NCBI RefSeq assembly: GCF_008728835.1
Contig: NZ_CP042582.1
Coordinates: 744,001 to 808,000, forward strand
Length of the DNA stretch: 64,000 nucleotides
Direction: 5' to 3'
From: Hypericibacter adhaerens
GTDB lineage: Bacteria > Pseudomonadota > Alphaproteobacteria > Dongiales > Dongiaceae
In this document: in pieces, positions 1-64,000 of the stretch
How positions within the stretch are numbered: the stretch's first letter is position 1
Layout of the letters: each line of letters opens with the position of its first letter
Program-made: the position numbers and the translations under genes
The notes under the pieces: generated by a model
Told to the model about the DNA's origin: nothing
Databases searched by the model: none
What the model saw: only the letters and a program-made list of their open reading frames with translations

Positions 1-583
1 CGATCGGCCCCAGCATCCATTGCAGCAGGTCGATCATATGGACGCCCATGCCGGCGATGCCGCCGCCCGGGCTCTCGGCGCGGCTCGCGCGCCAGCGCTC
101 GGGCGTGTAGCTCAGGGCGCTGGGGTTCGAGAACTGCGCCTCGGCATGGAGGAGCTGGCCGAAGCCGCCTTCGCCGACCATCCTTTTGATCGCCAGGGCC
201 GCCGGGGCGAAGCGCCGGTTATGGCCGACCGCCAGCACGACACCCGCCTTCCGGCAGGCCTCGGCCGCGCTCTGGGCGGCGCGGGCGCTCACGTCGAACG
301 GCTTCTCGACGAAGACATGCTTGCCGGCCCGGGCCGCCTGCGTCACATGGGCGGCGTGGAGCGAATGGGGCGTGGTCAGGATCACCGCGTCGATCGCGGG
401 ATCGGCCAGCACCGCCTCGTAGGTCTCGCAGGGCTTGGCGCCGAACTTCTGCGCGAAGGCGGCGCGCTTGTCGGCGGAACGCGAGCTGCAGGCCGTGATC
501 CGGAGCAGGGCGGACTTGCCCTGGATCGAGCCCGCCAGCTCGTCCGACCACCAGCCCAATCCGACCGAAGCCGCGCGCAGCAT
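1..583 (-). CDS. Gfo/Idh/MocA family NAD(P)-dependent oxidoreductase, 3' end outside window
   Basis: The reading frame starts at an ATG and stays open to the left edge, so about 194 N-terminal residues are visible and the C-terminus is missing. The start (MLRAASVGLGWW) carries a Rossmann glycine pattern, and the motif VFVEKPF is the EKP signature of the Gfo/Idh/MocA family, whose members oxidise or reduce sugars, inositols and related alcohols with NAD(P). It begins 10 nt after the stop of the ABC permease on the same strand, so it is probably the last visible gene of that import operon and may act on the imported compound. The substrate cannot be read from the sequence. Confidence 0.85.
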   Translation of the reverse strand, partial: MLRAASVGLGWWSDELAGSIQGKSALLRITACSSRSADKRAAFAQKFGAKPCETYEAVLADPAIDAVILTTPHSLHAAHVTQAARAGKHVFVEKPFDVSARAAQSAAEACRKAGVVLAVGHNRRFAPAALAIKRMVGEGGFGQLLHAEAQFSNPSALSYTPERWRASRAESPGGGIAGMGVHMIDLLQWMLGPI

Positions 584-593
584 ATCCTGGCCC

Positions 594-1619
594 TCAATCC
601 TTGAGACTGGCGACGAAGCGCTGGCGCAGCTGGTCGGCCACCACCGCCAGGATCAGCAGCACGCCGATCACCACCGTCTGCAGGTAGGATTCGATCCGCG
701 CCAGGTTCATGCCGTTCTGCACCAGCCCGATGAAGATGGCGCCCAGCACCACATTGAGCAAGCGGCCCGAGCCGCCGCGCAGAGAGACGCCGCCGATGAC
801 GCAGGCCGCGATCGATTCGAGCGGCATGGTGGCGCCGATATTGGCCTCGCCGGTCTCGAGCCGCGCCGTCAGCATGATGCCCGAGATCGCGGTCAGGAGC
901 GCGCAGAGCACATAGGCCATGAACAGGTTGAGGCGCGTGTTGATGCCCGACAGCAGCGAGGCCTTGGCGTTGCCGCCGATGGCATAGAAATAGCGGCCCA
1001 TCCGGGTCCAGTTCAGCAGCACATACATGAACAGGATCAGCGCGACCGTGACATAGATCGGCACCGGGATGCCGAACCACTGGCCGAAGCCGAACAGCTT
1101 GCCGAAGATGTCGGGCATGCCATAGACCGGCACGCCGCCGGTGAGGAAGAGGGCGATGCCGAAGCCGACCGAGGCCATGCCCAGCGTCATCATGAAGGGC
1201 GAGACGTTGAAGAGCGCCACGCCGATCCCGTTGACGACGCCGATGGCGGTGCCGGCGGCGACCCCGGCCAGCACGCCGGCGGCGATCGCCAGCAGGATCG
1301 CATCGGGGGAGACAGCGAAGACCGCCGCCATGGCCATCGCGCCCACGACCGAGGTCAGGGCGAGGATGGTGCCGACCGAGAGATCGAATCCGCCCGTCAG
1401 CAACGCCAGCATCTGCCCCATCGCCACCATGGTGAGGTAGGTCGACTGGCGGGCGACGTTGATGAGGTTCTGGCCCGACAGGAACTTGCCGGACATCAGC
1501 GTGAAGACGATGACGGCGATCACCAGCAGGAAGGGCAGGACGCCCAGGCGCACGAACGCCACCTGCAGCCATTCGACGAAGCTGCGCGTCCTCTTCGTGC
1601 CCTCCACGGCTTCGGCCAT
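594..1619 (-). CDS. ABC transporter permease, ribose/RbsC type
   Basis: This is a hydrophobic protein of about 341 residues with 8-10 predicted membrane segments, typical of the BPD_transp_2 (RbsC/AraH/XylH) permeases of carbohydrate-type importers. The start was set at MAEAVEG because its ATG overlaps the TGA of the upstream ATPase gene (TGATG), which points to translational coupling; a longer upstream frame only reads through the end of the ATPase gene. Conserved permease stretches include GGFDLSVG near residue 80 and ESIAACVIGG near residue 280. It works in the inner membrane with the two-domain ATPase and the TorT-like binding protein. Confidence 0.9.
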   Translation of the reverse strand: MAEAVEGTKRTRSFVEWLQVAFVRLGVLPFLLVIAVIVFTLMSGKFLSGQNLINVARQSTYLTMVAMGQMLALLTGGFDLSVGTILALTSVVGAMAMAAVFAVSPDAILLAIAAGVLAGVAAGTAIGVVNGIGVALFNVSPFMMTLGMASVGFGIALFLTGGVPVYGMPDIFGKLFGFGQWFGIPVPIYVTVALILFMYVLLNWTRMGRYFYAIGGNAKASLLSGINTRLNLFMAYVLCALLTAISGIMLTARLETGEANIGATMPLESIAACVIGGVSLRGGSGRLLNVVLGAIFIGLVQNGMNLARIESYLQTVVIGVLLILAVVADQLRQRFVASLKD

Positions 1620-3163
1620 CACGCCGCCTCCCTCTCGAAGAAATATCTCAAGACCTTGTCCTCGGTAATATCGGCACCCTGCAGCTCCGCCCGCAAGCTG
1701 CCACGGTACATGACATAGGCCCGGTTGGTGAGATGCAGAATCTCCGGCAGGTCCGAGGAGATCAGCAGCACCCCGGCTCCCGCTTCGCACAGGCCGCGGA
1801 TGAAATCGTAGATCGCCACGCGCGTGCCGACATCCACGCCCACCGTCGGCTCGTCGAAGACGAAGAGCTTGACCTCGCGCGTCAGGGCCTTGGCCAGCAG
1901 CACCTTCTGCTGGTTGCCGCCGGAGAAATGCTCGACCGGCCGCTCGATGTTGAAGGGATGGAGCTGGAGCTTCTGCGCCAGGCCCCGCGCGGTCGATTTC
2001 TCGACGCCGCGCTTGAGGAAGAGCGCTCCCGAGAAGGCGTCGTCATGGAGCGCCGGGAGCAGGATGTTCTCGCGGGCACCCCGCCCGATCACCAATCCCT
2101 CGGCGCGCCGGTCCGGCGGTACATAGAAGAAGCCCCGGTCGAGCATCTGCCGCGGCGTGGCGCCCGTCATGTCCCGGCCGAGGAACCGCACGCGGCCCGT
2201 CTCGATCGGCTCGATGCCGAAGCAGGCGCGCGCCACTTCCGACTTGCCGGAGCCGACGAGGCCGGCCAGGCCCACGATCTCGCCGGCCCGGACATGGATC
2301 GAGACGTCGCGCACCGTGCCGGTCGCGGTGGTGAGGTGCTCGATCTCGAGCAGCGTCTCGGCCGGCTTGTAGGCGACCTTGGGGAAGATCTGGCTGATGA
2401 CGCGGCCGGTCATGAGCTCGACCAGCCGGGCCTCGCTCGCCTCGGCCACGGGCAGGGTCGCGACATGCTTGCCGTCGCGCAGGACCGTGATGCGGTCGGC
2501 GATGCGCTTGATCTCGGCCAGGCGGTGCGTGATGTAGATGATGCCCACCCCTTGCGCCTTGGCCTGGGCGATGAGCGCGAACAGGCGATCGGTCTCGCGC
2601 TCGGTGAGCGAGGCGGTCGGCTCGTCCAGGATCAGCACGGAGAGATCCGAGCGGAAGGCCTTGGCGATCTCCACCATCTGCTGCTGGGCGCGGCTCAGAT
2701 GCGCCACGCGCGCGGTCGGCTTCAGCGGGAAGCCCAGCCGGTCGAGCATCTCGACGGCGCGCCGGTGCATCGCCCCCTTGTCGAGGAGAAGGCCGGCCCG
2801 GGTCTCGGCGCCGAGAAACAGGTTCTCCTCGACGGTCAGCTGCGGTACCAGCGAGAATTCCTGGAACACGGCGCTGATGCCCAGCCCGCGGGCCTGGTGC
2901 ACGGAATGGAGCTCGACCGGTGCCCCCTTGAACAGGATATGGCCGTCGGTCGGCCGGTAGGCGCCTGCCACCATCGAGATCAGGGTGGATTTGCCGGCGC
3001 CGTTCTCGCCGAACAGGACATGCACCTCGCCCGCCCGCAGGTCGAAATCGACGCGGTCGAGCGCCAGCACGCCCGGAAACTGCTTGCTGACGGAGTCGAG
3101 CCGAAGCAGCGGGAGCCCGCCTGGGGGCGGGCTCCCGACCGGCTCCGCAAGTCCGGTGGACAC
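1619..3163 (-). CDS. ABC transporter ATPase with two nucleotide-binding domains, sugar-import type
   Basis: The 514-residue protein has two ABC domains like RbsA/MglA. Domain 1 has Walker A GENGAGKST, a degenerate signature LSRAQQQ and Walker B LILDEPT. Domain 2 has the modified P-loop GLVGSGKSE, signature FSGGNQQKV and Walker B FVFDEPT. This asymmetry is normal for the family. The start is a GTG 35 nt downstream of the binding-protein gene; no ATG exists before the first ABC domain. It energises the importer formed with the adjacent permease and binding protein. Confidence 0.92.
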   Translation of the reverse strand: MSTGLAEPVGSPPPGGLPLLRLDSVSKQFPGVLALDRVDFDLRAGEVHVLFGENGAGKSTLISMVAGAYRPTDGHILFKGAPVELHSVHQARGLGISAVFQEFSLVPQLTVEENLFLGAETRAGLLLDKGAMHRRAVEMLDRLGFPLKPTARVAHLSRAQQQMVEIAKAFRSDLSVLILDEPTASLTERETDRLFALIAQAKAQGVGIIYITHRLAEIKRIADRITVLRDGKHVATLPVAEASEARLVELMTGRVISQIFPKVAYKPAETLLEIEHLTTATGTVRDVSIHVRAGEIVGLAGLVGSGKSEVARACFGIEPIETGRVRFLGRDMTGATPRQMLDRGFFYVPPDRRAEGLVIGRGARENILLPALHDDAFSGALFLKRGVEKSTARGLAQKLQLHPFNIERPVEHFSGGNQQKVLLAKALTREVKLFVFDEPTVGVDVGTRVAIYDFIRGLCEAGAGVLLISSDLPEILHLTNRAYVMYRGSLRAELQGADITEDKVLRYFFEREAA

Positions 3164-3198
3164 TTGCGGCTAGCCCTTCATGCGTTCCTCAGGCGCCG

Positions 3199-4272
3199 TC
3201 ATTCGACCGAGAAGGTCGGCTTGAAATCGTCCGGCGCCAGGGAGGAATCCTTGTCGAAGCTCTTCACGTTCGAGCTGTCGATGACATAGAGCTTGGGACC
3301 GACATGCTTCAGATAGTCCTTGCCCTCGAGGATGCGCACCACCTGGTCGATGGCGACGCGTCCCTGGATCACGGCGGAGTCGGTCGGCGCGGCCAGGATG
3401 CGGCCGGCCTTGATGCCTTCATAGACGCCCGGCGTGAAGTAGTAGGCGAGCACCTTGATCTTGTCCTCGAGCCCGCGGTCGCGCAGCAGGCCCATCGCCG
3501 CCTCGGCCGTCGGCGAGGTGCCGACGATGTATTTGATGTCCGGGTTGGCTTCGAGCGTGTCCTCGACCAGCTTCAGCTGCACTTCCTTGCCGGTGTCGCC
3601 GTATTTGGTGTCGACCACCTGGATGTCGCTGTCCTTGACCGCGTCGAGAAAGCCCTTGTTGCCGGCCTCGACCCAGCCCGCACCGGGAGGTCCCGGGAAC
3701 CAGGCAACCTTCACGACGCCGCTGCCCTTCGGATGCATCTTGGCCAGATACTCGCCGGCCTTGTAGCCCATCTCGCCGAACGACACGAGCGACTTGGCCG
3801 AGATGTCGGGCGAGGAGATGCCGTTGATGACGTCGATGACGGGAATGTTCTTGGCCTTGAGCTCCGAGACCAGGTTGTTCAACCCGTCGAAGGAGATCGC
3901 GCCGATCACGACGCCCTGCGCGCCGGCCGCGACGCAATCCTCGATCTGCGAGATCTGCTTGTTGAGGTTGGTGTAACCGCCGGCCTCGACCAGGGTCATC
4001 TTCACGCCCTGGCGCTGCGACTCGGCGACCACGCCGTAATCGACGGCCATCCAGTAGGCGTCCTTCATATGCGGGAAGGAGACGCAGATGTCCCACTTCT
4101 TCGACGCCTTGTCCTGCGGCGTGTACTCGACGTCCTTGCGTGGGCTGTCCATGTTGAAGGGGGGATCCCAAACCTGGACCGGGAACGGATACCACTCCTT
4201 GGCCATCGCCCCTGTCGATAGAGTCAGTGCGACCGCACCCGCGGCGAGCACGGTTAAACCTTTGCGTGTCAT
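3199..4272 (-). CDS. TorT-like periplasmic substrate-binding protein of an ABC importer
   Basis: The 357-residue protein has a Sec signal peptide (MTRKGLTVLAAG...GAMA). It resembles the type 1 periplasmic binding fold of TorT, the periplasmic TMAO sensor that works with the TorS kinase in E. coli: the stretches PHMKDAYWMAVDYG, EAGGYTNLNKQI and PTAEAAMG match the TorT pattern I remember. Here the gene leads an operon with a ribose-type ATPase and permease, so it probably delivers a ligand for import rather than to a kinase. A GGGAGG Shine-Dalgarno sequence lies about 10 nt before the ATG. The ligand is unknown; TMAO or another amine-derived compound is only a hypothesis. Confidence 0.85.
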   Translation of the reverse strand: MTRKGLTVLAAGAVALTLSTGAMAKEWYPFPVQVWDPPFNMDSPRKDVEYTPQDKASKKWDICVSFPHMKDAYWMAVDYGVVAESQRQGVKMTLVEAGGYTNLNKQISQIEDCVAAGAQGVVIGAISFDGLNNLVSELKAKNIPVIDVINGISSPDISAKSLVSFGEMGYKAGEYLAKMHPKGSGVVKVAWFPGPPGAGWVEAGNKGFLDAVKDSDIQVVDTKYGDTGKEVQLKLVEDTLEANPDIKYIVGTSPTAEAAMGLLRDRGLEDKIKVLAYYFTPGVYEGIKAGRILAAPTDSAVIQGRVAIDQVVRILEGKDYLKHVGPKLYVIDSSNVKSFDKDSSLAPDDFKPTFSVE

Positions 4273-4363
4273 GGTCTTCTAGCCTCCCTCTGCCTGCTAT
4301 GGGCCGGCCTGTTTCTGCCGCCGGCCTCGGATTGCGGCTCGATCCTTACGCAGGGGTTAGATA

Positions 4364-4377
4364 TTGTAAAATCACAA
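4364..4377. promoter_or_regulatory. Candidate LysR operator in the divergent intergenic region
   Basis: The sequence TTGT-AAAATC-ACAA is an inverted repeat (TTGT, 6 nt, ACAA) in an A/T-rich stretch between the divergent binding-protein gene (start at 4272) and the LysR gene (start at 4407). LysR regulators commonly bind such sites to control themselves and the divergent operon. The match is visible; binding is inferred. Confidence 0.4.
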
Positions 4378-4406
4378 AAACCTCGTATTCATTATCGGAA
4401 AATCCG

Positions 4407-5324
4407 ATGTCCATTTCACTGCGCCAGATCCGCTATTTCATCGCCACCGCCGAGGCCGGAAAGGTCTCCGCGGCCGCTTCGACCTTGGGCGTCTCGCAGT
4501 CCGCCGTGACCGAGGCCATCAAGGTGCTGGAGCGCGAGACCGGGGCGCGCCTCTTCCGCCGCTACACCAACGGCGTCGCCCTGACCTCGGAAGGGAACCA
4601 GTTCCTGCTCCATGCCCGCAACGTGACCTCGGCGGTGCAGGACGCGCTGCGCGCCCCGCGCCAGACCCGGGTCGATCTGACCGGCCGGGTCTCGGTCGGC
4701 ATGACCTATACGGTCGCGGGCTATTTCGCCCCGGCGCCGCTGGCCCGCTTCCGGCGCAGCTTTCCCGGGGTGGAGCTCGAGCTGCACGAGATGGACCGGG
4801 GCGAGATCGAGGAGCGGCTGGTGGCCGGGAGCCTGGATCTCGCCATCATCCTCACCTCCAACCTGCGCAACGCCGACGAGATCGACACCGAGACGCTGAT
4901 CCAGTCGAAGCGCCGCCTGTGGCTGCCGGCGAATCACCCCTTGAGCCATGCCGGCCACGTCACGCTCGCCGATGTGGCGCCCGAGCCCTACATCATGCTG
5001 CTTGTCGACGAGGCCGAGCAGACCGCGATCGGCTACTGGCACAAGCGCGGCTTCTCCCCCAACGTCGTCTTCCGCACCACCTCGGTCGAGGCCGTGCGCA
5101 GCATGGTGGCGACGGGGGCGGGCGTCGCCATCCTCTCCGACATGGTCTACCGCCCCTGGTCGCTCGAGGGCGACCGGATCGAGGCACGCCTGATGGACGA
5201 CGACGTGCCGTCGATGGATGTGGGGCTGGCCTGGAAGCGCGGCGCCAAGCTCGACCCTTGCGCCAAGGCGCTGCGCGACTTCTGCCACATCACCTACAAC
5301 GCCGCGGGGGCGGCGACGGTGTGA
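4407..5324 (+). CDS. LysR-family transcriptional regulator
   Basis: This 305-residue protein has a LysR N-terminal helix-turn-helix (residues about 1-60: SLRQIRYFIATAEAGKVS, then AASTLGVSQSAVTEAIKVLE) and a LysR substrate-binding domain from about 90. The start was taken at the ATG immediately before the HTH; a longer frame would read through the divergent promoter region. Being divergent from the TorT-like ABC operon, it most likely controls that operon in response to the imported compound or a metabolite of it. Confidence 0.93.
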   Translation: MSISLRQIRYFIATAEAGKVSAAASTLGVSQSAVTEAIKVLERETGARLFRRYTNGVALTSEGNQFLLHARNVTSAVQDALRAPRQTRVDLTGRVSVGMTYTVAGYFAPAPLARFRRSFPGVELELHEMDRGEIEERLVAGSLDLAIILTSNLRNADEIDTETLIQSKRRLWLPANHPLSHAGHVTLADVAPEPYIMLLVDEAEQTAIGYWHKRGFSPNVVFRTTSVEAVRSMVATGAGVAILSDMVYRPWSLEGDRIEARLMDDDVPSMDVGLAWKRGAKLDPCAKALRDFCHITYNAAGAATV

Positions 5325-5340
5325 GCGGGCGCTCGCTCTC

Positions 5341-5478
5341 GTCCCCTCCCCCAACTTTTGGGGGAGGGCTAGGGAGGGGGCCGCTCGGTCGATGAAGCGG
5401 CGGCTATGCCGCTCTCGACCTGTTCCTCCCATCGCGTCTTCCCCCTCCCTGACCCTCCCCCTCGAGGGGGGAGGGGAC
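5341..5478. repeat. Paired palindromic repeat element (CCTCCCCC...GGGGGAGG type)
   Basis: Two G/C palindromes lie in opposite orientation: a left unit around 5341-5380 (CCTCCCCCAACTTTTGGGGGAGG core) and a right unit around 5441-5476 (CCCTCCCC, CTCGAG, GGGGAGGGG). A spacer with further self-complementary sequence separates them. The layout matches several other loci in this window. It lies between the LysR gene and bioY; a long mRNA hairpin here could also act as a terminator. Confidence 0.75.
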
Positions 5479-5607
5479 AAGAGTCTGTAGCCTCCCCGCT
5501 TTGCCTTGCCGCGAAGCTTGCGATACAAGGGCTGCTGCCGCGCGTCGGCAGGGGACTAGCCGAGCCGCCGTCCGGCATCCGAGTTTCGTCAGGGAAGGAA
5601 AGATCCG

Positions 5608-6207
5608 ATGCAGGCTGTTCAGACGCTGCAACCGACGCTGGCCAGCGCGTTGTGGCCGAGTTCGACCAAGACCGGCGCGCTGCGCGCCGCGGTGCTGATG
5701 GTGCTGGGCACCGTCGCCCTCTGGCTTTCGTCCAAGATCCAGGTGCCTTTGGTCCCCGTGCCGATCACGATGCAGACGCTGGTCGTGCTGGTGATCGGCG
5801 TCGCCTATGGCTGGAAGCTGGGCGGCGCCACGGTGCTGCTCTACCTGGCCGAAGGCGCGGTCGGCCTGCCGGTCTTCGCGGGCAGCTGGAGCGAGGGCGG
5901 CGGCATCGAGCTTCTCTATGGCCCGACCGGCGGCTATCTCGTCGGCTTCGCGGTGGCGGCCGCGATCTGCGGCGCGCTCGCCGAGCGCGGCTGGGATCGC
6001 TCGCTGGTGAAGGCGGGGGCCGCGATGGTGATCGGCAATCTCATCATCTACGCGCTGGGCCTGACCTGGCTCGCCCTCCAGATCGGCATCGCCGACGCCC
6101 TCAAATACGGGCTGCTGCCCTTCCTCTTCGGCGACGCGCTGAAGATCCTGCTGGGCGCCTGCCTGCTGCCGGGAACCTGGAGCCTGATCGGCCGCCGCAA
6201 GAGCTGA
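5608..6207 (+). CDS. bioY: Biotin transporter BioY
   Basis: The 199-residue integral membrane protein is the S (substrate-binding) component of ECF-type biotin uptake. The BioY family is recognised from VPLVPVPITMQTL near residue 48, GAVGLPVFAG near 87, and YGPTGGYLVGF near 107, with about six membrane segments. No bioM/bioN genes are adjacent, so BioY either acts alone, as reported for some BioY proteins, or uses ECF components encoded elsewhere. A GGGAAGGAAAG ribosome-binding site precedes the ATG, and a strong intrinsic terminator follows the gene. Confidence 0.95.
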   Translation: MQAVQTLQPTLASALWPSSTKTGALRAAVLMVLGTVALWLSSKIQVPLVPVPITMQTLVVLVIGVAYGWKLGGATVLLYLAEGAVGLPVFAGSWSEGGGIELLYGPTGGYLVGFAVAAAICGALAERGWDRSLVKAGAAMVIGNLIIYALGLTWLALQIGIADALKYGLLPFLFGDALKILLGACLLPGTWSLIGRRKS

Positions 6208-6235
6208 GCCGTCACGGGACGTGCCTGAAACGAAG

Positions 6236-6264
6236 CGCCGCCGGGGTTCCCCGGCGGCGTTTTT
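6236..6264 (+). terminator. Rho-independent terminator after bioY
   Basis: An 11-bp perfect G/C stem (CGCCGCCGGGG / CCCCGGCGGCG) with a very short TT loop is followed by TTTTT, 28 nt after the bioY stop codon. It is the clearest intrinsic terminator in the window. Confidence 0.9.
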
Positions 6265-6300
6265 CATGGCCGCCGGGCCCGAGGCGGGCCGGCCGGCGGA

Positions 6301-6543
6301 TCAGGAAAAGGCCTTGAAGGCGATCAGCGTGAAGGTATCGCGCACGCCCGGGAGGCGCTGGATTTTTTCGGTCACGAAATGGCCGATATCGGCGCCGTCG
6401 GCCAAGTAGCATTTGATCAGCAGGTCGTACTGGCCCGAGATCGAATGGACCTCCGAGACCTGGTCGACCGACTGCACGGCCGCGTCCGCCACCTCATAGG
6501 CGCGTCCGAGTTCCGATTTCACCATGACGAAAATGGTCTGCAT
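6301..6543 (-). CDS. Stand-alone AsnC/Lrp ligand-binding (RAM) domain protein
   Basis: The 80-residue protein corresponds to only the C-terminal effector-binding domain of Lrp/AsnC regulators (start MQTIFVMVKSELG, SGQYDLLIKCYL in the middle) with no helix-turn-helix. Such small proteins are common; they form oligomers that bind amino acids and may modify other Lrp-type proteins. It is convergent with bioY across the terminator. The function in this organism is unknown. Confidence 0.88.
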   Translation of the reverse strand: MQTIFVMVKSELGRAYEVADAAVQSVDQVSEVHSISGQYDLLIKCYLADGADIGHFVTEKIQRLPGVRDTFTLIAFKAFS

Positions 6544-6624
6544 CGATCGGGTCCTGCCGGCGGTTGAGGTCGGGCGCCCCTGCCTTGGCGGCGCGCGGAC
6601 CCGAGCCTAGCAGATCGGCCCGCC

Positions 6625-6804
6625 TCAATGCGAGTTGGGGATCCCGCGCCGGATCAGGCCGAAGGCGAACAGCACCGCGAACAGGAACAGCAGCAGCCCG
6701 AAGAGATAGATGCCGGTGTCGCTGGCCCCGGAGGCCAGGAACAAGCCCAGGATCCCGAGCAGGGCGATGACGCCGCCGATGATCCAATTGAGACTGGTCT
6801 CCAT
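6625..6804 (-). CDS. Small hydrophobic membrane protein, 59 residues
   Basis: The frame starts at an ATG with a good ribosome-binding site (GGAAGGATCGTTTC) and encodes two membrane helices separated by the polar turn GASDTG, ending in the basic tail LIRRGIPNSH. The gene lies 32 nt after the DUF2189 gene on the same strand and is probably cotranscribed with it, hence possibly under the FNR box upstream. I do not recognise a characterised family. The coding call rests on start, RBS, hydrophobic pattern and spacing. Confidence 0.7.
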   Translation of the reverse strand: METSLNWIIGGVIALLGILGLFLASGASDTGIYLFGLLLFLFAVLFAFGLIRRGIPNSH

Positions 6805-6836
6805 GAAACGATCCTTCCTTCCCGCTCGAGGCGGCG

Positions 6837-7646
6837 TCAGTCTTCCCACGCGACCATGTCGCGATAGGCGTGCCAGGTGGCGTGGCCGACGATCGGCAGC
6901 GTCACCATCAATCCCAGGTAAAACGTCGCGATGCCGGCGCCCGCAAAGAGCGCGATCAGCCAGGCCCAGAGCGCCATCACCCAGAAATTGCGCTTGACGG
7001 CGGCAAAGCTGAGCCCGATCGCGGAGATCACGTTGATGTCGCGGTCCAGCATCGCGGGAATCGAGATCGCGCTGACGGCGAAGACGAGGGCCGCGAGCAC
7101 GCCGCCGACGATGCACCCCACCAGCAGGAAGGGGATGCTCGCGGGCGACAGGAACAGATCCACGGCCTGGAGCGGGTCGGGGCGCGGCGGGTTGGCGCTG
7201 AAGAAGAGGGCGAAGATGATCTGCGCCAGGCGGAACCAGGCGAGCAGGAACAGCGTCAGCACCAGCCCCATCGGCGCCAGCCGGCGCAGATAGAGCCAGT
7301 CAGTGCGGAAGGCGTCGGCGGGTGTGACGCTTTCGCCCAGCATCAGCCGCCGGCTGGTCTCGTAGAGCCCGACCGACAGGACGGGCGCCACCAGCATGAA
7401 GCCCGCCGCCAACGGCAGGATCGACCAGAAGATGTCGAGCCACCAGAAGAGCAGGGTCAGGCCCGCGCCGCCGATCGTGAAGATCAGCCCGTAGAGGATG
7501 CCGAAGCCGGGAGCCGCGAGGAAATCGCGCCAGCCGTCGGCCAGCCAACTCCAGGGCCGCTCGGGCGCCAGCCGCCGGATCCGCGCGACGGCGCCGCCGG
7601 AGAGCCGGATCACATCCTCGGGCACGGGTCTGACGATGTCGGTCAA
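6837..7646 (-). CDS. DUF2189 integral membrane protein
   Basis: The protein has about 269 residues, with six or so membrane helices after a short cytoplasmic N-terminus (PEDVIRLSGGAVARIRRL). DUF2189 proteins are often found beside cbb3 oxidase genes, but their role is not established. I chose the TTG start (LTDIVRPVPEDV) because a GGAAAG lies upstream and because the next start, at 7775, would put the start codon directly against the FNR box and add a low-complexity leader; a GTG inside is also possible. Transcribed divergently from ccoN, it may share oxygen-responsive control. Confidence 0.8.
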   Translation of the reverse strand: MTDIVRPVPEDVIRLSGGAVARIRRLAPERPWSWLADGWRDFLAAPGFGILYGLIFTIGGAGLTLLFWWLDIFWSILPLAAGFMLVAPVLSVGLYETSRRLMLGESVTPADAFRTDWLYLRRLAPMGLVLTLFLLAWFRLAQIIFALFFSANPPRPDPLQAVDLFLSPASIPFLLVGCIVGGVLAALVFAVSAISIPAMLDRDINVISAIGLSFAAVKRNFWVMALWAWLIALFAGAGIATFYLGLMVTLPIVGHATWHAYRDMVAWED

Positions 7647-7779
7647 GGGCGCTTTCCGCTCCGAGGATTGGCCGCCAGTCCTGCGGCCTCCGATCTTGCC
7701 GCCGGACCGCCCGCTCTGTCGATGGCCGGGCGACACCCCTCTCTTGCGACAAGATAGCGGGTCCGCCTCTCCCATCCCC

Positions 7780-7793
7780 TTGATTCAGATCAA
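7780..7793. promoter_or_regulatory. FNR/FixK-type binding site
   Basis: TTGAT-TCAG-ATCAA is a perfect match to the FNR/FixK/Anr consensus (TTGAT N4 ATCAA). It is centred about 124 nt upstream of the ccoN start and about 140 nt upstream of the DUF2189 start. A -41.5 class II position would place transcription near 7828, next to an A/T-rich TAGTTTTTAG that could serve as the -10 region for ccoN. Low-oxygen activation of cbb3 oxidase by FNR/FixK is established in alphaproteobacteria. Confidence 0.9.
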
Positions 7794-7910
7794 GGCAGCG
7801 GGCCTTCGGGAAGACCTAGTTTTTAGTGTCAAATCGGGCAAGATCAGAGGCGACGCGCGGGGAATGGCGCGGGGGCGTCCGTCCCGGCGCCCGGGGAGAG
7901 GGAAAAAGCG

Positions 7911-9362
7911 ATGGATGGGAAGGCCTTGGCGTCGCCGGCGGCGCCTTACAATGACGACGTGATTCGCGCCTTCACCATCGCCACCATGTTCTGGGGCGTG
8001 GTCGCCTTCCTGGTCGGCGTGGTCATCGCGCTGCAGCTCGCCTTTCCGGTCTTCAATCTGGGCCTGGAATGGACCAGCTTCGGCCGGCTCCGCCCGGTCC
8101 ATACCTCGGCCGCGATCTTCGCCTTCGGCGGCAACGCGCTGTTCGCGACCTCGCTCTATGTGGTGCAGCGCACCTGCCGGGCGAGCCTGTTCGGCGGGCC
8201 GGCGGTCGCGAGCTTCCTGTTCTGGGGCTACCAGCTCTTCATCGTCCTGGCGGCGTCGGGCTATGTGCTCGGCATCACCGAGGGCCGCGAATATGCCGAG
8301 CCCGAATGGTACACCGATCTCTGGCTGACGCTGGTCTGGGTGGTCTATCTCGTCGTCTTCGCCGGCACGATCCTGAAGCGGCGCGAGCCGCATATCTATG
8401 TCGCGAACTGGTTCTACCTGGCCTTCATCGTCACCATCGCGATCCTGCATATCGTCAACAACCTGTCGCTGCCGGTCTCGTTCTTCGGCACCAAGAGCTA
8501 CTCGCTCTTCTCGGGCGTGCAGGACGCGCTGACGCAGTGGTGGTACGGCCATAACGCGGTGGGCTTCTTCCTGACCGCGGGCTTCCTCGGGATCATGTAC
8601 TACTTCGTCCCGAAGCAGGCCGACCGGCCGGTCTATTCCTACCGGCTCTCGATCGTGCATTTCTGGTCGCTGATCTTCCTCTATATCTGGGCGGGTCCGC
8701 ACCACCTGCACTACACCGCGCTGCCCGACTGGGCGCAGACGCTGGGCATGACCTTCTCGATCATGCTGTGGATGCCCTCCTGGGGCGGCATGATCAACGG
8801 CCTCATGACGCTCTCGGGCGCCTGGGACAAGCTCCGGACCGATCCGGTCCTGCGCTTCCTCGTCACCTCCGTCGCCTTCTACGGCATGAGCACCTTCGAG
8901 GGGCCGCTGATGTCGATCCGCCAGGTCAACGCGCTCAGCCACTACACCGACTGGACCATCGGCCATGTCCATTCGGGCGCGCTCGGCTGGGTCGCCTTCG
9001 TCTCCTTCGGCGCGGTCTATTTCCTGGTGCCGCGGCTCTGGCACCGCGAGGGGCTCTATTCGCTGAAGCTGGTCAGCTACCACTTCTGGATCGCGACCAT
9101 CGGCATCCTGCTCTACATCACCGCCATGTGGGTGTCGGGCATCATGCAGGGCCTGATGTGGCGCTCCTATGACGAGCTGGGCTTCCTGCAGTACTCGTTC
9201 ATCGAGACCGTCGCCGCGATGCATCCCTTCTACATCATCCGCATGCTGGGCGGCGCCCTGTTCCTGCTGGGCGCGCTCATCATGGTCTACAACCTGCGCA
9301 TGACCGTGAAATACGGTCCGGCCGCCACGGGCCAGCCGGCCCTGGCCCCGGCGCGGGCGTGA
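7911..9362 (+). CDS. ccoN: Cytochrome cbb3 oxidase subunit I
   Basis: The 483-residue, about 12-helix catalytic subunit of the C-type heme-copper oxidase reduces O2 to water at high affinity in the inner membrane. Expected metal ligands are present: His64 (RPVHTSA), His214 (YGHNAVGFF), the His264-His265 pair (PHHLHY) and His352/His354 (IGHVHSG), for the low-spin heme b, heme b3 and CuB. Length is normal for CcoN. It is the first gene of ccoNOQP, under the FNR box. Confidence 0.97.
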
Positions 9363-9376
9363 GGAGGACAGGACCC

Positions 9377-10099
9377 ATGATCTCCCACGCCAAGATCGAG
9401 ACCAACTTCTTCCTGATGCTGGTGCTGGTGCTGATCACGGTGTCGATCGGCGGCATCGTCGAGATCGCGCCGCTCTTCACCATCGAGACCACGATCGAGA
9501 AGGTCCAGGGTGTCAGGCCCTACTCGCCGCTCGAGCTCGCGGGGCGCAACATCTATATCCGCGAGGGCTGCTATCTCTGCCACAGCCAGATGATCCGGCC
9601 GTTCCGCGACGAGGCCGAGCGCTACGGCCATTACAGCATCGCGGCCGAGAGCATGTACGACCATCCCTTCCAGTGGGGCTCGAAGCGCACCGGCCCGGAT
9701 CTGGCGCGGGTCGGCGGCAAATATTCCGACGACTGGCACCGCGCGCATCTGATGGACCCGCGCAGCGTGGTGCCGGAATCGATCATGCCCTCCTACGCCT
9801 TCCTCGAGGAGCGCGAGCTCGATCCGAACTCGATCGCGGCGCATCTGCAGACGCTGCGCGAGTTGGGCGTCCCCTACACCGACGAGGACATCCAGGACGC
9901 GGCGGCGGACATGGCGGCCCAGGCCAATCCCGACGCCGACACCTCCGCCCTGCTGGCCCGCTATCCCAAGGCGGCGACGGGCGCCTTCGACGGCGACCCG
10001 ACGCGGCTGACCGAGATGGATGCGCTGATCGCCTATCTCCAGGTGCTGGGCCGCATGGTCGATTTCGCCGACTACCGCACCGAAGACCTGACGCAGTGA
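9377..10099 (+). CDS. ccoO: Cytochrome cbb3 oxidase subunit II (monoheme cytochrome c)
   Basis: The 240-residue subunit has an N-terminal membrane anchor (about residues 10-30) and one c-type heme site C65-Y-L-C68-H69 followed by SQMIRPF, the CcoO hallmark. The heme relays electrons from CcoP to CcoN. The start at MISHAKIE was chosen for its GAGGAGG ribosome-binding site, which overlaps the end of ccoN; 14 nt separate the two genes. Confidence 0.97.
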
Positions 10100-10109
10100 G
10101 GGCCCCGCG

Positions 10110-10298
10110 ATGAGCTGGCAGGAAATCCACGAGTTCTTCGCGCCGATCCGGGTCGTCTGGTTCGCGCTGATCTTCATCGGCATCGTCGTCTGGGCCTATT
10201 GGCCCCGGAATCGGTCGAAGTTCGACAAGATCGCACGCATCCCGCTCGAGGACGATCTGCCGGACGACCAGCGCTCGACGCCGGTCAGGGGGAGCTGA
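10110..10298 (+). CDS. ccoQ: Cytochrome cbb3 oxidase subunit CcoQ
   Basis: The 62-residue protein has one membrane helix (about residues 15-31, VVWFALIFIGIVVWAYW) followed by a basic-then-acidic tail. This is the usual form of CcoQ, a small non-redox subunit that stabilises the CcoNO-CcoP complex. It sits between ccoO and ccoP with 10 nt and 3 nt gaps. Confidence 0.9.
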   Translation: MSWQEIHEFFAPIRVVWFALIFIGIVVWAYWPRNRSKFDKIARIPLEDDLPDDQRSTPVRGS

Positions 10299-10301
10299 GC
10301 C

Positions 10302-11177
10302 ATGGCCGTCAAGGAAGTCGACAGCATCACCGGCCAGGAGACCACCGGCCACGAGTGGGACGGCATCAAGGAGCTGAACCGCCCGCTGCCGATGTGGTGG
10401 CTCTATACCTTCTACGCCACGATCGTCATCTCGGTGATCCTCTGGGTGCTCTATCCGGCCATTCCCTGGATCAACGGCCACACCAACGGCATCCTGGGCT
10501 ACAACCAGCGCGCCTCGCTGGACAAGGTCATGGAAGAGGCGAACGCCGCCCAGGCGCAGTACATCACGCGCATCTCGCAGGCGCCCTCGCTCGCCGCCAT
10601 CCAGGCCGATCCCGATCTTCTCAATTTCGCCCAGGCCGGCGGGCGCGCCGTCTTCAACGAGAACTGCGCGGCCTGCCACGGGCTGGGCGGCTCCGGCCGG
10701 CCCGGCGGATTCCCGACCTTGGCCGACGACGACTGGCTCTGGGGCGGCAAGCTCGATGACATCGCGCAGACGGTGCATCACGGCATCCGCAACGCCGATC
10801 CCGATTCGCGCCAGTCGGTGATGCCGAATTTCGGCACCGACCAGATCCTGACCGCAGAGCAGATCGGCGACGTGGCGGAGTACGTGCTGTCGCTCTCGAG
10901 CCGCTCGACCGACGCGGCGGCGGCCGATCGCGGCAAGACGGTCTTCGCGGACAATTGCGCCTCCTGTCACGGCGACGACGGCCAGGGCAAGGCGGAGTTC
11001 GGCGCGCCCAACCTCGCCGATGCGATCTGGCTCCATGGCGACGGCAGCAAGCTCGCCATCGTCGCGCAGGTGACGAAGCCGAGAATGGGCGTGATGCCGG
11101 CCTGGGACGGACGGCTGAGCGAGGCCAATCAGCGCATGGTCACGATCTATGTGCACAGCCTCGGCGGCGGGCAGTAG
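10302..11177 (+). CDS. ccoP: Cytochrome cbb3 oxidase subunit III (diheme cytochrome c)
   Basis: The 291-residue protein has one membrane helix (residues about 30-50), the CcoP-typical start with TTGHEWDGIKELN, and two c-type heme motifs: C122-A-A-C125-H126 and C219-A-S-C222-H223. It accepts electrons from soluble or membrane cytochrome c and passes them to CcoO. Last gene of the structural operon; 71 nt separate it from ccoG. Confidence 0.97.
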   Translation: MAVKEVDSITGQETTGHEWDGIKELNRPLPMWWLYTFYATIVISVILWVLYPAIPWINGHTNGILGYNQRASLDKVMEEANAAQAQYITRISQAPSLAAIQADPDLLNFAQAGGRAVFNENCAACHGLGGSGRPGGFPTLADDDWLWGGKLDDIAQTVHHGIRNADPDSRQSVMPNFGTDQILTAEQIGDVAEYVLSLSSRSTDAAAADRGKTVFADNCASCHGDDGQGKAEFGAPNLADAIWLHGDGSKLAIVAQVTKPRMGVMPAWDGRLSEANQRMVTIYVHSLGGGQ

Positions 11178-11248
11178 GCTTGAGGCTCAACTCCTAGCAA
11201 GACGAGCGCCTTTCGAGGGGGACGGGCGGTCGTCGTTCGGGCGGGACG

Positions 11249-12787
11249 ATGACGGATACGGTCCTTCGAGATTCCGGAAACGGCAAGCGGGTCACCCCTT
11301 CGCGCGAGCGGCAGGCGGGACCGGCAGCGGGAGGCCCTGAGGGGCCCGACAATGACGAGCGGGTCGCCTCGCGGCGCGAGCAGCGGGCGGAACCTCTCTA
11401 TATCGGCCGCATCAAGGTCTATCCGCGCAAGGTGCGCGGCACCATGCGCCGTCTCAAGACGGCGATGCTGCTGCTGCTGCTCGCGGTCTACTATGCGGCG
11501 CCCTGGCTGCGCTGGGACCGAGGGCCGGGCGCGCCCGACCAGGCGCTGCTGATCGACCTGCCGGGGCGGCGCGGTTATTTCCTCTGGGTCGAGATCTGGC
11601 CGCAGGAGGTCTATTACCTCACCGGCATCCTGGTGCTGGCGGCGCTGGGGCTCTTCCTCGCCACCAGCCTGTTCGGCCGCGTCTGGTGCGGCTTCACCTG
11701 CCCGCAGACGGTCTGGACCGATCTCTTCATGTGGGTGGAGCGGGCGATCGAGGGCGACCGCAACGCGCGCATGCGCCTCGACAAGCAGCCGCTCAGCGTC
11801 GACAAGGCCGCGAGGAAGATCGCCAAGCACGGCGCCTGGCTGGTCATCGCACTCCTGACCGGCGGCGCCTGGGCGATGTATTTCACCGACGCCCCGACCC
11901 TGGTGCGCGAGTTCTTCACCGGCCAGGCCTCGCTCACGGTCTATTTCTTCGTGGGTCTCTTCACCTTCACGACCTATCTCCTCGCCGGCTGGGCGCGCGA
12001 GCAGGTCTGCACCTATATGTGCCCCTGGCCGCGCATCCAGGGCGCGATGCTCGACGAGGACAGCCTCAACGTCACCTACCGCACCTGGCGCGGCGAGCCC
12101 AGGGGCAAGCACAAGGCCGGCACGAGCTGGGAGGGGCATGGCGACTGCGTCGACTGCTTCTCCTGCGTGGCCGTCTGCCCCACCGGCATCGATATCCGCG
12201 ACGGCGCGCAGCTCGAATGCATCGGCTGCGGGCTCTGCATCGATGCCTGCAACGAGGTGATGACGAAGGTCGGGCGCCCGCAGGGCCTGATCGCCTTCGA
12301 CAGCGCCCGCAATCTGGCGCTGCAGAGCGCGGGCCAGCCGCGGGTGCCTTGGAAGCCCATCCGCCTGCGCACCATCGTCTATGTGGCGCTCTTGCTGCTG
12401 GTCGCGGCCGGGGTCGTGGCTGCGCTGGGCACGCGCTCGACCCTCGACATCAACGTGCTGCCCGAGCGCACGCCGCTCTTCGTGCTGCTCAAGGACGGCA
12501 GCATCCAGAACGCCTACACCCTCAAGATCCTGAACAAGCAGCGCCTCGCGCGCGAGTTCACCCTCACCGTGGCCTCGCCGGCGAATGCGCGGATCGAGAT
12601 CGTGGGCGCCGAGCCCGACGGGACGCTCGCCGCCAAGCCCGATCATGTCGCGACCTATCGCGTGCTGGTGAGCCTGCCGCGCGCCGAGGTCAAGGACGAG
12701 CGCCAGGATCTGACCTTCGTGCTGACCGACAAGGCGGGCGACGACAGCGCCCGCCACCGGACCGTCTTCAGGGGACCCCACTCATGA
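11249..12787 (+). CDS. ccoG: Cytochrome cbb3 oxidase accessory protein CcoG (FixG), polyferredoxin
   Basis: The 512-residue membrane protein has about five helices, the motifs WCGFTCPQTVW and CTYMCPW, and a two-cluster ferredoxin region (CVDCFSCVAVCP and CIGCGLCIDAC), with an Ig-like C-terminal domain. CcoG has been shown to reduce Cu(II) to Cu(I) during CuB assembly. An N-terminal stretch of about 50 residues before YIGRIKVYPRKV is longer than in many homologues, and a later start is possible. Its stop codon overlaps the ATG of ccoH (ATGA). Confidence 0.95.
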   Translation: MTDTVLRDSGNGKRVTPSRERQAGPAAGGPEGPDNDERVASRREQRAEPLYIGRIKVYPRKVRGTMRRLKTAMLLLLLAVYYAAPWLRWDRGPGAPDQALLIDLPGRRGYFLWVEIWPQEVYYLTGILVLAALGLFLATSLFGRVWCGFTCPQTVWTDLFMWVERAIEGDRNARMRLDKQPLSVDKAARKIAKHGAWLVIALLTGGAWAMYFTDAPTLVREFFTGQASLTVYFFVGLFTFTTYLLAGWAREQVCTYMCPWPRIQGAMLDEDSLNVTYRTWRGEPRGKHKAGTSWEGHGDCVDCFSCVAVCPTGIDIRDGAQLECIGCGLCIDACNEVMTKVGRPQGLIAFDSARNLALQSAGQPRVPWKPIRLRTIVYVALLLLVAAGVVAALGTRSTLDINVLPERTPLFVLLKDGSIQNAYTLKILNKQRLAREFTLTVASPANARIEIVGAEPDGTLAAKPDHVATYRVLVSLPRAEVKDERQDLTFVLTDKAGDDSARHRTVFRGPHS

Positions 12788-13305
12788 GCGCCGTGATGGA
12801 CAGGATGCGGAACGAGAGCGGCGGCGAGCCGCGGCGCAGCCGCTGGATCCCCTGGGCCTTCGTCGCGTTCTTCGTGGCGCTGGTCGTCATCCAGGGCGTG
12901 ATGGCCTGGATCGCGGTCGAGAGCTTCGGCGGGCTCACCGCCGAGGACGCCTATCAGCGCGGCATCACCTATAACCGCACCCTTGCCGCCAAGGACGCCG
13001 AGACGGCGCTGGGCTGGCAGGTGGCGGTCGGCTGGACCGCCGACAAATCGGCGCCGGGCAAGGGACGGCTCGAGTTGCGCGTCATGGACGGGCTGGGCCA
13101 GCCCCTGCAGGGCGCGCAGGTCGCTGCCCGGCTGCGCCGCCCGGTCGGCCCGGAGAACACCCTCCAGGCGACCCTCGTTGCCGGCGATCCCGGCGTTTAC
13201 AGCGCCGATCTGACCTTGCCGCTCAAGGGGCAGTGGGATGTCGATCTCGATATCGCCACGGCGCATTCGACCGATCACCTGACCGACCGGATCTTCGCGC
13301 CGTGA
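12784..13305 (+). CDS. ccoH: cbb3 oxidase assembly protein CcoH (FixH)
   Basis: The 173-residue protein has one N-terminal membrane helix (about residues 20-45) and a periplasmic beta-rich domain of the FixH family (AEDAYQRGITYNRTLA, then LELRVMDGLGQPL). CcoH is needed for late assembly of the cbb3 complex. It overlaps ccoG by 4 nt (ATGA) and ccoI by 4 nt (GTGA), so the three genes are tightly coupled. Confidence 0.93.
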   Translation: MSAVMDRMRNESGGEPRRSRWIPWAFVAFFVALVVIQGVMAWIAVESFGGLTAEDAYQRGITYNRTLAAKDAETALGWQVAVGWTADKSAPGKGRLELRVMDGLGQPLQGAQVAARLRRPVGPENTLQATLVAGDPGVYSADLTLPLKGQWDVDLDIATAHSTDHLTDRIFAP

Positions 13306-15551
13306 GCAGCGTCACGACGGGCCAGGTCGTCCGGCTGGCGGCCCCGGCGGCGGATCTGGCGACGGACGCGGTCCCGGTCGACTATTCCGCCTATGCCCGT
13401 CCCGACGGCGCGGATGGCCATGTGCTGCATCTGATGGCCGAGGGCGTTCATTGCGGCGCCTGCGTGCAGCGGATCGAGACGACGCTGAAGCGCCAGCCCG
13501 ACGTGCGCCAGGCGCGGCTCAACCTGACGACGCGCCGCCTGGTGCTGGGCTGGGAGGGGCCGGTGGCGCGCGCCAACCCGCTGGTCGCGGCCGCGTCCGA
13601 GCTCGGCTATCGCTTCATGCCCTACGATCCGGCCGAGCTCGGCGACGCCGATGCCAAGGCCGAGCGCGAGCTCCTGCGCGCCATGGCGGTGGCGGGCTTC
13701 GCCGCCGGCAACATCATGCTGTTCTCGGTCTCGATCTGGGCGGGCCATGTCGAGGCGATGGGCGATGCGACGCGCACGCTGTTCCACTGGTTCTCGGCGC
13801 TGATCGCGCTGCCCACCATCGCCTATGCGATCCGGCCCTTCGCCCGATCGGCCTGGGAGGCGCTGAGCCACCGGCGCACCAACATGGACGTGCCGATCAC
13901 GGTCGGCGTGCTGCTCACCGCCGGCATCAGCCTGTTCTCGACCATCACCCATGGCCAGCATGCCTATTTCGATTCCGCGGTCTCGCTGCTGTTCTTCCTG
14001 CTGCTCGGCCGCTATCTCGACCGGCGCGCCCGCGGCCAGGCGCGCTCGGCGGCACAGCGCCTGCTGGCCTTGGGCGCGCAGGCGGTGACGGTCATCACGG
14101 CCTCGGGCGACCGGCGGCTTCTGCCGGTGCGCGAGGTGGTGCCGGGCATGATGCTGCTGGTGGCGGCGGGCGAGCGGATCGCGGTCGATGGCCGGGTGCG
14201 CGAGGGCCAGTCGGAGCTCGACATGTCGCTCGTGACCGGCGAGACCCTGCCGGCCAAGGCGGGCCCTGGCGAGAAGGTCTTCGCCGGCACCGTCAATCTG
14301 GCGGCTCCCTTGCGGGTCGAGGTGGCGGAGGTGGGCGAGGACACGCTGCTCGCCGGCATCGTCCGGCTGCTCGAGGCCGCCGAGCAGCGCCGCGCGCGCT
14401 ATGTGTCGCTGGCCGAGCGCATCGCGCGGGCCTATACGCCGGTGGTGCATCTGGCGGCGCTGCTGACCTTCCTCGGCTGGGTGTTCCTGATGCACCTCGG
14501 CTGGCAGCCGGCGCTCCTCATCGCCGCCTCGGTGCTGATCATCACCTGCCCCTGCGCACTGGGCCTGGCCGTGCCCGCCGTACAGGTCGTGGCGAGCGGA
14601 AGGCTGATGCGGCGCGGCATCCTGCTCAAATCGGCGACGGCACTGGAGCGGCTCGCCGAGGTCGACACCGTCGTCTTCGACAAGACCGGCACCTTGACCC
14701 TGGGGCGGCCGGAGCTGGTCGATGCGGCCGCGATCGATCCCGCGAGCCTGCGGCTGGCGACTTCGCTGGCCGCCAACAGCCGCCACCCGCTGGCGCGTGC
14801 GCTCTGCCGCGCGGCACCGGACGTGGTCGCGGCGAGCGGCGTCGAGGAGCGGCCGGGATTGGGCCTCAGGCTTGCCGGCAAAAGCGGCGAGATCAGGCTC
14901 GGCAGCCGGCGCTGGTGCGATGTCGCGGACAGCACGTCCGGCGAGGGCCCCGAGATCTGGCTCAAGGAACCCGGGCGGCCGCCCCTGCGTTTCGCCTTCA
15001 CCGACCGGCTGCGCCCCGATGCGGTCGAGACCCTGGCGGCGCTTCGTGGCCGGGGCTTGGCGATCGAGCTCCTTTCGGGCGACCGCGAAGTCACGGTGCG
15101 GCAAGTGGCGGAAACCCTGGGCATCGCGCGCTGGCGCGCGGCCATGAGCCCGGCGGAGAAGACCCAGCGGCTGGAAGAGCTGGCGCGCGAGGGTCGCCGG
15201 GTGCTGATGGTGGGCGACGGCCTCAACGATGCGCCGGCGCTGGCGGCCGCTCTCGTGTCGCTCTCGCCCTCCACCGCGGCCGACATCACCCAGACCTCGG
15301 CCGACGCCGTGTTCCAGGGCGCCAGGCTGGGGGCGGTGACGGAGCTTCTGCAGGTGGCCCGCCGCTGCCGGGCCTTGGTGCGGCAGAATTTCCTGCTGGC
15401 GCTGGGCTATAATCTGCTGGCCGTGCCGCTGGCGATCGCGGGCTTCGTGACCCCGCTGGTGGCGGCGATCGCGATGTCCTCGTCCTCGCTGATCGTGACC
15501 GGCAATGCGCTCAGGCTCGGCATCGGAACCCGGCGGCCCGCGCGCCGTTGA
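13302..15551 (+). CDS. ccoI: Copper-exporting P-type ATPase CcoI (FixI) for cbb3 assembly
   Basis: The 749-residue P1B-type ATPase has an N-terminal heavy-metal domain with HCGAC (Cys51, Cys54), the transmembrane metal site TCPCALG (CPC at 416-418), phosphorylation motif DKTGT (Asp460) and hinge motif GDGLNDAPAL. It supplies copper to the CuB centre rather than conferring bulk copper resistance, as known for FixI/CcoI. The GTG start was chosen because it overlaps the ccoH stop; an ATG further upstream would lie inside ccoH. Confidence 0.95.
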   Translation: MSSVTTGQVVRLAAPAADLATDAVPVDYSAYARPDGADGHVLHLMAEGVHCGACVQRIETTLKRQPDVRQARLNLTTRRLVLGWEGPVARANPLVAAASELGYRFMPYDPAELGDADAKAERELLRAMAVAGFAAGNIMLFSVSIWAGHVEAMGDATRTLFHWFSALIALPTIAYAIRPFARSAWEALSHRRTNMDVPITVGVLLTAGISLFSTITHGQHAYFDSAVSLLFFLLLGRYLDRRARGQARSAAQRLLALGAQAVTVITASGDRRLLPVREVVPGMMLLVAAGERIAVDGRVREGQSELDMSLVTGETLPAKAGPGEKVFAGTVNLAAPLRVEVAEVGEDTLLAGIVRLLEAAEQRRARYVSLAERIARAYTPVVHLAALLTFLGWVFLMHLGWQPALLIAASVLIITCPCALGLAVPAVQVVASGRLMRRGILLKSATALERLAEVDTVVFDKTGTLTLGRPELVDAAAIDPASLRLATSLAANSRHPLARALCRAAPDVVAASGVEERPGLGLRLAGKSGEIRLGSRRWCDVADSTSGEGPEIWLKEPGRPPLRFAFTDRLRPDAVETLAALRGRGLAIELLSGDREVTVRQVAETLGIARWRAAMSPAEKTQRLEELAREGRRVLMVGDGLNDAPALAAALVSLSPSTAADITQTSADAVFQGARLGAVTELLQVARRCRALVRQNFLLALGYNLLAVPLAIAGFVTPLVAAIAMSSSSLIVTGNALRLGIGTRRPARR

Positions 15552-15587
15552 AGGATCGCCACGGGACCACAACGCGGGAGATCGGCG

Positions 15588-15791
15588 ATGGAAGCTCTCA
15601 TCTATCTGATCCCGGTCGCCTTGTTCCTGGGACTGGTCGGGCTGGCCGCCTTCCTCTGGGCGCTCAAGACCGGACAGTTCGACGATCTCGACGGTGCCGC
15701 TGAACGGATCCTGTTCGACGATGACGAGGATGCCGGCCCGTCCCCAAAGAAGCCCGGCGGCGCGCGGATCGAGCCGTCGAAGCACGGCTGA
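15588..15791 (+). CDS. ccoS: cbb3 oxidase maturation protein CcoS
   Basis: The 67-residue protein has one membrane helix (residues about 5-27), then WALKTGQFDDLDGAAERIL, the conserved CcoS signature, followed by an acidic stretch DDDED. CcoS is required for cofactor insertion into CcoN. It lies 36 nt after ccoI with a GGGAGATCGG ribosome-binding site and closes the assembly operon. Confidence 0.95.
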   Translation: MEALIYLIPVALFLGLVGLAAFLWALKTGQFDDLDGAAERILFDDDEDAGPSPKKPGGARIEPSKHG

Positions 15792-15804
15792 CGCGCCGCG
15801 AGTG

Positions 15805-15955
15805 AATCCCCTCCCCCCTTGAGGGGGAGGTTAGGGTGGGGGGTGATCGTAGAACGCGACTGAAGGCGGAGCTTTCATCGCAGCAAGACGGGCTTGCAAC
15901 GAGTCCGCGGCTACCCCCTACCCCAGCCTCCCCCTCAAGGGGGAGGTGAAGAAAG
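15805..15955. repeat. Paired palindromic repeat element, copy with full-length arms
   Basis: The 424-nt gap between ccoS and the next gene holds one inverted pair: the left unit carries CCTCCCCCTTGAGGGGGAGG then TTAGGGTGGGG, GTGATC and AACGCG; the right unit (15918-15950) is its reverse complement with CTACCCC-AGCCTCCCCC-TCAAGGGGGAGG. An almost identical element lies at 58061-58210, and a half-copy at 59440-59483. The rest of the gap (15956-16215) shows no gene or clear signal apart from the ribosome-binding site GAAGAGAGAAG for the downstream gene. Confidence 0.85.
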
Positions 15956-16215
15956 CCTCAGATGCGATTTGCCCCTTCCTCGTGACACCGTCCGATCTCC
16001 CGGGCTAGTCTCCGCCCGCGTCCGCATGGGTGGCGGCCGCTTCCCAGCCTTTATCGGGCGAGCTTGCGTTTCCTGACGGGTCCCTCCCCACGTCGGTTCG
16101 TCGGCAATGGCCGTCGCGGGCGGATCCTTGACGCCGGTTCGGCCATGGCATGAGGAGGCGGCGCCCGCCAATCCCCGGGGTTTGCGGGCGCAGGTCCCCT
16201 CGAAGAGAGAAGCCG

Positions 16216-18270
16216 ATGGCCCGCAATCCGCGTTACGACATCCTGTTCGAGCCCGTGAAGATCGGGCCGGTCACGGCGAGGAACCGCTTCTACCAGGTGC
16301 CGCATTGCACCGGCATGGGCGTGCAGATGCCCAAGACCCTGGCGGCGATGCGCGGCGTCAAGGCCGAGGGCGGCTGGGGCGTCGTCAACACCGAATATTG
16401 CTCGATCCATCCGACCGCCGACGACGCGCCCTACAAGTTCTGCAGCCTGTGGGACGATGACGACCGGAAGGTGATGGCGACCATCGCCGACGCCGTCCAC
16501 GAGCATGGCGCGCTCGCCGGCTGCCAGCTCTGGCATGGCGGCGAATATGTGGTGAACCGCGCCAGCCGCCTGCCGCCGATCTCGGTCGACGGTTCGCCCG
16601 CCCATTATCTCTGGCCGCTCCAGACCCGCGCCATGGACCGCCAGGACATCCGCGAGCTCCGGCGCTGGCAGGGCGAGGCCGCCAGGCGCGCGGTCCAGGC
16701 CGGCTTCGACATCGTCTATGTCTATGCCGGCCACGCCTATCTGCCGTTCCAGTTCATCGCCAGGCGCTTCAACCACCGCAGCGACGAATATGGCGGGGCG
16801 CTCGAGAACCGCGTGCGGATGCTGCGCGAGATGATCGAAACGACGCGCGACGCGATCGGCCCGAACGTGGCGCTGGCCGTCCGCTTCGCGGTCGACGAGC
16901 TGATGGGCGACCACGGCGTGGCGGCGGGGGCGGAGGGCCGCGAGGTGGTGGAGATGCTGGCCGAGCTGCCCGATCTCTGGGACGTCAATATCAGCCAGGT
17001 CACCAACGATTCCATGAGCGCCCGCTTCTCGGAGGAGGGCTTCCAGGAGCGCTATGTCTCCTTCGTGAAGAAGGTCACGACCAAGCCGGTCGTGGGCGTA
17101 GGCCGCTTCACTTCGCCCGACACGATGGTGTCGCAGATCCGGCGCGGCGTGCTCGACCTGATCGGTGCGGCGCGGCCCTCGATCGCCGATCCCTTCCTGC
17201 CGAAGAAGGTGGAGGAGGGCCGCGAGGACGAGATCCGCGAATGCATCGGCTGCAACATCTGCCGCTCCTGCAACAACGAGGGCGTGCCGATCCGCTGCAC
17301 CCAGAACCCGACCATGGGCGAGGAATGGCGCCGCGGGTGGCATCCCGAGCGCGTCCAGCCCAGGCGCTCCGACAAGCGCGTGCTGATCGTGGGCGCCGGT
17401 CCGGCCGGCCTCGAATGCGCGGTCACGCTGGGGAAGCGCGGCTATGAGGTGGCGCTGGCCGACGCCGCCGACGAACCGGGCGGGCGCATCAATGCCGAAT
17501 GCCGGCTGCCGGGCCTCGGCTCCTATGCGCGGGTGCGCGACTGGCGCCTCGGGCAGATCGCGAAGCTCACCCAGGTCGAGCTCTATCCGGCGAGTCGCAT
17601 GACCGCCGCCGACGTGCTCGAATTCGGCGCGCAGCATGTGGTGATCGCGACCGGGGCGCGCTGGCGGCGCGACGGGGTCGGGATGGCGAGCCACGACCCG
17701 ACTGTGGCGGAAGGAGCGCCCCGCATCTTCACGCCCGAGGACATCATGGCCGGTGCCGTGCCGGCGGCCCCCGTCATCGTCTATGACGAGGATCAGTACT
17801 ATATGGGCGGCTGCCTCGCCATGAAGCTGGTGCAGGCGGGATTGCCGGTGGCGCTGGTGACGCCGGGCGGCGAGGCCTCCTCCTACTGCCGCATGACCGA
17901 CGAGCATGACAAGGTGCAGGCCCGGCTGATCGAGCTCGGCGTCGAGATCGTGTCCAACCGCCAGCTCCTGGGCTTCGACGGCGGGGGCGCGCGGCTGGCT
18001 TGCGTCTATACCGGCCGCGAGTTCCGGCAAGGCGCGGCGAGCCTGGTGCTCGTCACCATGCGCCGGCCCGAAGGCTCTCTTTATGAGGAGCTGGCCGCCG
18101 ACCCGGCCGCGCTCACGGCCGCCGGGATCGCCGGCCTGGCGCGGATCGGCGACTGCCTGGCGCCGGGGGCCGTGGTGCATGCCGTTCATGCCGGTCATCT
18201 TCATGCGCGCGAGCTGGACGAGCCGGCCAAGGGCGACGTGCCCTATAAACGCGAACGCGCCATCATCTGA
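16216..18270 (+). CDS. Trimethylamine dehydrogenase-like FMN/[4Fe-4S] amine demethylase
   Basis: The 684-residue protein has an Old-Yellow-Enzyme-like FMN barrel (about 5-340), an Fe-S site with Cys343, Cys346, Cys349 and Cys361, then NAD/FAD-type Rossmann domains (VLIVGAGPAGLE near 393). It follows trimethylamine dehydrogenase along its length: NRFYQVPHC contains Cys31, the counterpart of the cysteine that covalently holds FMN; NTEYCSI keeps the active-site Tyr; YVYAGHAYLP keeps the Tyr/His pair; EEWRRGWHPE follows the cluster. The two tryptophans of the TMA aromatic bowl appear absent, so the substrate is probably another N-methylated amine such as a methylated amino acid. It leads an operon with an MttB-like protein. 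Confidence 0.9.
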   Translation: MARNPRYDILFEPVKIGPVTARNRFYQVPHCTGMGVQMPKTLAAMRGVKAEGGWGVVNTEYCSIHPTADDAPYKFCSLWDDDDRKVMATIADAVHEHGALAGCQLWHGGEYVVNRASRLPPISVDGSPAHYLWPLQTRAMDRQDIRELRRWQGEAARRAVQAGFDIVYVYAGHAYLPFQFIARRFNHRSDEYGGALENRVRMLREMIETTRDAIGPNVALAVRFAVDELMGDHGVAAGAEGREVVEMLAELPDLWDVNISQVTNDSMSARFSEEGFQERYVSFVKKVTTKPVVGVGRFTSPDTMVSQIRRGVLDLIGAARPSIADPFLPKKVEEGREDEIRECIGCNICRSCNNEGVPIRCTQNPTMGEEWRRGWHPERVQPRRSDKRVLIVGAGPAGLECAVTLGKRGYEVALADAADEPGGRINAECRLPGLGSYARVRDWRLGQIAKLTQVELYPASRMTAADVLEFGAQHVVIATGARWRRDGVGMASHDPTVAEGAPRIFTPEDIMAGAVPAAPVIVYDEDQYYMGGCLAMKLVQAGLPVALVTPGGEASSYCRMTDEHDKVQARLIELGVEIVSNRQLLGFDGGGARLACVYTGREFRQGAASLVLVTMRRPEGSLYEELAADPAALTAAGIAGLARIGDCLAPGAVVHAVHAGHLHARELDEPAKGDVPYKRERAII

Positions 18271-18302
18271 CGGTAAATTCCGGGGCGGGGAGAAGGGACA
18301 AC

Positions 18303-19880
18303 ATGAGCGAAGTCGAGACGGTCGGCCCGGCGCGGCGCGAAGGGCGGGGGCGCGATGCCGGCGGCAAGGCGCGGCGCGAGCGCCGCTCCTCGGGCGGCGG
18401 CATCCACCAGCTGCCTTTCAAGACGCTGCGCAATCCGTTCAAGCCGGTCGAGATCCTGTCGGCCGACCAGATCGAGGCGATCCACGAGGCCTCGCTCGAT
18501 CTGCTCGAGACCGTCGGGCTCGAGGTGCTTCATGGCGAGACCCTCGACATCTTCGAGCGCGCCGGCGCCAAGGTCGATCGCTCGACTTTAAGGATAAGGC
18601 CGGATCGCGGCCTGATCCTCGAAGCGGTGGCGAAGGCGCCGGCCGAGTTCTCCTTGCGCGCCCGCAATCCCGAGCGCGACCTCGTCATCGGCGGCGATCA
18701 TCTCGTGTTCGATGCGACCGGCGGGCCCGCCTTCGTCAGCGACCTCGATCGCGGCCGGCGCGCCGGCAACGAAGCCGATATGAAGGACTATATCCGCCTG
18801 GTGCATATGCTGAACGTGCTGCATCAGGAGGGCGGCACCGGGGTCGAGCCGACCGACCTGCCGGCCGAGACGCGCCATCTCGATGTCTATGAATCGATCC
18901 TGACGCTCACCGACAAGAGCTGGCATTGCTGGGGCATCGGCGCCTTCCGCGTGCGCGACGCGATCGAGATGGCCTGCATCGCCTACCCGACGACGCGCGA
19001 GGAGCTGATGGAGCGCCCGGCCGTCATCACCATCATCAACTCGAACTCGCCCATGAAGTTCGACGGGCCGATGGGCGAGGGGCTCTGCGAGCTGGCGCGC
19101 AACGGCCAGGCGACGGTCGTGACGCCTTTCACGCTCTGCGGCGCCATGAGCCCGGTGACGCTGGCGGGGGCACTCGCCCAGCAGAACGCCGAGGCGCTCT
19201 TCATGGCGGCCCTGACGCAGCTGGTGCGGCCGGGCGCGCCGGTGGTCTATGGCGGCTTCACCTCGAATGTCGACATGCGCTCCGGGGCACCCGCCTTCGG
19301 CACGCCGGAATATACCAGGGCCGCCTTCGCCTCGGGCCAGCTCGCGCGGCGCTGCAAACTGCCCTACCGCTCGAGCAACGTGAACGCCTCCAACACGGTC
19401 GATGTCCAGGCGGCCTACGAGTCGAGCATGTCGCTCTGGGGCACGATCCTGGGCGGCGTCAATCTCCTCGCCCACGCGGCCGGCTGGCTCGAGGGCGGGC
19501 TCACGGCCTCCTACGAGAAGCTGATCCTCGATTGCGAGATGCTGCAGCTCATGCGCGAGACCCTGATGCCGATCCCGACCGACAAGGCGAGCCTCGGCCT
19601 CGACGCGATCGCCGAGGTCGGCCCCGGCGGTCATTTTTTCGGTGTCGGCCACACGCTGGAGCGCTTCGAGACGGCCTTCTACCGCCCCATGCTCTCCGAT
19701 TGGCGCAATTTCGAGACCTGGACCGACGCCGGCGCCGTCGACGGGACGAGGCGCGCCAACGCCATCTGGAAGGAGCTCTTGCGCCAATATCAGGAGCCGG
19801 CCATGGATCCGGCCATCCGCGAGGAACTGGCGGCCTATGTGGCGCGGCGCAAGAAGGAGATCGAAAGCGGGAAATATTGA
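18303..19880 (+). CDS. MttB-family (trimethylamine-type) methyltransferase lacking pyrrolysine
   Basis: The 525-residue protein belongs to the MttB superfamily, whose members move a methyl group from quaternary or tertiary amines to a corrinoid protein. The frame has no internal TAG, so it is a non-pyrrolysine member like glycine-betaine and carnitine demethylases. Recognisable stretches are TVGLEVLHGE (near 75), HQEGGTGVEPTDLP (near 178) and the conserved end AEVGPGGHFFGVGHTL. A basic, probably disordered N-terminus of about 35 residues precedes the fold. No corrinoid-protein or second-methyltransferase gene is nearby. It starts 32 nt after the flavoprotein gene with GAGAAGGG as ribosome-binding site. 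Confidence 0.88.
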   Translation: MSEVETVGPARREGRGRDAGGKARRERRSSGGGIHQLPFKTLRNPFKPVEILSADQIEAIHEASLDLLETVGLEVLHGETLDIFERAGAKVDRSTLRIRPDRGLILEAVAKAPAEFSLRARNPERDLVIGGDHLVFDATGGPAFVSDLDRGRRAGNEADMKDYIRLVHMLNVLHQEGGTGVEPTDLPAETRHLDVYESILTLTDKSWHCWGIGAFRVRDAIEMACIAYPTTREELMERPAVITIINSNSPMKFDGPMGEGLCELARNGQATVVTPFTLCGAMSPVTLAGALAQQNAEALFMAALTQLVRPGAPVVYGGFTSNVDMRSGAPAFGTPEYTRAAFASGQLARRCKLPYRSSNVNASNTVDVQAAYESSMSLWGTILGGVNLLAHAAGWLEGGLTASYEKLILDCEMLQLMRETLMPIPTDKASLGLDAIAEVGPGGHFFGVGHTLERFETAFYRPMLSDWRNFETWTDAGAVDGTRRANAIWKELLRQYQEPAMDPAIREELAAYVARRKKEIESGKY

Positions 19881-19969
19881 CCGGTGCCGCTACCCCGGAC
19901 TTGTGGCGGCGACGGATTTTTGATTCCCTGGAGACCGCCTGCGTCGCCGATGAGGGGATGCGTTCCACG

Positions 19970-20572
19970 ATGTCGATGCGCCGCCTGATCAAGGCCAGCG
20001 AGCACCGCGTGATGCCTTGGAAGAACAGCCAGGGCATGACGGCCGAGATCGCGATCGATCCGCCGGAGACGCCGCTCGACAAATCCTTCCGCTGGCGCCT
20101 GTCGCTGGCGGAGGTCAAGGCCGACGGGCCGTTCTCGAAATTCCCGGGCTATGACCGCGTCATCATGCTGATGGGCGGCAACGGCATGGTGCTGCGTTTC
20201 GACAATGGGCGCTCGGAGCGGATCGACGAGCCCTATGTCCCGTTCCAGTTCAGCGGCGACGACGATGTGCGCTGCTGGCTGATCGACGGCTCGGTGCGCG
20301 ACTTCAACCTGATCGTGCGCCGCGATTTTCAGATCTCGGCGGGCATCCTCACCCTCAACCGCCGCGACCGGATGCTGCCGGCGCTGGGCCGCGGCACCAC
20401 GCTGATCCTCTATGTGATCGAGGGGGACACCGTCCTCGACGACGGCACGCTGCTCAACCCGGGCGACACGCTCATCATCAATGTCGAGCTCGCCGCCAAG
20501 CACGCGGTCGCCTTCCAGCGCAGCCAGTCGACGCTCTTCATGGCCCGGCTGACGCCGCGACAGTGGACGTGA
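19970..20572 (+). CDS. HutD/Ves-like cupin family protein
   Basis: The protein has about 200 residues and the HutD/Ves pattern: MPWKNSQGMTAEIAIDPPE near the N-terminus, FRWRLSLAEVKADGPFSKFPGYDRVIMLM in two parts, and DFNLIVRRD. HutD is a cupin-like protein of histidine-utilisation operons of uncertain biochemical role. Here no hut enzyme is nearby; instead it follows the MttB-like gene by 89 nt and is probably part of the same methylated-amine operon. Start codon choice is uncertain among three ATGs (19958, 19970, 19976); 19970 has the best-spaced GAGGGG. Confidence 0.82.
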   Translation: MSMRRLIKASEHRVMPWKNSQGMTAEIAIDPPETPLDKSFRWRLSLAEVKADGPFSKFPGYDRVIMLMGGNGMVLRFDNGRSERIDEPYVPFQFSGDDDVRCWLIDGSVRDFNLIVRRDFQISAGILTLNRRDRMLPALGRGTTLILYVIEGDTVLDDGTLLNPGDTLIINVELAAKHAVAFQRSQSTLFMARLTPRQWT

Positions 20573-20604
20573 ACAGCAGAGCGAAGTCGACGCCGTAAGC
20601 CCTA

Positions 20605-20724
20605 TCGTCACCCCCGCGAAAGCGGGGATCCATGGAGAGGCCAAAACGCGGTATCGACATGGGTCCCCCGCTGGAGTTTACGCTTGGGCCGACCAACGGT
20701 CGGACCCGGGCGCGGGGATGACGG
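20605..20724. repeat. CCCCGCGAAAGCGGGG palindromic repeat, degenerate pair
   Basis: A clear unit (TCGTCACCCCCGCGAAAGCG then GGGATCCA) at 20605-20632 is followed by a decayed inverted partner (GCGCGGGGATGACGG) near 20710-20724. The same unit occurs as a perfect pair at 61554-61653. It lies between two convergent genes, where it could form an mRNA hairpin on either transcript. Confidence 0.75.
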
Positions 20725-20733
20725 CCGGAGCGC

Positions 20734-21447
20734 CTATTCCAGCGCCAGCCAGCGGTCGCTGACGGCTTCGGCGAAGCGGCGCGCGCTGGGGGCGTTGGCG
20801 GGCCATTCGGCGCGCAGGCGCTTGACCGTGGCCGGCACGTTCTCGCGCCCGATATGGCGGGTGAGGCCGGGCTCGCAGGCCTCGAACCAGGTCTCGGCGA
20901 TGGCGGGCGTCGCCTCGAAATGGCACTGGAAGCCATAGGCGCGCTTGCCGAGGCGGAAGGCCTGGTTGCGGCAGCCCTCGCCCTGCATCAGGAGTTCCGC
21001 CTCCTGGGGCAGGTCGAACGTATCCTCGTGCCACTGCATGATCCTGGCCTTGGGCCCGAGTCCGGCCAGGACCGGGTCCTTCTGGCCTTCCGGCGTCAGG
21101 GTCAGCTCGGTGAAGCCGACCTCGAGATGGGTGTGGCGGCGCACCTTGCCGCCGAAGGCCCGCGCCATGAGCTGGGAGCCGAGGCAGATCCCCAGCAGCC
21201 CGCGCCCCTGCCGGTGGAAGTCGCGCATGCTGTCCAGGATGGCGGGAAAGGCCGGCCAGTTCGCATCGTCATTGGCATGCTGCACGCCGCCCAGCACCAC
21301 CATCCCGTCATAGCCCTTGGGGCTCTCGGGCAGCGGATCGCCGTCATGGGGCCGGCGGATCTCCGCCTTGCCGCCCTTGGCCTCGATCCGCTCGGCGACG
21401 ATGCCGGGCTGTCCCAGGGAGTCGTTCTGGATGATGAGAATCTTCAT
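20734..21447 (-). CDS. Type 1 glutamine amidotransferase (GMP-synthase-like class I domain)
   Basis: The 237-residue protein is a single class I glutamine amidotransferase domain with nucleophile elbow GICLGSQ (Cys88), and FQCHFE containing the catalytic His-Glu pair near residue 180. Similar stand-alone domains are annotated as GMP synthase-like or as gamma-glutamyl peptidases; no synthetase partner is encoded nearby, so hydrolysis of a gamma-glutamyl amide is as likely as ammonia supply. It is convergent with the HutD-like gene. Confidence 0.9.
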   Translation of the reverse strand: MKILIIQNDSLGQPGIVAERIEAKGGKAEIRRPHDGDPLPESPKGYDGMVVLGGVQHANDDANWPAFPAILDSMRDFHRQGRGLLGICLGSQLMARAFGGKVRRHTHLEVGFTELTLTPEGQKDPVLAGLGPKARIMQWHEDTFDLPQEAELLMQGEGCRNQAFRLGKRAYGFQCHFEATPAIAETWFEACEPGLTRHIGRENVPATVKRLRAEWPANAPSARRFAEAVSDRWLALE

Positions 21448-21634
21448 GGGTATGAATGGCTCGCGCGAGAAGGAATGAGAACCTGCCGGTCATCCGACCC
21501 GGATGACCCGGGGCATCAGGCGACCCCGGTATCATCTGGCTCCGGGCGGGCGCGATTATAAGGGCAGCCCCTTGCCGCGCCAGCCCGGCGGCGCCTCAAC
21601 CCTGCCTTGCGCCGGGCGCAATCGAGGGAGCCGT

Positions 21635-21667
21635 CCTTCCGCCTTCCGAGGGGCGGAAAGCGGAAGG
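21635..21667. repeat. Inverted repeat in the divergent region upstream of the MFS gene
   Basis: The 320-nt divergent gap (21448-21767) contains a 14-bp inverted repeat, CCTTCCGCCTTCCG / CGGAAAGCGGAAGG with one mismatch and a 5-nt loop, about 100 nt before the MFS start. It could be an operator or a leader hairpin. Nothing else in the gap stands out, except the A/T-richer ATGAACAAGGTCTCATTTCGG stretch close to the MFS start. Confidence 0.4.
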
Positions 21668-21767
21668 AAAGCGGCGGCTCGGCACTCCCGCACCTTCCCC
21701 GCCCGTGATATGAACAAGGTCTCATTTCGGCGAGACCCGCGCCTGACCCGAGTGCCCGCTTCCCTTC

Positions 21768-22970
21768 ATGCCGACTGACATTCCCTCCGGCACCGGCCCG
21801 ATGTGGCTGCGTGCGGTGAGCCGTCCGGGCGCGATCGTTTTCGCGATCATGTTCACGCTCGAGAGCTTCGCGCGCGGTCTGATCGCCACGATCATCCCGC
21901 TCCAGGCCTACGCCCTGCTGCAGCATGCGCGCGATGTCAGCATCCTCTATACGGCCGTGGGGCTCGTCGGCCTGGCCTCGAGCTTCGGCATCCCGTTCCT
22001 GATCCGCCGCTTCAAGCGCCGCTGGGTCTATACCGCCGGGGCCGCCGCCCTGCTGGTCGCGGCGCTGCTGCTCGCCACCGCCACCCTCACGGGCCAGATC
22101 GGCGCCATGCTGGCGCGCGCCTTCGGTGCCGCCGCGCTCAACATCACGCTCAGCCTTTATGTGATGGACTATATCCGGCGCAAGGATCTGGTGCGTTCCG
22201 AGCCGATCCGCCTGATGGTCAGCGCCGCCGCCTGGACGATCGGCCCGGCCTTCGGTGTCTGGCTCTATAGCGAGGTCGGCCACGGCGTCGCCGAGCTCCT
22301 GTCGGCGGCCTCCTGCGCGCTGCTCCTGCTCTATTTCTGGTATCTGCGGCTGACGGAGAACCCGGCCGTCGCGGCGGCGACGCGCCCGCCGCCCAACCCG
22401 ATCGCCACCATCCGCCGCTTCGTCGCCCAGCCGAGGCTGAGGCTCGGCTGGTTCGTCCCCTTCGCGCGCTCCTGCTGGTGGGCGATGTATTTCGTCTATC
22501 CGCCGCTGTTCCTGGTGCAGGCCGGCAAGGGCGATTTCGCCGGCGCGCTCCTGGTCTCGCTCGGCAACGCGATGCTGTTCGTGACGCCGCTCTTCAGCCG
22601 CATGGCGGCGCGCAGCGGAATCCGCCGGCCGATCATCGTCGGCTTCATCGGGCTGGGCGTGCTCACCACGGCGGCGGGCTTCATGCACGGATGGCCCTGG
22701 ATCGCCGCCGGCACGCTGCTGGCGGGCTCGGCCTTCTGCTGCCTGCTCGACGCCTTCGGCAACATTCCCTACATGCGCGCTGTCCGCCCGCTCGAGCGTC
22801 CGCAGATGACCACGGTGTTCCGCACCTATATCGATCTCTCCGACCTGATGCCCCAGGCCTTCTATTCGGTGCTGCTCAGCTTCTTCGACATCCGCGCCGT
22901 CTTCATCGCCTGCGGCCTCTTCATGTTCGTGGCCGCGGCGGTGGCGCTGAAGATTCCGAAAAGGATGTAG
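21768..22970 (+). CDS. Major facilitator superfamily (MFS) transporter
   Basis: The 400-residue protein has about 12 hydrophobic segments and MFS-like loops (LIRRFKRRWVY between helices 2 and 3). It lacks a family signature that would reveal its substrate. The second half carries FRTYIDLSDLMPQAFYS, unusual for drug exporters. It is divergent from the amidotransferase gene and convergent with the amidase gene. Start chosen at the ATG shortly before the first hydrophobic segment. Confidence 0.88.
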   Translation: MPTDIPSGTGPMWLRAVSRPGAIVFAIMFTLESFARGLIATIIPLQAYALLQHARDVSILYTAVGLVGLASSFGIPFLIRRFKRRWVYTAGAAALLVAALLLATATLTGQIGAMLARAFGAAALNITLSLYVMDYIRRKDLVRSEPIRLMVSAAAWTIGPAFGVWLYSEVGHGVAELLSAASCALLLLYFWYLRLTENPAVAAATRPPPNPIATIRRFVAQPRLRLGWFVPFARSCWWAMYFVYPPLFLVQAGKGDFAGALLVSLGNAMLFVTPLFSRMAARSGIRRPIIVGFIGLGVLTTAAGFMHGWPWIAAGTLLAGSAFCCLLDAFGNIPYMRAVRPLERPQMTTVFRTYIDLSDLMPQAFYSVLLSFFDIRAVFIACGLFMFVAAAVALKIPKRM

Positions 22971-23021
22971 CACCGGGCTCCGTAAGCCGGCAAGGCGAGG
23001 CCCCCCTTCCCGGGGGCTCCG

Positions 23022-24455
23022 TCATCGCGTCGTGGCGGCCATGTCCCAATGCGTCGGCGGTTTCGGCCAAGGCCGGGCTTCCTCGATGGCGGCCCCGATT
23101 CGCAGTGCTGTCAGATCGTCATAGCGCCGGCCCACGATCTGGACGGCTGTCGGCATGCCACCGCCGGTCAGGCCCGAGGGAATCGAGACCACAGGGCACT
23201 GGCCGATGAAATTGAACTGCAGCGTGAGATCGAAGGCCCGGCAGCGGCCCTGGTCGTCATCGTAGTCGAACTCGAACTCGTTGCGGCCGATCTCCGGAGC
23301 CGCCATGCTCAAGGTCGGACACAAGAGCGCGTCATAGGTTCGGAACAGCTGGCGCAGCTTTTCCCACTGGGCCGTCCGCACCAGCTCCACGTTCTTTAGT
23401 GACAGGGCATCGATCGATCCCGCTCCCTCGATCAGCTTTACCACGAATGGGTCCATCCTGTCGCGCCATCGGTCGAGATGTTGGCCGAACAGCATCCCCA
23501 TCATGACCGAGAAATGCAGGTAGCAAGCGTCGTTGATTCCGCGGTCCCAGGCGAGATCGACTTCCTCGACCACGGCGCCTCGGTCGCGCAGGGTCTCGGC
23601 CACGGCGAGCGAATGGGCGGCCACCTCAGGGTCGATCGCGTAATAGCCGAGATCGAGGCTCAAGGCGATCTTGAGCCCGCGGACATCGCGCGGGATTGGC
23701 ACAGGCAGCGGCGGCAGCGCCGGCAGAGAGGTGATGTCGCGATCGTCGGGCCCCTGGGTGGCGTTGAGGAACAAGGCGGCATCCTCGACGGTCCTGGCCA
23801 GAGGCCCATGATGCCAGATGGTGAGGAACTGGCTCTTCAAGCTGTCGAAGGGAATGCGTCCGACGCTGGGTTTGAACCCGACGATGCCGCAGCAGGCAGC
23901 AGGCAGGCGGATGGAGCCGCCGGCGTCCGATCCTTCCGCCAGGGGCACGCAGCCGGTCGCCACGGCGACGGCGGATCCGCCTGATGAGCCGCCGGGGGTG
24001 CACTGCGGATTCCATGGATTCCGGGTGACGCCCCAGAGGGGGCTTTCGGTGAAGCTGGCATAGGCGAATTCCGGCGTGGTGGTCTTGCCGACCAGGATGG
24101 CGCCTGCTTCCCGCAAGCGCTCGGCGACCACCGCATCCTCCTCGGGAATCCAGTCTTCATAGACGCGGGAGCCGAGCGTGGTGCGTTTGCCGCGCGTCGG
24201 CGTGAAGTCCTTGATGGCGATGGGCACGCCATGAAGGGGTCCGAGCGGCCGGCCGGCGATAAGAGCCTCCTCGGCCATCCTGGCCTGGAGGAGCGCTTCT
24301 TCGGGATAGATGAAACAGAAGCAATTCAAGACGCGGTTGACCTCGTCGACCCGCGCCAGCGCGTTGCGGACCAGATCGATCGGGGACACCTCTTTGCGGC
24401 GGTAGAGGGCACCGATCTCGGCGGCGGATCTGTAGGCAAGCTCGAGATCGCTCAT
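23022..24455 (-). CDS. Amidase-signature family hydrolase
   Basis: The 477-residue enzyme has the Ser-cisSer-Lys triad of the amidase-signature family: Lys82 (PIAIKD), Ser157 (PGGSSGG) and Ser181 (GSDAGGSIRLPA). It hydrolyses a carboxylic amide in the cytoplasm; the substrate cannot be predicted and no GatB partner is present, so it is not GatA. It is transcribed away from the amino-acid ABC operon and shares the intergenic palindrome, suggesting common control and a shared catabolic pathway with the gamma-glutamyltransferase. Confidence 0.92.
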   Translation of the reverse strand: MSDLELAYRSAAEIGALYRRKEVSPIDLVRNALARVDEVNRVLNCFCFIYPEEALLQARMAEEALIAGRPLGPLHGVPIAIKDFTPTRGKRTTLGSRVYEDWIPEEDAVVAERLREAGAILVGKTTTPEFAYASFTESPLWGVTRNPWNPQCTPGGSSGGSAVAVATGCVPLAEGSDAGGSIRLPAACCGIVGFKPSVGRIPFDSLKSQFLTIWHHGPLARTVEDAALFLNATQGPDDRDITSLPALPPLPVPIPRDVRGLKIALSLDLGYYAIDPEVAAHSLAVAETLRDRGAVVEEVDLAWDRGINDACYLHFSVMMGMLFGQHLDRWRDRMDPFVVKLIEGAGSIDALSLKNVELVRTAQWEKLRQLFRTYDALLCPTLSMAAPEIGRNEFEFDYDDDQGRCRAFDLTLQFNFIGQCPVVSIPSGLTGGGMPTAVQIVGRRYDDLTALRIGAAIEEARPWPKPPTHWDMAATTR

Positions 24456-24570
24456 GGCTAGACCGAAAATGCTGCCAATTCAGGTCGATGTGCAGGAGTA
24501 CCCCGTGGTGCACGGGCATGGCTGCCCACGGAATGGGCAGACCGGCGCGAAGCTTGTTTGATTTTAGTGC

Positions 24571-24582
24571 TTGTGATCACAA
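24571..24582. promoter_or_regulatory. Palindromic operator TTGTGATCACAA
   Basis: A perfect 12-bp palindrome lies midway in the 230-nt divergent region between the amidase (start 24455) and the binding-protein gene (start 24686), inside an A/T-richer stretch. Its form is typical of GntR/FadR-type dimer sites; it lacks the 6-nt spacer expected for a CRP site. No regulator gene is adjacent. Confidence 0.55.
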
Positions 24583-24685
24583 AAGCGAACACCATAGATT
24601 ACACGACCTTGTTGACGCGGCGGTCAAATGGGGACGCTCGCGTCACAGCAACGATAAAACAACAATGCCCGAGGGAGTGAATGTC

Positions 24686-25522
24686 ATGCCCGTGACGGTC
24701 GACAAACTGAAGCTGCTTAGCTTGCCCGCGGCGATCCTCGCCGCTTCCTTCCTGTGCGTGTCCTCGGGCATCGCCGCCGAGGTCGCCCCGCCGCAACGCT
24801 ATGTCGATTCGGGCCGCATCGTCTTCTGCAGCGACTTCTCCTATCCGCCCTGGGTCTATGTCGATCCGCAGACGACGAAGTATGTCGGCGTCGAGGTCGA
24901 TTTCTCCGACGCGCTGGCCGCGCTGATGGGCGTGAAGGCCGAGCACAAAAACATCCAGTTCGACGGCCTCATTCCGGCAATCCAGGCAGGCCAATGCGAT
25001 GCCATTATCTCGACGCTGATCGACAAGCCCGCACGACGCGAGGTCCTGGATTTCGTAGACTACGCCTTGGTGGGCAACGTGGTCATCGTGCCGTTCGCCT
25101 CCGACATCTTCGTCCAGGATCTGACGGGCCTGTCCGGCAAGAAGGTGGTGGTGCAGACAGGCAGCCAGCTCGAGCAGGATCTCGTGAGCGCCAGCGACAA
25201 GCTGAAAGGCGATGGAAAGCCCGGGATCACCGTGGTGGCGATCCCCAACAACACCGACGCCATGCAGCAGCTCTTTGCCGGCCTGGTCGATGCCTACTAC
25301 GCCGTGCCCGAGCAGGCGAGCTATCTCAACAGCCAGCGCCCGAATTCCGTTAAGCTCGGCAGCCCCACCTTGGGCGCCCGGCCGGTCGGCATCGCCACGG
25401 CGAAGAAGGATCACGATCTCTACGAGGCCATCGCCGCCGCCTTCAAGGTCTATCAGGCCAATGGCGGCTATGACGCCCTCTTCACAAAGGCCGGCCTGCA
25501 ATCGCTCGAGGTTCCCCACTAA
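24686..25522 (+). CDS. Polar amino-acid ABC transporter substrate-binding protein
   Basis: The 278-residue secreted protein has a signal peptide (about residues 1-30, ending GIAA) and the SBP_bac_3 fold: IVFCSDFSYPPWVYVD, VDFSDALAALMGVK, FDGLIPAIQAGQCDAI and a YAVPEQASYL segment in lobe 2. Family members bind glutamine, glutamate, arginine, opines or related amides. The start was chosen at the ATG with the well-placed GAGGGAG; an upstream ATG at 24665 is in frame. First gene of the importer operon, 18 nt before the permease gene. Confidence 0.93.
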   Translation: MPVTVDKLKLLSLPAAILAASFLCVSSGIAAEVAPPQRYVDSGRIVFCSDFSYPPWVYVDPQTTKYVGVEVDFSDALAALMGVKAEHKNIQFDGLIPAIQAGQCDAIISTLIDKPARREVLDFVDYALVGNVVIVPFASDIFVQDLTGLSGKKVVVQTGSQLEQDLVSASDKLKGDGKPGITVVAIPNNTDAMQQLFAGLVDAYYAVPEQASYLNSQRPNSVKLGSPTLGARPVGIATAKKDHDLYEAIAAAFKVYQANGGYDALFTKAGLQSLEVPH

Positions 25523-25540
25523 GCGAGACCGCGCCCCGCC

Positions 25541-26329
25541 ATGACAACGATCCTCGGCCAGTTCAATCTGGATATACCCTTCTTCCTCACCTATCTCTTC
25601 GATCCGCCGGGGATCGTCTGGCGCGGCTTATGGGTCACCATCTATGTCGCGGTCATCGCCCAGATCCTGGGCGTGATCGTGGGGCTCGGCGTGGCGCTGG
25701 CCAGGATGTCGGGCTCGGCCGTTTTGCGGAGCTGGGCCGGCCTCTATATCTGGGCATGGCGGGGAACGCCGCTGCTGGTCCAACTCCTCATCGTCTATAC
25801 CGGTGTGGCGGCCGCCGGTATCTACCGCTATCCCGATCTTCCGCTCGGCCCATTCACCCTCTCCGGCCCCATGCAGGCGGCGTTGTTCACGCTCGCCTTG
25901 AACGAGGGCGCCTACATGGCGGAGATCTTTCGCGCCGCGATCCAGTCGATCGACCGGGGGCAGCTCGATGCCGCCAAGGCGATCGGCATGCGCAAGGGCA
26001 CGGCCTTGTGGTTCATCATCCTGCCGCAGGCCGCGCGGGTGGTGCTCCCGCCCCTGGGCAACGAATTCACATCGATGATCAAGGGTACTTCGCTGCTTAG
26101 TGTCATCGGCGTGCGCGAGCTGTTCGGCACGATGCAGAACCTCAATGCTGCGACCTTCCGCACGTTCGAGCTCTTCTTCGTCGCCGCGATCTGGTATCTG
26201 ATCCTGACCAGCTTGATGAGTATAGTTCAGCGGCGGCTCGAGGCCCGCTTGAGCCGGCACGAGCTGCCGGCCGAGCGACGCTTCAAGGAGACGTTCCGCT
26301 CGCGCAAGCTCGTCACGACGCAGCGTTGA
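25541..26329 (+). CDS. Polar amino-acid ABC transporter permease (HisM/GlnP type)
   Basis: The 262-residue protein has five membrane segments and the EAA loop [21 protein letters not shown] near residue 145-165, where the ATPase docks. The motif RGTPLLVQL near 75 is typical of the HAAT family. Only one permease gene is present, so the channel is probably a homodimer. The stop codon precedes the ATPase ATG by 5 nt. Confidence 0.94.
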
Positions 26330-26334
26330 CCGCG

Positions 26335-27102
26335 ATGCCCCAGGACGCGCTGGTCCGGATCGAGGATGTGCGGAAGTCGTTTGGGCATCTCCAGGTGCTG
26401 CGCGGCGTTTGGTTGAACGTGATGCGCGGCGAGGTCGTGTGCCTCATCGGCCCGTCCGGTTCCGGCAAGACCACGCTGGTCCGCTGCATCAATCATCTCG
26501 AGACGATCGATTCGGGCCGGATCTACGTCGATGATGTCCTGGTCGGCTATCGTGAGCGGAAAGGCGGCTTGCATCCGGTTCGAGATGCTGTCGTTGCCGC
26601 GCAGCGGCGGAACATCGGCATGGTGTTCCAGCGCTTCAATCTGTTTCCGCATTTGACGGCCGTTCAGAACGTCAGCATCGGACCGGTCCGGGTGCTGGGT
26701 CGGAGCAAGCACGAGGTGCATGCGGAGGCGGTCGGGCTTCTCTCCCGCGTCGGTCTTGCGGACAAGATCGACAGCTACCCCTCCCAGCTTTCGGGTGGAC
26801 AGCAGCAACGGGTCGCCATAGCGCGCGCTCTCGCCATGCATCCGGCGGTGATGCTGTTCGATGAGCCGACCAGCGCGCTCGATCCGGAAACCGTCGGCGA
26901 CGTGCTGGGCGTCATGCGGGATCTTGCGGCCGGCGGCATGACCATGATTGTCGTGACGCACGAGATGGCCTTCGCCCGAGAAGTGGCCGATCGCGTGATC
27001 ATGATGGACCAGGGGGCGATCGTCGAAGCGGGCAGTGCGGAGCAGATCTTCGCGCGACCGGACCAGGAACGTACGAAGGCGTTTCTCCGCGCCATTCTCT
27101 GA
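26335..27102 (+). CDS. Polar amino-acid ABC transporter ATP-binding protein (GlnQ/HisP type)
   Basis: The 255-residue ATPase has Walker [10 protein letters not shown] (near 41), Q-loop in [11 protein letters not shown], signature [15 protein letters not shown] and Walker [15 protein letters not shown]. Length and motifs are those of GlnQ. A TTG at 26326 would overlap the permease stop, but the ATG at 26335 is preferred. An insertion around [13 protein letters not shown] is seen in a subset of the family. Confidence 0.95.
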
Positions 27103-27177
27103 GGGCGACGTCGAACCGGCTCTTCGCCGCGCGCCCTCGCCGCTTTCTCCATCTTCCGGATACGAGGAAAACCGAAT

Positions 27178-28776
27178 ATGCGTCGACTGGAGATGACGGG
27201 CCGATCGCCAGCCCGGGGCTGCAATGGCATGGTGTCGAGCGCCAATCCCCTCGCATCGCTGGCCGGCGTCGATGTCTTGCGCGCTGGCGGCAATGCGATG
27301 GACGCGGCTATCGCCGCGATGGCCGTGTTGGGCGTCGTCGAATCCTTGAACCTGGGATTGGGCGGCGATTGCTTCGCGCTTTATGCGCCCGGCGGCGGCA
27401 GCGAGATCATCGCCTATAACGGCTCGGGGCGAGCGCCCGCCGCCGCTCAAGCCGATTGGTACCGGTCGCGGGGCTTTGCCGAGATTCCGGCCGCCGGACC
27501 GCACGGTGTGACGGTACCCGGCGCCGTGGAAGCGTGGGATCGCCTGGCCGCGGATCACGGGACGTGCGGGCTGGACGAGCTGCTGCGCCCCGCCATCCAT
27601 TACGCCGACGAAGGCTATCCGGTTCACGACGTCATCGCGAGCTGGTGGCCCGCCGATGTCGAGAAGCTGCGGGCGGATCCCGAAGCGGCCCGCATCCTCC
27701 TCTGGGACGGACAACCGCCCGCGGCAGGCACCATTCACCGGCAGCCCGACCTGGCGCAGACCTTGCGCCGGATCGGCCGGGAGAGGAGCGCCGGCTTCTA
27801 TACCGGGCCGGTCGCGGATTCCATCGTCCGGCATCTTCGCGCAAAAGGCGGCCTGCACACGCTCGAGGATTTCGCCGGCCACAAGGGTGAATATGTGACG
27901 CCCATCAGCCTCGATTATCGTGGCTACCGCGTGCATGAATGCCCGCCCAACGGACAAGGCATCGCCGCACTGATCATGCTGGGCATCTTGCGGGATTTCG
28001 ATCTGTCGGCGTTCGATCCGCGCGGTGCCGATCGCTTTCATCTCGCGATCGAGGCCGGTCGCCTGGCCATTCGAGACCGGGACCGGCTGGTGGGCGATCC
28101 GGAAACCGCCGGCGACTGGCGCAAGCTGCTGGAGCCGGTCTATCTGTCCAGCCAGCGAGCGAAGATCGATCTGGCGTGCGCGGCGCCCCCGGTGCCTCCG
28201 GCATCCCTGCCGATGGGCCGCGACACATGCCACGTCGCCGTCGTCGATCGGGACTGCAACGCGGTGAGTCTGATCGCGTCCGTCTTCTACAATTTCGGCA
28301 GCGGCCTGGTTGCCCCCGGCACGGGCGTGGTGCTGCAGAATCGCGGATGCGGATTCGTCCTGACGCCCCATCACCCCAACGAGATCGGTCCGCGCAAGCG
28401 TCCGCTCCACACGATCATTCCCGCCCTCGTCTCGCACGCCGGACGGATCAGTCATTCGCTGGGTGTTGTGGGTGGCCACTATCAGGCCTGGGGTCATACC
28501 CAGGTCGTCACGAATCTGGTCGACTACGGTTATGACGTGCAGGAAGCGATCGACGCGCCGCGCGTCTTCCACAATGGCGCCAACGTGGAGCTCGAACCCG
28601 GGCTGGCTCCCGAGGTCCGCACCGAGCTGACGCGGCGCCAGCACCGGGTTGTCGATGTCTCCGAGACCAGCATGGGGCGGCTCGGCGGCGGGCAGCTCAT
28701 CGCCATCGACTGGGAGAAGGGGACGCTCGCCGGTGCGGCGGACCGGCGGCTCGATGGCTGCGCGCTTGGCTATTGA
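27178..28776 (+). CDS. Gamma-glutamyltransferase family protein without signal peptide
   Basis: The 532-residue Ntn-hydrolase precursor begins NGMVSSANPLASLAG, keeps LRAGGNAMDAAIAA and LGLGGDCF, and has DTCHVAVVD, where Thr350 aligns with the autocatalytic Thr of GGT (usually TTH). Self-cleavage there would release a small subunit of about 183 residues. No signal peptide is visible, so unlike classical periplasmic GGT it should act in the cytoplasm, on gamma-glutamyl compounds brought in by the ABC importer 75 nt upstream. Substrate specificity is unknown. Confidence 0.9.
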   Translation: MRRLEMTGRSPARGCNGMVSSANPLASLAGVDVLRAGGNAMDAAIAAMAVLGVVESLNLGLGGDCFALYAPGGGSEIIAYNGSGRAPAAAQADWYRSRGFAEIPAAGPHGVTVPGAVEAWDRLAADHGTCGLDELLRPAIHYADEGYPVHDVIASWWPADVEKLRADPEAARILLWDGQPPAAGTIHRQPDLAQTLRRIGRERSAGFYTGPVADSIVRHLRAKGGLHTLEDFAGHKGEYVTPISLDYRGYRVHECPPNGQGIAALIMLGILRDFDLSAFDPRGADRFHLAIEAGRLAIRDRDRLVGDPETAGDWRKLLEPVYLSSQRAKIDLACAAPPVPPASLPMGRDTCHVAVVDRDCNAVSLIASVFYNFGSGLVAPGTGVVLQNRGCGFVLTPHHPNEIGPRKRPLHTIIPALVSHAGRISHSLGVVGGHYQAWGHTQVVTNLVDYGYDVQEAIDAPRVFHNGANVELEPGLAPEVRTELTRRQHRVVDVSETSMGRLGGGQLIAIDWEKGTLAGAADRRLDGCALGY

Positions 28777-29030
28777 GCGTCGGTCGCCGGGATCTTGGGG
28801 GAACATGACGCAGCGGTGAATCCGCGACCGCGAGAATCCATCACAGGAGACACTTCGCCCGCGACCCTTCGGGCGGGCCGGGATGTTGATTCGCCGTCCA
28901 GCGTCTTAGCGCAATATTAAGGGCTCCGGCGCAGGCTGACCGGACGGGCTGAGGGGTCTTTGTCCCCCGGTCGTCGATGCGCTGCGATCTTGTCGGGGCC
29001 TGCCGGTCCCGAGCCACAGAATGGACCCGC

Positions 29031-29537
29031 ATGGCCATGGCGGCCGAACGCAAGCCCACTTCCGCTCCGACCGAGAGCTGGCCCGCCGACGAAGGCCGGG
29101 GGGAGGCCGGTGGCATTGCCGCCACGGTGAAGCGGGCGCAGGACGCCGTGGCGGAGCTCAGCGCCGATTACCAGAACTGGGCCTTGCTGGACCTGGGCAA
29201 GGCCGAGCAGGCCCTGGCCGAGGCGCGCGGCGACACCGGCGCGGCCGAACCGGCGCTGCAGCGCCTCTACGGCATCGCCCACGACATGAAGGGCCAGGGG
29301 GGCAGCTTCGGCTTCCCGCTGGTGACGCATGTGGCCCAATCGCTCTGCCGCCTGCTGGTGGCGCCGGGCAGCAGCAGCCGTCATATCGCCCCGCTCGCCG
29401 ACGACGCGACCTATGGGCTGATCGAGGTCCATCTGAAGGCGCTGCGGCTGATCCTCGAGAAGTCCGTGCGCGGGGAGGGCGGCGAGGTCGGCCAGAAGCT
29501 GGTCGCCAAGCTGCAGGCGATGGCGGGCCAAAACTAG
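29031..29537 (+). CDS. HPt (histidine phosphotransfer) domain protein
   Basis: The protein has about 168 residues and a helical HPt-like core: AHDMKGQGGSFGFPLVTHVA holds the probable phospho-accepting His near residue 86. A basic/acidic low-complexity N-terminus of about 25 residues precedes it. It lies directly upstream of a hybrid histidine kinase on the same strand and may be its phosphorelay partner. Start codon is uncertain (28977 or 29031); the ATG at 29031 gives MAMAAERKP. Confidence 0.75.
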   Translation: MAMAAERKPTSAPTESWPADEGRGEAGGIAATVKRAQDAVAELSADYQNWALLDLGKAEQALAEARGDTGAAEPALQRLYGIAHDMKGQGGSFGFPLVTHVAQSLCRLLVAPGSSSRHIAPLADDATYGLIEVHLKALRLILEKSVRGEGGEVGQKLVAKLQAMAGQN

Positions 29538-29700
29538 GACCGTATCGGTCCTATTTCGGCGGCTGCGGCTTCAGCGAGATTTTAACCCTGTTTCCAGACC
29601 ATTGGAGGCCGTGCCACCCGCGAAAGCGCCCGGGGGCAGGGCTCGACCCATTGCGCGTGCGCCCCTCCAGCCGCTGCCGCCGTCCCGGGCGGCAGGCCTC

Positions 29701-32700
29701 ATGATGGCCATGCCCAAGCCGATAGCCACCGACCGGATCGTTCAGCCGATCGCCTTCGGGTTTCTCTATTTCGCCCTGGCGGCGATCAGCATCGAGCTCT
29801 CGCGCGGCAGCAACGGAGTCGCCGCGATCTGGCTGCCCAATGCGATGGCGATGGGCTTCGTCATGCTGCGCTCGCCGCGCCTGATGCAACTGTCGGCGCT
29901 GGGTCTCGGCGTCCTCCTCGCCGATATCTTCGAAGGCAATCCGGCGCCGCTGTCGGCGGGGCTGGCCCTCGTGAGCATTGTCGAGATCGCGCTGGGCGCG
30001 TGGCTCATCCAGCACTGGCTCGGCTCCGGCGACCGGTTCGGTCGGGTCCAGGATGCCGTCCGCTTCATCGTGATCGCCGGCCTGATCGTGCCGGTCGTGG
30101 GTGCGGGGCTCGGCGCGCTCATCGTCCATCTCGGCCTCGACGTGCCGTTCCCGGCCGTGCTCGTCGGCTGGTTCTTCACCTCGGCCATCGGCTACATCGT
30201 CCTGACCCCGCTGCTGGTCCTCTGGTGGCCGCTCGGCCGGGCGATCGTCAACCGCAAGCTGCGGACCAATCGTTGGCTCGAAGGCTGGACGCGGCTACGG
30301 ATGGCGGAGGCCGGCCTGCTCGGCCTGGCGCTGGGGCTGAGCGGCTTCTGGCTGTTCCGCATGGTCGATTGGGCCGAGGTGGCGGAGCTGCTGCCGACCT
30401 TCCTGGCGACGCCGCTGGTGCTCTGGGCGGTGATGCGCTTCGGCCGCCATGGCGGAAGCCTCGCGATCACGGTCGTGATCACCGCCGCGGTCGCCGGCCT
30501 TCTGGCCCATCAGCCGCCGGTCGACGACGCCTTTCCGATCGACGCGGGCGCTCTGCTCCTCCCGCCGCTGATGATGGGCGTGACCGCGCTCTCGGGCCTG
30601 CTGCTGGGGGCGGCGCTCGAGGAGCAGAACGCCATGCGCCGCGCGCTGGAGCGCAGCGAAGGGCATTTCCGCACGCTGGCCGAGGGCACGCCGGTCGGCA
30701 TCTACCGCACCGACGCCGCCGGCCGCTGCGTCTATGTCAATGAGGGCTGGGCCGCGATCACCGGCCGCGACGTGCGCAGCGCCATGGGCGAGGACTGGTC
30801 GGCGGGTCTTCATCCCGACGACCGGCGGCGCGTCATCGCCAACTGGTACCAGGCCGCGCGCGACGGGATGCTGGACTATGACGAGGAATATCGCTGGCAG
30901 CGGCCGGACGGGACGGTCCGGCTGGTGCGCGACAGCGCCCATCCGATCAAGGAGGGCGAGAAGACGGTCGGCTATGTCGGCACCGTCATCGACATCACCG
31001 AGGAGCGCACGGTGCGCGCCGAGCTCGAGGAGAGCCGGCAGCGCTTCGACCTGGCGCTGCGCGGCACCTCCGACGCGATCTGGGACTGGCATCTGCCGAC
31101 CGGCCGGCTCTGGTTCGCGCCGCGCCTGGCCGAGATGATCGGCTGCGATCCCGCCCGCCTGCCGCAGACGATCGAGGCGTTCGAGGACCTGGTCCATCCC
31201 GACGATCGGCCGGGACGGGCGGCCTTGCTGGCCGAGTATCTCGCCGGCGGCTTCAATGCGCGCGGCTACACGGTCGAGTACCGGTTGCGACGCGGCGACG
31301 GAAGCTATCACTGGATGCGTACCCGCGCGCGTGCGGTGCTCGACCGGGCGGGCCGTCCCTTCCGCATTGCCGGCGCGCTCATGGACATCGAGCCGGAGAA
31401 GCGGCGCGAGGCCGAGCTCAAGGAGGCGATGGTGGCGGCCGAGCAGGCCAACGCCGCCAAGTCCGAGTTCCTGGCGGTGATGAGCCACGAGATCCGCACG
31501 CCGATGAACGGCGTGCTCGGCATGACGTCGCTGCTGCTGGAAACCGAGCTGACCGAGGAGCAGCGCCGCCATGCCGAGGTGATCCGGCGCTCCGGCCAGT
31601 CGCTGATGGCGCTCCTCAACGACATCCTCGATCTCTCCAAGCTCGAGGCGGGCCGCCTCGAGCTCGAGGCGATCGAATTCGCGCCGGCGGAGATCCTGCG
31701 CGATGCGGTCGATCTCCATGCCGAGACCGCGCGCGCCAAGGGGCTCGCGCTCGAGGTCGACCTGGCGCCGGACCTGCCGGCGCGCGTCACCGGCGACCCG
31801 GCAAGGCTGCGTCAGATCCTGCTCAACCTGATCGGCAATGCCGTGAAGTTCACCGAGCGGGGCGAGGTGCGTGTGACGATGGCGGCGTTGCCGGCGCGCG
31901 GCGGCGGCGTCCGTTTCAGGTTCGGCGTCGCCGACACCGGGATCGGCATGGACCGCGCGCAGCTCGATCGCCTGTTCCGCAAGTTCACCCAGGGCGATTC
32001 CTCGATGGCACGCCGCTTCGGCGGCACCGGGCTCGGGCTCGCCATCTGCCGGCAGTTGGCCGAGCTGATGGGCGGCAGCATCGCGGTCGAAAGCCGTCTC
32101 GGCGAAGGCAGCCGTTTCACGCTCGATCTGCCCCTGCAGCCGGCCGAGGGGCCGGTCTCGGCCGAGGCCGCGCCGACGCAGCGGCGCGGGGCGCCGGTGG
32201 CCGGCGCGTCGCTGCTGCTGGTCGAGGACAATGCGGTCAATCAGGCCCTGGCGCTGGCCTTGCTGGCGCGCAGCGGCCACCGGGTCGATACCGTCGGCAG
32301 CGGCGCCGAAGCCGTCGCCGCCGTGCGCGACGGGGCTTACGATCTCGTCCTGATGGATGTGCAGATGCCGGTCATGGACGGCATCGAGGCGACCCAGAGG
32401 ATCCGCGCGCTCGGCGGCCCCAAATCGCGCATTCCGATCGTCGCCATGACCGCCAACGCCATGAAGGGCGACCGCGAGCGCTTCATCGCGGCCGGCATGA
32501 ACGACTATGTCTCGAAGCCGATCGATCCCGCGCTGCTCTACGCGGTCATCGCGCGCTGCCTCGATCGGGAGTCCGCGATGCCGGCCGATGGCCCGGGCAA
32601 GGCGCAGGCCGGCGAGGTGCCGGCGATCGATCCCGAGCAGTCCGCGGCCCTCGAAGGGCTGATGACCGATCTCGACCGGCGCGACGGCACCGCGGGCTGA
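29701..32700 (+). CDS. Hybrid histidine kinase: MASE1, two PAS, HisKA, HATPase, receiver
   Basis: The protein of about 999 residues starts with a MASE1-type sensor of about eight membrane helices (residues 10-300; PNAMAMGFVML, EGNPAPLSAG), then two PAS/PAC units (about 315-440 and 445-570), HisKA with phospho-His596 ([10 protein letters not shown]), HATPase with N, G1 and G2 boxes (NAVKFT, DTGIG, GTGLGL) and a receiver domain with Asp886 (LMDVQMPVMDG). No output domain follows, so a separate HPt and response regulator are needed. An upstream TTG at 29602 would add 33 residues. Confidence 0.93.
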   Translation: MMAMPKPIATDRIVQPIAFGFLYFALAAISIELSRGSNGVAAIWLPNAMAMGFVMLRSPRLMQLSALGLGVLLADIFEGNPAPLSAGLALVSIVEIALGAWLIQHWLGSGDRFGRVQDAVRFIVIAGLIVPVVGAGLGALIVHLGLDVPFPAVLVGWFFTSAIGYIVLTPLLVLWWPLGRAIVNRKLRTNRWLEGWTRLRMAEAGLLGLALGLSGFWLFRMVDWAEVAELLPTFLATPLVLWAVMRFGRHGGSLAITVVITAAVAGLLAHQPPVDDAFPIDAGALLLPPLMMGVTALSGLLLGAALEEQNAMRRALERSEGHFRTLAEGTPVGIYRTDAAGRCVYVNEGWAAITGRDVRSAMGEDWSAGLHPDDRRRVIANWYQAARDGMLDYDEEYRWQRPDGTVRLVRDSAHPIKEGEKTVGYVGTVIDITEERTVRAELEESRQRFDLALRGTSDAIWDWHLPTGRLWFAPRLAEMIGCDPARLPQTIEAFEDLVHPDDRPGRAALLAEYLAGGFNARGYTVEYRLRRGDGSYHWMRTRARAVLDRAGRPFRIAGALMDIEPEKRREAELKEAMVAAEQANAAKSEFLAVMSHEIRTPMNGVLGMTSLLLETELTEEQRRHAEVIRRSGQSLMALLNDILDLSKLEAGRLELEAIEFAPAEILRDAVDLHAETARAKGLALEVDLAPDLPARVTGDPARLRQILLNLIGNAVKFTERGEVRVTMAALPARGGGVRFRFGVADTGIGMDRAQLDRLFRKFTQGDSSMARRFGGTGLGLAICRQLAELMGGSIAVESRLGEGSRFTLDLPLQPAEGPVSAEAAPTQRRGAPVAGASLLLVEDNAVNQALALALLARSGHRVDTVGSGAEAVAAVRDGAYDLVLMDVQMPVMDGIEATQRIRALGGPKSRIPIVAMTANAMKGDRERFIAAGMNDYVSKPIDPALLYAVIARCLDRESAMPADGPGKAQAGEVPAIDPEQSAALEGLMTDLDRRDGTAG

Positions 32701-32726
32701 TCCGGCGCCTCCTCGAGGCTCTTCTT

Positions 32727-33377
32727 TCAACCGCCGAACTGGCGATCGCCGGCGTCGCCCAGGCCGGGACGGATATAGGCCCTTTCGTCGAGCCTCTCGT
32801 CCAAGGCCGCGGTGAGGATGCGCAGGTCCGGATAAGCCTGCGTCAGGGCCAGCACCCCCTCCGGCGCCGCCAGCAGGCAGAGCAGCGTCACCCGCGACGG
32901 CTCGATGCCATGCCGGGCGAGATCCGCCATCGCGGCGACCGCGGTGCCGCCGGTCGCCAGCATCGGATCCAGCAGCAACACCCGCCGCCCCCGATGGGCC
33001 GGCAGCCGGGCGTAATAGGCGACCGGCCGATGGCTCGCAGGGTCGCGATAATGGCCGAGATGGCCGACCGGCGCGTCCGGCAGCAGCTGGAGGAGCCCCT
33101 CCACCATGCCGAGGCCGGCGCACAGGATCGCCACCAGCAAGGGCGTGGGTTCGGCCAGCCGGGGCGCTTCCATGGGCATGAGCGGGGTCTCGATGCGGCG
33201 GGCGCCCAGCGCCAGATCGCGGGTGGCCTCGATACCGACGAACCAGGCCGCTTCCGCGACCAGGTGCCGGAACCGGGCCGGCTCGGTATGCCGATCGCGC
33301 AGCTGGGTCAGCCGGTCCAGCAGCAGCGGGTGATCGAGAATCTCGAGGGTGGGAAAGCGGGGGTCGCGCCGCGGCAT
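32727..33377 (-). CDS. upp: Uracil phosphoribosyltransferase
   Basis: The 216-residue enzyme makes UMP from uracil and PRPP in pyrimidine salvage. The PRPP loop LLLDPMLATGGTA near residue 130, preceded by ILCAGLGMVEGL and followed by AAPEGVLAL, is the Upp signature; ERAYIRPGLGDAGDR near the C-terminus is the uracil-binding end. It is convergent with the hybrid-kinase gene and follows the pilin genes on the same strand after a strong hairpin. Confidence 0.92.
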   Translation of the reverse strand: MPRRDPRFPTLEILDHPLLLDRLTQLRDRHTEPARFRHLVAEAAWFVGIEATRDLALGARRIETPLMPMEAPRLAEPTPLLVAILCAGLGMVEGLLQLLPDAPVGHLGHYRDPASHRPVAYYARLPAHRGRRVLLLDPMLATGGTAVAAMADLARHGIEPSRVTLLCLLAAPEGVLALTQAYPDLRILTAALDERLDERAYIRPGLGDAGDRQFGG

Positions 33378-33458
33378 GGCGAAAGTTCCGAAAGAGCCGC
33401 CCGCGTCGCTGGCGCGGATCGTCAGCGGCGGCGGCGAGAAACTCTAGCATGGCCCGGA

Positions 33459-33503
33459 AATCCAAAGGGCCGTGACGCGCTCGGCGTCACGGCCCTTTGG
33501 ATT
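33459..33503 (-). terminator. Long perfect hairpin between the pilin genes and upp
   Basis: A 20-bp perfectly paired stem (AATCCAAAGGGCCGTGACGC and its complement) with a 5-nt loop lies 29 nt downstream of the first pilin gene on the minus strand. Only a short T stretch follows, so it may act as a terminator, an mRNA-stabilising 3' end, or both. The pairing is directly visible; the function is inferred. Confidence 0.7.
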
Positions 33504-33531
33504 GTCCAGTCGAAGAGATCGGTGCGGCTTA

Positions 33532-33720
33532 TCAGTTGGCTTGCGAGGCGACGTTGTCGAGATTGTCGCTGACGACGCCGAAGATGGTGGAAAGCGAGCC
33601 ACCGAGGGCCTGCAGCGCCAGGATGGAAGCGACCGACACGAGGGCGGCGATGAGGCCGTATTCGATGGCGGTGGCGCCCGACTCGTTCTTGATGAAGGCA
33701 AGCAGCGCAGTTGCTGTCAT
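33532..33720 (-). CDS. Flp/Fap family type IVb pilin
   Basis: The 62-residue protein has the Flp prepilin form: short basic leader, then ESGATAIEYGLIAALVSVAS with the Glu-Tyr pair conserved in Flp pilins, and a hydrophobic helix. Prepilin peptidase should cut before the ATAIEYG segment. It resembles the second pilin 91 nt upstream (33812-34006) across nearly its whole length, indicating tandem duplication. No tad/cpa secretion genes are in this window. Confidence 0.92.
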   Translation of the reverse strand: MTATALLAFIKNESGATAIEYGLIAALVSVASILALQALGGSLSTIFGVVSDNLDNVASQAN

Positions 33721-33754
33721 GGCTGAATCTCCGCCTTCAAAGTCGCCGGCGCAT

Positions 33755-33790
33755 CCGCCACGGGCGTCTTCGCAAAGACGTCCATGGCGG
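33755..33790 (-). repeat. Hairpin between the two tandem pilin genes
   Basis: An inverted repeat (CCGCCA...GCGTCTT / AAGACGT...TGGCGG, with a 3-nt internal loop) lies between the two pilin genes. It could be a processing or partial termination site that sets the ratio of the two pilin mRNAs. Pairing is visible; function is a guess. Confidence 0.5.
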
Positions 33791-33811
33791 TGGCCGGAAG
33801 GAAGTCGAAGA

Positions 33812-34006
33812 TTAGTTGCCGTTCGCCTTGGCCGCAGCGCTCGAGAGGTTCTCGCTGACGACGCCGAAGATGGTGGACAGCGAACCGCCCAGAGCCTGCA
33901 GGGCGACGATCGCGGCGACCGACACGAGAGCGGCGATCAGGCCGTACTCGATCGCGGTGGCGCCCGACTCGTCACGAACGAAGTTTTGGATCGTGGTCTT
34001 CAACAT
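33812..34006 (-). CDS. Flp/Fap family type IVb pilin
   Basis: The 64-residue prepilin (MLKTTIQNFVRDESG then ATAIEYGLIAALVSVAA) is a close paralogue of the pilin at 33532-33720. The start was set at MLKTTIQ because AAGGAGA lies 7-8 nt upstream; a longer in-frame extension lacks such a site. It is the promoter-proximal gene of the pair. The 264-nt region upstream (34007-34270) is A/T-rich between 34095 and 34165 and probably contains the pilin promoter. Confidence 0.92.
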   Translation of the reverse strand: MLKTTIQNFVRDESGATAIEYGLIAALVSVAAIVALQALGGSLSTIFGVVSENLSSAAAKANGN

Positions 34007-34270
34007 GGTTGGGTCTCCTTCCTGATGTAAACCCGCGGTCAGAATGCCGCCAACCCGTGAAGCAAAGGTTAATCGGCAGGCATAGTGGGGGCACTTCAAG
34101 AATATAGTCCGAACTACTTTCTGATCATTTAATGCGCAATCAAATAAAGTCTTATCGATCGACGGTTCCGTTACAGTGACTTACCGTCGTGACGCAGGCC
34201 CGATCGGCACGGGGCACCGCCGCCGGAACGGCGAAGCGCAAGGACGCTCAAAAATTTTTTGGGATCGAAT

Positions 34271-35500
34271 TCAGAGATTGGCGGTCGCCGGCAGCCGCAT
34301 CACCCGGCGCACGAACCAGCCCGACGCCCACCAGATCAGCAGCGCGAAAGGCACCGACACATAGCCGTCGAGCGCGTAGTGCCAGCCCAGATGGACCGAG
34401 CCCACCATGATCAGGACCAGGAAGCCGGTGAGCAGGATCCCCATGCGGCGCGAGGTCTGCCAGCCCAGGAGCGCGAACAGCGTGGCAATGGCGACATGCA
34501 TGCTGGGCATCGCCGAGATGCCGGCGCCGAGATTGAGCTGGCCGAGGCTGTAGCCGTCCCACAGGGTCTGCTGCGTATCGAGCGCCCAGAGCGTGAAGCT
34601 TTCGCTGGCCTGGTGCAGATAGGTCATCAGGGGCGCATAGGGATCGACCCCGCCGACGATGCGGCCGAAATAGCAGGGCCCCGCCGAGGAGAACACCGTC
34701 GCGAGGAGGCTGCCGACCAGGATCCAGGCCAGCTGGACCGAGAGCAGGAACTGCATGCGCAGCTGCGGCTTGCGCAGCGTGAAGAACTGCCAGAACCAGG
34801 AGAACCAGAGCAGGAAGAACCAGACATTGTAGCCGAGATTGATCATCTGGCTGACGAAGGGATGGCCCAGCAGCGGTTGCAGCAGCTCCCAGGGGGCCGT
34901 GCCGCCATGCAGCCAGCGGTCCCAGTGCTCGAGCCGCAGATCCCAGGAGAAGGGATTCATCAGCGGGATCGCCGCCTTCACCACCGAGAAGCTGCCGCCC
35001 AGCAGGGGGACGAAGAGCAGCATCGGCATGCCCTGCGCCAGGCGCCGCGGCAGGGCGAGATTGTGGCGCAGGTCGGCCATCAGCATCGTGAACGGCCGCT
35101 TCGGCCGGACGACGAGCGCGAAATAGAGGGCGCGGCCGGCGAAGATCAGGAACAGCGTCATCGGCAGGATGAAGGAATAGACGCCGAAATAGAGGCCGAC
35201 CGAGAGGATCGATCCGGCTTCGAAATGCACCGCGATCGCGGCGGCGCCGAGGGTATAGAGAACGATGATCGCCAGCAGCAGGCTGTCGCGGCGGAAGGCG
35301 CCCGGCAACTCGCGCCAGAATTCGCGGGCATAGATGGTCGCCGAGGCCCGGCTTCGGGCGAGGATCGCGGGCAGCGCCTGACGGAACGCCGCCATCTGCG
35401 CGAGCGGGCCGGGCCGCGCTTCCGGCAGTGCCACCGCCAGGGCTTCGGCTTGTGCCCTGGAGCGGTAGGAGCGGATCCGGTCGAAGGCTTGCTCGGTCAT
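34271..35500 (-). CDS. PAP2-superfamily integral membrane protein
   Basis: The protein of about 409 residues has a soluble N-terminal stretch and about six or seven membrane helices. SAMPSMHVAIA (near 320) and GSVHLGWHYALDGY (near 365) correspond to the last two motifs of PAP2-type phosphatases/phosphotransferases (PSMH and HxxxxD). Such proteins act on lipid phosphates or transfer phospho-inositol-type head groups at the membrane. The start at MTEQAFDR was preferred over an ATG 41 codons upstream (35623) because of the GAGG before it. Confidence 0.85.
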   Translation of the reverse strand: MTEQAFDRIRSYRSRAQAEALAVALPEARPGPLAQMAAFRQALPAILARSRASATIYAREFWRELPGAFRRDSLLLAIIVLYTLGAAAIAVHFEAGSILSVGLYFGVYSFILPMTLFLIFAGRALYFALVVRPKRPFTMLMADLRHNLALPRRLAQGMPMLLFVPLLGGSFSVVKAAIPLMNPFSWDLRLEHWDRWLHGGTAPWELLQPLLGHPFVSQMINLGYNVWFFLLWFSWFWQFFTLRKPQLRMQFLLSVQLAWILVGSLLATVFSSAGPCYFGRIVGGVDPYAPLMTYLHQASESFTLWALDTQQTLWDGYSLGQLNLGAGISAMPSMHVAIATLFALLGWQTSRRMGILLTGFLVLIMVGSVHLGWHYALDGYVSVPFALLIWWASGWFVRRVMRLPATANL

Positions 35501-35677
35501 GGCCGAAACGACCTCGGGCAGATTCGAGAGGAGGGCCGGCCGCGGCAGCCGTCCGGCGTTCTCGCCGGCGACGCTTCCATGGAATTCGACGCAACCGGGA
35601 GCGGGCGCTCGCGCGGCGATCATCCTCCGGCAAGAGGTTGAAGGATCCCTTAATTGCGAACGGATGGTTAAGGGCGC

Positions 35678-35711
35678 GTCGCGCGGCCGCGCGGCCGCGC
35701 GGCCGCGCGAC
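35678..35711. repeat. 34-bp perfect palindrome with tandem GCGGCCGC
   Basis: The sequence GTCGC, three tandem GCGGCCGC octamers and the matching end form a perfect 34-bp palindrome made only of G/C apart from its ends. It lies between the PAP2 gene and the hybrid-kinase gene, both on the minus strand, about 38 nt after the kinase stop. It can fold as a very stable hairpin and may end the kinase transcript. Confidence 0.8.
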
Positions 35712-35748
35712 GCCGAAGCCGGAGAAGAATGGAGAAGGTGAGCGGAGA

Positions 35749-38739
35749 TCAGGCGCTCTTGGCCTGGGCGGACTTCTGCTGGTCGATCTCGTCGATCAGG
35801 GCCGAGAGTTCCTCGCTGCCCGTGTCCGCGGCGCCGGCGTCAACGGCGGCTGGCGATGCCGCGGCCGGCGATGCCGCGGGCGGTGTGGCGTCGGCGGGCG
35901 TCTCGCCGTCCGGCGCGGCCTCGCCGCTTTCCTCGCCGCCGCAGAGCCGCGTCATCGCGCCCATGAGCTGGGCCATGTCGATCGGCTTGGAGACATAGTC
36001 GTCCATGCCGGCTTCGATATATTCCTCGCGCTGGCCCGCCATCGCGTTGGCGGTGAGCGCGATGATGGGGATGCGGCGCACGTCGCCCGGAAGCCGGCGG
36101 ATCGCCTGCGAGGCGGCGATGCCGTCCATCTCCGGCATCTGCACATCCATCAGGATCAGGTCATAGGGGATGCGCTGCACCGCCGAGATCGCCTCGAGAC
36201 CGTTGCAGACCAGATCGACCTGGCAGCCCAGACGGCGCAGCAGCGCGCTCACCAGCAGCTGGTTCACCTGGTTGTCCTCGGCGACCAGGATGCGCAGGCC
36301 GCGGCGCGGCCGCTGCAGGTCGGCGAGACCCAGCCCGTCGGCGGAGCGCTGCGGCTTGGCGGTCTGGCAGCGCACCGTGAACCAGAAGCGGCTGCCCTTG
36401 TCGGAACCGCTGTCGAGCCCGATCTCGCCGCCCATCAGATCGACGAGCTGCTTGCAGATGGCGAGCCCGAGGCCGGTGCCGCCATATTTGCGCGAGGTCG
36501 AGCTGTCGGCCTGGGTGAAGCGGGTGAAGAGATTGGCCTGCGCCGCGTCCGGGATGCCGATGCCGGTGTCGATCACTTCCGCATAGAGCTCGACATCGCC
36601 GCCGTCCAGGCGCTGCAGCCGGGTGGCGATCGTGACCGAGCCCTTCTCGGTGAACTTCACGGCGTTGCCGACCAGGTTGAAGAAGATCTGGCGCAGGCGG
36701 CCGGCATCGCCCCGGAGCCACTGCGCCTCCTTGGGCGAAGGCTGCGCCTTGAGGGCGATGCCCTTGGCGGCGGCGCGCGGCGAGAGCAGGGTGACCACGC
36801 TGTCGATCACGCGATCGAGCTCGAAATCCACCGGATCGATGCGCATGCGGCCGGCCTCGAGCTTCGAGAAGTCGAGGATGTCGTTGATGATGCTGAGCAG
36901 CGCCTCGGCCGATTCGCGCACGGTCTGCGCGTAGTGGCTCTGCTCGTCGGTGAGATCGGTGTCGAGCAGGAGGCCGGTCATGCCGATGAGCCCGTTCATC
37001 GGCGTGCGGATCTCGTGGCTCATCATGGCGAGGAACTCGGACTTGCTGCGGCTCGCCGCTTCCGCCTTGGTCTTGGCCAGCGCCAGGTCCTCGGCCAGGC
37101 TCGCCAGCTCCTTGCCCTGGGATTCGAGCCGGCTCTTGGCCTGCTCGAGCTCGATCACATAGTCCTGCAGCCGCGCCTCCTCGGCGCGCATCGCTTCCTG
37201 CTGCAGGCGGAAGGCGGTGACGTCCTGGGTGATGCCGACCGAGCGCACGGCGCGCCCGTTCTCGTCCGGGATGAACTCGCCGACCTCGCGCGCATAGACC
37301 AGCTCGCCGTCGCGCCGGTAGAGGCGGAACTCCATGTCGTAGGGCCGGCAGGCCGCGCGGCTGCTGTTGATGACGTCGACATAGCGCTGCCGGTCTTCGG
37401 GATGGACGCGCTGGGCGACGTTCACGTTGGTGCCGACGACGTTGTAATATTCCTCGACCGTCAGCCCGTGCAGGCGCGCCACCTCGTCGGTGCAATAGAG
37501 GCAGCGGTCGTCGGCCTCGTCCCAGGCCCAGTAGCCGAGCTTGGCCAGCTGCGCGCCGCGGCTCAGGAGCTTCTGCAGGTCGGTCAGCTCCTGCTCGCGC
37601 TGCTTGATCTCGGTGATGTCGGTGTTGGCGCCGACGATGCGCGTGACCCGGCCGGTCGCGTCGCGCTTGTTGATCGCGCGCGACAGGATGTAGCGGGTGG
37701 AGCCGTCCTTGTGGCGGTGGCGCAGCGTGGCGAGGAAGCGCTCGGTGCGGCCGGCATTGTAGTCGGCCACCAGCTTGAGAGCGACCTGCGCGTCGCCCGG
37801 ATGCAGCACAGAATGCCAGGTCTCGAGATTGTCGGGCAGCTCGTCGGGCCCGTAGCCCAGCATCTCCTTCCAGCGCGGCGAAAACCAGATCTCGCCGGTG
37901 ACGAAGTTCCAGTCCCAGATGCCGTCGTTCGAGCCCTGCACGGCGAGCGAGAAGCGCTCCTCGCTCTTGCGCAGCTCGTCCTCGAGCTCCTTCACCCGCG
38001 TGACGTCGACGCCGACGCTTCTGAACTCGAGCAGCTGGCCCGCATCGTTGAAGATGCCGCGGTCGCGCCAGAGCTGCCAGCCCACCCGGCCGTCCCTGAA
38101 GACGCTGCGCAGCATGTATTCGGCCAGAGGCCGCGCCGGCGTCACGACGCCGATCTCGCGCAGCACGTGGGCGCGCTGGTCCTGCGCGATGTAGTCGATG
38201 AAACGCTTGCCGATCAGGGCCTCGCGCGGCTTGCCGAAATAGCGGCAGTAGCGGTCGTTGACGTAGGTCACCGTCGTGTCGGGCAGGAAGCGCATCGCCA
38301 GCTCCATCTGGTCCTCGGCGCTGACGCGCGAGGCGCTGGCATTGAGGTCGATGCGCTCGAGGGGAGCGGCGACGGTCACCATCCGGTGCATGCCCATCAC
38401 GCGCCGCGCGCTGCCGTCGGCCGCGAGCAGCGGCGTCAGCGTGGTGCGCGTGATCATGTCGTCGGCCACCAGACCGGCCAGATCGCGCTCGATGGCGTGC
38501 CGGCTCTTCAGGCATTCGCGATATTCGGCGATGAAGCGCTGGGCCTCTTCCGGCGCGAACAGCTCTTCGGGGCGCCGGCCGACGATATGGCCGTAGCGCG
38601 CGCCGCAGATCTCGAGCTCGAGCCTGTTGGCGGCGATATAGCGGAAATGGCCGTCAGGCTGTGCCTCGACGACGAATGTCGCGACACCGAGGGATTCGAT
38701 CGCCGCGGTCAGTTCGGTCGCTGTCGCTTCTGCGAGCAT
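35749..38739 (-). CDS. Soluble hybrid histidine kinase with multiple PAS domains and receiver
   Basis: The protein of about 996 residues has no clear membrane segment. Four PAS-like units fill about residues 5-510 (for example [19 protein letters not shown] and [19 protein letters not shown]), then a coiled coil (about 515-560), HisKA with phospho-His575 ([10 protein letters not shown]), HATPase (NAVKFT, DTGIGIP, GTGLGLA) and a receiver with Asp865 ([11 protein letters not shown]). An Ala/Pro-rich tail ends the protein. No output domain is present. The start at MLAEATATE was preferred to one 30 codons upstream, which adds only Pro/Arg-rich sequence. Confidence 0.92.
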
Positions 38740-39087
38740 CCTTGGAGGCGTTCCCAGGCGGGTCCGGTCGAGACGGAATCGGGGCCGCGGCCCCGGGGCC
38801 CTCCCGGAGGGAACCGGAGCGGCAGCCAATCCCTTTCTAGAAAGGCCGCCTTAAGACCGCGTTAGCAGCCTGGATAAGGCCGCCGCAGGCCAGTTTCGCC
38901 CCCTGCCGCCTAAATCCCATAATATTTACATGGTTATTAAGTTTTTTCTGGTTGTTGCCATGCAAACTGCGGCATGTGGCTTGCTTGATGGGGCTTTAAG
39001 CCTCAGATATATTGCGGCGCAACAAAGCGAATGGCCGGCGGGCGCCAGGTCCGACCGAGGCATCGCGCCAGCAGAGGGTGTGGGTCG
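38740..39087. other. Divergent promoter region between hybrid kinase and MaoC gene
   Basis: This 348-nt gap has the lowest G+C of the central window, notably 38915-38960 (CCCATAATATTTACATGG, then TTATTAAGTTTTTTCTGG). Promoters for both the kinase gene and the hydratase gene probably lie here. I see no convincing palindromic operator. Confidence 0.45.
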
Positions 39088-39531
39088 ATGAATGGAGTGA
39101 GCGGGCATTTCCTCGAGGATTTGTCGGTCGGACAGTCCGCGACCTATGCCAAGACCGTGACGGACGCCGATATCGTCCTGTTTGCCGGCGTTTCGGGCGA
39201 CGTGAATCCGGTCCATCTGGACCAGGATTACGCGACCGGCACGCCCTTCAAGGGCCGCATCGCCCACGGCATGCTGACGGCGAGCTTCATCTCGGCCGTG
39301 CTGGGCAACAAGCTGCCGGGACCCGGTTGCATCTATATCAGCCAGAGCCTGAAATTTAAGGCGCCGGTGCGCATCGGCGACACGGTCCGGGCCACCGTGA
39401 CCGTCTCGGCGATCGACCAGGCGCGCGGCCGGGTGACCGTGGCGACCGTCTGCAAGGTGGGCGAGACCGTCGTCATCGATGGCGAGGCCCAGCTCCTGGT
39501 GCCGCGCCGCCAGGCCCAGGCGGCCGAGTGA
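39088..39531 (+). CDS. MaoC-like (R)-specific enoyl-CoA hydratase
   Basis: The 147-residue single hot-dog protein has the hydratase-2 motif FAGVSGDVNPVHLD (near 31-44), with the Asp and His that hydrate trans-2-enoyl-CoA to (R)-3-hydroxyacyl-CoA, and GRIAHGMLTASFISAVLG. This is the form of PhaJ, which feeds beta-oxidation intermediates to polyhydroxyalkanoate synthesis; no phaC is in the window, so that role is only possible. The start at MNGVSGHF follows a GCAGAGGGTG ribosome-binding region. Confidence 0.92.
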   Translation: MNGVSGHFLEDLSVGQSATYAKTVTDADIVLFAGVSGDVNPVHLDQDYATGTPFKGRIAHGMLTASFISAVLGNKLPGPGCIYISQSLKFKAPVRIGDTVRATVTVSAIDQARGRVTVATVCKVGETVVIDGEAQLLVPRRQAQAAE

Positions 39532-39719
39532 CCGCCGCCGGCTAAGGTCGGCTAAGGCCCTGCGGAAACGGTGAATTTTGGCCATTTCGCCGCGGCTCGC
39601 GCGACGCCCTTCGGCCTATCCAGCCTGGGATTGACGCGCTATCTTCGCCCCCGCGTCCCCCTTTGGGGAGGCGACCGGCCCTGCCGGGAACATTGCCGCC
39701 CGCCCAGAGCCCCGATCCG

Positions 39720-40787
39720 ATGCGACTGTTCCGCCACCACACCGAGATTCCCGTCGAAGCGCGCAACGCCGTCGTCGCGCTGGGCAATTTCGACGGTGTC
39801 CATCGCGGCCACCAGGCGGTGATCGGCACGGCCCAGGCGAAGGCCCGCGAGCTTGGCACCGGCGCGGCGGTGCTGACCTTCGAGCCCCATCCGCGCGAGT
39901 TCTTCAAGCCCGGCCAGCCCTCCTTTCGCCTGACGCCGCTGCGCATCAAGGTGCGCCAGCTCGAGGCCATGGGGGTCGACGATCTCTTCGTGCTGCCCTT
40001 CGGGCCGCGCCTGGCGCAGATGAGCGCCGAGGCCTTCGTGATCGAGGTGCTGGTCGAAGGGCTGGCGGCGCAGCATGTGGTGGTGGGCTACGACTTCGTC
40101 TTCGGCCGCGAGCGGCGCGGCAATGCGGCGCTGCTGGCCGATCTGGGCAAGCTGCACGGGCTGGGCGTGACCTCGGTCGCGGCCGCGGCGAGCGACCAGG
40201 GCGAGGTCTATTCCTCCACCAAGATCCGCGAGCATCTGCAGGCGGGCCGCCCGATGAGCGCCACCGCGCTGCTCGGCCGTCCCTGGGAGATCGAAGGCCG
40301 CGTCGAGCATGGCGATCGGCGCGGCCGGCAGCTGGGCTTTCCCACCGCCAATATCGCGATCGGCGATTATCTCGAACCGAGGCTGGGCGTCTATGCGGTC
40401 AAGGCCGGCATCGATATGGGTGCCGCCACCCGCTGGGTCGATGGCGTCGCCAATCTCGGCCGCCGGCCCACCGTGGGCGGCACCCGCGTGCAGCTCGAGG
40501 TTCATCTTTTCGACGTCGCGCTCGATCTCTATGGCCGGCATCTGCGCGTCGCCTTCATCGATTTCCTGCGGCCCGAGATGAAATTCGCGGGCCTCGACGC
40601 GCTCAAGGCCCAGATCGCCCAGGACAGCGCGCGGGCGCGCGAGATCCTGGCCGCCTATGCCGGGCCCGATCCCGGCGCCTCGCCGCGGCCGGCGCTCAAG
40701 GCGCCGGAGAACGAGGCGTCCCCGGGCGATGTCTATGACCGTGCCTTGCGGCCCAAGATCAGGCCGAAGATTTCCAGCAACCATTGA
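39720..40787 (+). CDS. ribF: Bifunctional riboflavin kinase/FAD synthetase
   Basis: The 355-residue enzyme makes FMN and then FAD. The N-terminal adenylyltransferase domain has ALGNFDGVHRGHQ (near 20-32) and VVGYDFVFGRERRGN; the C-terminal kinase domain has GRQLGFPTANI (near 203) and VANLGRRPTVGG. A Pro/Lys-rich tail follows about residue 320. The start at MRLFRHH matches the family; an upstream TTG/GTG frame adds unrelated sequence. The ileS gene follows after 94 nt, an arrangement common in bacteria. Confidence 0.95.
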   Translation: MRLFRHHTEIPVEARNAVVALGNFDGVHRGHQAVIGTAQAKARELGTGAAVLTFEPHPREFFKPGQPSFRLTPLRIKVRQLEAMGVDDLFVLPFGPRLAQMSAEAFVIEVLVEGLAAQHVVVGYDFVFGRERRGNAALLADLGKLHGLGVTSVAAAASDQGEVYSSTKIREHLQAGRPMSATALLGRPWEIEGRVEHGDRRGRQLGFPTANIAIGDYLEPRLGVYAVKAGIDMGAATRWVDGVANLGRRPTVGGTRVQLEVHLFDVALDLYGRHLRVAFIDFLRPEMKFAGLDALKAQIAQDSARAREILAAYAGPDPGASPRPALKAPENEASPGDVYDRALRPKIRPKISSNH

Positions 40788-40881
40788 ACTGACGTAAAAG
40801 GGCCGGGTGGTCCTCAAGGGGGCGTGGCCTCCCCCGAGGGGAACCCCGGACCGCCAGAAACGACGATCACGCGAGGGACCG

Positions 40882-43734
40882 TTGGACTACAAAGACACCG
40901 TGTTTCTGCCGCGCACCGAATTCGCGATGCGCGCCAACCTGCCGACCCGCGAGCCGGAGACGCTGAAGCGCTGGCAGGAGCTGGACCTGTTCCGGCGCCA
41001 GCGCGAGGCATCGCGCGGCCGGCCGCGCTTCCTGCTGCATGACGGCCCGCCCTACGCCAACGGCAACATCCATATCGGCCACGCCCTCAACAAGATCCTC
41101 AAGGACACCATCAATCGCACCCAGCAGATGCTGGGCAAGGATGCCAACTACGTCCCCGGCTGGGACTGCCACGGCCTGCCGATCGAATGGAAGATCGAGG
41201 AGAAATACCGCGCGGCGGGCAAGGACAAGGACGCGGTGCCGATCGTCGAGTTCCGGCGCGAATGCCGCGAGTTCGCCGAGCACTGGATCGGGGTGCAGCG
41301 CGAGGAGTTCAAGCGCCTGGGCGTGGTGGGCGACTGGGCCCACCCCTACACCACCATGGCCTATTTCGCCGAGGCGCAGATCGTGCGCGAGATCGGCAAG
41401 TTCCTGATGAATGGCGGGCTCTTCCGCGGCTCGAAGCCGGTGATGTGGTCGGTGGTCGAGAAGACCGCGCTGGCCGAGGCCGAGGTCGAGTATCACGACC
41501 ATGTCTCGAACACGATCTATCTGCGCTTCCCGATCCTGCGCTCGAGCCTGCCCGAGCTGAAGGGCGCCGGCGCGGTGATCTGGACCACCACGCCCTGGAC
41601 CATCCCGGCCAACCGCGCGATGGCCTATGGCAACGAGATCGACTATGTGCTGATCGAGGTGGTGGCGGTGGCCGAGGGCGCCGTCGCCAAGCCGGGCGAC
41701 AGGCTGCTCGTGGCGGAAGCCCTGCGCGCCGAGTTCGAGAAGGCCGCGCGCATCACCGAGGCGAAGATCCTCTGGTCGGGCAAGGGCGAGGCGCTCGCCG
41801 GCACGGTCGCGCGCCATCCGCTGGCGGGGCATGGCTACGAGTTCGAGGTGCCGCTGCTGCCGGGCGGATTCGTCACCACCGAGCAGGGCACGGGCTTCGT
41901 CCATATCGCGCCCGGCCACGGCGCCGACGACTACGAGCTGGGCATGGCGTACGGTATCGAGGTGCCGCAGACGGTGGGCGAGGATGGCGGCTACTACCCG
42001 CATGTGCCGCTCTTCGCCGGCAAGTGCGTGCTGCGGCCCGACGGCAAGAAGGGCGATGCCGATCCCGCGGTGATGGCGGCCTTGACCGAGGCGGGCCATC
42101 TCCTCGCCAAGGACAAGCTGACCCACTCCTATCCGCACAGCTGGCGCTCGCGGGCCCCGCTCATCTTCCGCAACACGCCGCAATGGTTCATCTCGATGGA
42201 GCGCAACGAGCTGCGCCGCAAGTCGCTCGCCGCCATCGACGACACCCGCTTCGTGCCGCCGCAGGGCCGCAACCGCATCTATTCGATGATCGAGAGCCGG
42301 CCCGACTGGTGCATCTCGCGCCAGCGCGCCTGGGGCGTGCCGATCGCGATCTTCGTCGACAAGCGCACGGGCGAGCCGCTGCGCGACCAGAAGGTGGTGG
42401 ACCGCGTCGCCGAGGCCTTCGAGAAGGAGGGCGCGGACGCCTGGTTCGCGAGCCCGCCTTCGCGCTTCCTGGGCAACGACCACAATCCCGATCATTTCGA
42501 GCAGATCACCGACATCGTCGATGTCTGGTTCGATTCCGGCTCGACCCACGCCTTCGTGCTCGAATCCGGCCATTGGGACCTGAGCTGGCCGGCCGACGTC
42601 TATCTCGAGGGCTCGGACCAGCATCGCGGCTGGTTCCATTCCTCGCTGCTGGAGAGCTGCGGCACGCGGGGGCGGGCGCCCTACAAGACCGTCATCACCC
42701 ACGGCTTCACGCTCGACGAGCAGGGCCGCAAGATGTCGAAGTCGCTGGGCAACGTGCTGGCCCCCCAGGAGGTGATGAAGCAGTACGGCGCCGACATCCT
42801 CAGGCTCTGGGTCGCGATCGGCTGCGACTATTCCGAGGATCAGCGCATCGGCAACGAGGCGCTCAAGTTCGTCGCCGACCACTACCGCCGCCTGCGCAAC
42901 ACCTTCCGCTATCTTTTGGGCGCGCTCGACGGCTGGAGCGAAACGGAGCGCGTGGCGCCGGCCCGGATGCCGGAGCTCGAGCGCTGGATCCTGCATCGCC
43001 TGGCCGAGCTCGACCGGCAGGTGCGCGAGGCCGCCGACAATTTCGACCTCCATAACATCTACATGGAGCTGCACAACTTCTGCGCGGTCGATCTCAGCGC
43101 CTTCTATTTCGACATCCGCAAGGATGCGCTCTATTGCGACGCGCCGACCTCCCCGCGCCGGCGCGCCGTGCGCACGGTGCTGCAGGAGCTGTTCTCCTGC
43201 CTCAGCGCCTGGCTGGCGCCGGTGCTCTGCTTCACGGCCGAGGAGGCCTGGCAGCACCGTTCCTGGAAGGACGGGGCCGCGAGCCCCGACGAGGAGAGCG
43301 TGCATCTGCGGCTCTTCCCGGCGGTCCCGGCCGGCTGGCGCGACGAGGCCCTGGCCGGGCGCTGGGCGAAGCTGCGCGACCTCAGGCGCGTCGTCACCGG
43401 CGCCCTCGAGATCGAGCGCGCGGAGAAGCGCATCGGCTCCAGCCTCCAGGCCCATCCGACGGTCTATCTGACGCCCGAGCTGAAACGGCTCTGCGACGGG
43501 CTCGATCTGGCGGAGATCAGCATCACCTCCGAGGCCACGCTGGTCGAGGGTCCGGCGCCCGCCGGCGCCTTCACCCTGCCCGACGTCCCCGATGTCGGGG
43601 TCACGGTCGGGCTGGCCGGGGGCGAGAAATGCGACCGCTGCTGGCGCCAGGTGCCCGACCGCGGCGTCGACCCGCATCATCCCACCCTCTGCGGTCGCTG
43701 CGCCGACGCGGTGTCGGGCGGGACGGCCGCCTGA
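40882..43734 (+). CDS. ileS: Isoleucyl-tRNA synthetase
   Basis: The 950-residue class I synthetase has the HIGH motif at residues 64-67 (NIHIGHALN), the KMSKS motif at 617-621 (GRKMSKSLGN), the editing domain between them (WTTTPWTIPANRA), and a C-terminal zinc site (CDRCWRQVP ... CGRCADAV). The start is probably the TTG giving LDYKDTVFLPRTEF, where family members begin, preceded by GCGAGGGACC; a GTG at 40807 is in frame but adds 25 unrelated residues. It is followed after 1 nt by lspA. Confidence 0.96.
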   Translation: MDYKDTVFLPRTEFAMRANLPTREPETLKRWQELDLFRRQREASRGRPRFLLHDGPPYANGNIHIGHALNKILKDTINRTQQMLGKDANYVPGWDCHGLPIEWKIEEKYRAAGKDKDAVPIVEFRRECREFAEHWIGVQREEFKRLGVVGDWAHPYTTMAYFAEAQIVREIGKFLMNGGLFRGSKPVMWSVVEKTALAEAEVEYHDHVSNTIYLRFPILRSSLPELKGAGAVIWTTTPWTIPANRAMAYGNEIDYVLIEVVAVAEGAVAKPGDRLLVAEALRAEFEKAARITEAKILWSGKGEALAGTVARHPLAGHGYEFEVPLLPGGFVTTEQGTGFVHIAPGHGADDYELGMAYGIEVPQTVGEDGGYYPHVPLFAGKCVLRPDGKKGDADPAVMAALTEAGHLLAKDKLTHSYPHSWRSRAPLIFRNTPQWFISMERNELRRKSLAAIDDTRFVPPQGRNRIYSMIESRPDWCISRQRAWGVPIAIFVDKRTGEPLRDQKVVDRVAEAFEKEGADAWFASPPSRFLGNDHNPDHFEQITDIVDVWFDSGSTHAFVLESGHWDLSWPADVYLEGSDQHRGWFHSSLLESCGTRGRAPYKTVITHGFTLDEQGRKMSKSLGNVLAPQEVMKQYGADILRLWVAIGCDYSEDQRIGNEALKFVADHYRRLRNTFRYLLGALDGWSETERVAPARMPELERWILHRLAELDRQVREAADNFDLHNIYMELHNFCAVDLSAFYFDIRKDALYCDAPTSPRRRAVRTVLQELFSCLSAWLAPVLCFTAEEAWQHRSWKDGAASPDEESVHLRLFPAVPAGWRDEALAGRWAKLRDLRRVVTGALEIERAEKRIGSSLQAHPTVYLTPELKRLCDGLDLAEISITSEATLVEGPAPAGAFTLPDVPDVGVTVGLAGGEKCDRCWRQVPDRGVDPHHPTLCGRCADAVSGGTAA

Positions 43735-43735
43735 C

Positions 43736-44206
43736 ATGTGGCGTTGGGGGGTGGCGGCCGCGGTCCTGGTCCTGATTCTCGATCAATTATCCAAATGGGT
43801 CATCCTCACCCAGGTGATGGATCCGCCGGTCGCCATCACGGTCCTGCCCATCTTCGACCTGGTGCTGGCCTGGAACCGGGGCGTCAGCTTCAGCATGTTC
43901 TCCAGCGACGGCGCCCACGCGCCCTATCTCTTGTCCGGATTCGCCGTCCTGGTGGCGGCAGCGCTGGGATTCTGGCTTTCCCGGGTCAAGACGCTCCTGC
44001 CCGCCCTGGGGCTGGGGCTGGTCATCGGCGGTGCCCTGGGCAACGTGGTCGACCGATTGCGCTTTGGCGCGGTTGTGGATTTCCTGTATTTTCACTATGC
44101 GGGATGGGGATGGCCTGCATTTAACCTGGCGGACAGCGTCATTACGGTCGGCGTGGGCCTGTTGCTCATCGACGGCTTGTTTGGCAAAGTTCGGCCGGCA
44201 AAATGA
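43736..44206 (+). CDS. lspA: Lipoprotein signal peptidase (signal peptidase II)
   Basis: The 156-residue membrane aspartyl protease removes signal peptides from diacylglyceryl-modified prolipoproteins. Four membrane helices and the family motifs are present: DQLSKW near the N-terminus, NRGVSFSMF, GNVVDRLRFGAVVDFLYF with the first catalytic Asp, and FNLADS with the second. The ileS-lspA pair is a common bacterial arrangement. The gene downstream encodes a lipoprotein, a likely client. Confidence 0.96.
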   Translation: MWRWGVAAAVLVLILDQLSKWVILTQVMDPPVAITVLPIFDLVLAWNRGVSFSMFSSDGAHAPYLLSGFAVLVAAALGFWLSRVKTLLPALGLGLVIGGALGNVVDRLRFGAVVDFLYFHYAGWGWPAFNLADSVITVGVGLLLIDGLFGKVRPAK

Positions 44207-44238
44207 GGGACCGCCCGGGACCGGGCGGTGATGGGTTC

Positions 44239-44820
44239 ATGACGAAGACAAAGGCCCTTCGCGCCTGCGGCGCATTGCTCCTGCTGGCCAGCTTGGGGGC
44301 TTGCGATTCGGTGCGCGAGATCGCCGGTTACAACAAGCAGGCCCCGGACGAATTCCAGGTCTATGCCCGCGCGCCGCTCAGCCTGCCGCCGGACTACAAC
44401 CTGCGTCCCCCCGCACCCGGCGCGCCGCGCCCCCAGGAGGGCACGCCGCGCGACCAGGCGGCCTCGGCCGTGTTCGGCGACTATGCCTTCGGCGGCAGCC
44501 TCGGCGCCGCCCTGGGCGAGCCGCAGGATACGAGCTCGACCGGCGAGAAGGCGTTCCTGCAGAGCGCGGGCGCCACGGGCATCGATCCTTCGATCCGCCA
44601 GACCATCGATGTCGAGACCGCGGCCCTGATCGAGCAGGACCAGTCCCTGATCGATCGGCTGATCTTCTGGCGCGAGCCTGGCGTGCCCGGCACCGTGGTC
44701 GATCCGGCCAAGGAGCAGCAGCGCCTGCAGGAGAACGCGGCGCTGGGGCTGCCGCCCACGACCGGCGAGACGCCGACCATCGAGCGCCGGAAGAAGGCGT
44801 TGCTCGAAGGAATCTTCTAA
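44239..44820 (+). CDS. bamF: DUF3035/BamF-like outer-membrane lipoprotein
   Basis: The 193-residue precursor has a lipoprotein signal peptide with lipobox LASLGAC (Cys24 or so becomes the N-terminus), followed by the DUF3035 pattern PDEFQVYARAPLSLPPDYNL and a polar C-terminus. DUF3035 lipoproteins include BamF, an alphaproteobacterial subunit of the BAM complex for outer-membrane beta-barrel insertion, described in Caulobacter. It lies between lspA and the M16 peptidase pair, as in other alphaproteobacteria. Role by homology only. Confidence 0.8.
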   Translation: MTKTKALRACGALLLLASLGACDSVREIAGYNKQAPDEFQVYARAPLSLPPDYNLRPPAPGAPRPQEGTPRDQAASAVFGDYAFGGSLGAALGEPQDTSSTGEKAFLQSAGATGIDPSIRQTIDVETAALIEQDQSLIDRLIFWREPGVPGTVVDPAKEQQRLQENAALGLPPTTGETPTIERRKKALLEGIF

Positions 44821-44921
44821 GGCGCCGGATCTTGGCGGTTCGGACGCGGCGCCTGCGCCGCGGCGCCGATCTACGTTTCCGTTTCTCTTGATGGCCAGGG
44901 ATGGCCTGAGCGAGGCGCTTC

Positions 44922-46352
44922 ATGTCGAACCGTTCCGGCCATGAGGCTCCGCGCCGCTGCCTGCGCCGCGCCCTGATCGGCCTGTTGCTGCTGGCCGGTC
45001 TCCTGATCGGGAGCGCGCGCCCGGGTGAGGCCAAGGTCTTCAGCCCCGAGACCTTCACCCTCGAGAACGGCCTCCAGGTCGTGGTGATCACCAGCCGGCG
45101 CGCCCCGGTCGTGACCCAGATGGTGTTCTACAAGGTCGGCGGCACCGACCTCACCCCCGGCAAGAGCGGGCTCGCCCATTTCCTCGAGCATCTGATGTTC
45201 CGCGGCACCAAGGAACACGGGCCCGGCGAGTTCTCGGCCATCGTGCAGCGGCTCGGCGGCAACGAGAACGCCTTCACCACCGCCGACTTCACCGCCTATC
45301 ACCAGTCGATCGCGATCGAGGCGCTGCCGCAGGTGATGGAGCTCGAGGCCGACCGCATGGCCAATCTGGTGCTCGACAAGAAGACCGTCGATACCGAGCG
45401 CGACGTGATCATCGAGGAGCGCCGCCAGCGCATCGACAACGATCCGGGCGCGCAGCTCTCCGAGATGCTGAACGCGGTGCTCTATCTCAACCATCCCTAT
45501 CGCGTGCCCGTCATCGGCTGGGAGCAGGAGATGCACACGCTCGACGCCGACGATGTGCAGGCCTTCTACGACCATTGGTACGCGCCCAACAACGCGATCC
45601 TGGTGCTGTCGGGCGACATCTCGGCGGCGGAAGCCAAGCCGCTGGTGGAGAAATATTACGGGCCCGTGGCGCGCCGCGACGTGCCGCAGCGGGTGCGCCC
45701 GACCGAGCCGCAGCAGTTCGCGCCGCGCCGCGTGACGCTCGAGAGTGCCGCCGTGCAGCAGCCCAACTGGATCCGCATCTACCAGGCGCCCTGCTATCCG
45801 GGGCCGGACAAGGAGAAGGCCTATGCGCTGGCGGTCCTCGCCCAGATCCTGGGCGGCGACAGCACCAGCCGGCTCTATCGCCATCTCACGGTCGAGCAGA
45901 AGCTCGCCGCCGGCGTCTGGGCCCGCTATGACGGCAACCGGGTCGATCTCGGCAGCTTCAGCTTCGCGGCGACGCCCAATCCCGGCGGCAAGCTCGATGC
46001 GATCGAAGCCGCCATCGACAAGGAGATCGCCGATCTCCTGGCCAAGGGGGTGACCGACGAGGAGGTCCAGCGGGCCAAGGCCTCGATGATCGACGATGCG
46101 GTCAAGGCGCGCGACAGCCTGATGGGCCCCGCCAACACGCTGGGCTCGGCGCTCGCCATCGGCCTCACCGTCGACGATGTCGAGAGCTGGCCCGACCGCA
46201 TCGGCGCCGTCACCCGCGAGCAGGTGGACGCGGCCGCCAAGGCGGTATTCGACATCAACCAGTCCGCGACCGGCCTGTTGCTGCCGGCCGCGGGTGCCTC
46301 GGTGCCCGCCGCAGGCCCCGCGGTCCCGCTCGACACGGGAGTGACGCCATGA
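44922..46352 (+). CDS. M16-family zinc peptidase, catalytic subunit
   Basis: The 476-residue protein has a hydrophobic signal sequence (about 16-37, ending GEA) and the inverted zinc motif H86-F-L-E-H90, with the distal Glu in the LDKKTVDTERDVIIEE segment. It is the catalytic half of a two-subunit M16B peptidase likely located in the periplasm. Its stop overlaps the next gene's ATG (ATGA), consistent with coupled synthesis of the partner. Confidence 0.93.
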   Translation: MSNRSGHEAPRRCLRRALIGLLLLAGLLIGSARPGEAKVFSPETFTLENGLQVVVITSRRAPVVTQMVFYKVGGTDLTPGKSGLAHFLEHLMFRGTKEHGPGEFSAIVQRLGGNENAFTTADFTAYHQSIAIEALPQVMELEADRMANLVLDKKTVDTERDVIIEERRQRIDNDPGAQLSEMLNAVLYLNHPYRVPVIGWEQEMHTLDADDVQAFYDHWYAPNNAILVLSGDISAAEAKPLVEKYYGPVARRDVPQRVRPTEPQQFAPRRVTLESAAVQQPNWIRIYQAPCYPGPDKEKAYALAVLAQILGGDSTSRLYRHLTVEQKLAAGVWARYDGNRVDLGSFSFAATPNPGGKLDAIEAAIDKEIADLLAKGVTDEEVQRAKASMIDDAVKARDSLMGPANTLGSALAIGLTVDDVESWPDRIGAVTREQVDAAAKAVFDINQSATGLLLPAAGASVPAAGPAVPLDTGVTP

Positions 46353-47881
46353 GGGGCGCGATGACGGTGGGCGGCAGAGCCGAACGCGCGAATGAAATCG
46401 CGCCCCCTCCCCTTGCGGGAGGGGGTAGGGGGAGGGGGGACGCACGCGCGTTCTGGAAAGGAATCGCGCAAACCCTCCTTCGCCGATATCACGCGATTCC
46501 TTCTCCGAATCGATTGCGGCCGGCAACCCCTACCCCCTCCCTCAAGGGGAGGGGGCTCGGATATGTCGGGGCTGCCCTGCTGCTGACAGCGCTGTGCCTG
46601 TTGTTCGCCCCCGCGCCGGCCTCGGCCGCGATGGAGATCAAGCGCGTCGTCAGCCCCGGCGGGATCGAGGCCTGGCTGGTCGAGGATCACTCGATGCCGC
46701 TCATCGCCATCAACCTGGCCTTCCGCGGCGGCAGCGCCGCCGACCCCGCCGACAAGGGCGGGCTCGCGGAGCTGGTCTCGGGCCTGCTCGACGAGGGCGC
46801 CGGCCCCTACGATTCGCAGGCCTTCCAGCGCAAGATCTCGGATCTCTCGATCGACCTGCGGTTCGATGCCGGCATGGACGAGTTCCGCGGCTCGATGCGG
46901 ACCTTGACCGCCCACCGCGACGAGGCCTTCGACCTGCTGCATCTGTCGCTGACCCAGCCGCATTTCGACGCGGAGCCGGTCGAGCGCGTCAAGGGCCAGA
47001 TCGCCACCATCATCGCCGGCGATGCCGAGGATCCCGGCGAGATCGCCGAGCGGACCTGGTGGCAGACCGTGTTCCCCGATCATGGCTATGGCCGCGATCC
47101 GATGGGCAGCCCCGAGAGCCTTGCCCGCATCGACCAGGCCGATCTCAAGGGCTTCGTCGCCGCCAACTTCGCGAAGGACCGGCTCCTGGTGGGTGTGGTC
47201 GGCGATATCGCGCCGGGCGAGCTGGGGCCGCTTCTCGACAAGACCTTCGCCGGCCTGCCGGCCAAGGGCACGGCGGTGCCGGTGCCGGATGCGGCGATGC
47301 AGGGCGCCGGCAAGACGATCGTGATCGAGAAGCCGGTGCCGCAGAGCGTGATCCTGCTGGGCGGTCCCGGCGTCAAGCGCAGCGATCCCGACTTCTATGC
47401 GGCCTCGATCCTGGTGGAGGTGCTGGGCGGCGGGTTCGGCTCGCGCCTCACCAAGCAGGTGCGCGAGGACCGCGGGCTCGCCTACTCGATCGGCGCCAGC
47501 CTCGCGACCTACGACCACGCGGCCCTGCTCGTGGCCCAGACCGCGACCAAGAACGAGCGCGCCAAGGAATCGATCGAGGTGATCCGCCAGGCCTGGGGGG
47601 AGCTCGGCAAGAACGGACCGACCCAGGCCGAGCTCGACGATGCGCGCGACTATATCCTGGGTTCCTATGCGCTCCACTTCACCAACAGCCTCGCCATCGC
47701 CGGCAACCTGGTCTCGCTCCAGCTCGACGATCTGGGGATCGACTATCCGCAGCGCCGCACCGAGCTGTTCCAGAAGGTGACGCTGGAGGATGTAAAGCGG
47801 GTCGCCAAGCGCCTGCTCGATCCGGCGGTCCTGACCTGGGTCGTGGTCGGAAAGCCGGCGGGGATGTCCGAAACGCCTTGA
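46349..47881 (+). CDS. M16-family peptidase-like partner subunit, with a repeat element inside its N-terminus
   Basis: The 510-residue protein is the second M16B subunit; the HxxEH zinc motif is absent (GGLAELVSGLLDEG in its place), while the C-terminal GGGFGSRLTKQVREDRGLAYS is kept, as in non-catalytic partners. The ATG overlaps the stop of the upstream gene. Residues about 18-70 are encoded by a paired palindromic repeat (46402-46558) that leaves the frame open. Only after it comes the hydrophobic signal core (GYVGAALLLTALCLLFAPAPASA). Without the element the protein would be about 457 residues, the usual length. Confidence 0.88.
   Translation: MRGAMTVGGRAERANEIAPPPLAGGGRGRGDARAFWKGIAQTLLRRYHAIPSPNRLRPATPTPSLKGRGLGYVGAALLLTALCLLFAPAPASAAMEIKRVVSPGGIEAWLVEDHSMPLIAINLAFRGGSAADPADKGGLAELVSGLLDEGAGPYDSQAFQRKISDLSIDLRFDAGMDEFRGSMRTLTAHRDEAFDLLHLSLTQPHFDAEPVERVKGQIATIIAGDAEDPGEIAERTWWQTVFPDHGYGRDPMGSPESLARIDQADLKGFVAANFAKDRLLVGVVGDIAPGELGPLLDKTFAGLPAKGTAVPVPDAAMQGAGKTIVIEKPVPQSVILLGGPGVKRSDPDFYAASILVEVLGGGFGSRLTKQVREDRGLAYSIGASLATYDHAALLVAQTATKNERAKESIEVIRQAWGELGKNGPTQAELDDARDYILGSYALHFTNSLAIAGNLVSLQLDDLGIDYPQRRTELFQKVTLEDVKRVAKRLLDPAVLTWVVVGKPAGMSETP
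46402..46558. repeat. Paired palindromic repeat element inside a coding sequence
   Basis: Left arm 46402-46436 (CCCCCTCCCCTTGCGGGAGG, GGGTAGGGG) and right arm 46526-46558 are inverted complements with few differences, flanking an 89-nt spacer that itself contains AAGGAATCGCG / CGCGATTCCTT. The 157-nt unit has no stop codon in the frame of the M16 partner gene. Translation yields a Pro/Gly/Arg-rich stretch. Confidence 0.85.
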
Positions 47882-47900
47882 GCCGGCGACGGCTCGGCGC

Positions 47901-48668
47901 TCAGTGGCTCCGCAGCAGCGTCGTCAGCCGGCGCAGGGGAGCCGTGACACGCCATGAGCGGCTGGCCCGGATATCGCGCAACGCCGCTTCGCTCTGCGCC
48001 AGTCGTGCATTGGCGGTTTCGAGCCTCAGATATTCGAAGCTCTTCTGCTGCATCTTTTGCAGCCGCTCCGGCTCCCCCTCGCCGCCGTCATGGAGGTTCA
48101 CCGTCGGCGAGTGATCGGCAATGCGGCCGCGCCGGCGTAGCGGATGCGGGCCGGGCTTGTGGAAGACCGCGACGAAATCGGCCCAGCCATGGCCCTGCGG
48201 TTCGCCGACGAAGGATTCGGCGATTTCCACGGGCTGGCCGCGCCGCGCCGCCCAGCGGGTGAGCGCGATGCTGGCATCGGGATAGAGGCGCCAGCAATCG
48301 AGCGGACAGCGATGGAAGGGCCCGTTGCTGGGCACGTTCAGGTAGAGGAAGCCGCCCGGCCGCAGAATCCGGACCAGCTCCACGAATGTCTCCCAGAAAC
48401 AGATGTCGTGCTCGAACGCGGAGCTGGTGACCACCACGTCGGTGCTGCCATCCGGCAGCGGCAGCGGCAGCGGCGCATCCGGCGGGACCACGAGATCGAC
48501 ATCGCGCCCGGGGGCGAGGTCGAGCCCGAGATATCGGGCGCCCGCCGGCCTGTGGTCGCGCAGCGTGCCGTTGATGTTCATGCTGCCCAGCTCGACGATC
48601 TCGTGGAACGCCGGATCCCAATAGAGCTGGAAGAAGAGCCGTCCGTACTGGTAGGCGGTGTCGTGCAC
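47901..48668 (-). CDS. SAM-dependent methyltransferase (class I)
   Basis: The 255-residue protein has a class I methyltransferase core: EIVELGSMNINGTLR (motif I-like), ARYLGLDLAPGRDVDLV (motif II region), TDVVVTSSAFEH (motif III) and RILRPGGFLYLNVPS (post-III). The C-terminal 60 residues are a charged helix ending in SWRVTAPLRRL, a sequence often seen at the end of glycosyltransferase-associated proteins of surface polysaccharide loci. Substrate unknown. It is convergent with the M16 partner gene. Confidence 0.85.
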   Translation of the reverse strand: MHDTAYQYGRLFFQLYWDPAFHEIVELGSMNINGTLRDHRPAGARYLGLDLAPGRDVDLVVPPDAPLPLPLPDGSTDVVVTSSAFEHDICFWETFVELVRILRPGGFLYLNVPSNGPFHRCPLDCWRLYPDASIALTRWAARRGQPVEIAESFVGEPQGHGWADFVAVFHKPGPHPLRRRGRIADHSPTVNLHDGGEGEPERLQKMQQKSFEYLRLETANARLAQSEAALRDIRASRSWRVTAPLRRLTTLLRSH

Positions 48669-48973
48669 GGCTGGCCTCCCGTTCTGGCGGCGATATGCGC
48701 CCGGCTCCGGGTGCGCTCGACATCGCCGGGCGGTCCCGCGGGGACGCCGTCGGCCCCACGCGGAGCCACCATATCAGAGCCGGGTCCGGGAGCCCCACCG
48801 ACCGTCCGGGTCAGGGAGCCGATCGATGGATCGGGTCGGTCCCCGGGACGAGGGCTGCAAGGACCGGTCGCCTGCCGGGCCCTCCGAATTCGGCGCGTTC
48901 GGCCTCTGGCAGGTCCGACGCGCATGTTATCGTCCGCCACCGGAATCGGGAGTCGTCGGAGGTGCCGCCATCC
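48669..48973. other. Divergent intergenic region, nothing clear
   Basis: This 305-nt gap separates the methyltransferase gene (minus) from the transglutaminase gene (plus). It is G/C-rich, with an A/C-containing stretch near 48920-48950. No palindromic repeat, operator or RNA signature was recognised; both promoters should lie here. Confidence 0.5.
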
Positions 48974-49879
48974 ATGCCGCTGTTCGAAGTGGTCCACCGC
49001 ACCCGCTACCATTATGGGCGGCCTGTCACCTTCGGCGAGCACCGGGCGATGCTGCGCCCCCGCGACAGCCACGACCTGCGCCTGCACCGGATCGAGATCA
49101 AGGTCCGGCCCGAGGGGCGCATCCGCTGGATGCAGGACGTCTTCTCCAACTCGATCGCGCTGATCGAGATCATGGGGGCCGCGACCGAGCTCGTGGTCGA
49201 AAGCCGGCTGGTGCTGGAACGGTTCGAGGACGGCTCGGTCCAGGAGCCGCCGCGCGGCGAGACGATCGCCACCTATCCCTTCACCTATCCCGAGGCGATC
49301 CGGCGCGATCTGGGCGGCACCGAGCGGCGCCACTACGAGGACCCCAAGGGCGACGTCGCGGCCTGGGCGCGCCAGTTCGAGGCGGGAGCGCCCGACAGCG
49401 CGGCGCTGCTCGACGCCATGATGCGCAGGATCAAGGCGCAGTTCCGCTACCGCGCCCGCTATGAGCGCGGCACCCAGTCGCCGGCGGAGACGCTGGCGCT
49501 GGGATCGGGGACCTGCCGCGACTTCGCGCTCCTGATGATGGAGGCGGCGCGTTCGCTGGGCTTCGCCGCGCGGTTCGTCACCGGCTATCTCTACGACCCG
49601 GCCGTGGACGGGCTCGCCTCCGGCATCCGCGGCGCCGGGGCTACCCATGCCTGGCTCCAGATCTTCCTGCCGCTCTCGGGCTGGATCGAATACGACCCGA
49701 CCAACGGCATCGTCGGCGGCCGCAACCTCATCCGCGTCGGCGTGGCCCGCGACCCTTCCCAGGCGATCCCGCTCGCCGGCAGCTACAACGGCGCGGCCGA
49801 GGACGCGCTCGGCATGGATGTCGACGTGACGGTGCGGGCGCTGGGCCAGGGCGGGATCGAGCTGCTGGTCGATCCGTGA
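48974..49879 (+). CDS. Transglutaminase-like cysteine protease domain protein
   Basis: The 301-residue protein has the N-terminal beta domain of COG1305-type transglutaminases (FEVVHRTRYHYGRPVTF) and a papain-like core with Cys181 (GSGTCRDFALLM), His225 (ATHAWLQIFLP) and Asp241 (YDPTNG). No signal peptide is visible. It is convergent with the alpha-E and ATP-grasp genes, with which this family co-occurs in many bacteria. It probably cleaves or transfers peptide bonds formed by the ATP-grasp protein; that is inference from genomic association. Confidence 0.9.
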   Translation: MPLFEVVHRTRYHYGRPVTFGEHRAMLRPRDSHDLRLHRIEIKVRPEGRIRWMQDVFSNSIALIEIMGAATELVVESRLVLERFEDGSVQEPPRGETIATYPFTYPEAIRRDLGGTERRHYEDPKGDVAAWARQFEAGAPDSAALLDAMMRRIKAQFRYRARYERGTQSPAETLALGSGTCRDFALLMMEAARSLGFAARFVTGYLYDPAVDGLASGIRGAGATHAWLQIFLPLSGWIEYDPTNGIVGGRNLIRVGVARDPSQAIPLAGSYNGAAEDALGMDVDVTVRALGQGGIELLVDP

Positions 49880-49889
49880 CGCCGGGCTT

Positions 49890-49986
49890 AATCCCCTCCC
49901 CCGGAACGGGGGAGGGCGAGGGAGGGGGCTGCTCGGTGCGTGCAGCCCTCTCCCTGGCCCTCTCCCGCAAGCGGGAGAGGGGACAT
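49890..49986. repeat. Paired palindromic repeat element between convergent genes
   Basis: A left unit (CCCCTCCCCCGGAACGGGGG then AGGGCGAGGGAGGGGG) and a right unit (CCCTCTCCCTGGCCC, TCTCCCGCAAGCGGGAGAGG) lie in opposite orientation in the 112-nt gap between the transglutaminase and alpha-E genes. Hairpins on both strands could terminate both convergent transcripts. Confidence 0.8.
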
Positions 49987-49991
49987 GCCCT

Positions 49992-50945
49992 CTAAGCCCG
50001 CCCGAAGAACTCCTGCGCCACCAGGTCGCTGGTCCGGTTGAGCTCGCGCTGGATCCAGTCCATCGTCTCGCCCATGCCGCGCGCCAGGACCTCGTCGATG
50101 TCGAGATCGAGCAGCGCCGACTGGAAGGCGCGCAGATGCTTCTGCGCGCGCAGGCCCGTGCCGAGGCCGCTGTCGCGCCGCAGCGCGTTCAGGGCCTCGC
50201 TCGCCTGGTTCACCGAGGAAAGCAGCGAGCGCGGGAAGAGCGGGTTGAGCAGCAGGAAATGCGCCACGCTCTGGGGCGACATCGCCGTCACCGGATGGCG
50301 CCGGCGATAGGCCTGGAAGCCTGCGGCGGCGCGCAAGAGCGCGTTCCATTGCGAGACGTCGGTGGCCGAGCCCATCTCGGCCGCCCCCGCCTGGAGCTGC
50401 GCGAACTTCACGTCGAGCAGCCGCGTGGTCTGGTCGGCGCGCTCGAGCTGCTGGCCCAGCAGATAGAAATGCCAGGCCTCGTCGCGATAGAAGGTCTCGA
50501 GCGTGATCCCGACATGGGTCTCGCAGCCTTCCTTGATCGTCGTCGCGAAGCTCGAGAGGTTCTTCGAGGTGACCGAGCTCGTCTTGAGCGGCTTGATCTT
50601 GCGGTGGAGCGCGTTGAGCTGCGACCACATCTCGGTCGAGATCAGCGGCCGGATGGTCCGCGCGTTCTCGCGCGCCTGGCGCAAGCAGGAGCGGATCGAG
50701 GAGGGGTTGCGCGGGTCGGTCGCGTAGAAGGCGATCACCGCCTCGGCGCTCACCTGCTTGTAGAGCTCGGCGAAGGCGGCTTCGTCGGCATAGAAGGTCA
50801 GGATCGATTGCCAGTTGCGGACGCCATGGGCGTCCTGGCTGTAGGCCTGGTTGACGTCGAGCACGCGGGCCAGCGAGTTGGCGCGCTCGGTATAGCGCGC
50901 CATCCAGAAGACGCAGTCGGCGAAGCGGGCGAGGAGCTTAGCCAA
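49992..50945 (-). CDS. Alpha-E domain protein (DUF403)
   Basis: The 317-residue all-helical protein belongs to the alpha-E family (COG2307): the start AKLLARFADCVFWMARYTERANSLARVLDV is diagnostic (read as two parts, 3-22 and 16-32), followed by RNWQSILTFY and AWHFYLLGQQLERADQTTR. The family is always linked to circularly permuted ATP-grasp proteins and has no proven activity. The start is a TTG lying inside the last codons of the ATP-grasp gene (8-nt overlap), so the two are translationally coupled. Confidence 0.92.
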   Translation of the reverse strand: MAKLLARFADCVFWMARYTERANSLARVLDVNQAYSQDAHGVRNWQSILTFYADEAAFAELYKQVSAEAVIAFYATDPRNPSSIRSCLRQARENARTIRPLISTEMWSQLNALHRKIKPLKTSSVTSKNLSSFATTIKEGCETHVGITLETFYRDEAWHFYLLGQQLERADQTTRLLDVKFAQLQAGAAEMGSATDVSQWNALLRAAAGFQAYRRRHPVTAMSPQSVAHFLLLNPLFPRSLLSSVNQASEALNALRRDSGLGTGLRAQKHLRAFQSALLDLDIDEVLARGMGETMDWIQRELNRTSDLVAQEFFGRA

Positions 50946-52506
50946 GGATCCAGGTGTCCTTCGAACCGCCGCCCTGCGAGGAATTGACGATGAGCGAGCC
51001 CTTGCGCAGCGCCACGCGGGTCAGGCCCCCCGGCAGCACCCAGCTCGACTTGCCGGTGACCGTGAAGGGCCGCAGGTCCACGTGGCGCGGCTCGATCGCC
51101 CGGCCGCAGAGGGTGGGGGAGACCGAGAGCTCGATCATGGGCTGGCTGATATAGTTGGCGGGGTTGGCCGTGAGCAGCTCCCGCGCCTCGGCCAGCTCCC
51201 GCTTGCTGACGCGCGGCCCGATCACCACGCCATAGCCGCCCGATTCCCCGACCGGCTTCACCACCAGGCTCTCCATCCGGTCGAGCGTGAATTTCAGCCC
51301 CTCCGGCTCGCGGCAGATATGGGTCTCGACATTGTCGATGATCGGCTCCTCGCTCAGGTAATAGCGGATGAGCCGCGGGATATAGGCATAGACCGCCTTG
51401 TCGTCGGCGACCCCGGTGCCGACCGCGTTGGCCAGCGCCACGTTGCCCTTGCGATAGGCGCGCATCAGGCCGGCCACGCCCAGCATCGAATCCGGCCGGA
51501 ACACCTCGGGGTCGAGGAAATCGTCGTTGAGCCGGCGATAGATGACATGGACCGGCGCCAGCCCGCCCACGGTCTTCATGAAGACCCGGTCCTTCTCGAC
51601 GGTGAGGTCGCGGCCCTCGACCAGCGGCACGCCCATCTCGCGGGCGAGGAAGATATGCTCGAAATAGGCCGAGTTGTAGGCGCCGGGCGAGAGCAGCACG
51701 ATCTGCGGGTCGTCGACGCCCGCCGGCGCGATCTGGCTCAAGGCCTCGGCCAGCTTCTGGCCGTAGTTGGAGACGGGCCGGATCGGCAGGTCATGCACCA
51801 GGTCGGGGAAGGCCCGCTGCATCAGATGGCGGTTCTCGACCACGTAGGAGACGCCGGACGGCGTGCGGCCATTGTCCTCGAGCACACGGAACTTGCCGTC
51901 CTTGCCGCGCACGATGTCGGTGCCGCAGACATGGATATAGGTGCCGTGCGGCACCGGCAGGTCCTGCATCTCCTTGCGGTAGTTGGCGTTGCCCAGCACC
52001 AGCTCGGCCGGGATGATGCCGTCCTTGAGCGCCCGCTGCTTGCCGTAGATGTCGCCGAGGAAGGCGTTCATGGCGGCGACGCGCTGGATCACGCCCGCCT
52101 CGAGCCGCTCCCATTCGACGCCCGGGATCACCCGCGGGATCACGTCGAAGGGCAGGATCCGGTCGATCTGGTCGCGGTTGGAATAGACGGTGAAGGTAAC
52201 GCCCAGCGTCATGAACTCGCGGGTCGCCGCGTTCGAGCGCTTCTTGAGCTCGGCGATCGAGAAGCCGTCGAGCCGGCGCTCGAGCTCGATGCAGGCCGGC
52301 AGCGCATGGTGGCTGTGGCCCTGCAGCTCGCACCAATAGCCGCCGGTGTCGTAGCCCGACAGCAGCCCCCCGGCTTCGCCGGCAGGCTTCGCGAATCGCG
52401 AGCGAAGCCCGCGGCCCGCAGCCCCTGCCTTGGGGGCCGCCCGTTTCTTGCTGGTCTTCTTCACGGTGGGTTTCGTCGCCCCTGAGAAGTCTCCCGCTCC
52501 CATCAT
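50938..52506 (-). CDS. Circularly permuted ATP-grasp protein (COG2308, DUF404/DUF407)
   Basis: The protein of about 522 residues has the circularly permuted ATP-grasp pattern: GVEWERLEAGVIQRVAAMNA, VLEDNGRTPSGVSYVVENR (metal/ATP site with RVLEDN), KTVGGLAPVHVIYRRLNDDF, and VVKPVGESGGYGVVIGP. Such enzymes are predicted amide or peptide ligases. Residues about 1-50 before SGYDTGGYWCELQG are a Lys/Ala-rich segment with repeat-like GLRSRFAKPAGEAGGL, absent from the core family. The start is uncertain (52506 or 52503); no good ribosome-binding site is seen. An IS4 element lies 147 nt upstream. Confidence 0.88.
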   Translation of the reverse strand: MMGAGDFSGATKPTVKKTSKKRAAPKAGAAGRGLRSRFAKPAGEAGGLLSGYDTGGYWCELQGHSHHALPACIELERRLDGFSIAELKKRSNAATREFMTLGVTFTVYSNRDQIDRILPFDVIPRVIPGVEWERLEAGVIQRVAAMNAFLGDIYGKQRALKDGIIPAELVLGNANYRKEMQDLPVPHGTYIHVCGTDIVRGKDGKFRVLEDNGRTPSGVSYVVENRHLMQRAFPDLVHDLPIRPVSNYGQKLAEALSQIAPAGVDDPQIVLLSPGAYNSAYFEHIFLAREMGVPLVEGRDLTVEKDRVFMKTVGGLAPVHVIYRRLNDDFLDPEVFRPDSMLGVAGLMRAYRKGNVALANAVGTGVADDKAVYAYIPRLIRYYLSEEPIIDNVETHICREPEGLKFTLDRMESLVVKPVGESGGYGVVIGPRVSKRELAEARELLTANPANYISQPMIELSVSPTLCGRAIEPRHVDLRPFTVTGKSSWVLPGGLTRVALRKGSLIVNSSQGGGSKDTWILG

Positions 52507-52576
52507 GGCGGCGAAGGCGGCGGGCGGGGAAGAGGTTTTTGGGATGGAGAAAGAGCGGCTCGCTCCAGCCTTCCTG

Positions 52577-52652
52577 CTGTCATCGCCGGGCTTGACCCGG
52601 CGATCCAGGGCGACAGCTCGCTCTTGCGGCCCTGGATGCCCGGGTCGAGCCC
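52577..52652. repeat. Palindromic repeat element interrupted by the IS (left portion)
   Basis: The left unit CTGTCATCGCCGGGCTTGAC, CCGGCGATCCAGGG (52577-52610) is followed by an inverted unit CCCTGGATGCCCGGGTCGAG starting at 52630. The inverted unit is broken by the IS and resumes after it as GGGTCGAGCCCGGGCATGAC at 53924-53943. Rejoined, the two units form one inverted pair of about 95 nt, like the other paired elements here. Confidence 0.8.
52642..52652. repeat. Target-site duplication, left copy (GGGTCGAGCCC)
   Basis: An 11-bp direct repeat borders the IS on the left; the identical copy is at 53924-53934. The length fits IS4-family elements. The duplicated 11-mer is itself the stem-loop centre of the interrupted palindrome. 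Confidence 0.9.
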
Positions 52653-53923
52653 ACGGCTGTCCGGTTCGGGTTTCATGTCCACGGGAGGACCATTTGGCCC
52701 GGCTCGATCCGGGGTATGGGCTCCGGCTCGAGCAGACGGTCGATGCGCCGGCGGTGCATGAGGTTGGCCCGCACGAGGCGAGCGAAGGCCAAGGTGCCGA
52801 GCGGGCTCTCGATGGCCTTCTGAGCCAGCCGCAACAGCAGGAAGGCGATGAGCGCGACGGCGATCTGAATGCGCACGGCATTCTCGCAGGTACCGAGAAA
52901 GTGGCGGATTTTCAGGGTCTGCTTGACCCATCGGAAGAACAGCTCGATGGCCCAGCGGCGCTTGTAGAGATCGGCGATCTCCTGGGCGGATGCGTCGAGA
53001 TCGTTGCAGAGGATGCGCAAGACCTTGCCGGCCTCGGTCTTGACCCGGACCTCGCGCACCGGGTCCTGGAACGGGTTGTGCTGGCTGGCCGCCTGCCGGG
53101 CGGGCAGATAGCCGACGCGGTCGGAAAGGATGGTGCTGTCTGCCGGCAGCGGGTTCCGGGCAACGACAGCCAGCGGCGTGTTGGATTTGAAGCGGGTGAC
53201 GATCCGGCAGCCGGCGGCGTCCATCGCGGCCCACCAGGCGTAGTCGTAATAGCCGAGATCGAAGACATAGGTGGCGCCGGGCTCGATCGGCATGGCCTGG
53301 GCGGCGGTGATGTCGTTGACCCGAGCCGGGGTGACGGCGGCGTAGATCGGCCGGTCGGCATCGGGATCGTAGATCACATGCAGCTTGGCTCCACACACGC
53401 CGGCGCTGAAGCGGGCCCAGTCCCGGCTCAGGCTGTTGAGCGGCAGGCCGCTCGAATCGATCAGGTAGGTGACCTCGGCAAGCTGGCGGCGCAGCCCGCG
53501 ATGGGCCTGCATCATCAGGGCGGCCAGCAGATCGGTGAACAAGGCGCTGGGCCGCAGCGCGTTGGCGTCGGCCAGGGTCGAACGACGGACCTTGTCCCCA
53601 CCCAGGTGATAGAGCCGTCTCTCGTGGCTCTCCAGTCCCGTCACGATCTCACGCAGGCTACTCGCACCCGAGAGTTGGCCGTAGAGCAGCGCCATGAACT
53701 GGCTCTTGCTCGTCAACTGGCGAACCCGTGCGTCGCTGCCGTGCCGCTCGACCAGGCGCGCAAACTCGTCCCAGTTAATCAGCTTAAGAAGCGAATGAAA
53801 TACGCTATTCTCGTGCGGCACGGCGTTGGTCCTTTCTCATGTCCCGGAACATTTGGCGATGTCCAGGACCGAGTAGAATCAACGCCGTGCGCCCAGTCCA
53901 CTAAAACTCAACCGGACAGCCGT
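52653..53923. mobile_element. Complete IS4-family insertion sequence, 1271 bp
   Basis: The element is bounded by 14-bp perfect terminal inverted repeats ACGGCTGTCCGGTT (52653-52666) and its complement (53910-53923) and by an 11-bp target duplication. It has a single transposase gene, on the minus strand, that fills most of its length. Perfect ends and an intact gene suggest a recent, possibly active copy. It sits between the ornithine decarboxylase gene and the ATP-grasp gene and may have separated the latter from its native promoter. Confidence 0.93.
52673..53821 (-). CDS. IS4-family transposase
   Basis: The 382-residue DDE transposase has an N-terminal domain of unknown type (SKSQFMALLYGQLSGASSLREIV in two parts) and the RNase-H-like core: first Asp in YLIDSSGLPLN, second in TYVFDLGYYDY, and the YREK signature YKRRWAIELFFRWVKQ containing the catalytic Glu. 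The start is a GTG with AAAGGACC about 9 nt upstream; no ATG lies before the conserved N-terminus. The gene appears intact. Confidence 0.94.
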   Translation of the reverse strand: MPHENSVFHSLLKLINWDEFARLVERHGSDARVRQLTSKSQFMALLYGQLSGASSLREIVTGLESHERRLYHLGGDKVRRSTLADANALRPSALFTDLLAALMMQAHRGLRRQLAEVTYLIDSSGLPLNSLSRDWARFSAGVCGAKLHVIYDPDADRPIYAAVTPARVNDITAAQAMPIEPGATYVFDLGYYDYAWWAAMDAAGCRIVTRFKSNTPLAVVARNPLPADSTILSDRVGYLPARQAASQHNPFQDPVREVRVKTEAGKVLRILCNDLDASAQEIADLYKRRWAIELFFRWVKQTLKIRHFLGTCENAVRIQIAVALIAFLLLRLAQKAIESPLGTLAFARLVRANLMHRRRIDRLLEPEPIPRIEPGQMVLPWT

Positions 53924-53934
53924 GGGTCGAGCCC
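53924..53934. repeat. Target-site duplication, right copy (GGGTCGAGCCC)
   Basis: Identical to the 11-mer at 52642-52652 and directly adjacent to the right inverted repeat of the IS. The remaining right end of the interrupted palindrome continues to about 53946. Confidence 0.9.
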
Positions 53935-54073
53935 GGGCATGACAGGAATATCGAGATCGAGGGGGAGGGAGAGACGATCGGAGCCGAGCGCAGAGGCCGG
54001 ATCGCAAAACCAAAGGGCCGGCCCGGGATCGCCGGGCCGGCCCTGGTGGCCGCGTCGGGAACGCGCGTCCTGA

Positions 54074-55471
54074 CTAGATGCAGTAGGCCTTGAGCGGCGC
54101 GAAGCCGTTGAAGCCGACCGAGGAGTAGGTCGTGGTGTAGGCGCCGCAGGCGAGGATCCGGATCTTGTCGCCGGGCTTGAGCGCCAGCGGCAGCTCGTAA
54201 TTCGCCTTCTCATAGAGGATGTCGGCGGAATCGCAGGACGGACCCGCCAGGATCACCGGCCCGGTCGGGCCGCCGTCATGGGGCGTCTTGAGGCGGTATT
54301 TGATCGCCTCCTCCATGGTCTCGGCGAGACCGGAGAATTTGCCGATATCGAGATAGACCCAGCGCTGCGGGTCGGCCGCGTCCTTGACCGAGACCAGCAC
54401 CACCTCGGATTCGATCACGCCCGCCTCGCCGACCAGCCCGCGGCCGGGCTCGGCGATGAGGCGCGGCATCTCCGGGAAGTGACGGTGCACGGCGGCGATC
54501 ACCGCGCGGCCATATTCGCCGATCGAGGGCACTTCCTTCTGGTAGCGCGCCGGGAAACCGCCGCCCAGGTTGAGCAGCGTGGGCTTGAGGCCCGCCGCCG
54601 CCAGCTCGCCATAGAGCCCGGCGATCTGGCTCAGCACCTTGTCCCACTGGGAGAGGTCGCATTGCTGCGATCCGATATGGAAGGAGACGCCGGCGGCATC
54701 GAGCCCGAGCGCCCGCGCCCGCAGGAGCAGCGCCTTCGCCATCGCGAAGGAACAGCCGAACTTCCGCGAGAGCGGCCACTCGGCGCCGGCTCCGTCCACC
54801 AGAAGGCGGCAGAACACGGTCGCGCCAGGCGCGGCCACGGCCAGCTTCTCCAGCTCGCCTTCCGAATCGAAGGCGAAGAGACGCACGCCGCGGCCAAAGG
54901 CATAGGCGATATCGGACTGCTTCTTGATCGGGTTGCCGAAGGAGAGCCGGTCGGCGCGGATGCCGACCTCCAGGCACTGGTCGATCTCGCCGCGGCTGGC
55001 CACGTCGAAATGGCCGTTGTTGCGGGCGAGCAGGCGCAGGATCTCCGGCGCCGGGTTGGCCTTCACGGCATAGAAGAGCGAAGCGGGATCGAGGGCGGCG
55101 GCAAGGGCGCGGTAATTGCCCTCCACCACCTCGAGATCGACCACCAGGCAGGGGGTCGCCGGCTGGACGCGGTCCAGGAACTCGGCGATGCGGGGCGTGA
55201 CGATGCCGCGGTCGGAGGGCTCCGGCGGCACGACGGCGAGATCGGCGCGGGCGCGTCGTCGCTGGCGCTTGGGCGCCGCGGCACCGGTCGGGATCAGGCC
55301 CGCCTGGCCGATATCGGCGCAGGCGGCTTCCGCGCGCAGGATGTCGGCGACCGACGGCTCGTTGGCCGGGGTCGGCAGCTTCTGCGGCGCTTCGGTGTTG
55401 CGGAGCGCGGTCGAGTTGCGAAGGCTGGAGCGGAGACGGGCGGTACGGCCGCCCTGAGGAGCAAGGAGCAT
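54074..55471 (-). CDS. Ornithine/diaminobasic-acid decarboxylase, fold-III PLP type, with N-terminal extension
   Basis: The 465-residue enzyme has an alanine-racemase-like barrel: FYAVKANPAPEILRLL with the PLP-binding Lys, SFHIGSQQ, LNLGGGFPARY (phosphate loop), AEPGRGLV, and GPSCDSADIL with the catalytic Cys of the partner site. It matches alphaproteobacterial ornithine decarboxylases, which make putrescine. The core starts at about residue 90 (IVTPRIAEFLDR), so the protein carries about 85 extra N-terminal residues. The ATG is supported by a ribosome-binding site GAGAGGG within a structured leader; the only internal alternative is a GTG about 10 codons before the core. Confidence 0.92.
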   Translation of the reverse strand: MLLAPQGGRTARLRSSLRNSTALRNTEAPQKLPTPANEPSVADILRAEAACADIGQAGLIPTGAAAPKRQRRRARADLAVVPPEPSDRGIVTPRIAEFLDRVQPATPCLVVDLEVVEGNYRALAAALDPASLFYAVKANPAPEILRLLARNNGHFDVASRGEIDQCLEVGIRADRLSFGNPIKKQSDIAYAFGRGVRLFAFDSEGELEKLAVAAPGATVFCRLLVDGAGAEWPLSRKFGCSFAMAKALLLRARALGLDAAGVSFHIGSQQCDLSQWDKVLSQIAGLYGELAAAGLKPTLLNLGGGFPARYQKEVPSIGEYGRAVIAAVHRHFPEMPRLIAEPGRGLVGEAGVIESEVVLVSVKDAADPQRWVYLDIGKFSGLAETMEEAIKYRLKTPHDGGPTGPVILAGPSCDSADILYEKANYELPLALKPGDKIRILACGAYTTTYSSVGFNGFAPLKAYCI

Positions 55472-55475
55472 CGTC

Positions 55476-55546
55476 GTTCCCTCTCGGAAACCCGTTCTTC
55501 TAAACGGGGGGTTACCAGAAGGACGCGATCCGCCGGTTGCGTAACC
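55476..55546 (-). ncRNA. speF-like RNA leader of the ornithine decarboxylase gene
   Basis: Directly upstream of the decarboxylase start the mRNA can form three helices in order: GGUUAC / GUAACC enclosing 25 nt, then CCCGUU-UAGAAG-AACGGG, then UUUCC-GAGA-GGGAA, whose GNRA-type loop and 3' arm contain the ribosome-binding site. The position and content agree with the speF RNA motif known upstream of ornithine decarboxylase genes in alphaproteobacteria; I recognise it from memory and cannot score it. It could sense a polyamine or ornithine signal and expose or hide the ribosome-binding site. Confidence 0.7.
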
Positions 55547-55570
55547 TGCAGTGGGCCAGTGGCTCGTGCG

Positions 55571-55678
55571 TTAGGCGTCTGACGCACACATATAGAAATC
55601 TCTTGACGCATCGCAAGAGAAAAACGCAGCGAGGAGAAAAAACCTCCGCGACTGTGGCGCGCAGGTGTCGCTCTCCAC
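55571..55678 (-). CDS. Candidate leader peptide upstream of ornithine decarboxylase, 35 residues
   Basis: On the minus strand a strong AAGGAGG is followed, only 2 nt later, by a GTG that opens a 35-codon frame ending in TAA 25 nt before the three-helix RNA. The predicted peptide (ESDTCAPQSRRFFLLAAFF, then SCDASRDFYMCASDA) is aromatic-rich. A T-rich hairpin (GCGGAGGTTTTTTCTCCTCGC then GTTTTT) overlaps it and could be an attenuator. Leader peptides that control ornithine decarboxylase are known in enterobacteria (SpeFL). The short spacing to the ribosome-binding site makes this uncertain. Confidence 0.3.
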   Translation of the reverse strand: MESDTCAPQSRRFFLLAAFFSCDASRDFYMCASDA

Positions 55679-55862
55679 GCCCTCCTTATGCCGGGCGCCG
55701 CTTCACCACATGGAATCTTTATCTCTTGTTAGTGATGTTGGCGCGATTGCGGCGCCCGTCGCCGCAAATTTGCCGCGAAGGCCGTCGCATCCGTTGCCGA
55801 TGCCACAAGCATTTCTCGCGCGGCCGCGGATTTGTTTCGAATATGACAGGTGGCGAGCGCGG

Positions 55863-56075
55863 CTCGCTCCTCTCCGCCCGCGCTCCTTTCCCCCTCTCCG
55901 CCCGCGTCAGCGGGGGAGAGGGATGCGAAGGCTTGGTCGGAGCGAGAGCGGAGACCTGGCCGAAGCTGGGAGAGGTGGCCTCTTCTTGCCGGCACACCCT
56001 CTCCCAGCTTCGGCTAAGGCTCGACTTCGTCTCGCCTAAGCCCGCGCAACCCTCCCCCTCCGAGATGAGGGGGAG
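55863..56075. repeat. Composite block of inverted repeats upstream of mutL
   Basis: The 675-nt gap between the decarboxylase and mutL genes holds, after the RNA leader, a compound repeat region: a direct repeat CCTCTCCGCCCGCG (55869 and 55893), a palindrome CCCGC-GTCA-GCGGG, a 17-bp perfect inverted pair GCCGAAGCTGGGAGAGG (55959-55975 with 55998-56014), and CCCTCCCCCTCCGAGATGAG, GGGGAGG near 56050-56075. No gene is seen. The decarboxylase promoter is likely around 55715-55745 (A/T-rich, minus strand). Confidence 0.7.
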
Positions 56076-56146
56076 GAAGAAGAGGCTCCGCCGCCGTCCG
56101 GCGCCCCGCCGGGACACCCCCGGGCGCTTCTGCTACCCTGGCGCCC

Positions 56147-57997
56147 ATGACGATTCGCCTCCTGCCCCCCGACCTGGTCAACCGCATCGCCGCCGGCGAG
56201 GTGGTGGAGCGGCCGGCCTCGGCCGTGAAGGAGCTGGTCGAGAACGCGCTCGATGCCGGCGCCACGCGGATCGAGGTGATGCTGCGCGAGGGCGGCCGGA
56301 GCCTGATCCTGGTCGAGGATGACGGCGCCGGCATGACGCCCGGGGAGCTCGAGCTCGCGGTCGAGCGCCACGCCACCTCGAAGCTCCCCGACGACGACCT
56401 GGTCCATATCGCAACCCTGGGCTTCCGCGGCGAGGCGCTGCCCTCGATCGGCGCCGTCAGCCGGCTCACGCTCGCCAGCCGCAAGCGCGGGGCCGACAGC
56501 GCCTGGAGCCTCGCGCTCGAGGCGGGCGCCAAGGGCCGGCCCCAGCCGGCGGCCTTGGCCCAGGGCACGCGCGTCGAGGTGCGCGACCTCTTCTTCGCCA
56601 CCCCGGCCCGCCTCAAGTTCCTCAAGGCGCCGCGCACCGAGCTCGGCCATGCCGAGGAGGTGGTGAAGCGCCTCGCCATGGCCCATCCCGAGGTGGCCTT
56701 CACGCTGCGCGACGAGACGCGGGTGCTGTTCCGCTACCCGGCACCCGGCGGCGATCTGGTCGGCGGGCCCGAGGCGGCGCGGCTCGCCCGGCTCGGTGCC
56801 ATCATGGGCCGCGACTTCCAGGAGAACGCCCTGGCGCTTGCCGCCGAGCGTGAGGGCATCCGGCTCACCGGGCATGTCGGCCTGCCGACGCTCAACCGCG
56901 CCACCGCCGACCAGCAGTTCCTCTTCGTCAATGGCCGGCCGGTGCGCGACCGGCTGCTGCAAGGCGCGGTGCGCGGCGCCTATCAGGATTTCCTCGCCCG
57001 CGACCGCCATCCGCTGGTGGCGCTCTTCCTCGACCTGCCGCCCGAGGCGGTGGACGTGAACGTCCATCCCGCCAAGGCCGAGGTGCGGTTCCGCGATTCG
57101 GGGCTGGTGCGCGGCCTCATCGTCGGCGCCATCCGCCATGCGCTGGCCGAGGCGGGCCATCGCGCTGCCACCACGGTCGCCGGCGCGGCGCTGGGCGCCT
57201 TCCGCCCGGAGACGGGATGGGGCGGCGAGCCCGCGCTCGCCGGTGCCGGGCGGCCTTCGGGCTTCTTCCAGGGGAACTATGGCAATTGGTGCGGCGGCAC
57301 CGTGCCGCATCGCCTGGCCGAGGCGGCGGTGCAGGCCTTCGCGCCGCTCGAGGGTTTCGACCGGCCGTCGGCCCGCGCGGACGCCGCCTCCGAGACGACG
57401 TCGCCCGACGCGCAGCGCTATCCGCTGGGCGTCGCCCGCGGCCAGCTCCACGAGACCTATATCGTGGCGCAGACGGCCGACGGGATCGTGATCGTCGACC
57501 AGCATGCGGCCCACGAGCGCCTCGTCTATGAGCGCATGAAGCAGGCGCTGGCCGAGACCGGCGTGGCACGGCAGGGGCTCCTGATCCCCGAGGTGGTGGA
57601 GCTGGAAGAGAGCGCGGTGGCGCGGCTGGTCAAGCGCGCGCCCGAGCTGGCCGAGCTCGGCCTCGTGCTCGAGGGCTTCGGGCCCGGCGCCGTCGTGGTG
57701 CGCGAGGTGCCGGCGATGCTGGGGCCGACCGACGTGAAGGGGCTGGTGCAGGATCTGGCCGACGAGCTGGCGGCGCTGGGCGAGGCGCTCTCGCTCAAGG
57801 AGCGGCTTGAGCATGTCTGCGGCACCATGGCCTGCCATGGCAGCGTGCGCGCCGGCCGCCGCCTGACCCAGCCCGAGATGGACGCGCTCCTGCGCCAGAT
57901 GGAGGCGACACCCCATTCCGGCCAGTGCAACCACGGCCGCCCCACCTATGTGGAGCTCAAGCTCGCCGACATCGAGCGGCTGTTCGGGCGGCGGTAG
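56147..57997 (+). CDS. mutL: DNA mismatch repair protein MutL
   Basis: The 616-residue protein has the GHKL ATPase domain ([25 protein letters not shown], read in two parts near residues 12-36; [15 protein letters not shown]), the MutL transducer domain and a C-terminal dimerisation/endonuclease domain with [12 protein letters not shown] at 451-462, the metal-binding motif of nicking MutL proteins, plus the ACHGSVRAG and QCNHGRP motifs. It therefore probably nicks the daughter strand itself, as expected where MutH is absent. The start follows a short G/C-rich leader. Confidence 0.96.
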
Positions 57998-58060
57998 AAA
58001 CGGAAGCGCGCGGGCGCGCGCTTGTTCTCGGTCTCGTCACCGCCTCTCCACCCGTCTCCT

Positions 58061-58210
58061 AATCCCCTCCCCCCTTGAGGGGGAGGTTAGGGTGGGGGGT
58101 GATCATCGAACGCGATGCTGCAAGAGCCCTTCGATCGCGCGAACGCAACTGGCACCGAGCTTGCGGCCACCCCCACCCCAGCCTCCCCCTCAAGGGGGGA
58201 GGTGAAGAAA
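58061..58210. repeat. Paired palindromic repeat element, near-identical to the 15.8-kb copy
   Basis: In the 312-nt gap after mutL, left unit CCTCCCCCCTTGAGGGGGAG followed by GTTAGGGTGGGGGGTGATC is inverted at 58176-58207 after a 70-nt spacer. Arm sequence, orientation and the flanking GTGATCnnnGAACGCG are shared with 15805-15955. The remaining gap (58211-58309) is featureless apart from an A-rich run next to the element. Confidence 0.85.
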
Positions 58211-58309
58211 GAAAAAGGGGCGTCTCAAGAGAGAACGAGACCCCGATCGCCGATCTCGCTCGAAGCTTCAAAGTAGAGCGAAGCGATCAGATCGAGTTGG
58301 CGATCACAT

Positions 58310-58945
58310 CTACTGCGTCAGCCCGCCCGTCCGCCCCACCGTGCGGCAGGTCCGGCTGGTGTCGGCGAGGTCGCAGAGCTCGGCGTCGCGCACCACCGCG
58401 ACCCAGTCCTTGGCGTTGGCGGATTGCAGCGGATGCTGGGCCGGGTCGTCGCCATGCCAGGCGCGCTGGACGACATGAAGCCCCTTGAGCCCCTGGATCG
58501 CCTTGATGGCCAGGAACTCGACGCTCTTGAGCACGACGCCCGGCGCCGCTTTGGAAGGGTCGGGCTCGCGGCATTCGAGATAGGCGAGCGCCACGTCATA
58601 GCCGTTCTCGGTCGAGGCGCGCGGGCCCTCGTGGCGCGCGGCCTTGCAGCCGGCGCCGAAGGCGGCCGCGACCTTGTCCAGATATTGCAGCACGTCGACA
58701 TGGGCGCCCGGGAATTCCTGGGTCGTGACCATGTCGGTCCAGTCGGTGACGGTCGTCCCCGGCGGCAGATATTCGACGATGACCTGCTGCGGCGTCTCGT
58801 GCCGCCAGGCCTCTTCCCAGTTGCCGGGCACCGCGACGAAGAGCTGCTCGCCGGCGAGCGCGGGCCCGGCCGGCAGGACGCCCAAGAAAGCGAGCAGCGC
58901 CCAGCCCCACCTTCCGGCGCCGAGCCCCCTGCAACCCCTGACCAT
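58310..58945 (-). CDS. Secreted protein of unknown function
   Basis: The 211-residue precursor has a signal peptide (WALLAFLGVLPAGPALA) and a mature domain starting GEQLFVAVPGNWEEAWR, with three or four Cys residues (GAGCKAARH, LAYLECRE, AELCDLADTSRTC) that may form disulfides. The pattern GNWE...QVIVEYLPPGTTVTDWTDMVT resembles small alphaproteobacterial periplasmic proteins without known role. The ATG at 58945 is preferred over a TTG six codons upstream. Confidence 0.8.
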   Translation of the reverse strand: MVRGCRGLGAGRWGWALLAFLGVLPAGPALAGEQLFVAVPGNWEEAWRHETPQQVIVEYLPPGTTVTDWTDMVTTQEFPGAHVDVLQYLDKVAAAFGAGCKAARHEGPRASTENGYDVALAYLECREPDPSKAAPGVVLKSVEFLAIKAIQGLKGLHVVQRAWHGDDPAQHPLQSANAKDWVAVVRDAELCDLADTSRTCRTVGRTGGLTQ

Positions 58946-59112
58946 CGTGATGACGTCCCCCAAACTCCGATCTCGCGAGGCGAGGCTAGAGTCGCCGCGG
59001 GGGCGGGGTCAAGGCGAGGGGGATTGAAATCGCTTCATGCAGCGTGGCGCCTGACCCATCCCTTACTTTTACCCCTCCCCCCTTGTGTACAGACCGGGGA
59101 CATCGAGGACAG

Positions 59113-59484
59113 GTGTTCGGGGACATCGAGAACGCCCGCCGCCTGCCAAAGGGAGCCACCGACGCGGAACGCAAGCTGTGGTCGGCCTTGCGGCAAAGGC
59201 AGATCGGTGGGTTCAAGTTTCGTCGCCAAGTGCCCATCGGCGACTTCGTCGCTGATTTTGCCTGTCTCCACGCGCGGCTGGTTATCGAGGTCGATGGCGG
59301 GCAGCACGACGTGGAGCGGGAGAAGGATGCTGCCCGGACGGCGCGGCTGAACGCGCGTGGCTACCGCGTTATCCGGTTCTGGAACAATGATGTTTTGACC
59401 AATCTGGATGGTGTCGTCCGCACAATCGTCACCGCGCTCCACGATCACCCCCCACCCCAGCCTCCCCCTCAAGGGGGGAGGTGA
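59113..59484 (+). CDS. DUF559 (Vsr-like nuclease fold) protein with repeat-derived C-terminus
   Basis: The protein of about 123 residues has the DUF559 pattern: ATDAERKLWSALRQRQIGGFKFRRQVPIGDFVADFACLHARLVIEVDGGQH (in parts) and GYRVIRFWNNDVLTNLDGV, the PD-(D/E)xK-type core related to very-short-patch-repair endonucleases. The last 14 residues (HDHPPPQPPPQGGR) come from a palindromic repeat half-copy that also supplies the stop codon. The start is probably the GTG at 59113, preceded by GAGGACAG; an upstream GTG at 59044 is in frame. Confidence 0.85.
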   Translation: MFGDIENARRLPKGATDAERKLWSALRQRQIGGFKFRRQVPIGDFVADFACLHARLVIEVDGGQHDVEREKDAARTARLNARGYRVIRFWNNDVLTNLDGVVRTIVTALHDHPPPQPPPQGGR

Positions 59485-60040
59485 AGTAAACGAGAATGGC
59501 GATCTTCGCCTTTCCATAACGCCGCTCGTCGAGCAGCGCGAAGCCTTCGGGCAGCGCGAGGTCCTCGCGGGTGGCGGTCTCGACCGTGACGATGGCGCCG
59601 GGTGCCAGCCAGCCTTCGCGGGCGAGCGCTGCCAGCGCCGCCGCGGCGAGGTCCTTGCCATAGGGCGGGTCGAGGAAGGCGAGGTTCGCCGCCGCCGGCG
59701 CCTTGCCCGGCCGGGTGGCGTCGAGCTGGCGCAGGGAGACCCGCGCGATCTCGCCCAGCGCCATCGCGTTCCTGCGCGCGAGCGTGATCGCGGCGGCGTC
59801 GCTGTCGATGAGGATCGCCTTGGCGGCGCCGCGCGACAGCGCCTCCAGCCCGAGCGCGCCCGTGCCGCAGAAGACGTCGAGCACGACCGCGTCGCGGAGG
59901 ACGAGCCCCGCCTTGGCCGGCGCGCCATGCTCGAGCAGGTTGAAGAGCGACTGGCGCGCGCGGTCCGAGGTCGGGCGGATGGCGTCGCCCTCGGGGGCGG
60001 CGATCGCCCGGCCCCTATGACGGCCGGCGACGATGCGCAT
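59429..60040 (-). CDS. rsmD: 16S rRNA (guanine(966)-N2)-methyltransferase RsmD, with repeat-derived C-terminus
   Basis: The 203-residue enzyme methylates G966 of 16S rRNA. It starts MRIVAGRHRGRAIAAP, the typical RsmD N-terminus, and has RPTSDRARQSLFNLLEH, VLDVFCGTGALGLEALSRGA (SAM site) and the catalytic DPPYGKD. The last 18 residues (YFTSPLEGEAGVGGDRGAR) are encoded by the palindromic repeat at 59440-59483 and are not part of the family. Its start overlaps the end of the pseudouridine synthase gene by 26 nt. Confidence 0.94.
   Translation of the reverse strand: MRIVAGRHRGRAIAAPEGDAIRPTSDRARQSLFNLLEHGAPAKAGLVLRDAVVLDVFCGTGALGLEALSRGAAKAILIDSDAAAITLARRNAMALGEIARVSLRQLDATRPGKAPAAANLAFLDPPYGKDLAAAALAALAREGWLAPGAIVTVETATREDLALPEGFALLDERRYGKAKIAILVYFTSPLEGEAGVGGDRGAR
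59440..59483. repeat. Half-copy of the palindromic repeat, shared by the 3' ends of two genes
   Basis: CACGATCACCCCCCACCCCA, GCCTCCCCCTCAAGGGGGGA and GGTGA match the right unit of the elements at 15805-15955 and 58061-58210. It lies in the 56-nt overlap of the DUF559 gene and rsmD, and both stop codons fall in or next to it. No inverted partner is present. Confidence 0.88.
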
Positions 60041-61412
60041 GGCCACGTCCCCCGGAGCCTTTGGGCGAAGAGGGGCCGCGCCCTCCGGAGCCCTTGGGCG
60101 AAGCCGGGCGGTGTCCCGGCTTGCCGCGCGAACCCGTCCTGTCCGGGCGGTCCGGTTGGTCGCGGCGGGAAGGCGGGCGTCCCTCGTCTCGCGCGGCGGT
60201 TCCCTTGGCACGCCCCTGCTGCCCGCGCCGGGTCTCGCCGGCACCCGGCCGGCCGCGGCGATCCTCGTGTTCGGGCTTGCCGAAGCGCCGCCCTTCCGGC
60301 TCGTCGCTGCGCCGGGCCTCGCGCGCCGCGAACGGCGTTCCCTCGCCCTTCCCGAAACCGGCCCGCCGTCCTTCGGCGTCCCGGCCCCGTTCGCCGAAGC
60401 CCTTGGACGCATGAGGGCCGCGTCCCTTGGAACCTTTCGGCGCAGCGGCACCCCGCCCGCCGGCACCCGGCGCCGAGGCGGAGCCCCGCCGCGCCTCGCG
60501 CTCGCGCTTGCCCGGCCGCAGCGTCTTGGGCTCGGCCGTGCGGCGCTCGTCGCGCTTCTCCTGGCGCCGGGCCTCGTGCGCCGCCTCGCGCAGGCGCCGC
60601 TTCTCGGCCGCGGTGGCCCCTTTCTTGTCGGTGGGCCCGCTTTCGCCGCTCACCTGCTCGCGCACCACGCGCGCCGAGACCTCCTCGACCGCGCCGGGCT
60701 CGAGATGGCCGAGCTGGAACGGCCCGTAGGCGACGCGGATGAGGCGGTTCACCCGCCAGCCCAGATGCTCGCAGATGCGCCGCACCTCGCGGTTCTTGCC
60801 CTCGGTCAGCGCCATGGTGAGCCAGGCATTGTCGCCCTGCTGCCGGTCGAGCTGTGCCCGGACCGCGCCGTACCGGACGCCCTCGATCGTGACGCCCTGG
60901 GCGAGGCCCGCCAGCGCTTCCGGCTCGACCTGGCCGTTGACCCGCACGCGGTAGCGCCGGATCCAGCCGGTGGCGGGCAATTCGAGCTTCCTCGCCAGCG
61001 CGCCGTCGTTGGTCAAGAGCAGCAGCCCCTCGGAATTGAGATCGAGCCGCCCGACCGTGATGACGCGCGGCAGTTCCTCCGGCAGCTCGTCGAAAATGGT
61101 GGGGCGGCCTTCGGGATCGCGGGTGGTGGTGAGGAGCCCGCGCGGCTTGTGGTAGCGCCAGAGCCGCGTCGGCGCCGTCTCCGGGATGGGATCGCCGTCG
61201 ACCGTGATGCGCGAGGCGGCGGTCACGTTGAGGGCCGGGCTGGTGAGCGTCTTGCCGTCGACCGCGACGCGACCCTCCGCGATCCAGCGCTCCGCATCGC
61301 GCCGCGAGCAGAGCCCCGCCCGCGCCAGCCGCTTGGCGATCCGCTCGCCCTCGGGACGCGGGGGGATGGGATCGTCGGGCGGGACGTCGGGCTTGTCGGT
61401 GGGGTCGGACAT
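60015..61412 (-). CDS. RluB/RsuA-family pseudouridine synthase with long basic tail
   Basis: The 465-residue protein has an S4 domain (about 25-70: RIAKRLARAGLCSRRDAERWIAEG) and the pseudouridine synthase core with GRLDLNSEGLLLLTNDG holding the catalytic Asp, and EGKNREVRRICEHLGW. It isomerises a specific uridine in 23S or 16S rRNA; RluB is most likely. After about residue 260 follows a roughly 200-residue Arg/Lys/Gly/Glu-rich disordered tail with repeated PKGSGGRGP units. Coupled to rsmD, another rRNA-modification gene. Confidence 0.92.
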   Translation of the reverse strand: MSDPTDKPDVPPDDPIPPRPEGERIAKRLARAGLCSRRDAERWIAEGRVAVDGKTLTSPALNVTAASRITVDGDPIPETAPTRLWRYHKPRGLLTTTRDPEGRPTIFDELPEELPRVITVGRLDLNSEGLLLLTNDGALARKLELPATGWIRRYRVRVNGQVEPEALAGLAQGVTIEGVRYGAVRAQLDRQQGDNAWLTMALTEGKNREVRRICEHLGWRVNRLIRVAYGPFQLGHLEPGAVEEVSARVVREQVSGESGPTDKKGATAAEKRRLREAAHEARRQEKRDERRTAEPKTLRPGKREREARRGSASAPGAGGRGAAAPKGSKGRGPHASKGFGERGRDAEGRRAGFGKGEGTPFAAREARRSDEPEGRRFGKPEHEDRRGRPGAGETRRGQQGRAKGTAARDEGRPPSRRDQPDRPDRTGSRGKPGHRPASPKGSGGRGPSSPKGSGGRGHAHRRRPS

Positions 61413-61432
61413 GATGGCTCAAGATAAAATCA

Positions 61433-61478
61433 TCCTCTCCCCCGCGTGAGCGAGGGGAGAGGGCAGGGTGAGGGGGGA
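61433..61478. repeat. Single palindromic repeat unit (CCTCTCCCCC...GGGGAGAGG)
   Basis: CCTCTCCCCCGCGTGAGCGA then GGGGAGAGGGCAGGGTGAGG forms a 10-bp stem and belongs to the G/C palindromes seen elsewhere in the window. It lies in the gap upstream of the pseudouridine synthase gene. Confidence 0.7.
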
Positions 61479-61553
61479 GCATAGCGGCAGCGTCGCAGCA
61501 ATGCGCGCTCAATCCTGCCGCAGGAAAGGGAGCCTTTGCCGATCACGCATTCT

Positions 61554-61653
61554 TTCGTCATCCCCGCGAAAGCGGGGATCCATGCCGAAGCTTACGTCCG
61601 CTTGGGCGGAGTATGCCATCACGGTGGATCCCCGCTTTCGCGGGGATGACGAA
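61554..61653. repeat. Perfect inverted pair of CCCCGCGAAAGCGGGG repeats
   Basis: A 29-nt unit (TTCGTCATCCCCGCGAAAGC, GGGGATCCA) at 61554-61582 is exactly inverted at 61625-61653 with a 42-nt spacer. Each unit contains its own hairpin. The spacer CCGAAGCTTACGTCCGCTTGGG carries no gene. A degenerate copy is at 20605-20724. This type of repeat is widespread in proteobacteria. Confidence 0.9.
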
Positions 61654-61671
61654 TGGAGGGACGCCTCGCGC

Positions 61672-62427
61672 CTATCCCTTCGCCGCGTCCACGAAGGCCT
61701 TGAAGATCTTCTCGTCGCCCGTCGTGATCGAGAACTCGGGATGCCACTGCACGCCGAGCACGAAGCGGTGGCGCGGGTCCTCGATGCCTTCGATCACGCC
61801 GTCCTCGGCGGTGGCGTCGACGAGGATGCCGGGGCCGACCGACTTGGCGGCCTGGTGATGCGCGCTGTTGACCGCGAGCGAGGCGGCGCCGGTGATCTTG
61901 TGAAGCAGCGTGCCGCTCACGATCCGCACGCTGTGGCCGGGCTCGTCCCGGGGATTGGGCTGCTCATGGGCGAGCGGGCCCTCGACCTCGTCGGGGATAT
62001 GCTGGATGAGCGTGCCGCCCAGCACGACATTGAGGAGCTGCTGCCCGCCGCAGATGCCGAGCACCGGCAGGTCACGCTCGACCGCGGCCTGGGTGATCTT
62101 CCATTCGAATTCGGTGCGCCTTCCCTTGAGCTTCACCGTCGGGTGCTTGTCCTTGGCGCCGAAGAGCGAAGGATCGATGTCGAAGGCGCCGCCCGTGACG
62201 ACCAGCCCGTCGATGAGCGCCAGATAGTCCGCCACCTGGTCCGGCTCGTGCGGCAGGAAGAGCGGCAGCCCGCCCGCCTTCACCACCGCGTCGGCATAGT
62301 TCTGCCGCACGGCATACCAGGGGAATTTCGAGTAGCCGCCCGGCTCCTCGGAATCGAGCGTGACGCCGATGGTGGGGCGCCCGCCGTCCTGGGCCGCCTT
62401 CGTCGTCTTGCCGTTGCGGGCGCTCAT
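61672..62427 (-). CDS. Gamma-glutamyl-gamma-aminobutyrate hydrolase-like class I amidotransferase
   Basis: The 251-residue protein is of the Peptidase_C26/PuuD type: IGVTLDSEEPGGYSKFPWYAV at the start, VTGGAFDIDPSLFG, nucleophile PVLGICGGQQLLNV (Cys126), and GVQWHPEF with the catalytic His and Glu. PuuD-like enzymes release glutamate from gamma-glutamylated amines, for example in putrescine breakdown. Its start overlaps the stop of the homocysteine methyltransferase gene (ATGA), so the two are coupled. Confidence 0.9.
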   Translation of the reverse strand: MSARNGKTTKAAQDGGRPTIGVTLDSEEPGGYSKFPWYAVRQNYADAVVKAGGLPLFLPHEPDQVADYLALIDGLVVTGGAFDIDPSLFGAKDKHPTVKLKGRRTEFEWKITQAAVERDLPVLGICGGQQLLNVVLGGTLIQHIPDEVEGPLAHEQPNPRDEPGHSVRIVSGTLLHKITGAASLAVNSAHHQAAKSVGPGILVDATAEDGVIEGIEDPRHRFVLGVQWHPEFSITTGDEKIFKAFVDAAKG

Positions 62428-63335
62428 GCGCCTGACTCCTTCGCGATCATCTGGCGCAGCCGCGCGATATGGGCCGGCCGCGTGCCGCAGCAGCCGCCGA
62501 CGACCCTGGCGCCGGCCGCATGCCAATGCCCGGCATGGTGGGCATAGGACTCCGGATCGAGGTCGTCGCGCAAGGGGAGAAGCCCGCCCGCCTCGAGCGT
62601 CCAGTCGGCCGGCACCGGCCGGAAGGCGTTGGCATAGCCGCCGGCGATCCCGCCCGGAAGCCGCGCCAGCTCGGGCATCGCGGCGGTGATGCTCTCCGGG
62701 CTGCAGCAATTGACGAGGAAGGCCGAGACCGGGAGATGCGCGATCGCCTTGGCGGCCTCGGTCACGCTCTCGCCCGAGCGCAGCCGGCCCGAATTGTCCT
62801 CATGCAGCGTCCAGCTCACCCAGACGGGAAGGCCGGTGCGCGCCGCGGCCGTGGCGGCCGCGACCGCCTCGGTGGCGCTCGACATGGTCTCGCACAGCAT
62901 CAGGTCGCAATAGGGGGCGAGCAGCGAGGCCTGCTCCTCATAGAGCGGCTCGATCTCGGCATGGCTGCCGACGAGGTCCGGCCGGTAGCTCCCGCGCAAG
63001 GGCGGCAAGGAGCCCGCGATGAAGGCCTTGCGGCCGGAGCGGTCGCGCGCCTCCCGGGCCAGCGCCCCCGCCATGCGGTTCAGCTCGGCGAAGCGGTGCT
63101 CGATCCCCTCCTTGGCGAGATCGGCGCGGATGACGCCGTAGGAGTTGGTGGTGACGATCTCGGCGCCGGCGGCGATGTAGTCCTGATGCACCTGGCGCAC
63201 GACCTCGGGCGCCACCACCAGCGCGTTCGCCGACCAGATGGTCTCGAGGATCGGCACGCCGCGCATGCGCAGCTCGCGGCCCATGCCGCCATCGAGCAGC
63301 ACGGTGCGGTCGGGGAGGGGGAGGGTGGGGGTCAT
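62424..63335 (-). CDS. Homocysteine S-methyltransferase family protein
   Basis: The 303-residue TIM-barrel protein has the zinc-binding cysteines of the Hcy-binding domain: NCCSPES near 211 and GGCCGTRPAHI near 283, and the start VLLDGGMGRELRMRG. Family members transfer a methyl group from S-methylmethionine, betaine or similar donors to homocysteine. Given the methylated-amine genes elsewhere in the window a betaine-type donor is possible but unproven. Nothing resembling a SAM or cobalamin riboswitch was seen in the 95 nt upstream. Confidence 0.92.
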   Translation of the reverse strand: MTPTLPLPDRTVLLDGGMGRELRMRGVPILETIWSANALVVAPEVVRQVHQDYIAAGAEIVTTNSYGVIRADLAKEGIEHRFAELNRMAGALAREARDRSGRKAFIAGSLPPLRGSYRPDLVGSHAEIEPLYEEQASLLAPYCDLMLCETMSSATEAVAAATAAARTGLPVWVSWTLHEDNSGRLRSGESVTEAAKAIAHLPVSAFLVNCCSPESITAAMPELARLPGGIAGGYANAFRPVPADWTLEAGGLLPLRDDLDPESYAHHAGHWHAAGARVVGGCCGTRPAHIARLRQMIAKESGA

Positions 63336-63430
63336 GGCGGGGAGGTAGTGTCGGGGGGAAGGGTGGAGAAGGGGTTAGCGGGATGAATGAGTTGAGTAGA
63401 GTGAGTGGCTAGAGCATTCGGAGCGCGTGA

Positions 63431-64000
63431 TTAGTCTTCATTTCCGTCGTCATCCTTATCGTATTCTAGCCTTCTCAGTGCCTGTCGTTGCTCTGCGCGA
63501 CGTTGTTCATCCGCAATTTCGGTACCAAGATCAAGGGTATGGCGCTCTGCAAATGCCCTTATGTCTGGATTTGGGTCCGAAAGCCACGATGCAATCGCCG
63601 CCTTCTTCTGACGCATTGCTTCGACCCGCCCGTACTCACCGACAGTTGTGCCGGTGCTATCGATGCTAATACGGACACCAGCGAGCACTTCTTCATCGTT
63701 AGGATACTTGGCGACAATGCACTTCAAGACGTCGTGGATCGCGGCCTCCCCATGATAGTTCATCATTATTCCGATAGCATACTCTGCATCTGCTTTGCTC
63801 CCATTGGTTATCAATTCGCAGAGCCTGCGCGAGATCTCCGCTGAAAATTCAGGATATGTGATGTGAAAGAGCCGACCGCCCCGAAAGCGAAACGCTTCTG
63901 AGTCCACGGCATACATTGTGCGGGTAGTTTCAATCGCCAATGCTGGCTCTTTCGCAAGCTCTTTATGCAGTTTGTGGAACTGATATGGAATTGCGTCGTA
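63431..64000 (-). CDS. Unknown helical protein, 5' end outside window, lower G+C
   Basis: The reading frame is open to the right edge, giving 189 C-terminal residues; the true start lies beyond the window. The sequence is rich in helix-forming residues (ADAEYAIGIMMNYHGEAAIHDVLKCIVAKYPNDEEVL, read in parts, and WLSDPNPDIRAFAERHTLDL), which resembles HEAT/ARM-type helical repeats, and ends in an acidic tail. The base composition, close to half G+C, is clearly below that of all neighbours, suggesting recent acquisition. I do not recognise a family. Confidence 0.7.
   Translation of the reverse strand, partial: YDAIPYQFHKLHKELAKEPALAIETTRTMYAVDSEAFRFRGGRLFHITYPEFSAEISRRLCELITNGSKADAEYAIGIMMNYHGEAAIHDVLKCIVAKYPNDEEVLAGVRISIDSTGTTVGEYGRVEAMRQKKAAIASWLSDPNPDIRAFAERHTLDLGTEIADEQRRAEQRQALRRLEYDKDDDGNED

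Follow-up and report, generated by a model that had tools for sequence, protein, structure and literature searches.

A palindromic element in the reading frame of an M16 peptidase partner of Hypericibacter adhaerens, with a probably inverted interior at the same site in a sister species

In the genome of Hypericibacter adhaerens (5.87 Mb on a single contig, C1; G000), the second gene of an M16 peptidase pair opens with a start codon coupled to the gene before it, runs through a palindromic repeat, and only then reaches the hydrophobic core of a predicted signal peptide, which raises the question of whether the repeat is translated as part of the protein, and of how it came to lie there. The window that we analyzed is the whole 64-kb stretch C1:744001–808000, and positions are those of the window unless the contig is named. 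The features on which the argument turns are as follows.

44922..46352, + strand: M16 peptidase, first gene of the tandem pair (PF00675 E 2.8e-22, PF05193 E 5.8e-36; HFLEH in the translation)
46337..46341, + strand: GGGAG, Shine-Dalgarno-like, 7 nt 5' of the ATG, read from the sequence
46349..47881, + strand: M16 partner, second gene, 510 aa (PF05193 E 6.1e-32; no HxxEH by eye)
46401..46556, + strand: palindromic element, 156 nt or 52 codons, in frame, encoding about 52 residues, PPPLAGGGRGRG...TPSLKGRG
46401..46437, + strand: left arm, 37 nt, a palindrome in itself, CCCCCTCCCC-TTGC-GGGAGGGGG
46438..46525, + strand: interior, 88 nt, partly self-complementary
46526..46556, - strand: right arm, 31 nt, an inverted copy 6 nt shorter than the left arm, with one mismatch in the 28-mer
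46565..46609, + strand: hydrophobic core of the predicted signal peptide, VGAALLLTALCLLFA, residues 73–87, from Kyte-Doolittle windows

The paired palindromic repeat that a preliminary description had placed at 46402–46558 (157 nt) is real, with best-fitting limits of 46401–46556 that lie at most 2 nt away. Its arms stand in inverted order, CGCCCCCTCCCCTTGCGGGAGGGGGTAGGGGGAGGGG at the left and the shortened inverted copy at the right, each being palindromic in itself; inverted arms were detected at 46399–46431 and 46527–46559 (94% complementary), and an inner inverted pair of the interior at 46451–46468 and 46492–46509 (83%). The predicted RNA fold of the element has an energy of -112.2 kcal/mol (z -9.0, with 0 of 200 shuffles equal), and the arm 28-mer occurs twice within the 64-kb window, on opposite strands and with 0 and 1 mismatch, where shuffling leads one to expect 0. 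If read through, the insert would add some 52 residues rich in Pro, Gly, and Arg.

The start of the partner gene had been described as fixed by the upstream stop, in agreement with which its ATG overlaps the TGA of the 44922–46352 gene by 4 nt, and the first in-frame start shows the same 4-nt overlap in 20 of 42 homologous pairs (a 1-nt overlap in 5 of the 42). The element sets in 52 nt after the A of this ATG, and the ORF stays open across it. The preliminary description had also held that the hydrophobic core comes only after the repeat, leaving an n-region of roughly 70 residues; we indeed find the core to begin at about residue 73, the best 12-residue hydrophobicity window starting at residues 1–60 reaching 0.38, versus 2.73 for the core. 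Against PF00675, the partner scores 19.8 bits, under the cut-off of 22.3.

The 42 homologous M16 pairs comprise 30 loci (the best 30, in a search with matches in 60 of 61 genomes, that of H. adhaerens included) and 12 more from another search, and we measured N-terminal length in each from the in-frame start that comes first around the end of the preceding gene to a VVSPGG-like anchor. This distance is 18–42 residues in 36 pairs, 68 in genome G005, 99 in H. adhaerens, and 112 in G001, the single other genome marked as belonging to the same genus and referred to here as the sister species; the anchor pattern was unmatched in the remaining three (L027, L032, and L061), whose N-termini look short. 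An equally long N-terminus without a repeat, which had been named as the case that would speak against an insertion, is found in none of the 42 pairs, and the next-longest N-terminus, the 68 residues of G005 by the first-start rule, contains a repeat of a different type there. In the next genus (G002), the homologous start reads MRAMTTRLGGAWTRRLLAPAVLLLLLGG, and the element is absent. The forecast that the segment would be missing elsewhere thus holds for the other homologues, which are much shorter, and fails for the sister species, where the element occupies the same site. The repeat in G005 (L026, 2780–3010, minus strand) is an unrelated, GC-rich palindrome, CCCTCTCCC...GGGAGAGGG, at the corresponding junction between the two M16 genes, and it is open in frame between an ATG preceded by AAGGA and a second ATG after it.

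The arm belongs to a family that is abundant in this genus alone among the genomes searched. With up to 3 mismatches, the 28-mer has 115 copies (60 + 55) in H. adhaerens, and with up to 2 mismatches 175 copies (88 + 87) in the sister species, the reversed control giving 0 in both; BLAST matches in family members are few (3 in G002 and 2 in G003), and in a sample of 240 genomes of the class, which included H. adhaerens itself and into which the sister species was not drawn, matches with up to 2 mismatches occur in 8, with 110 in H. adhaerens and 14 in the next best. One hundred listed arms out of the 115 fall into 62 clusters, treated as 63 places, of which 48 are pairs and 15 single arms; among the pairs, 18 have the arm order of the M16-gene element (that element included) and 30 the opposite order. 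The pairs of H. adhaerens are mostly intergenic, as judged by a coding-potential test. By eye, 15 of the 18 same-order elements are copies of 201–213 nt that resemble one another in their interiors, which occur in both orientations, and this sub-family, at 15 places of C1 (for example 352869, 1389012, 4953000, and 5575500), looks recently spread. We considered the M16 interior as a member of this 205-nt family and rejected the assignment, the arms alone being common to both. The distribution along C1 is uneven, in that the 1.6 Mb between 1.70 and 3.32 Mb hold 1 of the 62 listed-arm clusters (at 2255170).

By its architecture, the element is REPIN/MITE-like, with neither label fully earned. REP doublets, or REPINs, are described as paired palindromes, inverted relative to each other and separated by a spacer, for which a single hairpin is predicted and which are mostly extragenic and present in many copies (PMC3116915), all of which resembles the present case. 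Unlike for REPINs, no Y1_Tnp (RAYT, PF01797) gene was found in H. adhaerens (0 matches, in a search that was positive in 5 of 14 control genomes), and the arm is GC-heavy; a RAYT transposase may nevertheless have been lost. In the description in PMC3733652, a REP ends in GTAG, whereas here GTAG lies inside the arm, and many copies have GTTG. The terminal inverted repeats, a length within 50–500 bp, and the lack of an internal transposase gene correspond to MITEs as characterized in PMC10969869. Rfam returned 6 matches (E 0.016 to 0.57, 15.4–25.8 bits), all below the gathering scores of 38–160, and the arm sequence strings had no occurrence in the open-licence PMC literature. Beside the arm cluster near 3.701–3.705 Mb, no transposase was recognized among the ORFs, which by eye resemble guaB, rrmJ, and ppx.

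In the sister species, the element stands in frame at the same site of the M16 partner, and the right flanks run on alike from the element onward, starting at the same base (TCGGATATGTCGGGGCTG in H. adhaerens and TTCGGAATGTCGTGGCTG in the sister species). The distance from ATG to element is 52 nt in H. adhaerens vs 76 nt in the sister species, and the element itself measures 156 vs 162 nt, such that both differences, 24 and 6 nt, are multiples of three. The left arm is identical in the two species, and the interiors differ at 31 of 86 positions. Compared without gaps, the interior of H. adhaerens matches the reverse complement of its counterpart at 56 of 86 positions and the forward strand at 34 of 86; a second cut of the interior, with shifts of up to 8, gives 55 matches reversed (reached in 0 of 20000 shuffles) vs 32 forward (1621 of 20000), and gapped scores are 49.5 reversed (0 of 1000 shuffles) vs 34.5 forward (5 of 1000). 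Some similarity in the forward direction is left, which reflects the partial self-complementarity of the interior. When the interior (46440–46526) was used as a query against H. adhaerens, the sister species, and four family members, it found itself and, as the best match in the sister species, the orthologous site on the minus strand; the E-value of 0.037 is at the level of chance matches in G003 and G007 (0.032 and 0.036), and it is therefore the place of this match that counts, not its score. Neither species has a stop in the mirrored frame, and across such a flip codon positions 1 and 3 swap while position 2 is kept. From these comparisons, we consider it very likely that the interior was inverted in place between its arms in one lineage.

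We note that the opposite orientations could also be explained if the two species had gained the element independently, by insertion at one spot in opposite directions. The junction may be permissive, in that an unrelated palindromic repeat occupies it in G005, and spacer lengths differ between the species at five shared intergenic sites. Against this, the interior-only search gave no convincing further copy in either genome; the best of 47 other element interiors in H. adhaerens scores 34.0, compared to 65.5 reversed and 40.0 forward for the orthologue in the sister species; and the right flanks continue alike from the same base. We hence hold independent gain to be very unlikely, and in-place inversion is the simplest reading, a double insertion being probably the less likely course of events. 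Inversion as a general trait of shared sites was considered and rejected: at the five intergenic sites, the lowest reverse-complement count is 29 per 1000 shuffles, with forward counts of 3, 1, 19, 402, and 22, two of the sites showing some forward similarity, while the M16 site in the same light-shuffle test gives 0 for the reverse complement and 121 for the forward strand. These light shuffles swap segments and mix incompletely, and for the M16 site the 20000-shuffle and gapped tests weigh more. The five sites (C1 542060, 588626, 1025743, 1049266, and 1511271) keep their arms in both species, with spacers of 22, 22, 51, 23, and 23 nt in H. adhaerens vs 67, 69, 81, 73, and 66 nt in the sister species. 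Some syntenic arm sites are without arms in the sister species, with flanks too diverged for a target-site duplication to be read.

Translation of the insert by read-through is likely, as judged from the conserved coupled start, the in-frame length differences between the species, and the starts available in H. adhaerens. Ahead of the core, translation could begin in frame at ATG1, ATG5, GTG7, or TTG56, of which TTG56 lacks a Shine-Dalgarno sequence by eye; the stretch between element and core has no in-frame ATG, GTG, or TTG, and the next candidates are TTG85, within the core, and ATG95, beyond it. Read-through is favored further because neither species has a stop in the insert and because the mature part is under clear constraint, its 416 codons showing 63, 46, and 114 mismatches between the species at codon positions 1, 2, and 3, with an excess at the third. 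The 31 mismatches of the interior are spread over the three positions as 13, 8, and 10, and no protein-level selection on the insert was detected, its protein similarity being that of randomly placed changes (P 0.27); among the six frames, conservation is not highest in the coding one (score 52 vs 72, 54, 54, 30, and 29), and codons in the element are not used as in coding sequence (-0.48 and -0.47 per codon). Such absence of constraint would fit a passenger bound to its frame and free in its residues, and an untranslated insert would look the same. Openness alone is weak evidence, because 35 of 102 frames through the other 17 same-order elements are open, and three other ORFs of H. adhaerens are open through arms. 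No other in-frame copy was found in H. adhaerens, where 0 of the 63 places have coding sequence on both sides in one open frame, and one has the same frame on both sides with 3 stops in between. This 240-nt both-sides test misses copies near gene ends, that of the M16 partner included, and a scan of ORFs across arms was added, in which four ORFs cross one of 110 arms in H. adhaerens, namely the M16 partner and the three others, which apparently start downstream. The same scan found none in 800 kb of the sister species (39 arms); further in-frame cases there are possible, since the scan also missed the sister species' own M16 gene, in which the 80 codons that follow the element score 0.20 and so fall short of the 0.3 limit.

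One competitor to read-through is that the element is extragenic in effect and separates the two genes, such that translation would start after it, from a new ribosome-binding site provided by GGGGAGGGGG of the right arm. The three ORFs that are open through arms in genes apparently starting downstream would fit this, as would the lack of protein-level constraint, and many N-terminal REPs may be extragenic according to PMC3733652. The sister species, moreover, offers further in-frame starts at GTG15, ATG44, and GTG84; of these, GTG84 comes shortly behind the element, 12 nt after GGGGG, and H. adhaerens has GGG in its place. In H. adhaerens itself, however, in-frame initiation would have to wait for TTG85 or ATG95, and the ATG best spaced from the arm belongs to another frame, which ends after 7 codons; furthermore, both length differences between the species are multiples of three. 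On balance, a start beyond the element appears quite unlikely. A role at the RNA level, in which the hairpin, as an RNase III cleavage site or an obstacle to ribosomes between the coupled genes, would determine how much of each M16 subunit is made relative to the other and be kept for that reason, draws on the very stable fold in both species (-112 to -129 kcal/mol, with z of -9.0 in H. adhaerens and -11.7 in the sister species) and on a left arm that is unchanged while the interior has diverged. Since the same arm is also found at unrelated places throughout both genomes, its conservation is not peculiar to the M16 gene, and we regard such a role as unlikely; it may also coexist with read-through, with which it is compatible.

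Read-through following an insertion, with a later inversion, is the account that we prefer, at a probability of about three in four. A non-autonomous REPIN/MITE-like element would have entered the n-region of the M16 partner before the sister species split, and ribosomes from the coupled ATG would read through it, as it spans a whole number of codons and contains no stop in frame, adding about 52 Pro/Gly/Arg-rich residues ahead of the core. The n-region of a Sec signal peptide tolerates changes in length and composition if positive charge precedes the core. The right arm encodes KGRG before the core in both species and could supply that charge beside it, and the whole extension would be discarded with the signal peptide, for which reason the insert should be tolerated. 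Recombination or template switching between the inverted arms may later have flipped the interior in one lineage, leaving the gene intact because the mirrored frame is open as well. It is conceivable, and in our view highly improbable, that the element is an invertible coding cassette, its interior turning over again and again within present-day populations by way of the near-identical arms; as either orientation gives an open frame in either species, each flip would exchange one N-terminal extension for another and spare the enzyme, a recombinase-free form of signal-peptide variation.

We take E. lithoralis and S. alaskensis to be alphaproteobacteria. REPs lie inside ORFs of several free-living species, these two among them (PMC3733652), and proteins of R. 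conorii with an N-terminal RPE-1 are expressed (PMC3733652); RPEs and in-frame MITE fusions are summarized in PMC10969869. The present element is like RPEs in being a palindrome of about 150 bp in frame inside a host gene, as RPEs are in unrelated host genes, N-termini included (PMC10969869, PMC3733652), the likeness to a palindrome in frame in a host protein gene extending to the frame only. RPEs are described as having a CGTC end, many host genes, and a conserved peptide, whereas here a single gene among 63 places is affected, its peptide is without detected selection, and CGTC was not seen by eye in the arm on either strand; the variants TGTC and CCTC are reported for CGTC families (PMC3733652). 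The enterobacterial RU-2 repeat in YPO1552 belongs to another lineage, and its description in PMC2759123, through which we compare it, reports no inversion. The coding palindromes of nematomorph mitochondria are similar in that long inverted repeats lie inside translated genes, but there both arms encode conserved protein (PMC6649704), whereas the present insert is an addition and seems to be under no constraint. The literature thus already contains palindromic inserts in frame, including in a predicted signal peptide, and the kind is known, such that the flipped orthologue is what is new here; we found no description of a flipped in-frame orthologue in the open-licence PMC literature, mostly at the level of titles and abstracts. 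The locus provides a case outside Rickettsia of a palindromic, presumably mobile repeat in a reading frame that has persisted through a species split, and the two species can be compared directly, at the same site and in the same frame but in opposite orientation. If translated, it would mean that a signal-peptide n-region can absorb a 52-residue mobile insert together with its inversion. For annotators, a conserved start, in-frame length differences, and the lack of a later start offer a means of telling in-frame from extragenic elements.

Two smaller observations concern nearby sequence. The out-of-frame ATG after the right arm (46563–46586) lies 7 nt after GGGGAGGGGG and opens a frame of 7 codons; the sister species has the same ATG with a frame of 10 codons and the same TGCTGA ending, and off-frame initiation there is possible. 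On the minus strand at about 49888–49990, the end of an ORF, SPLPLAGEGQGEG...PSLALPRSGGGD, resembles a GC-rich palindromic repeat of a different type.
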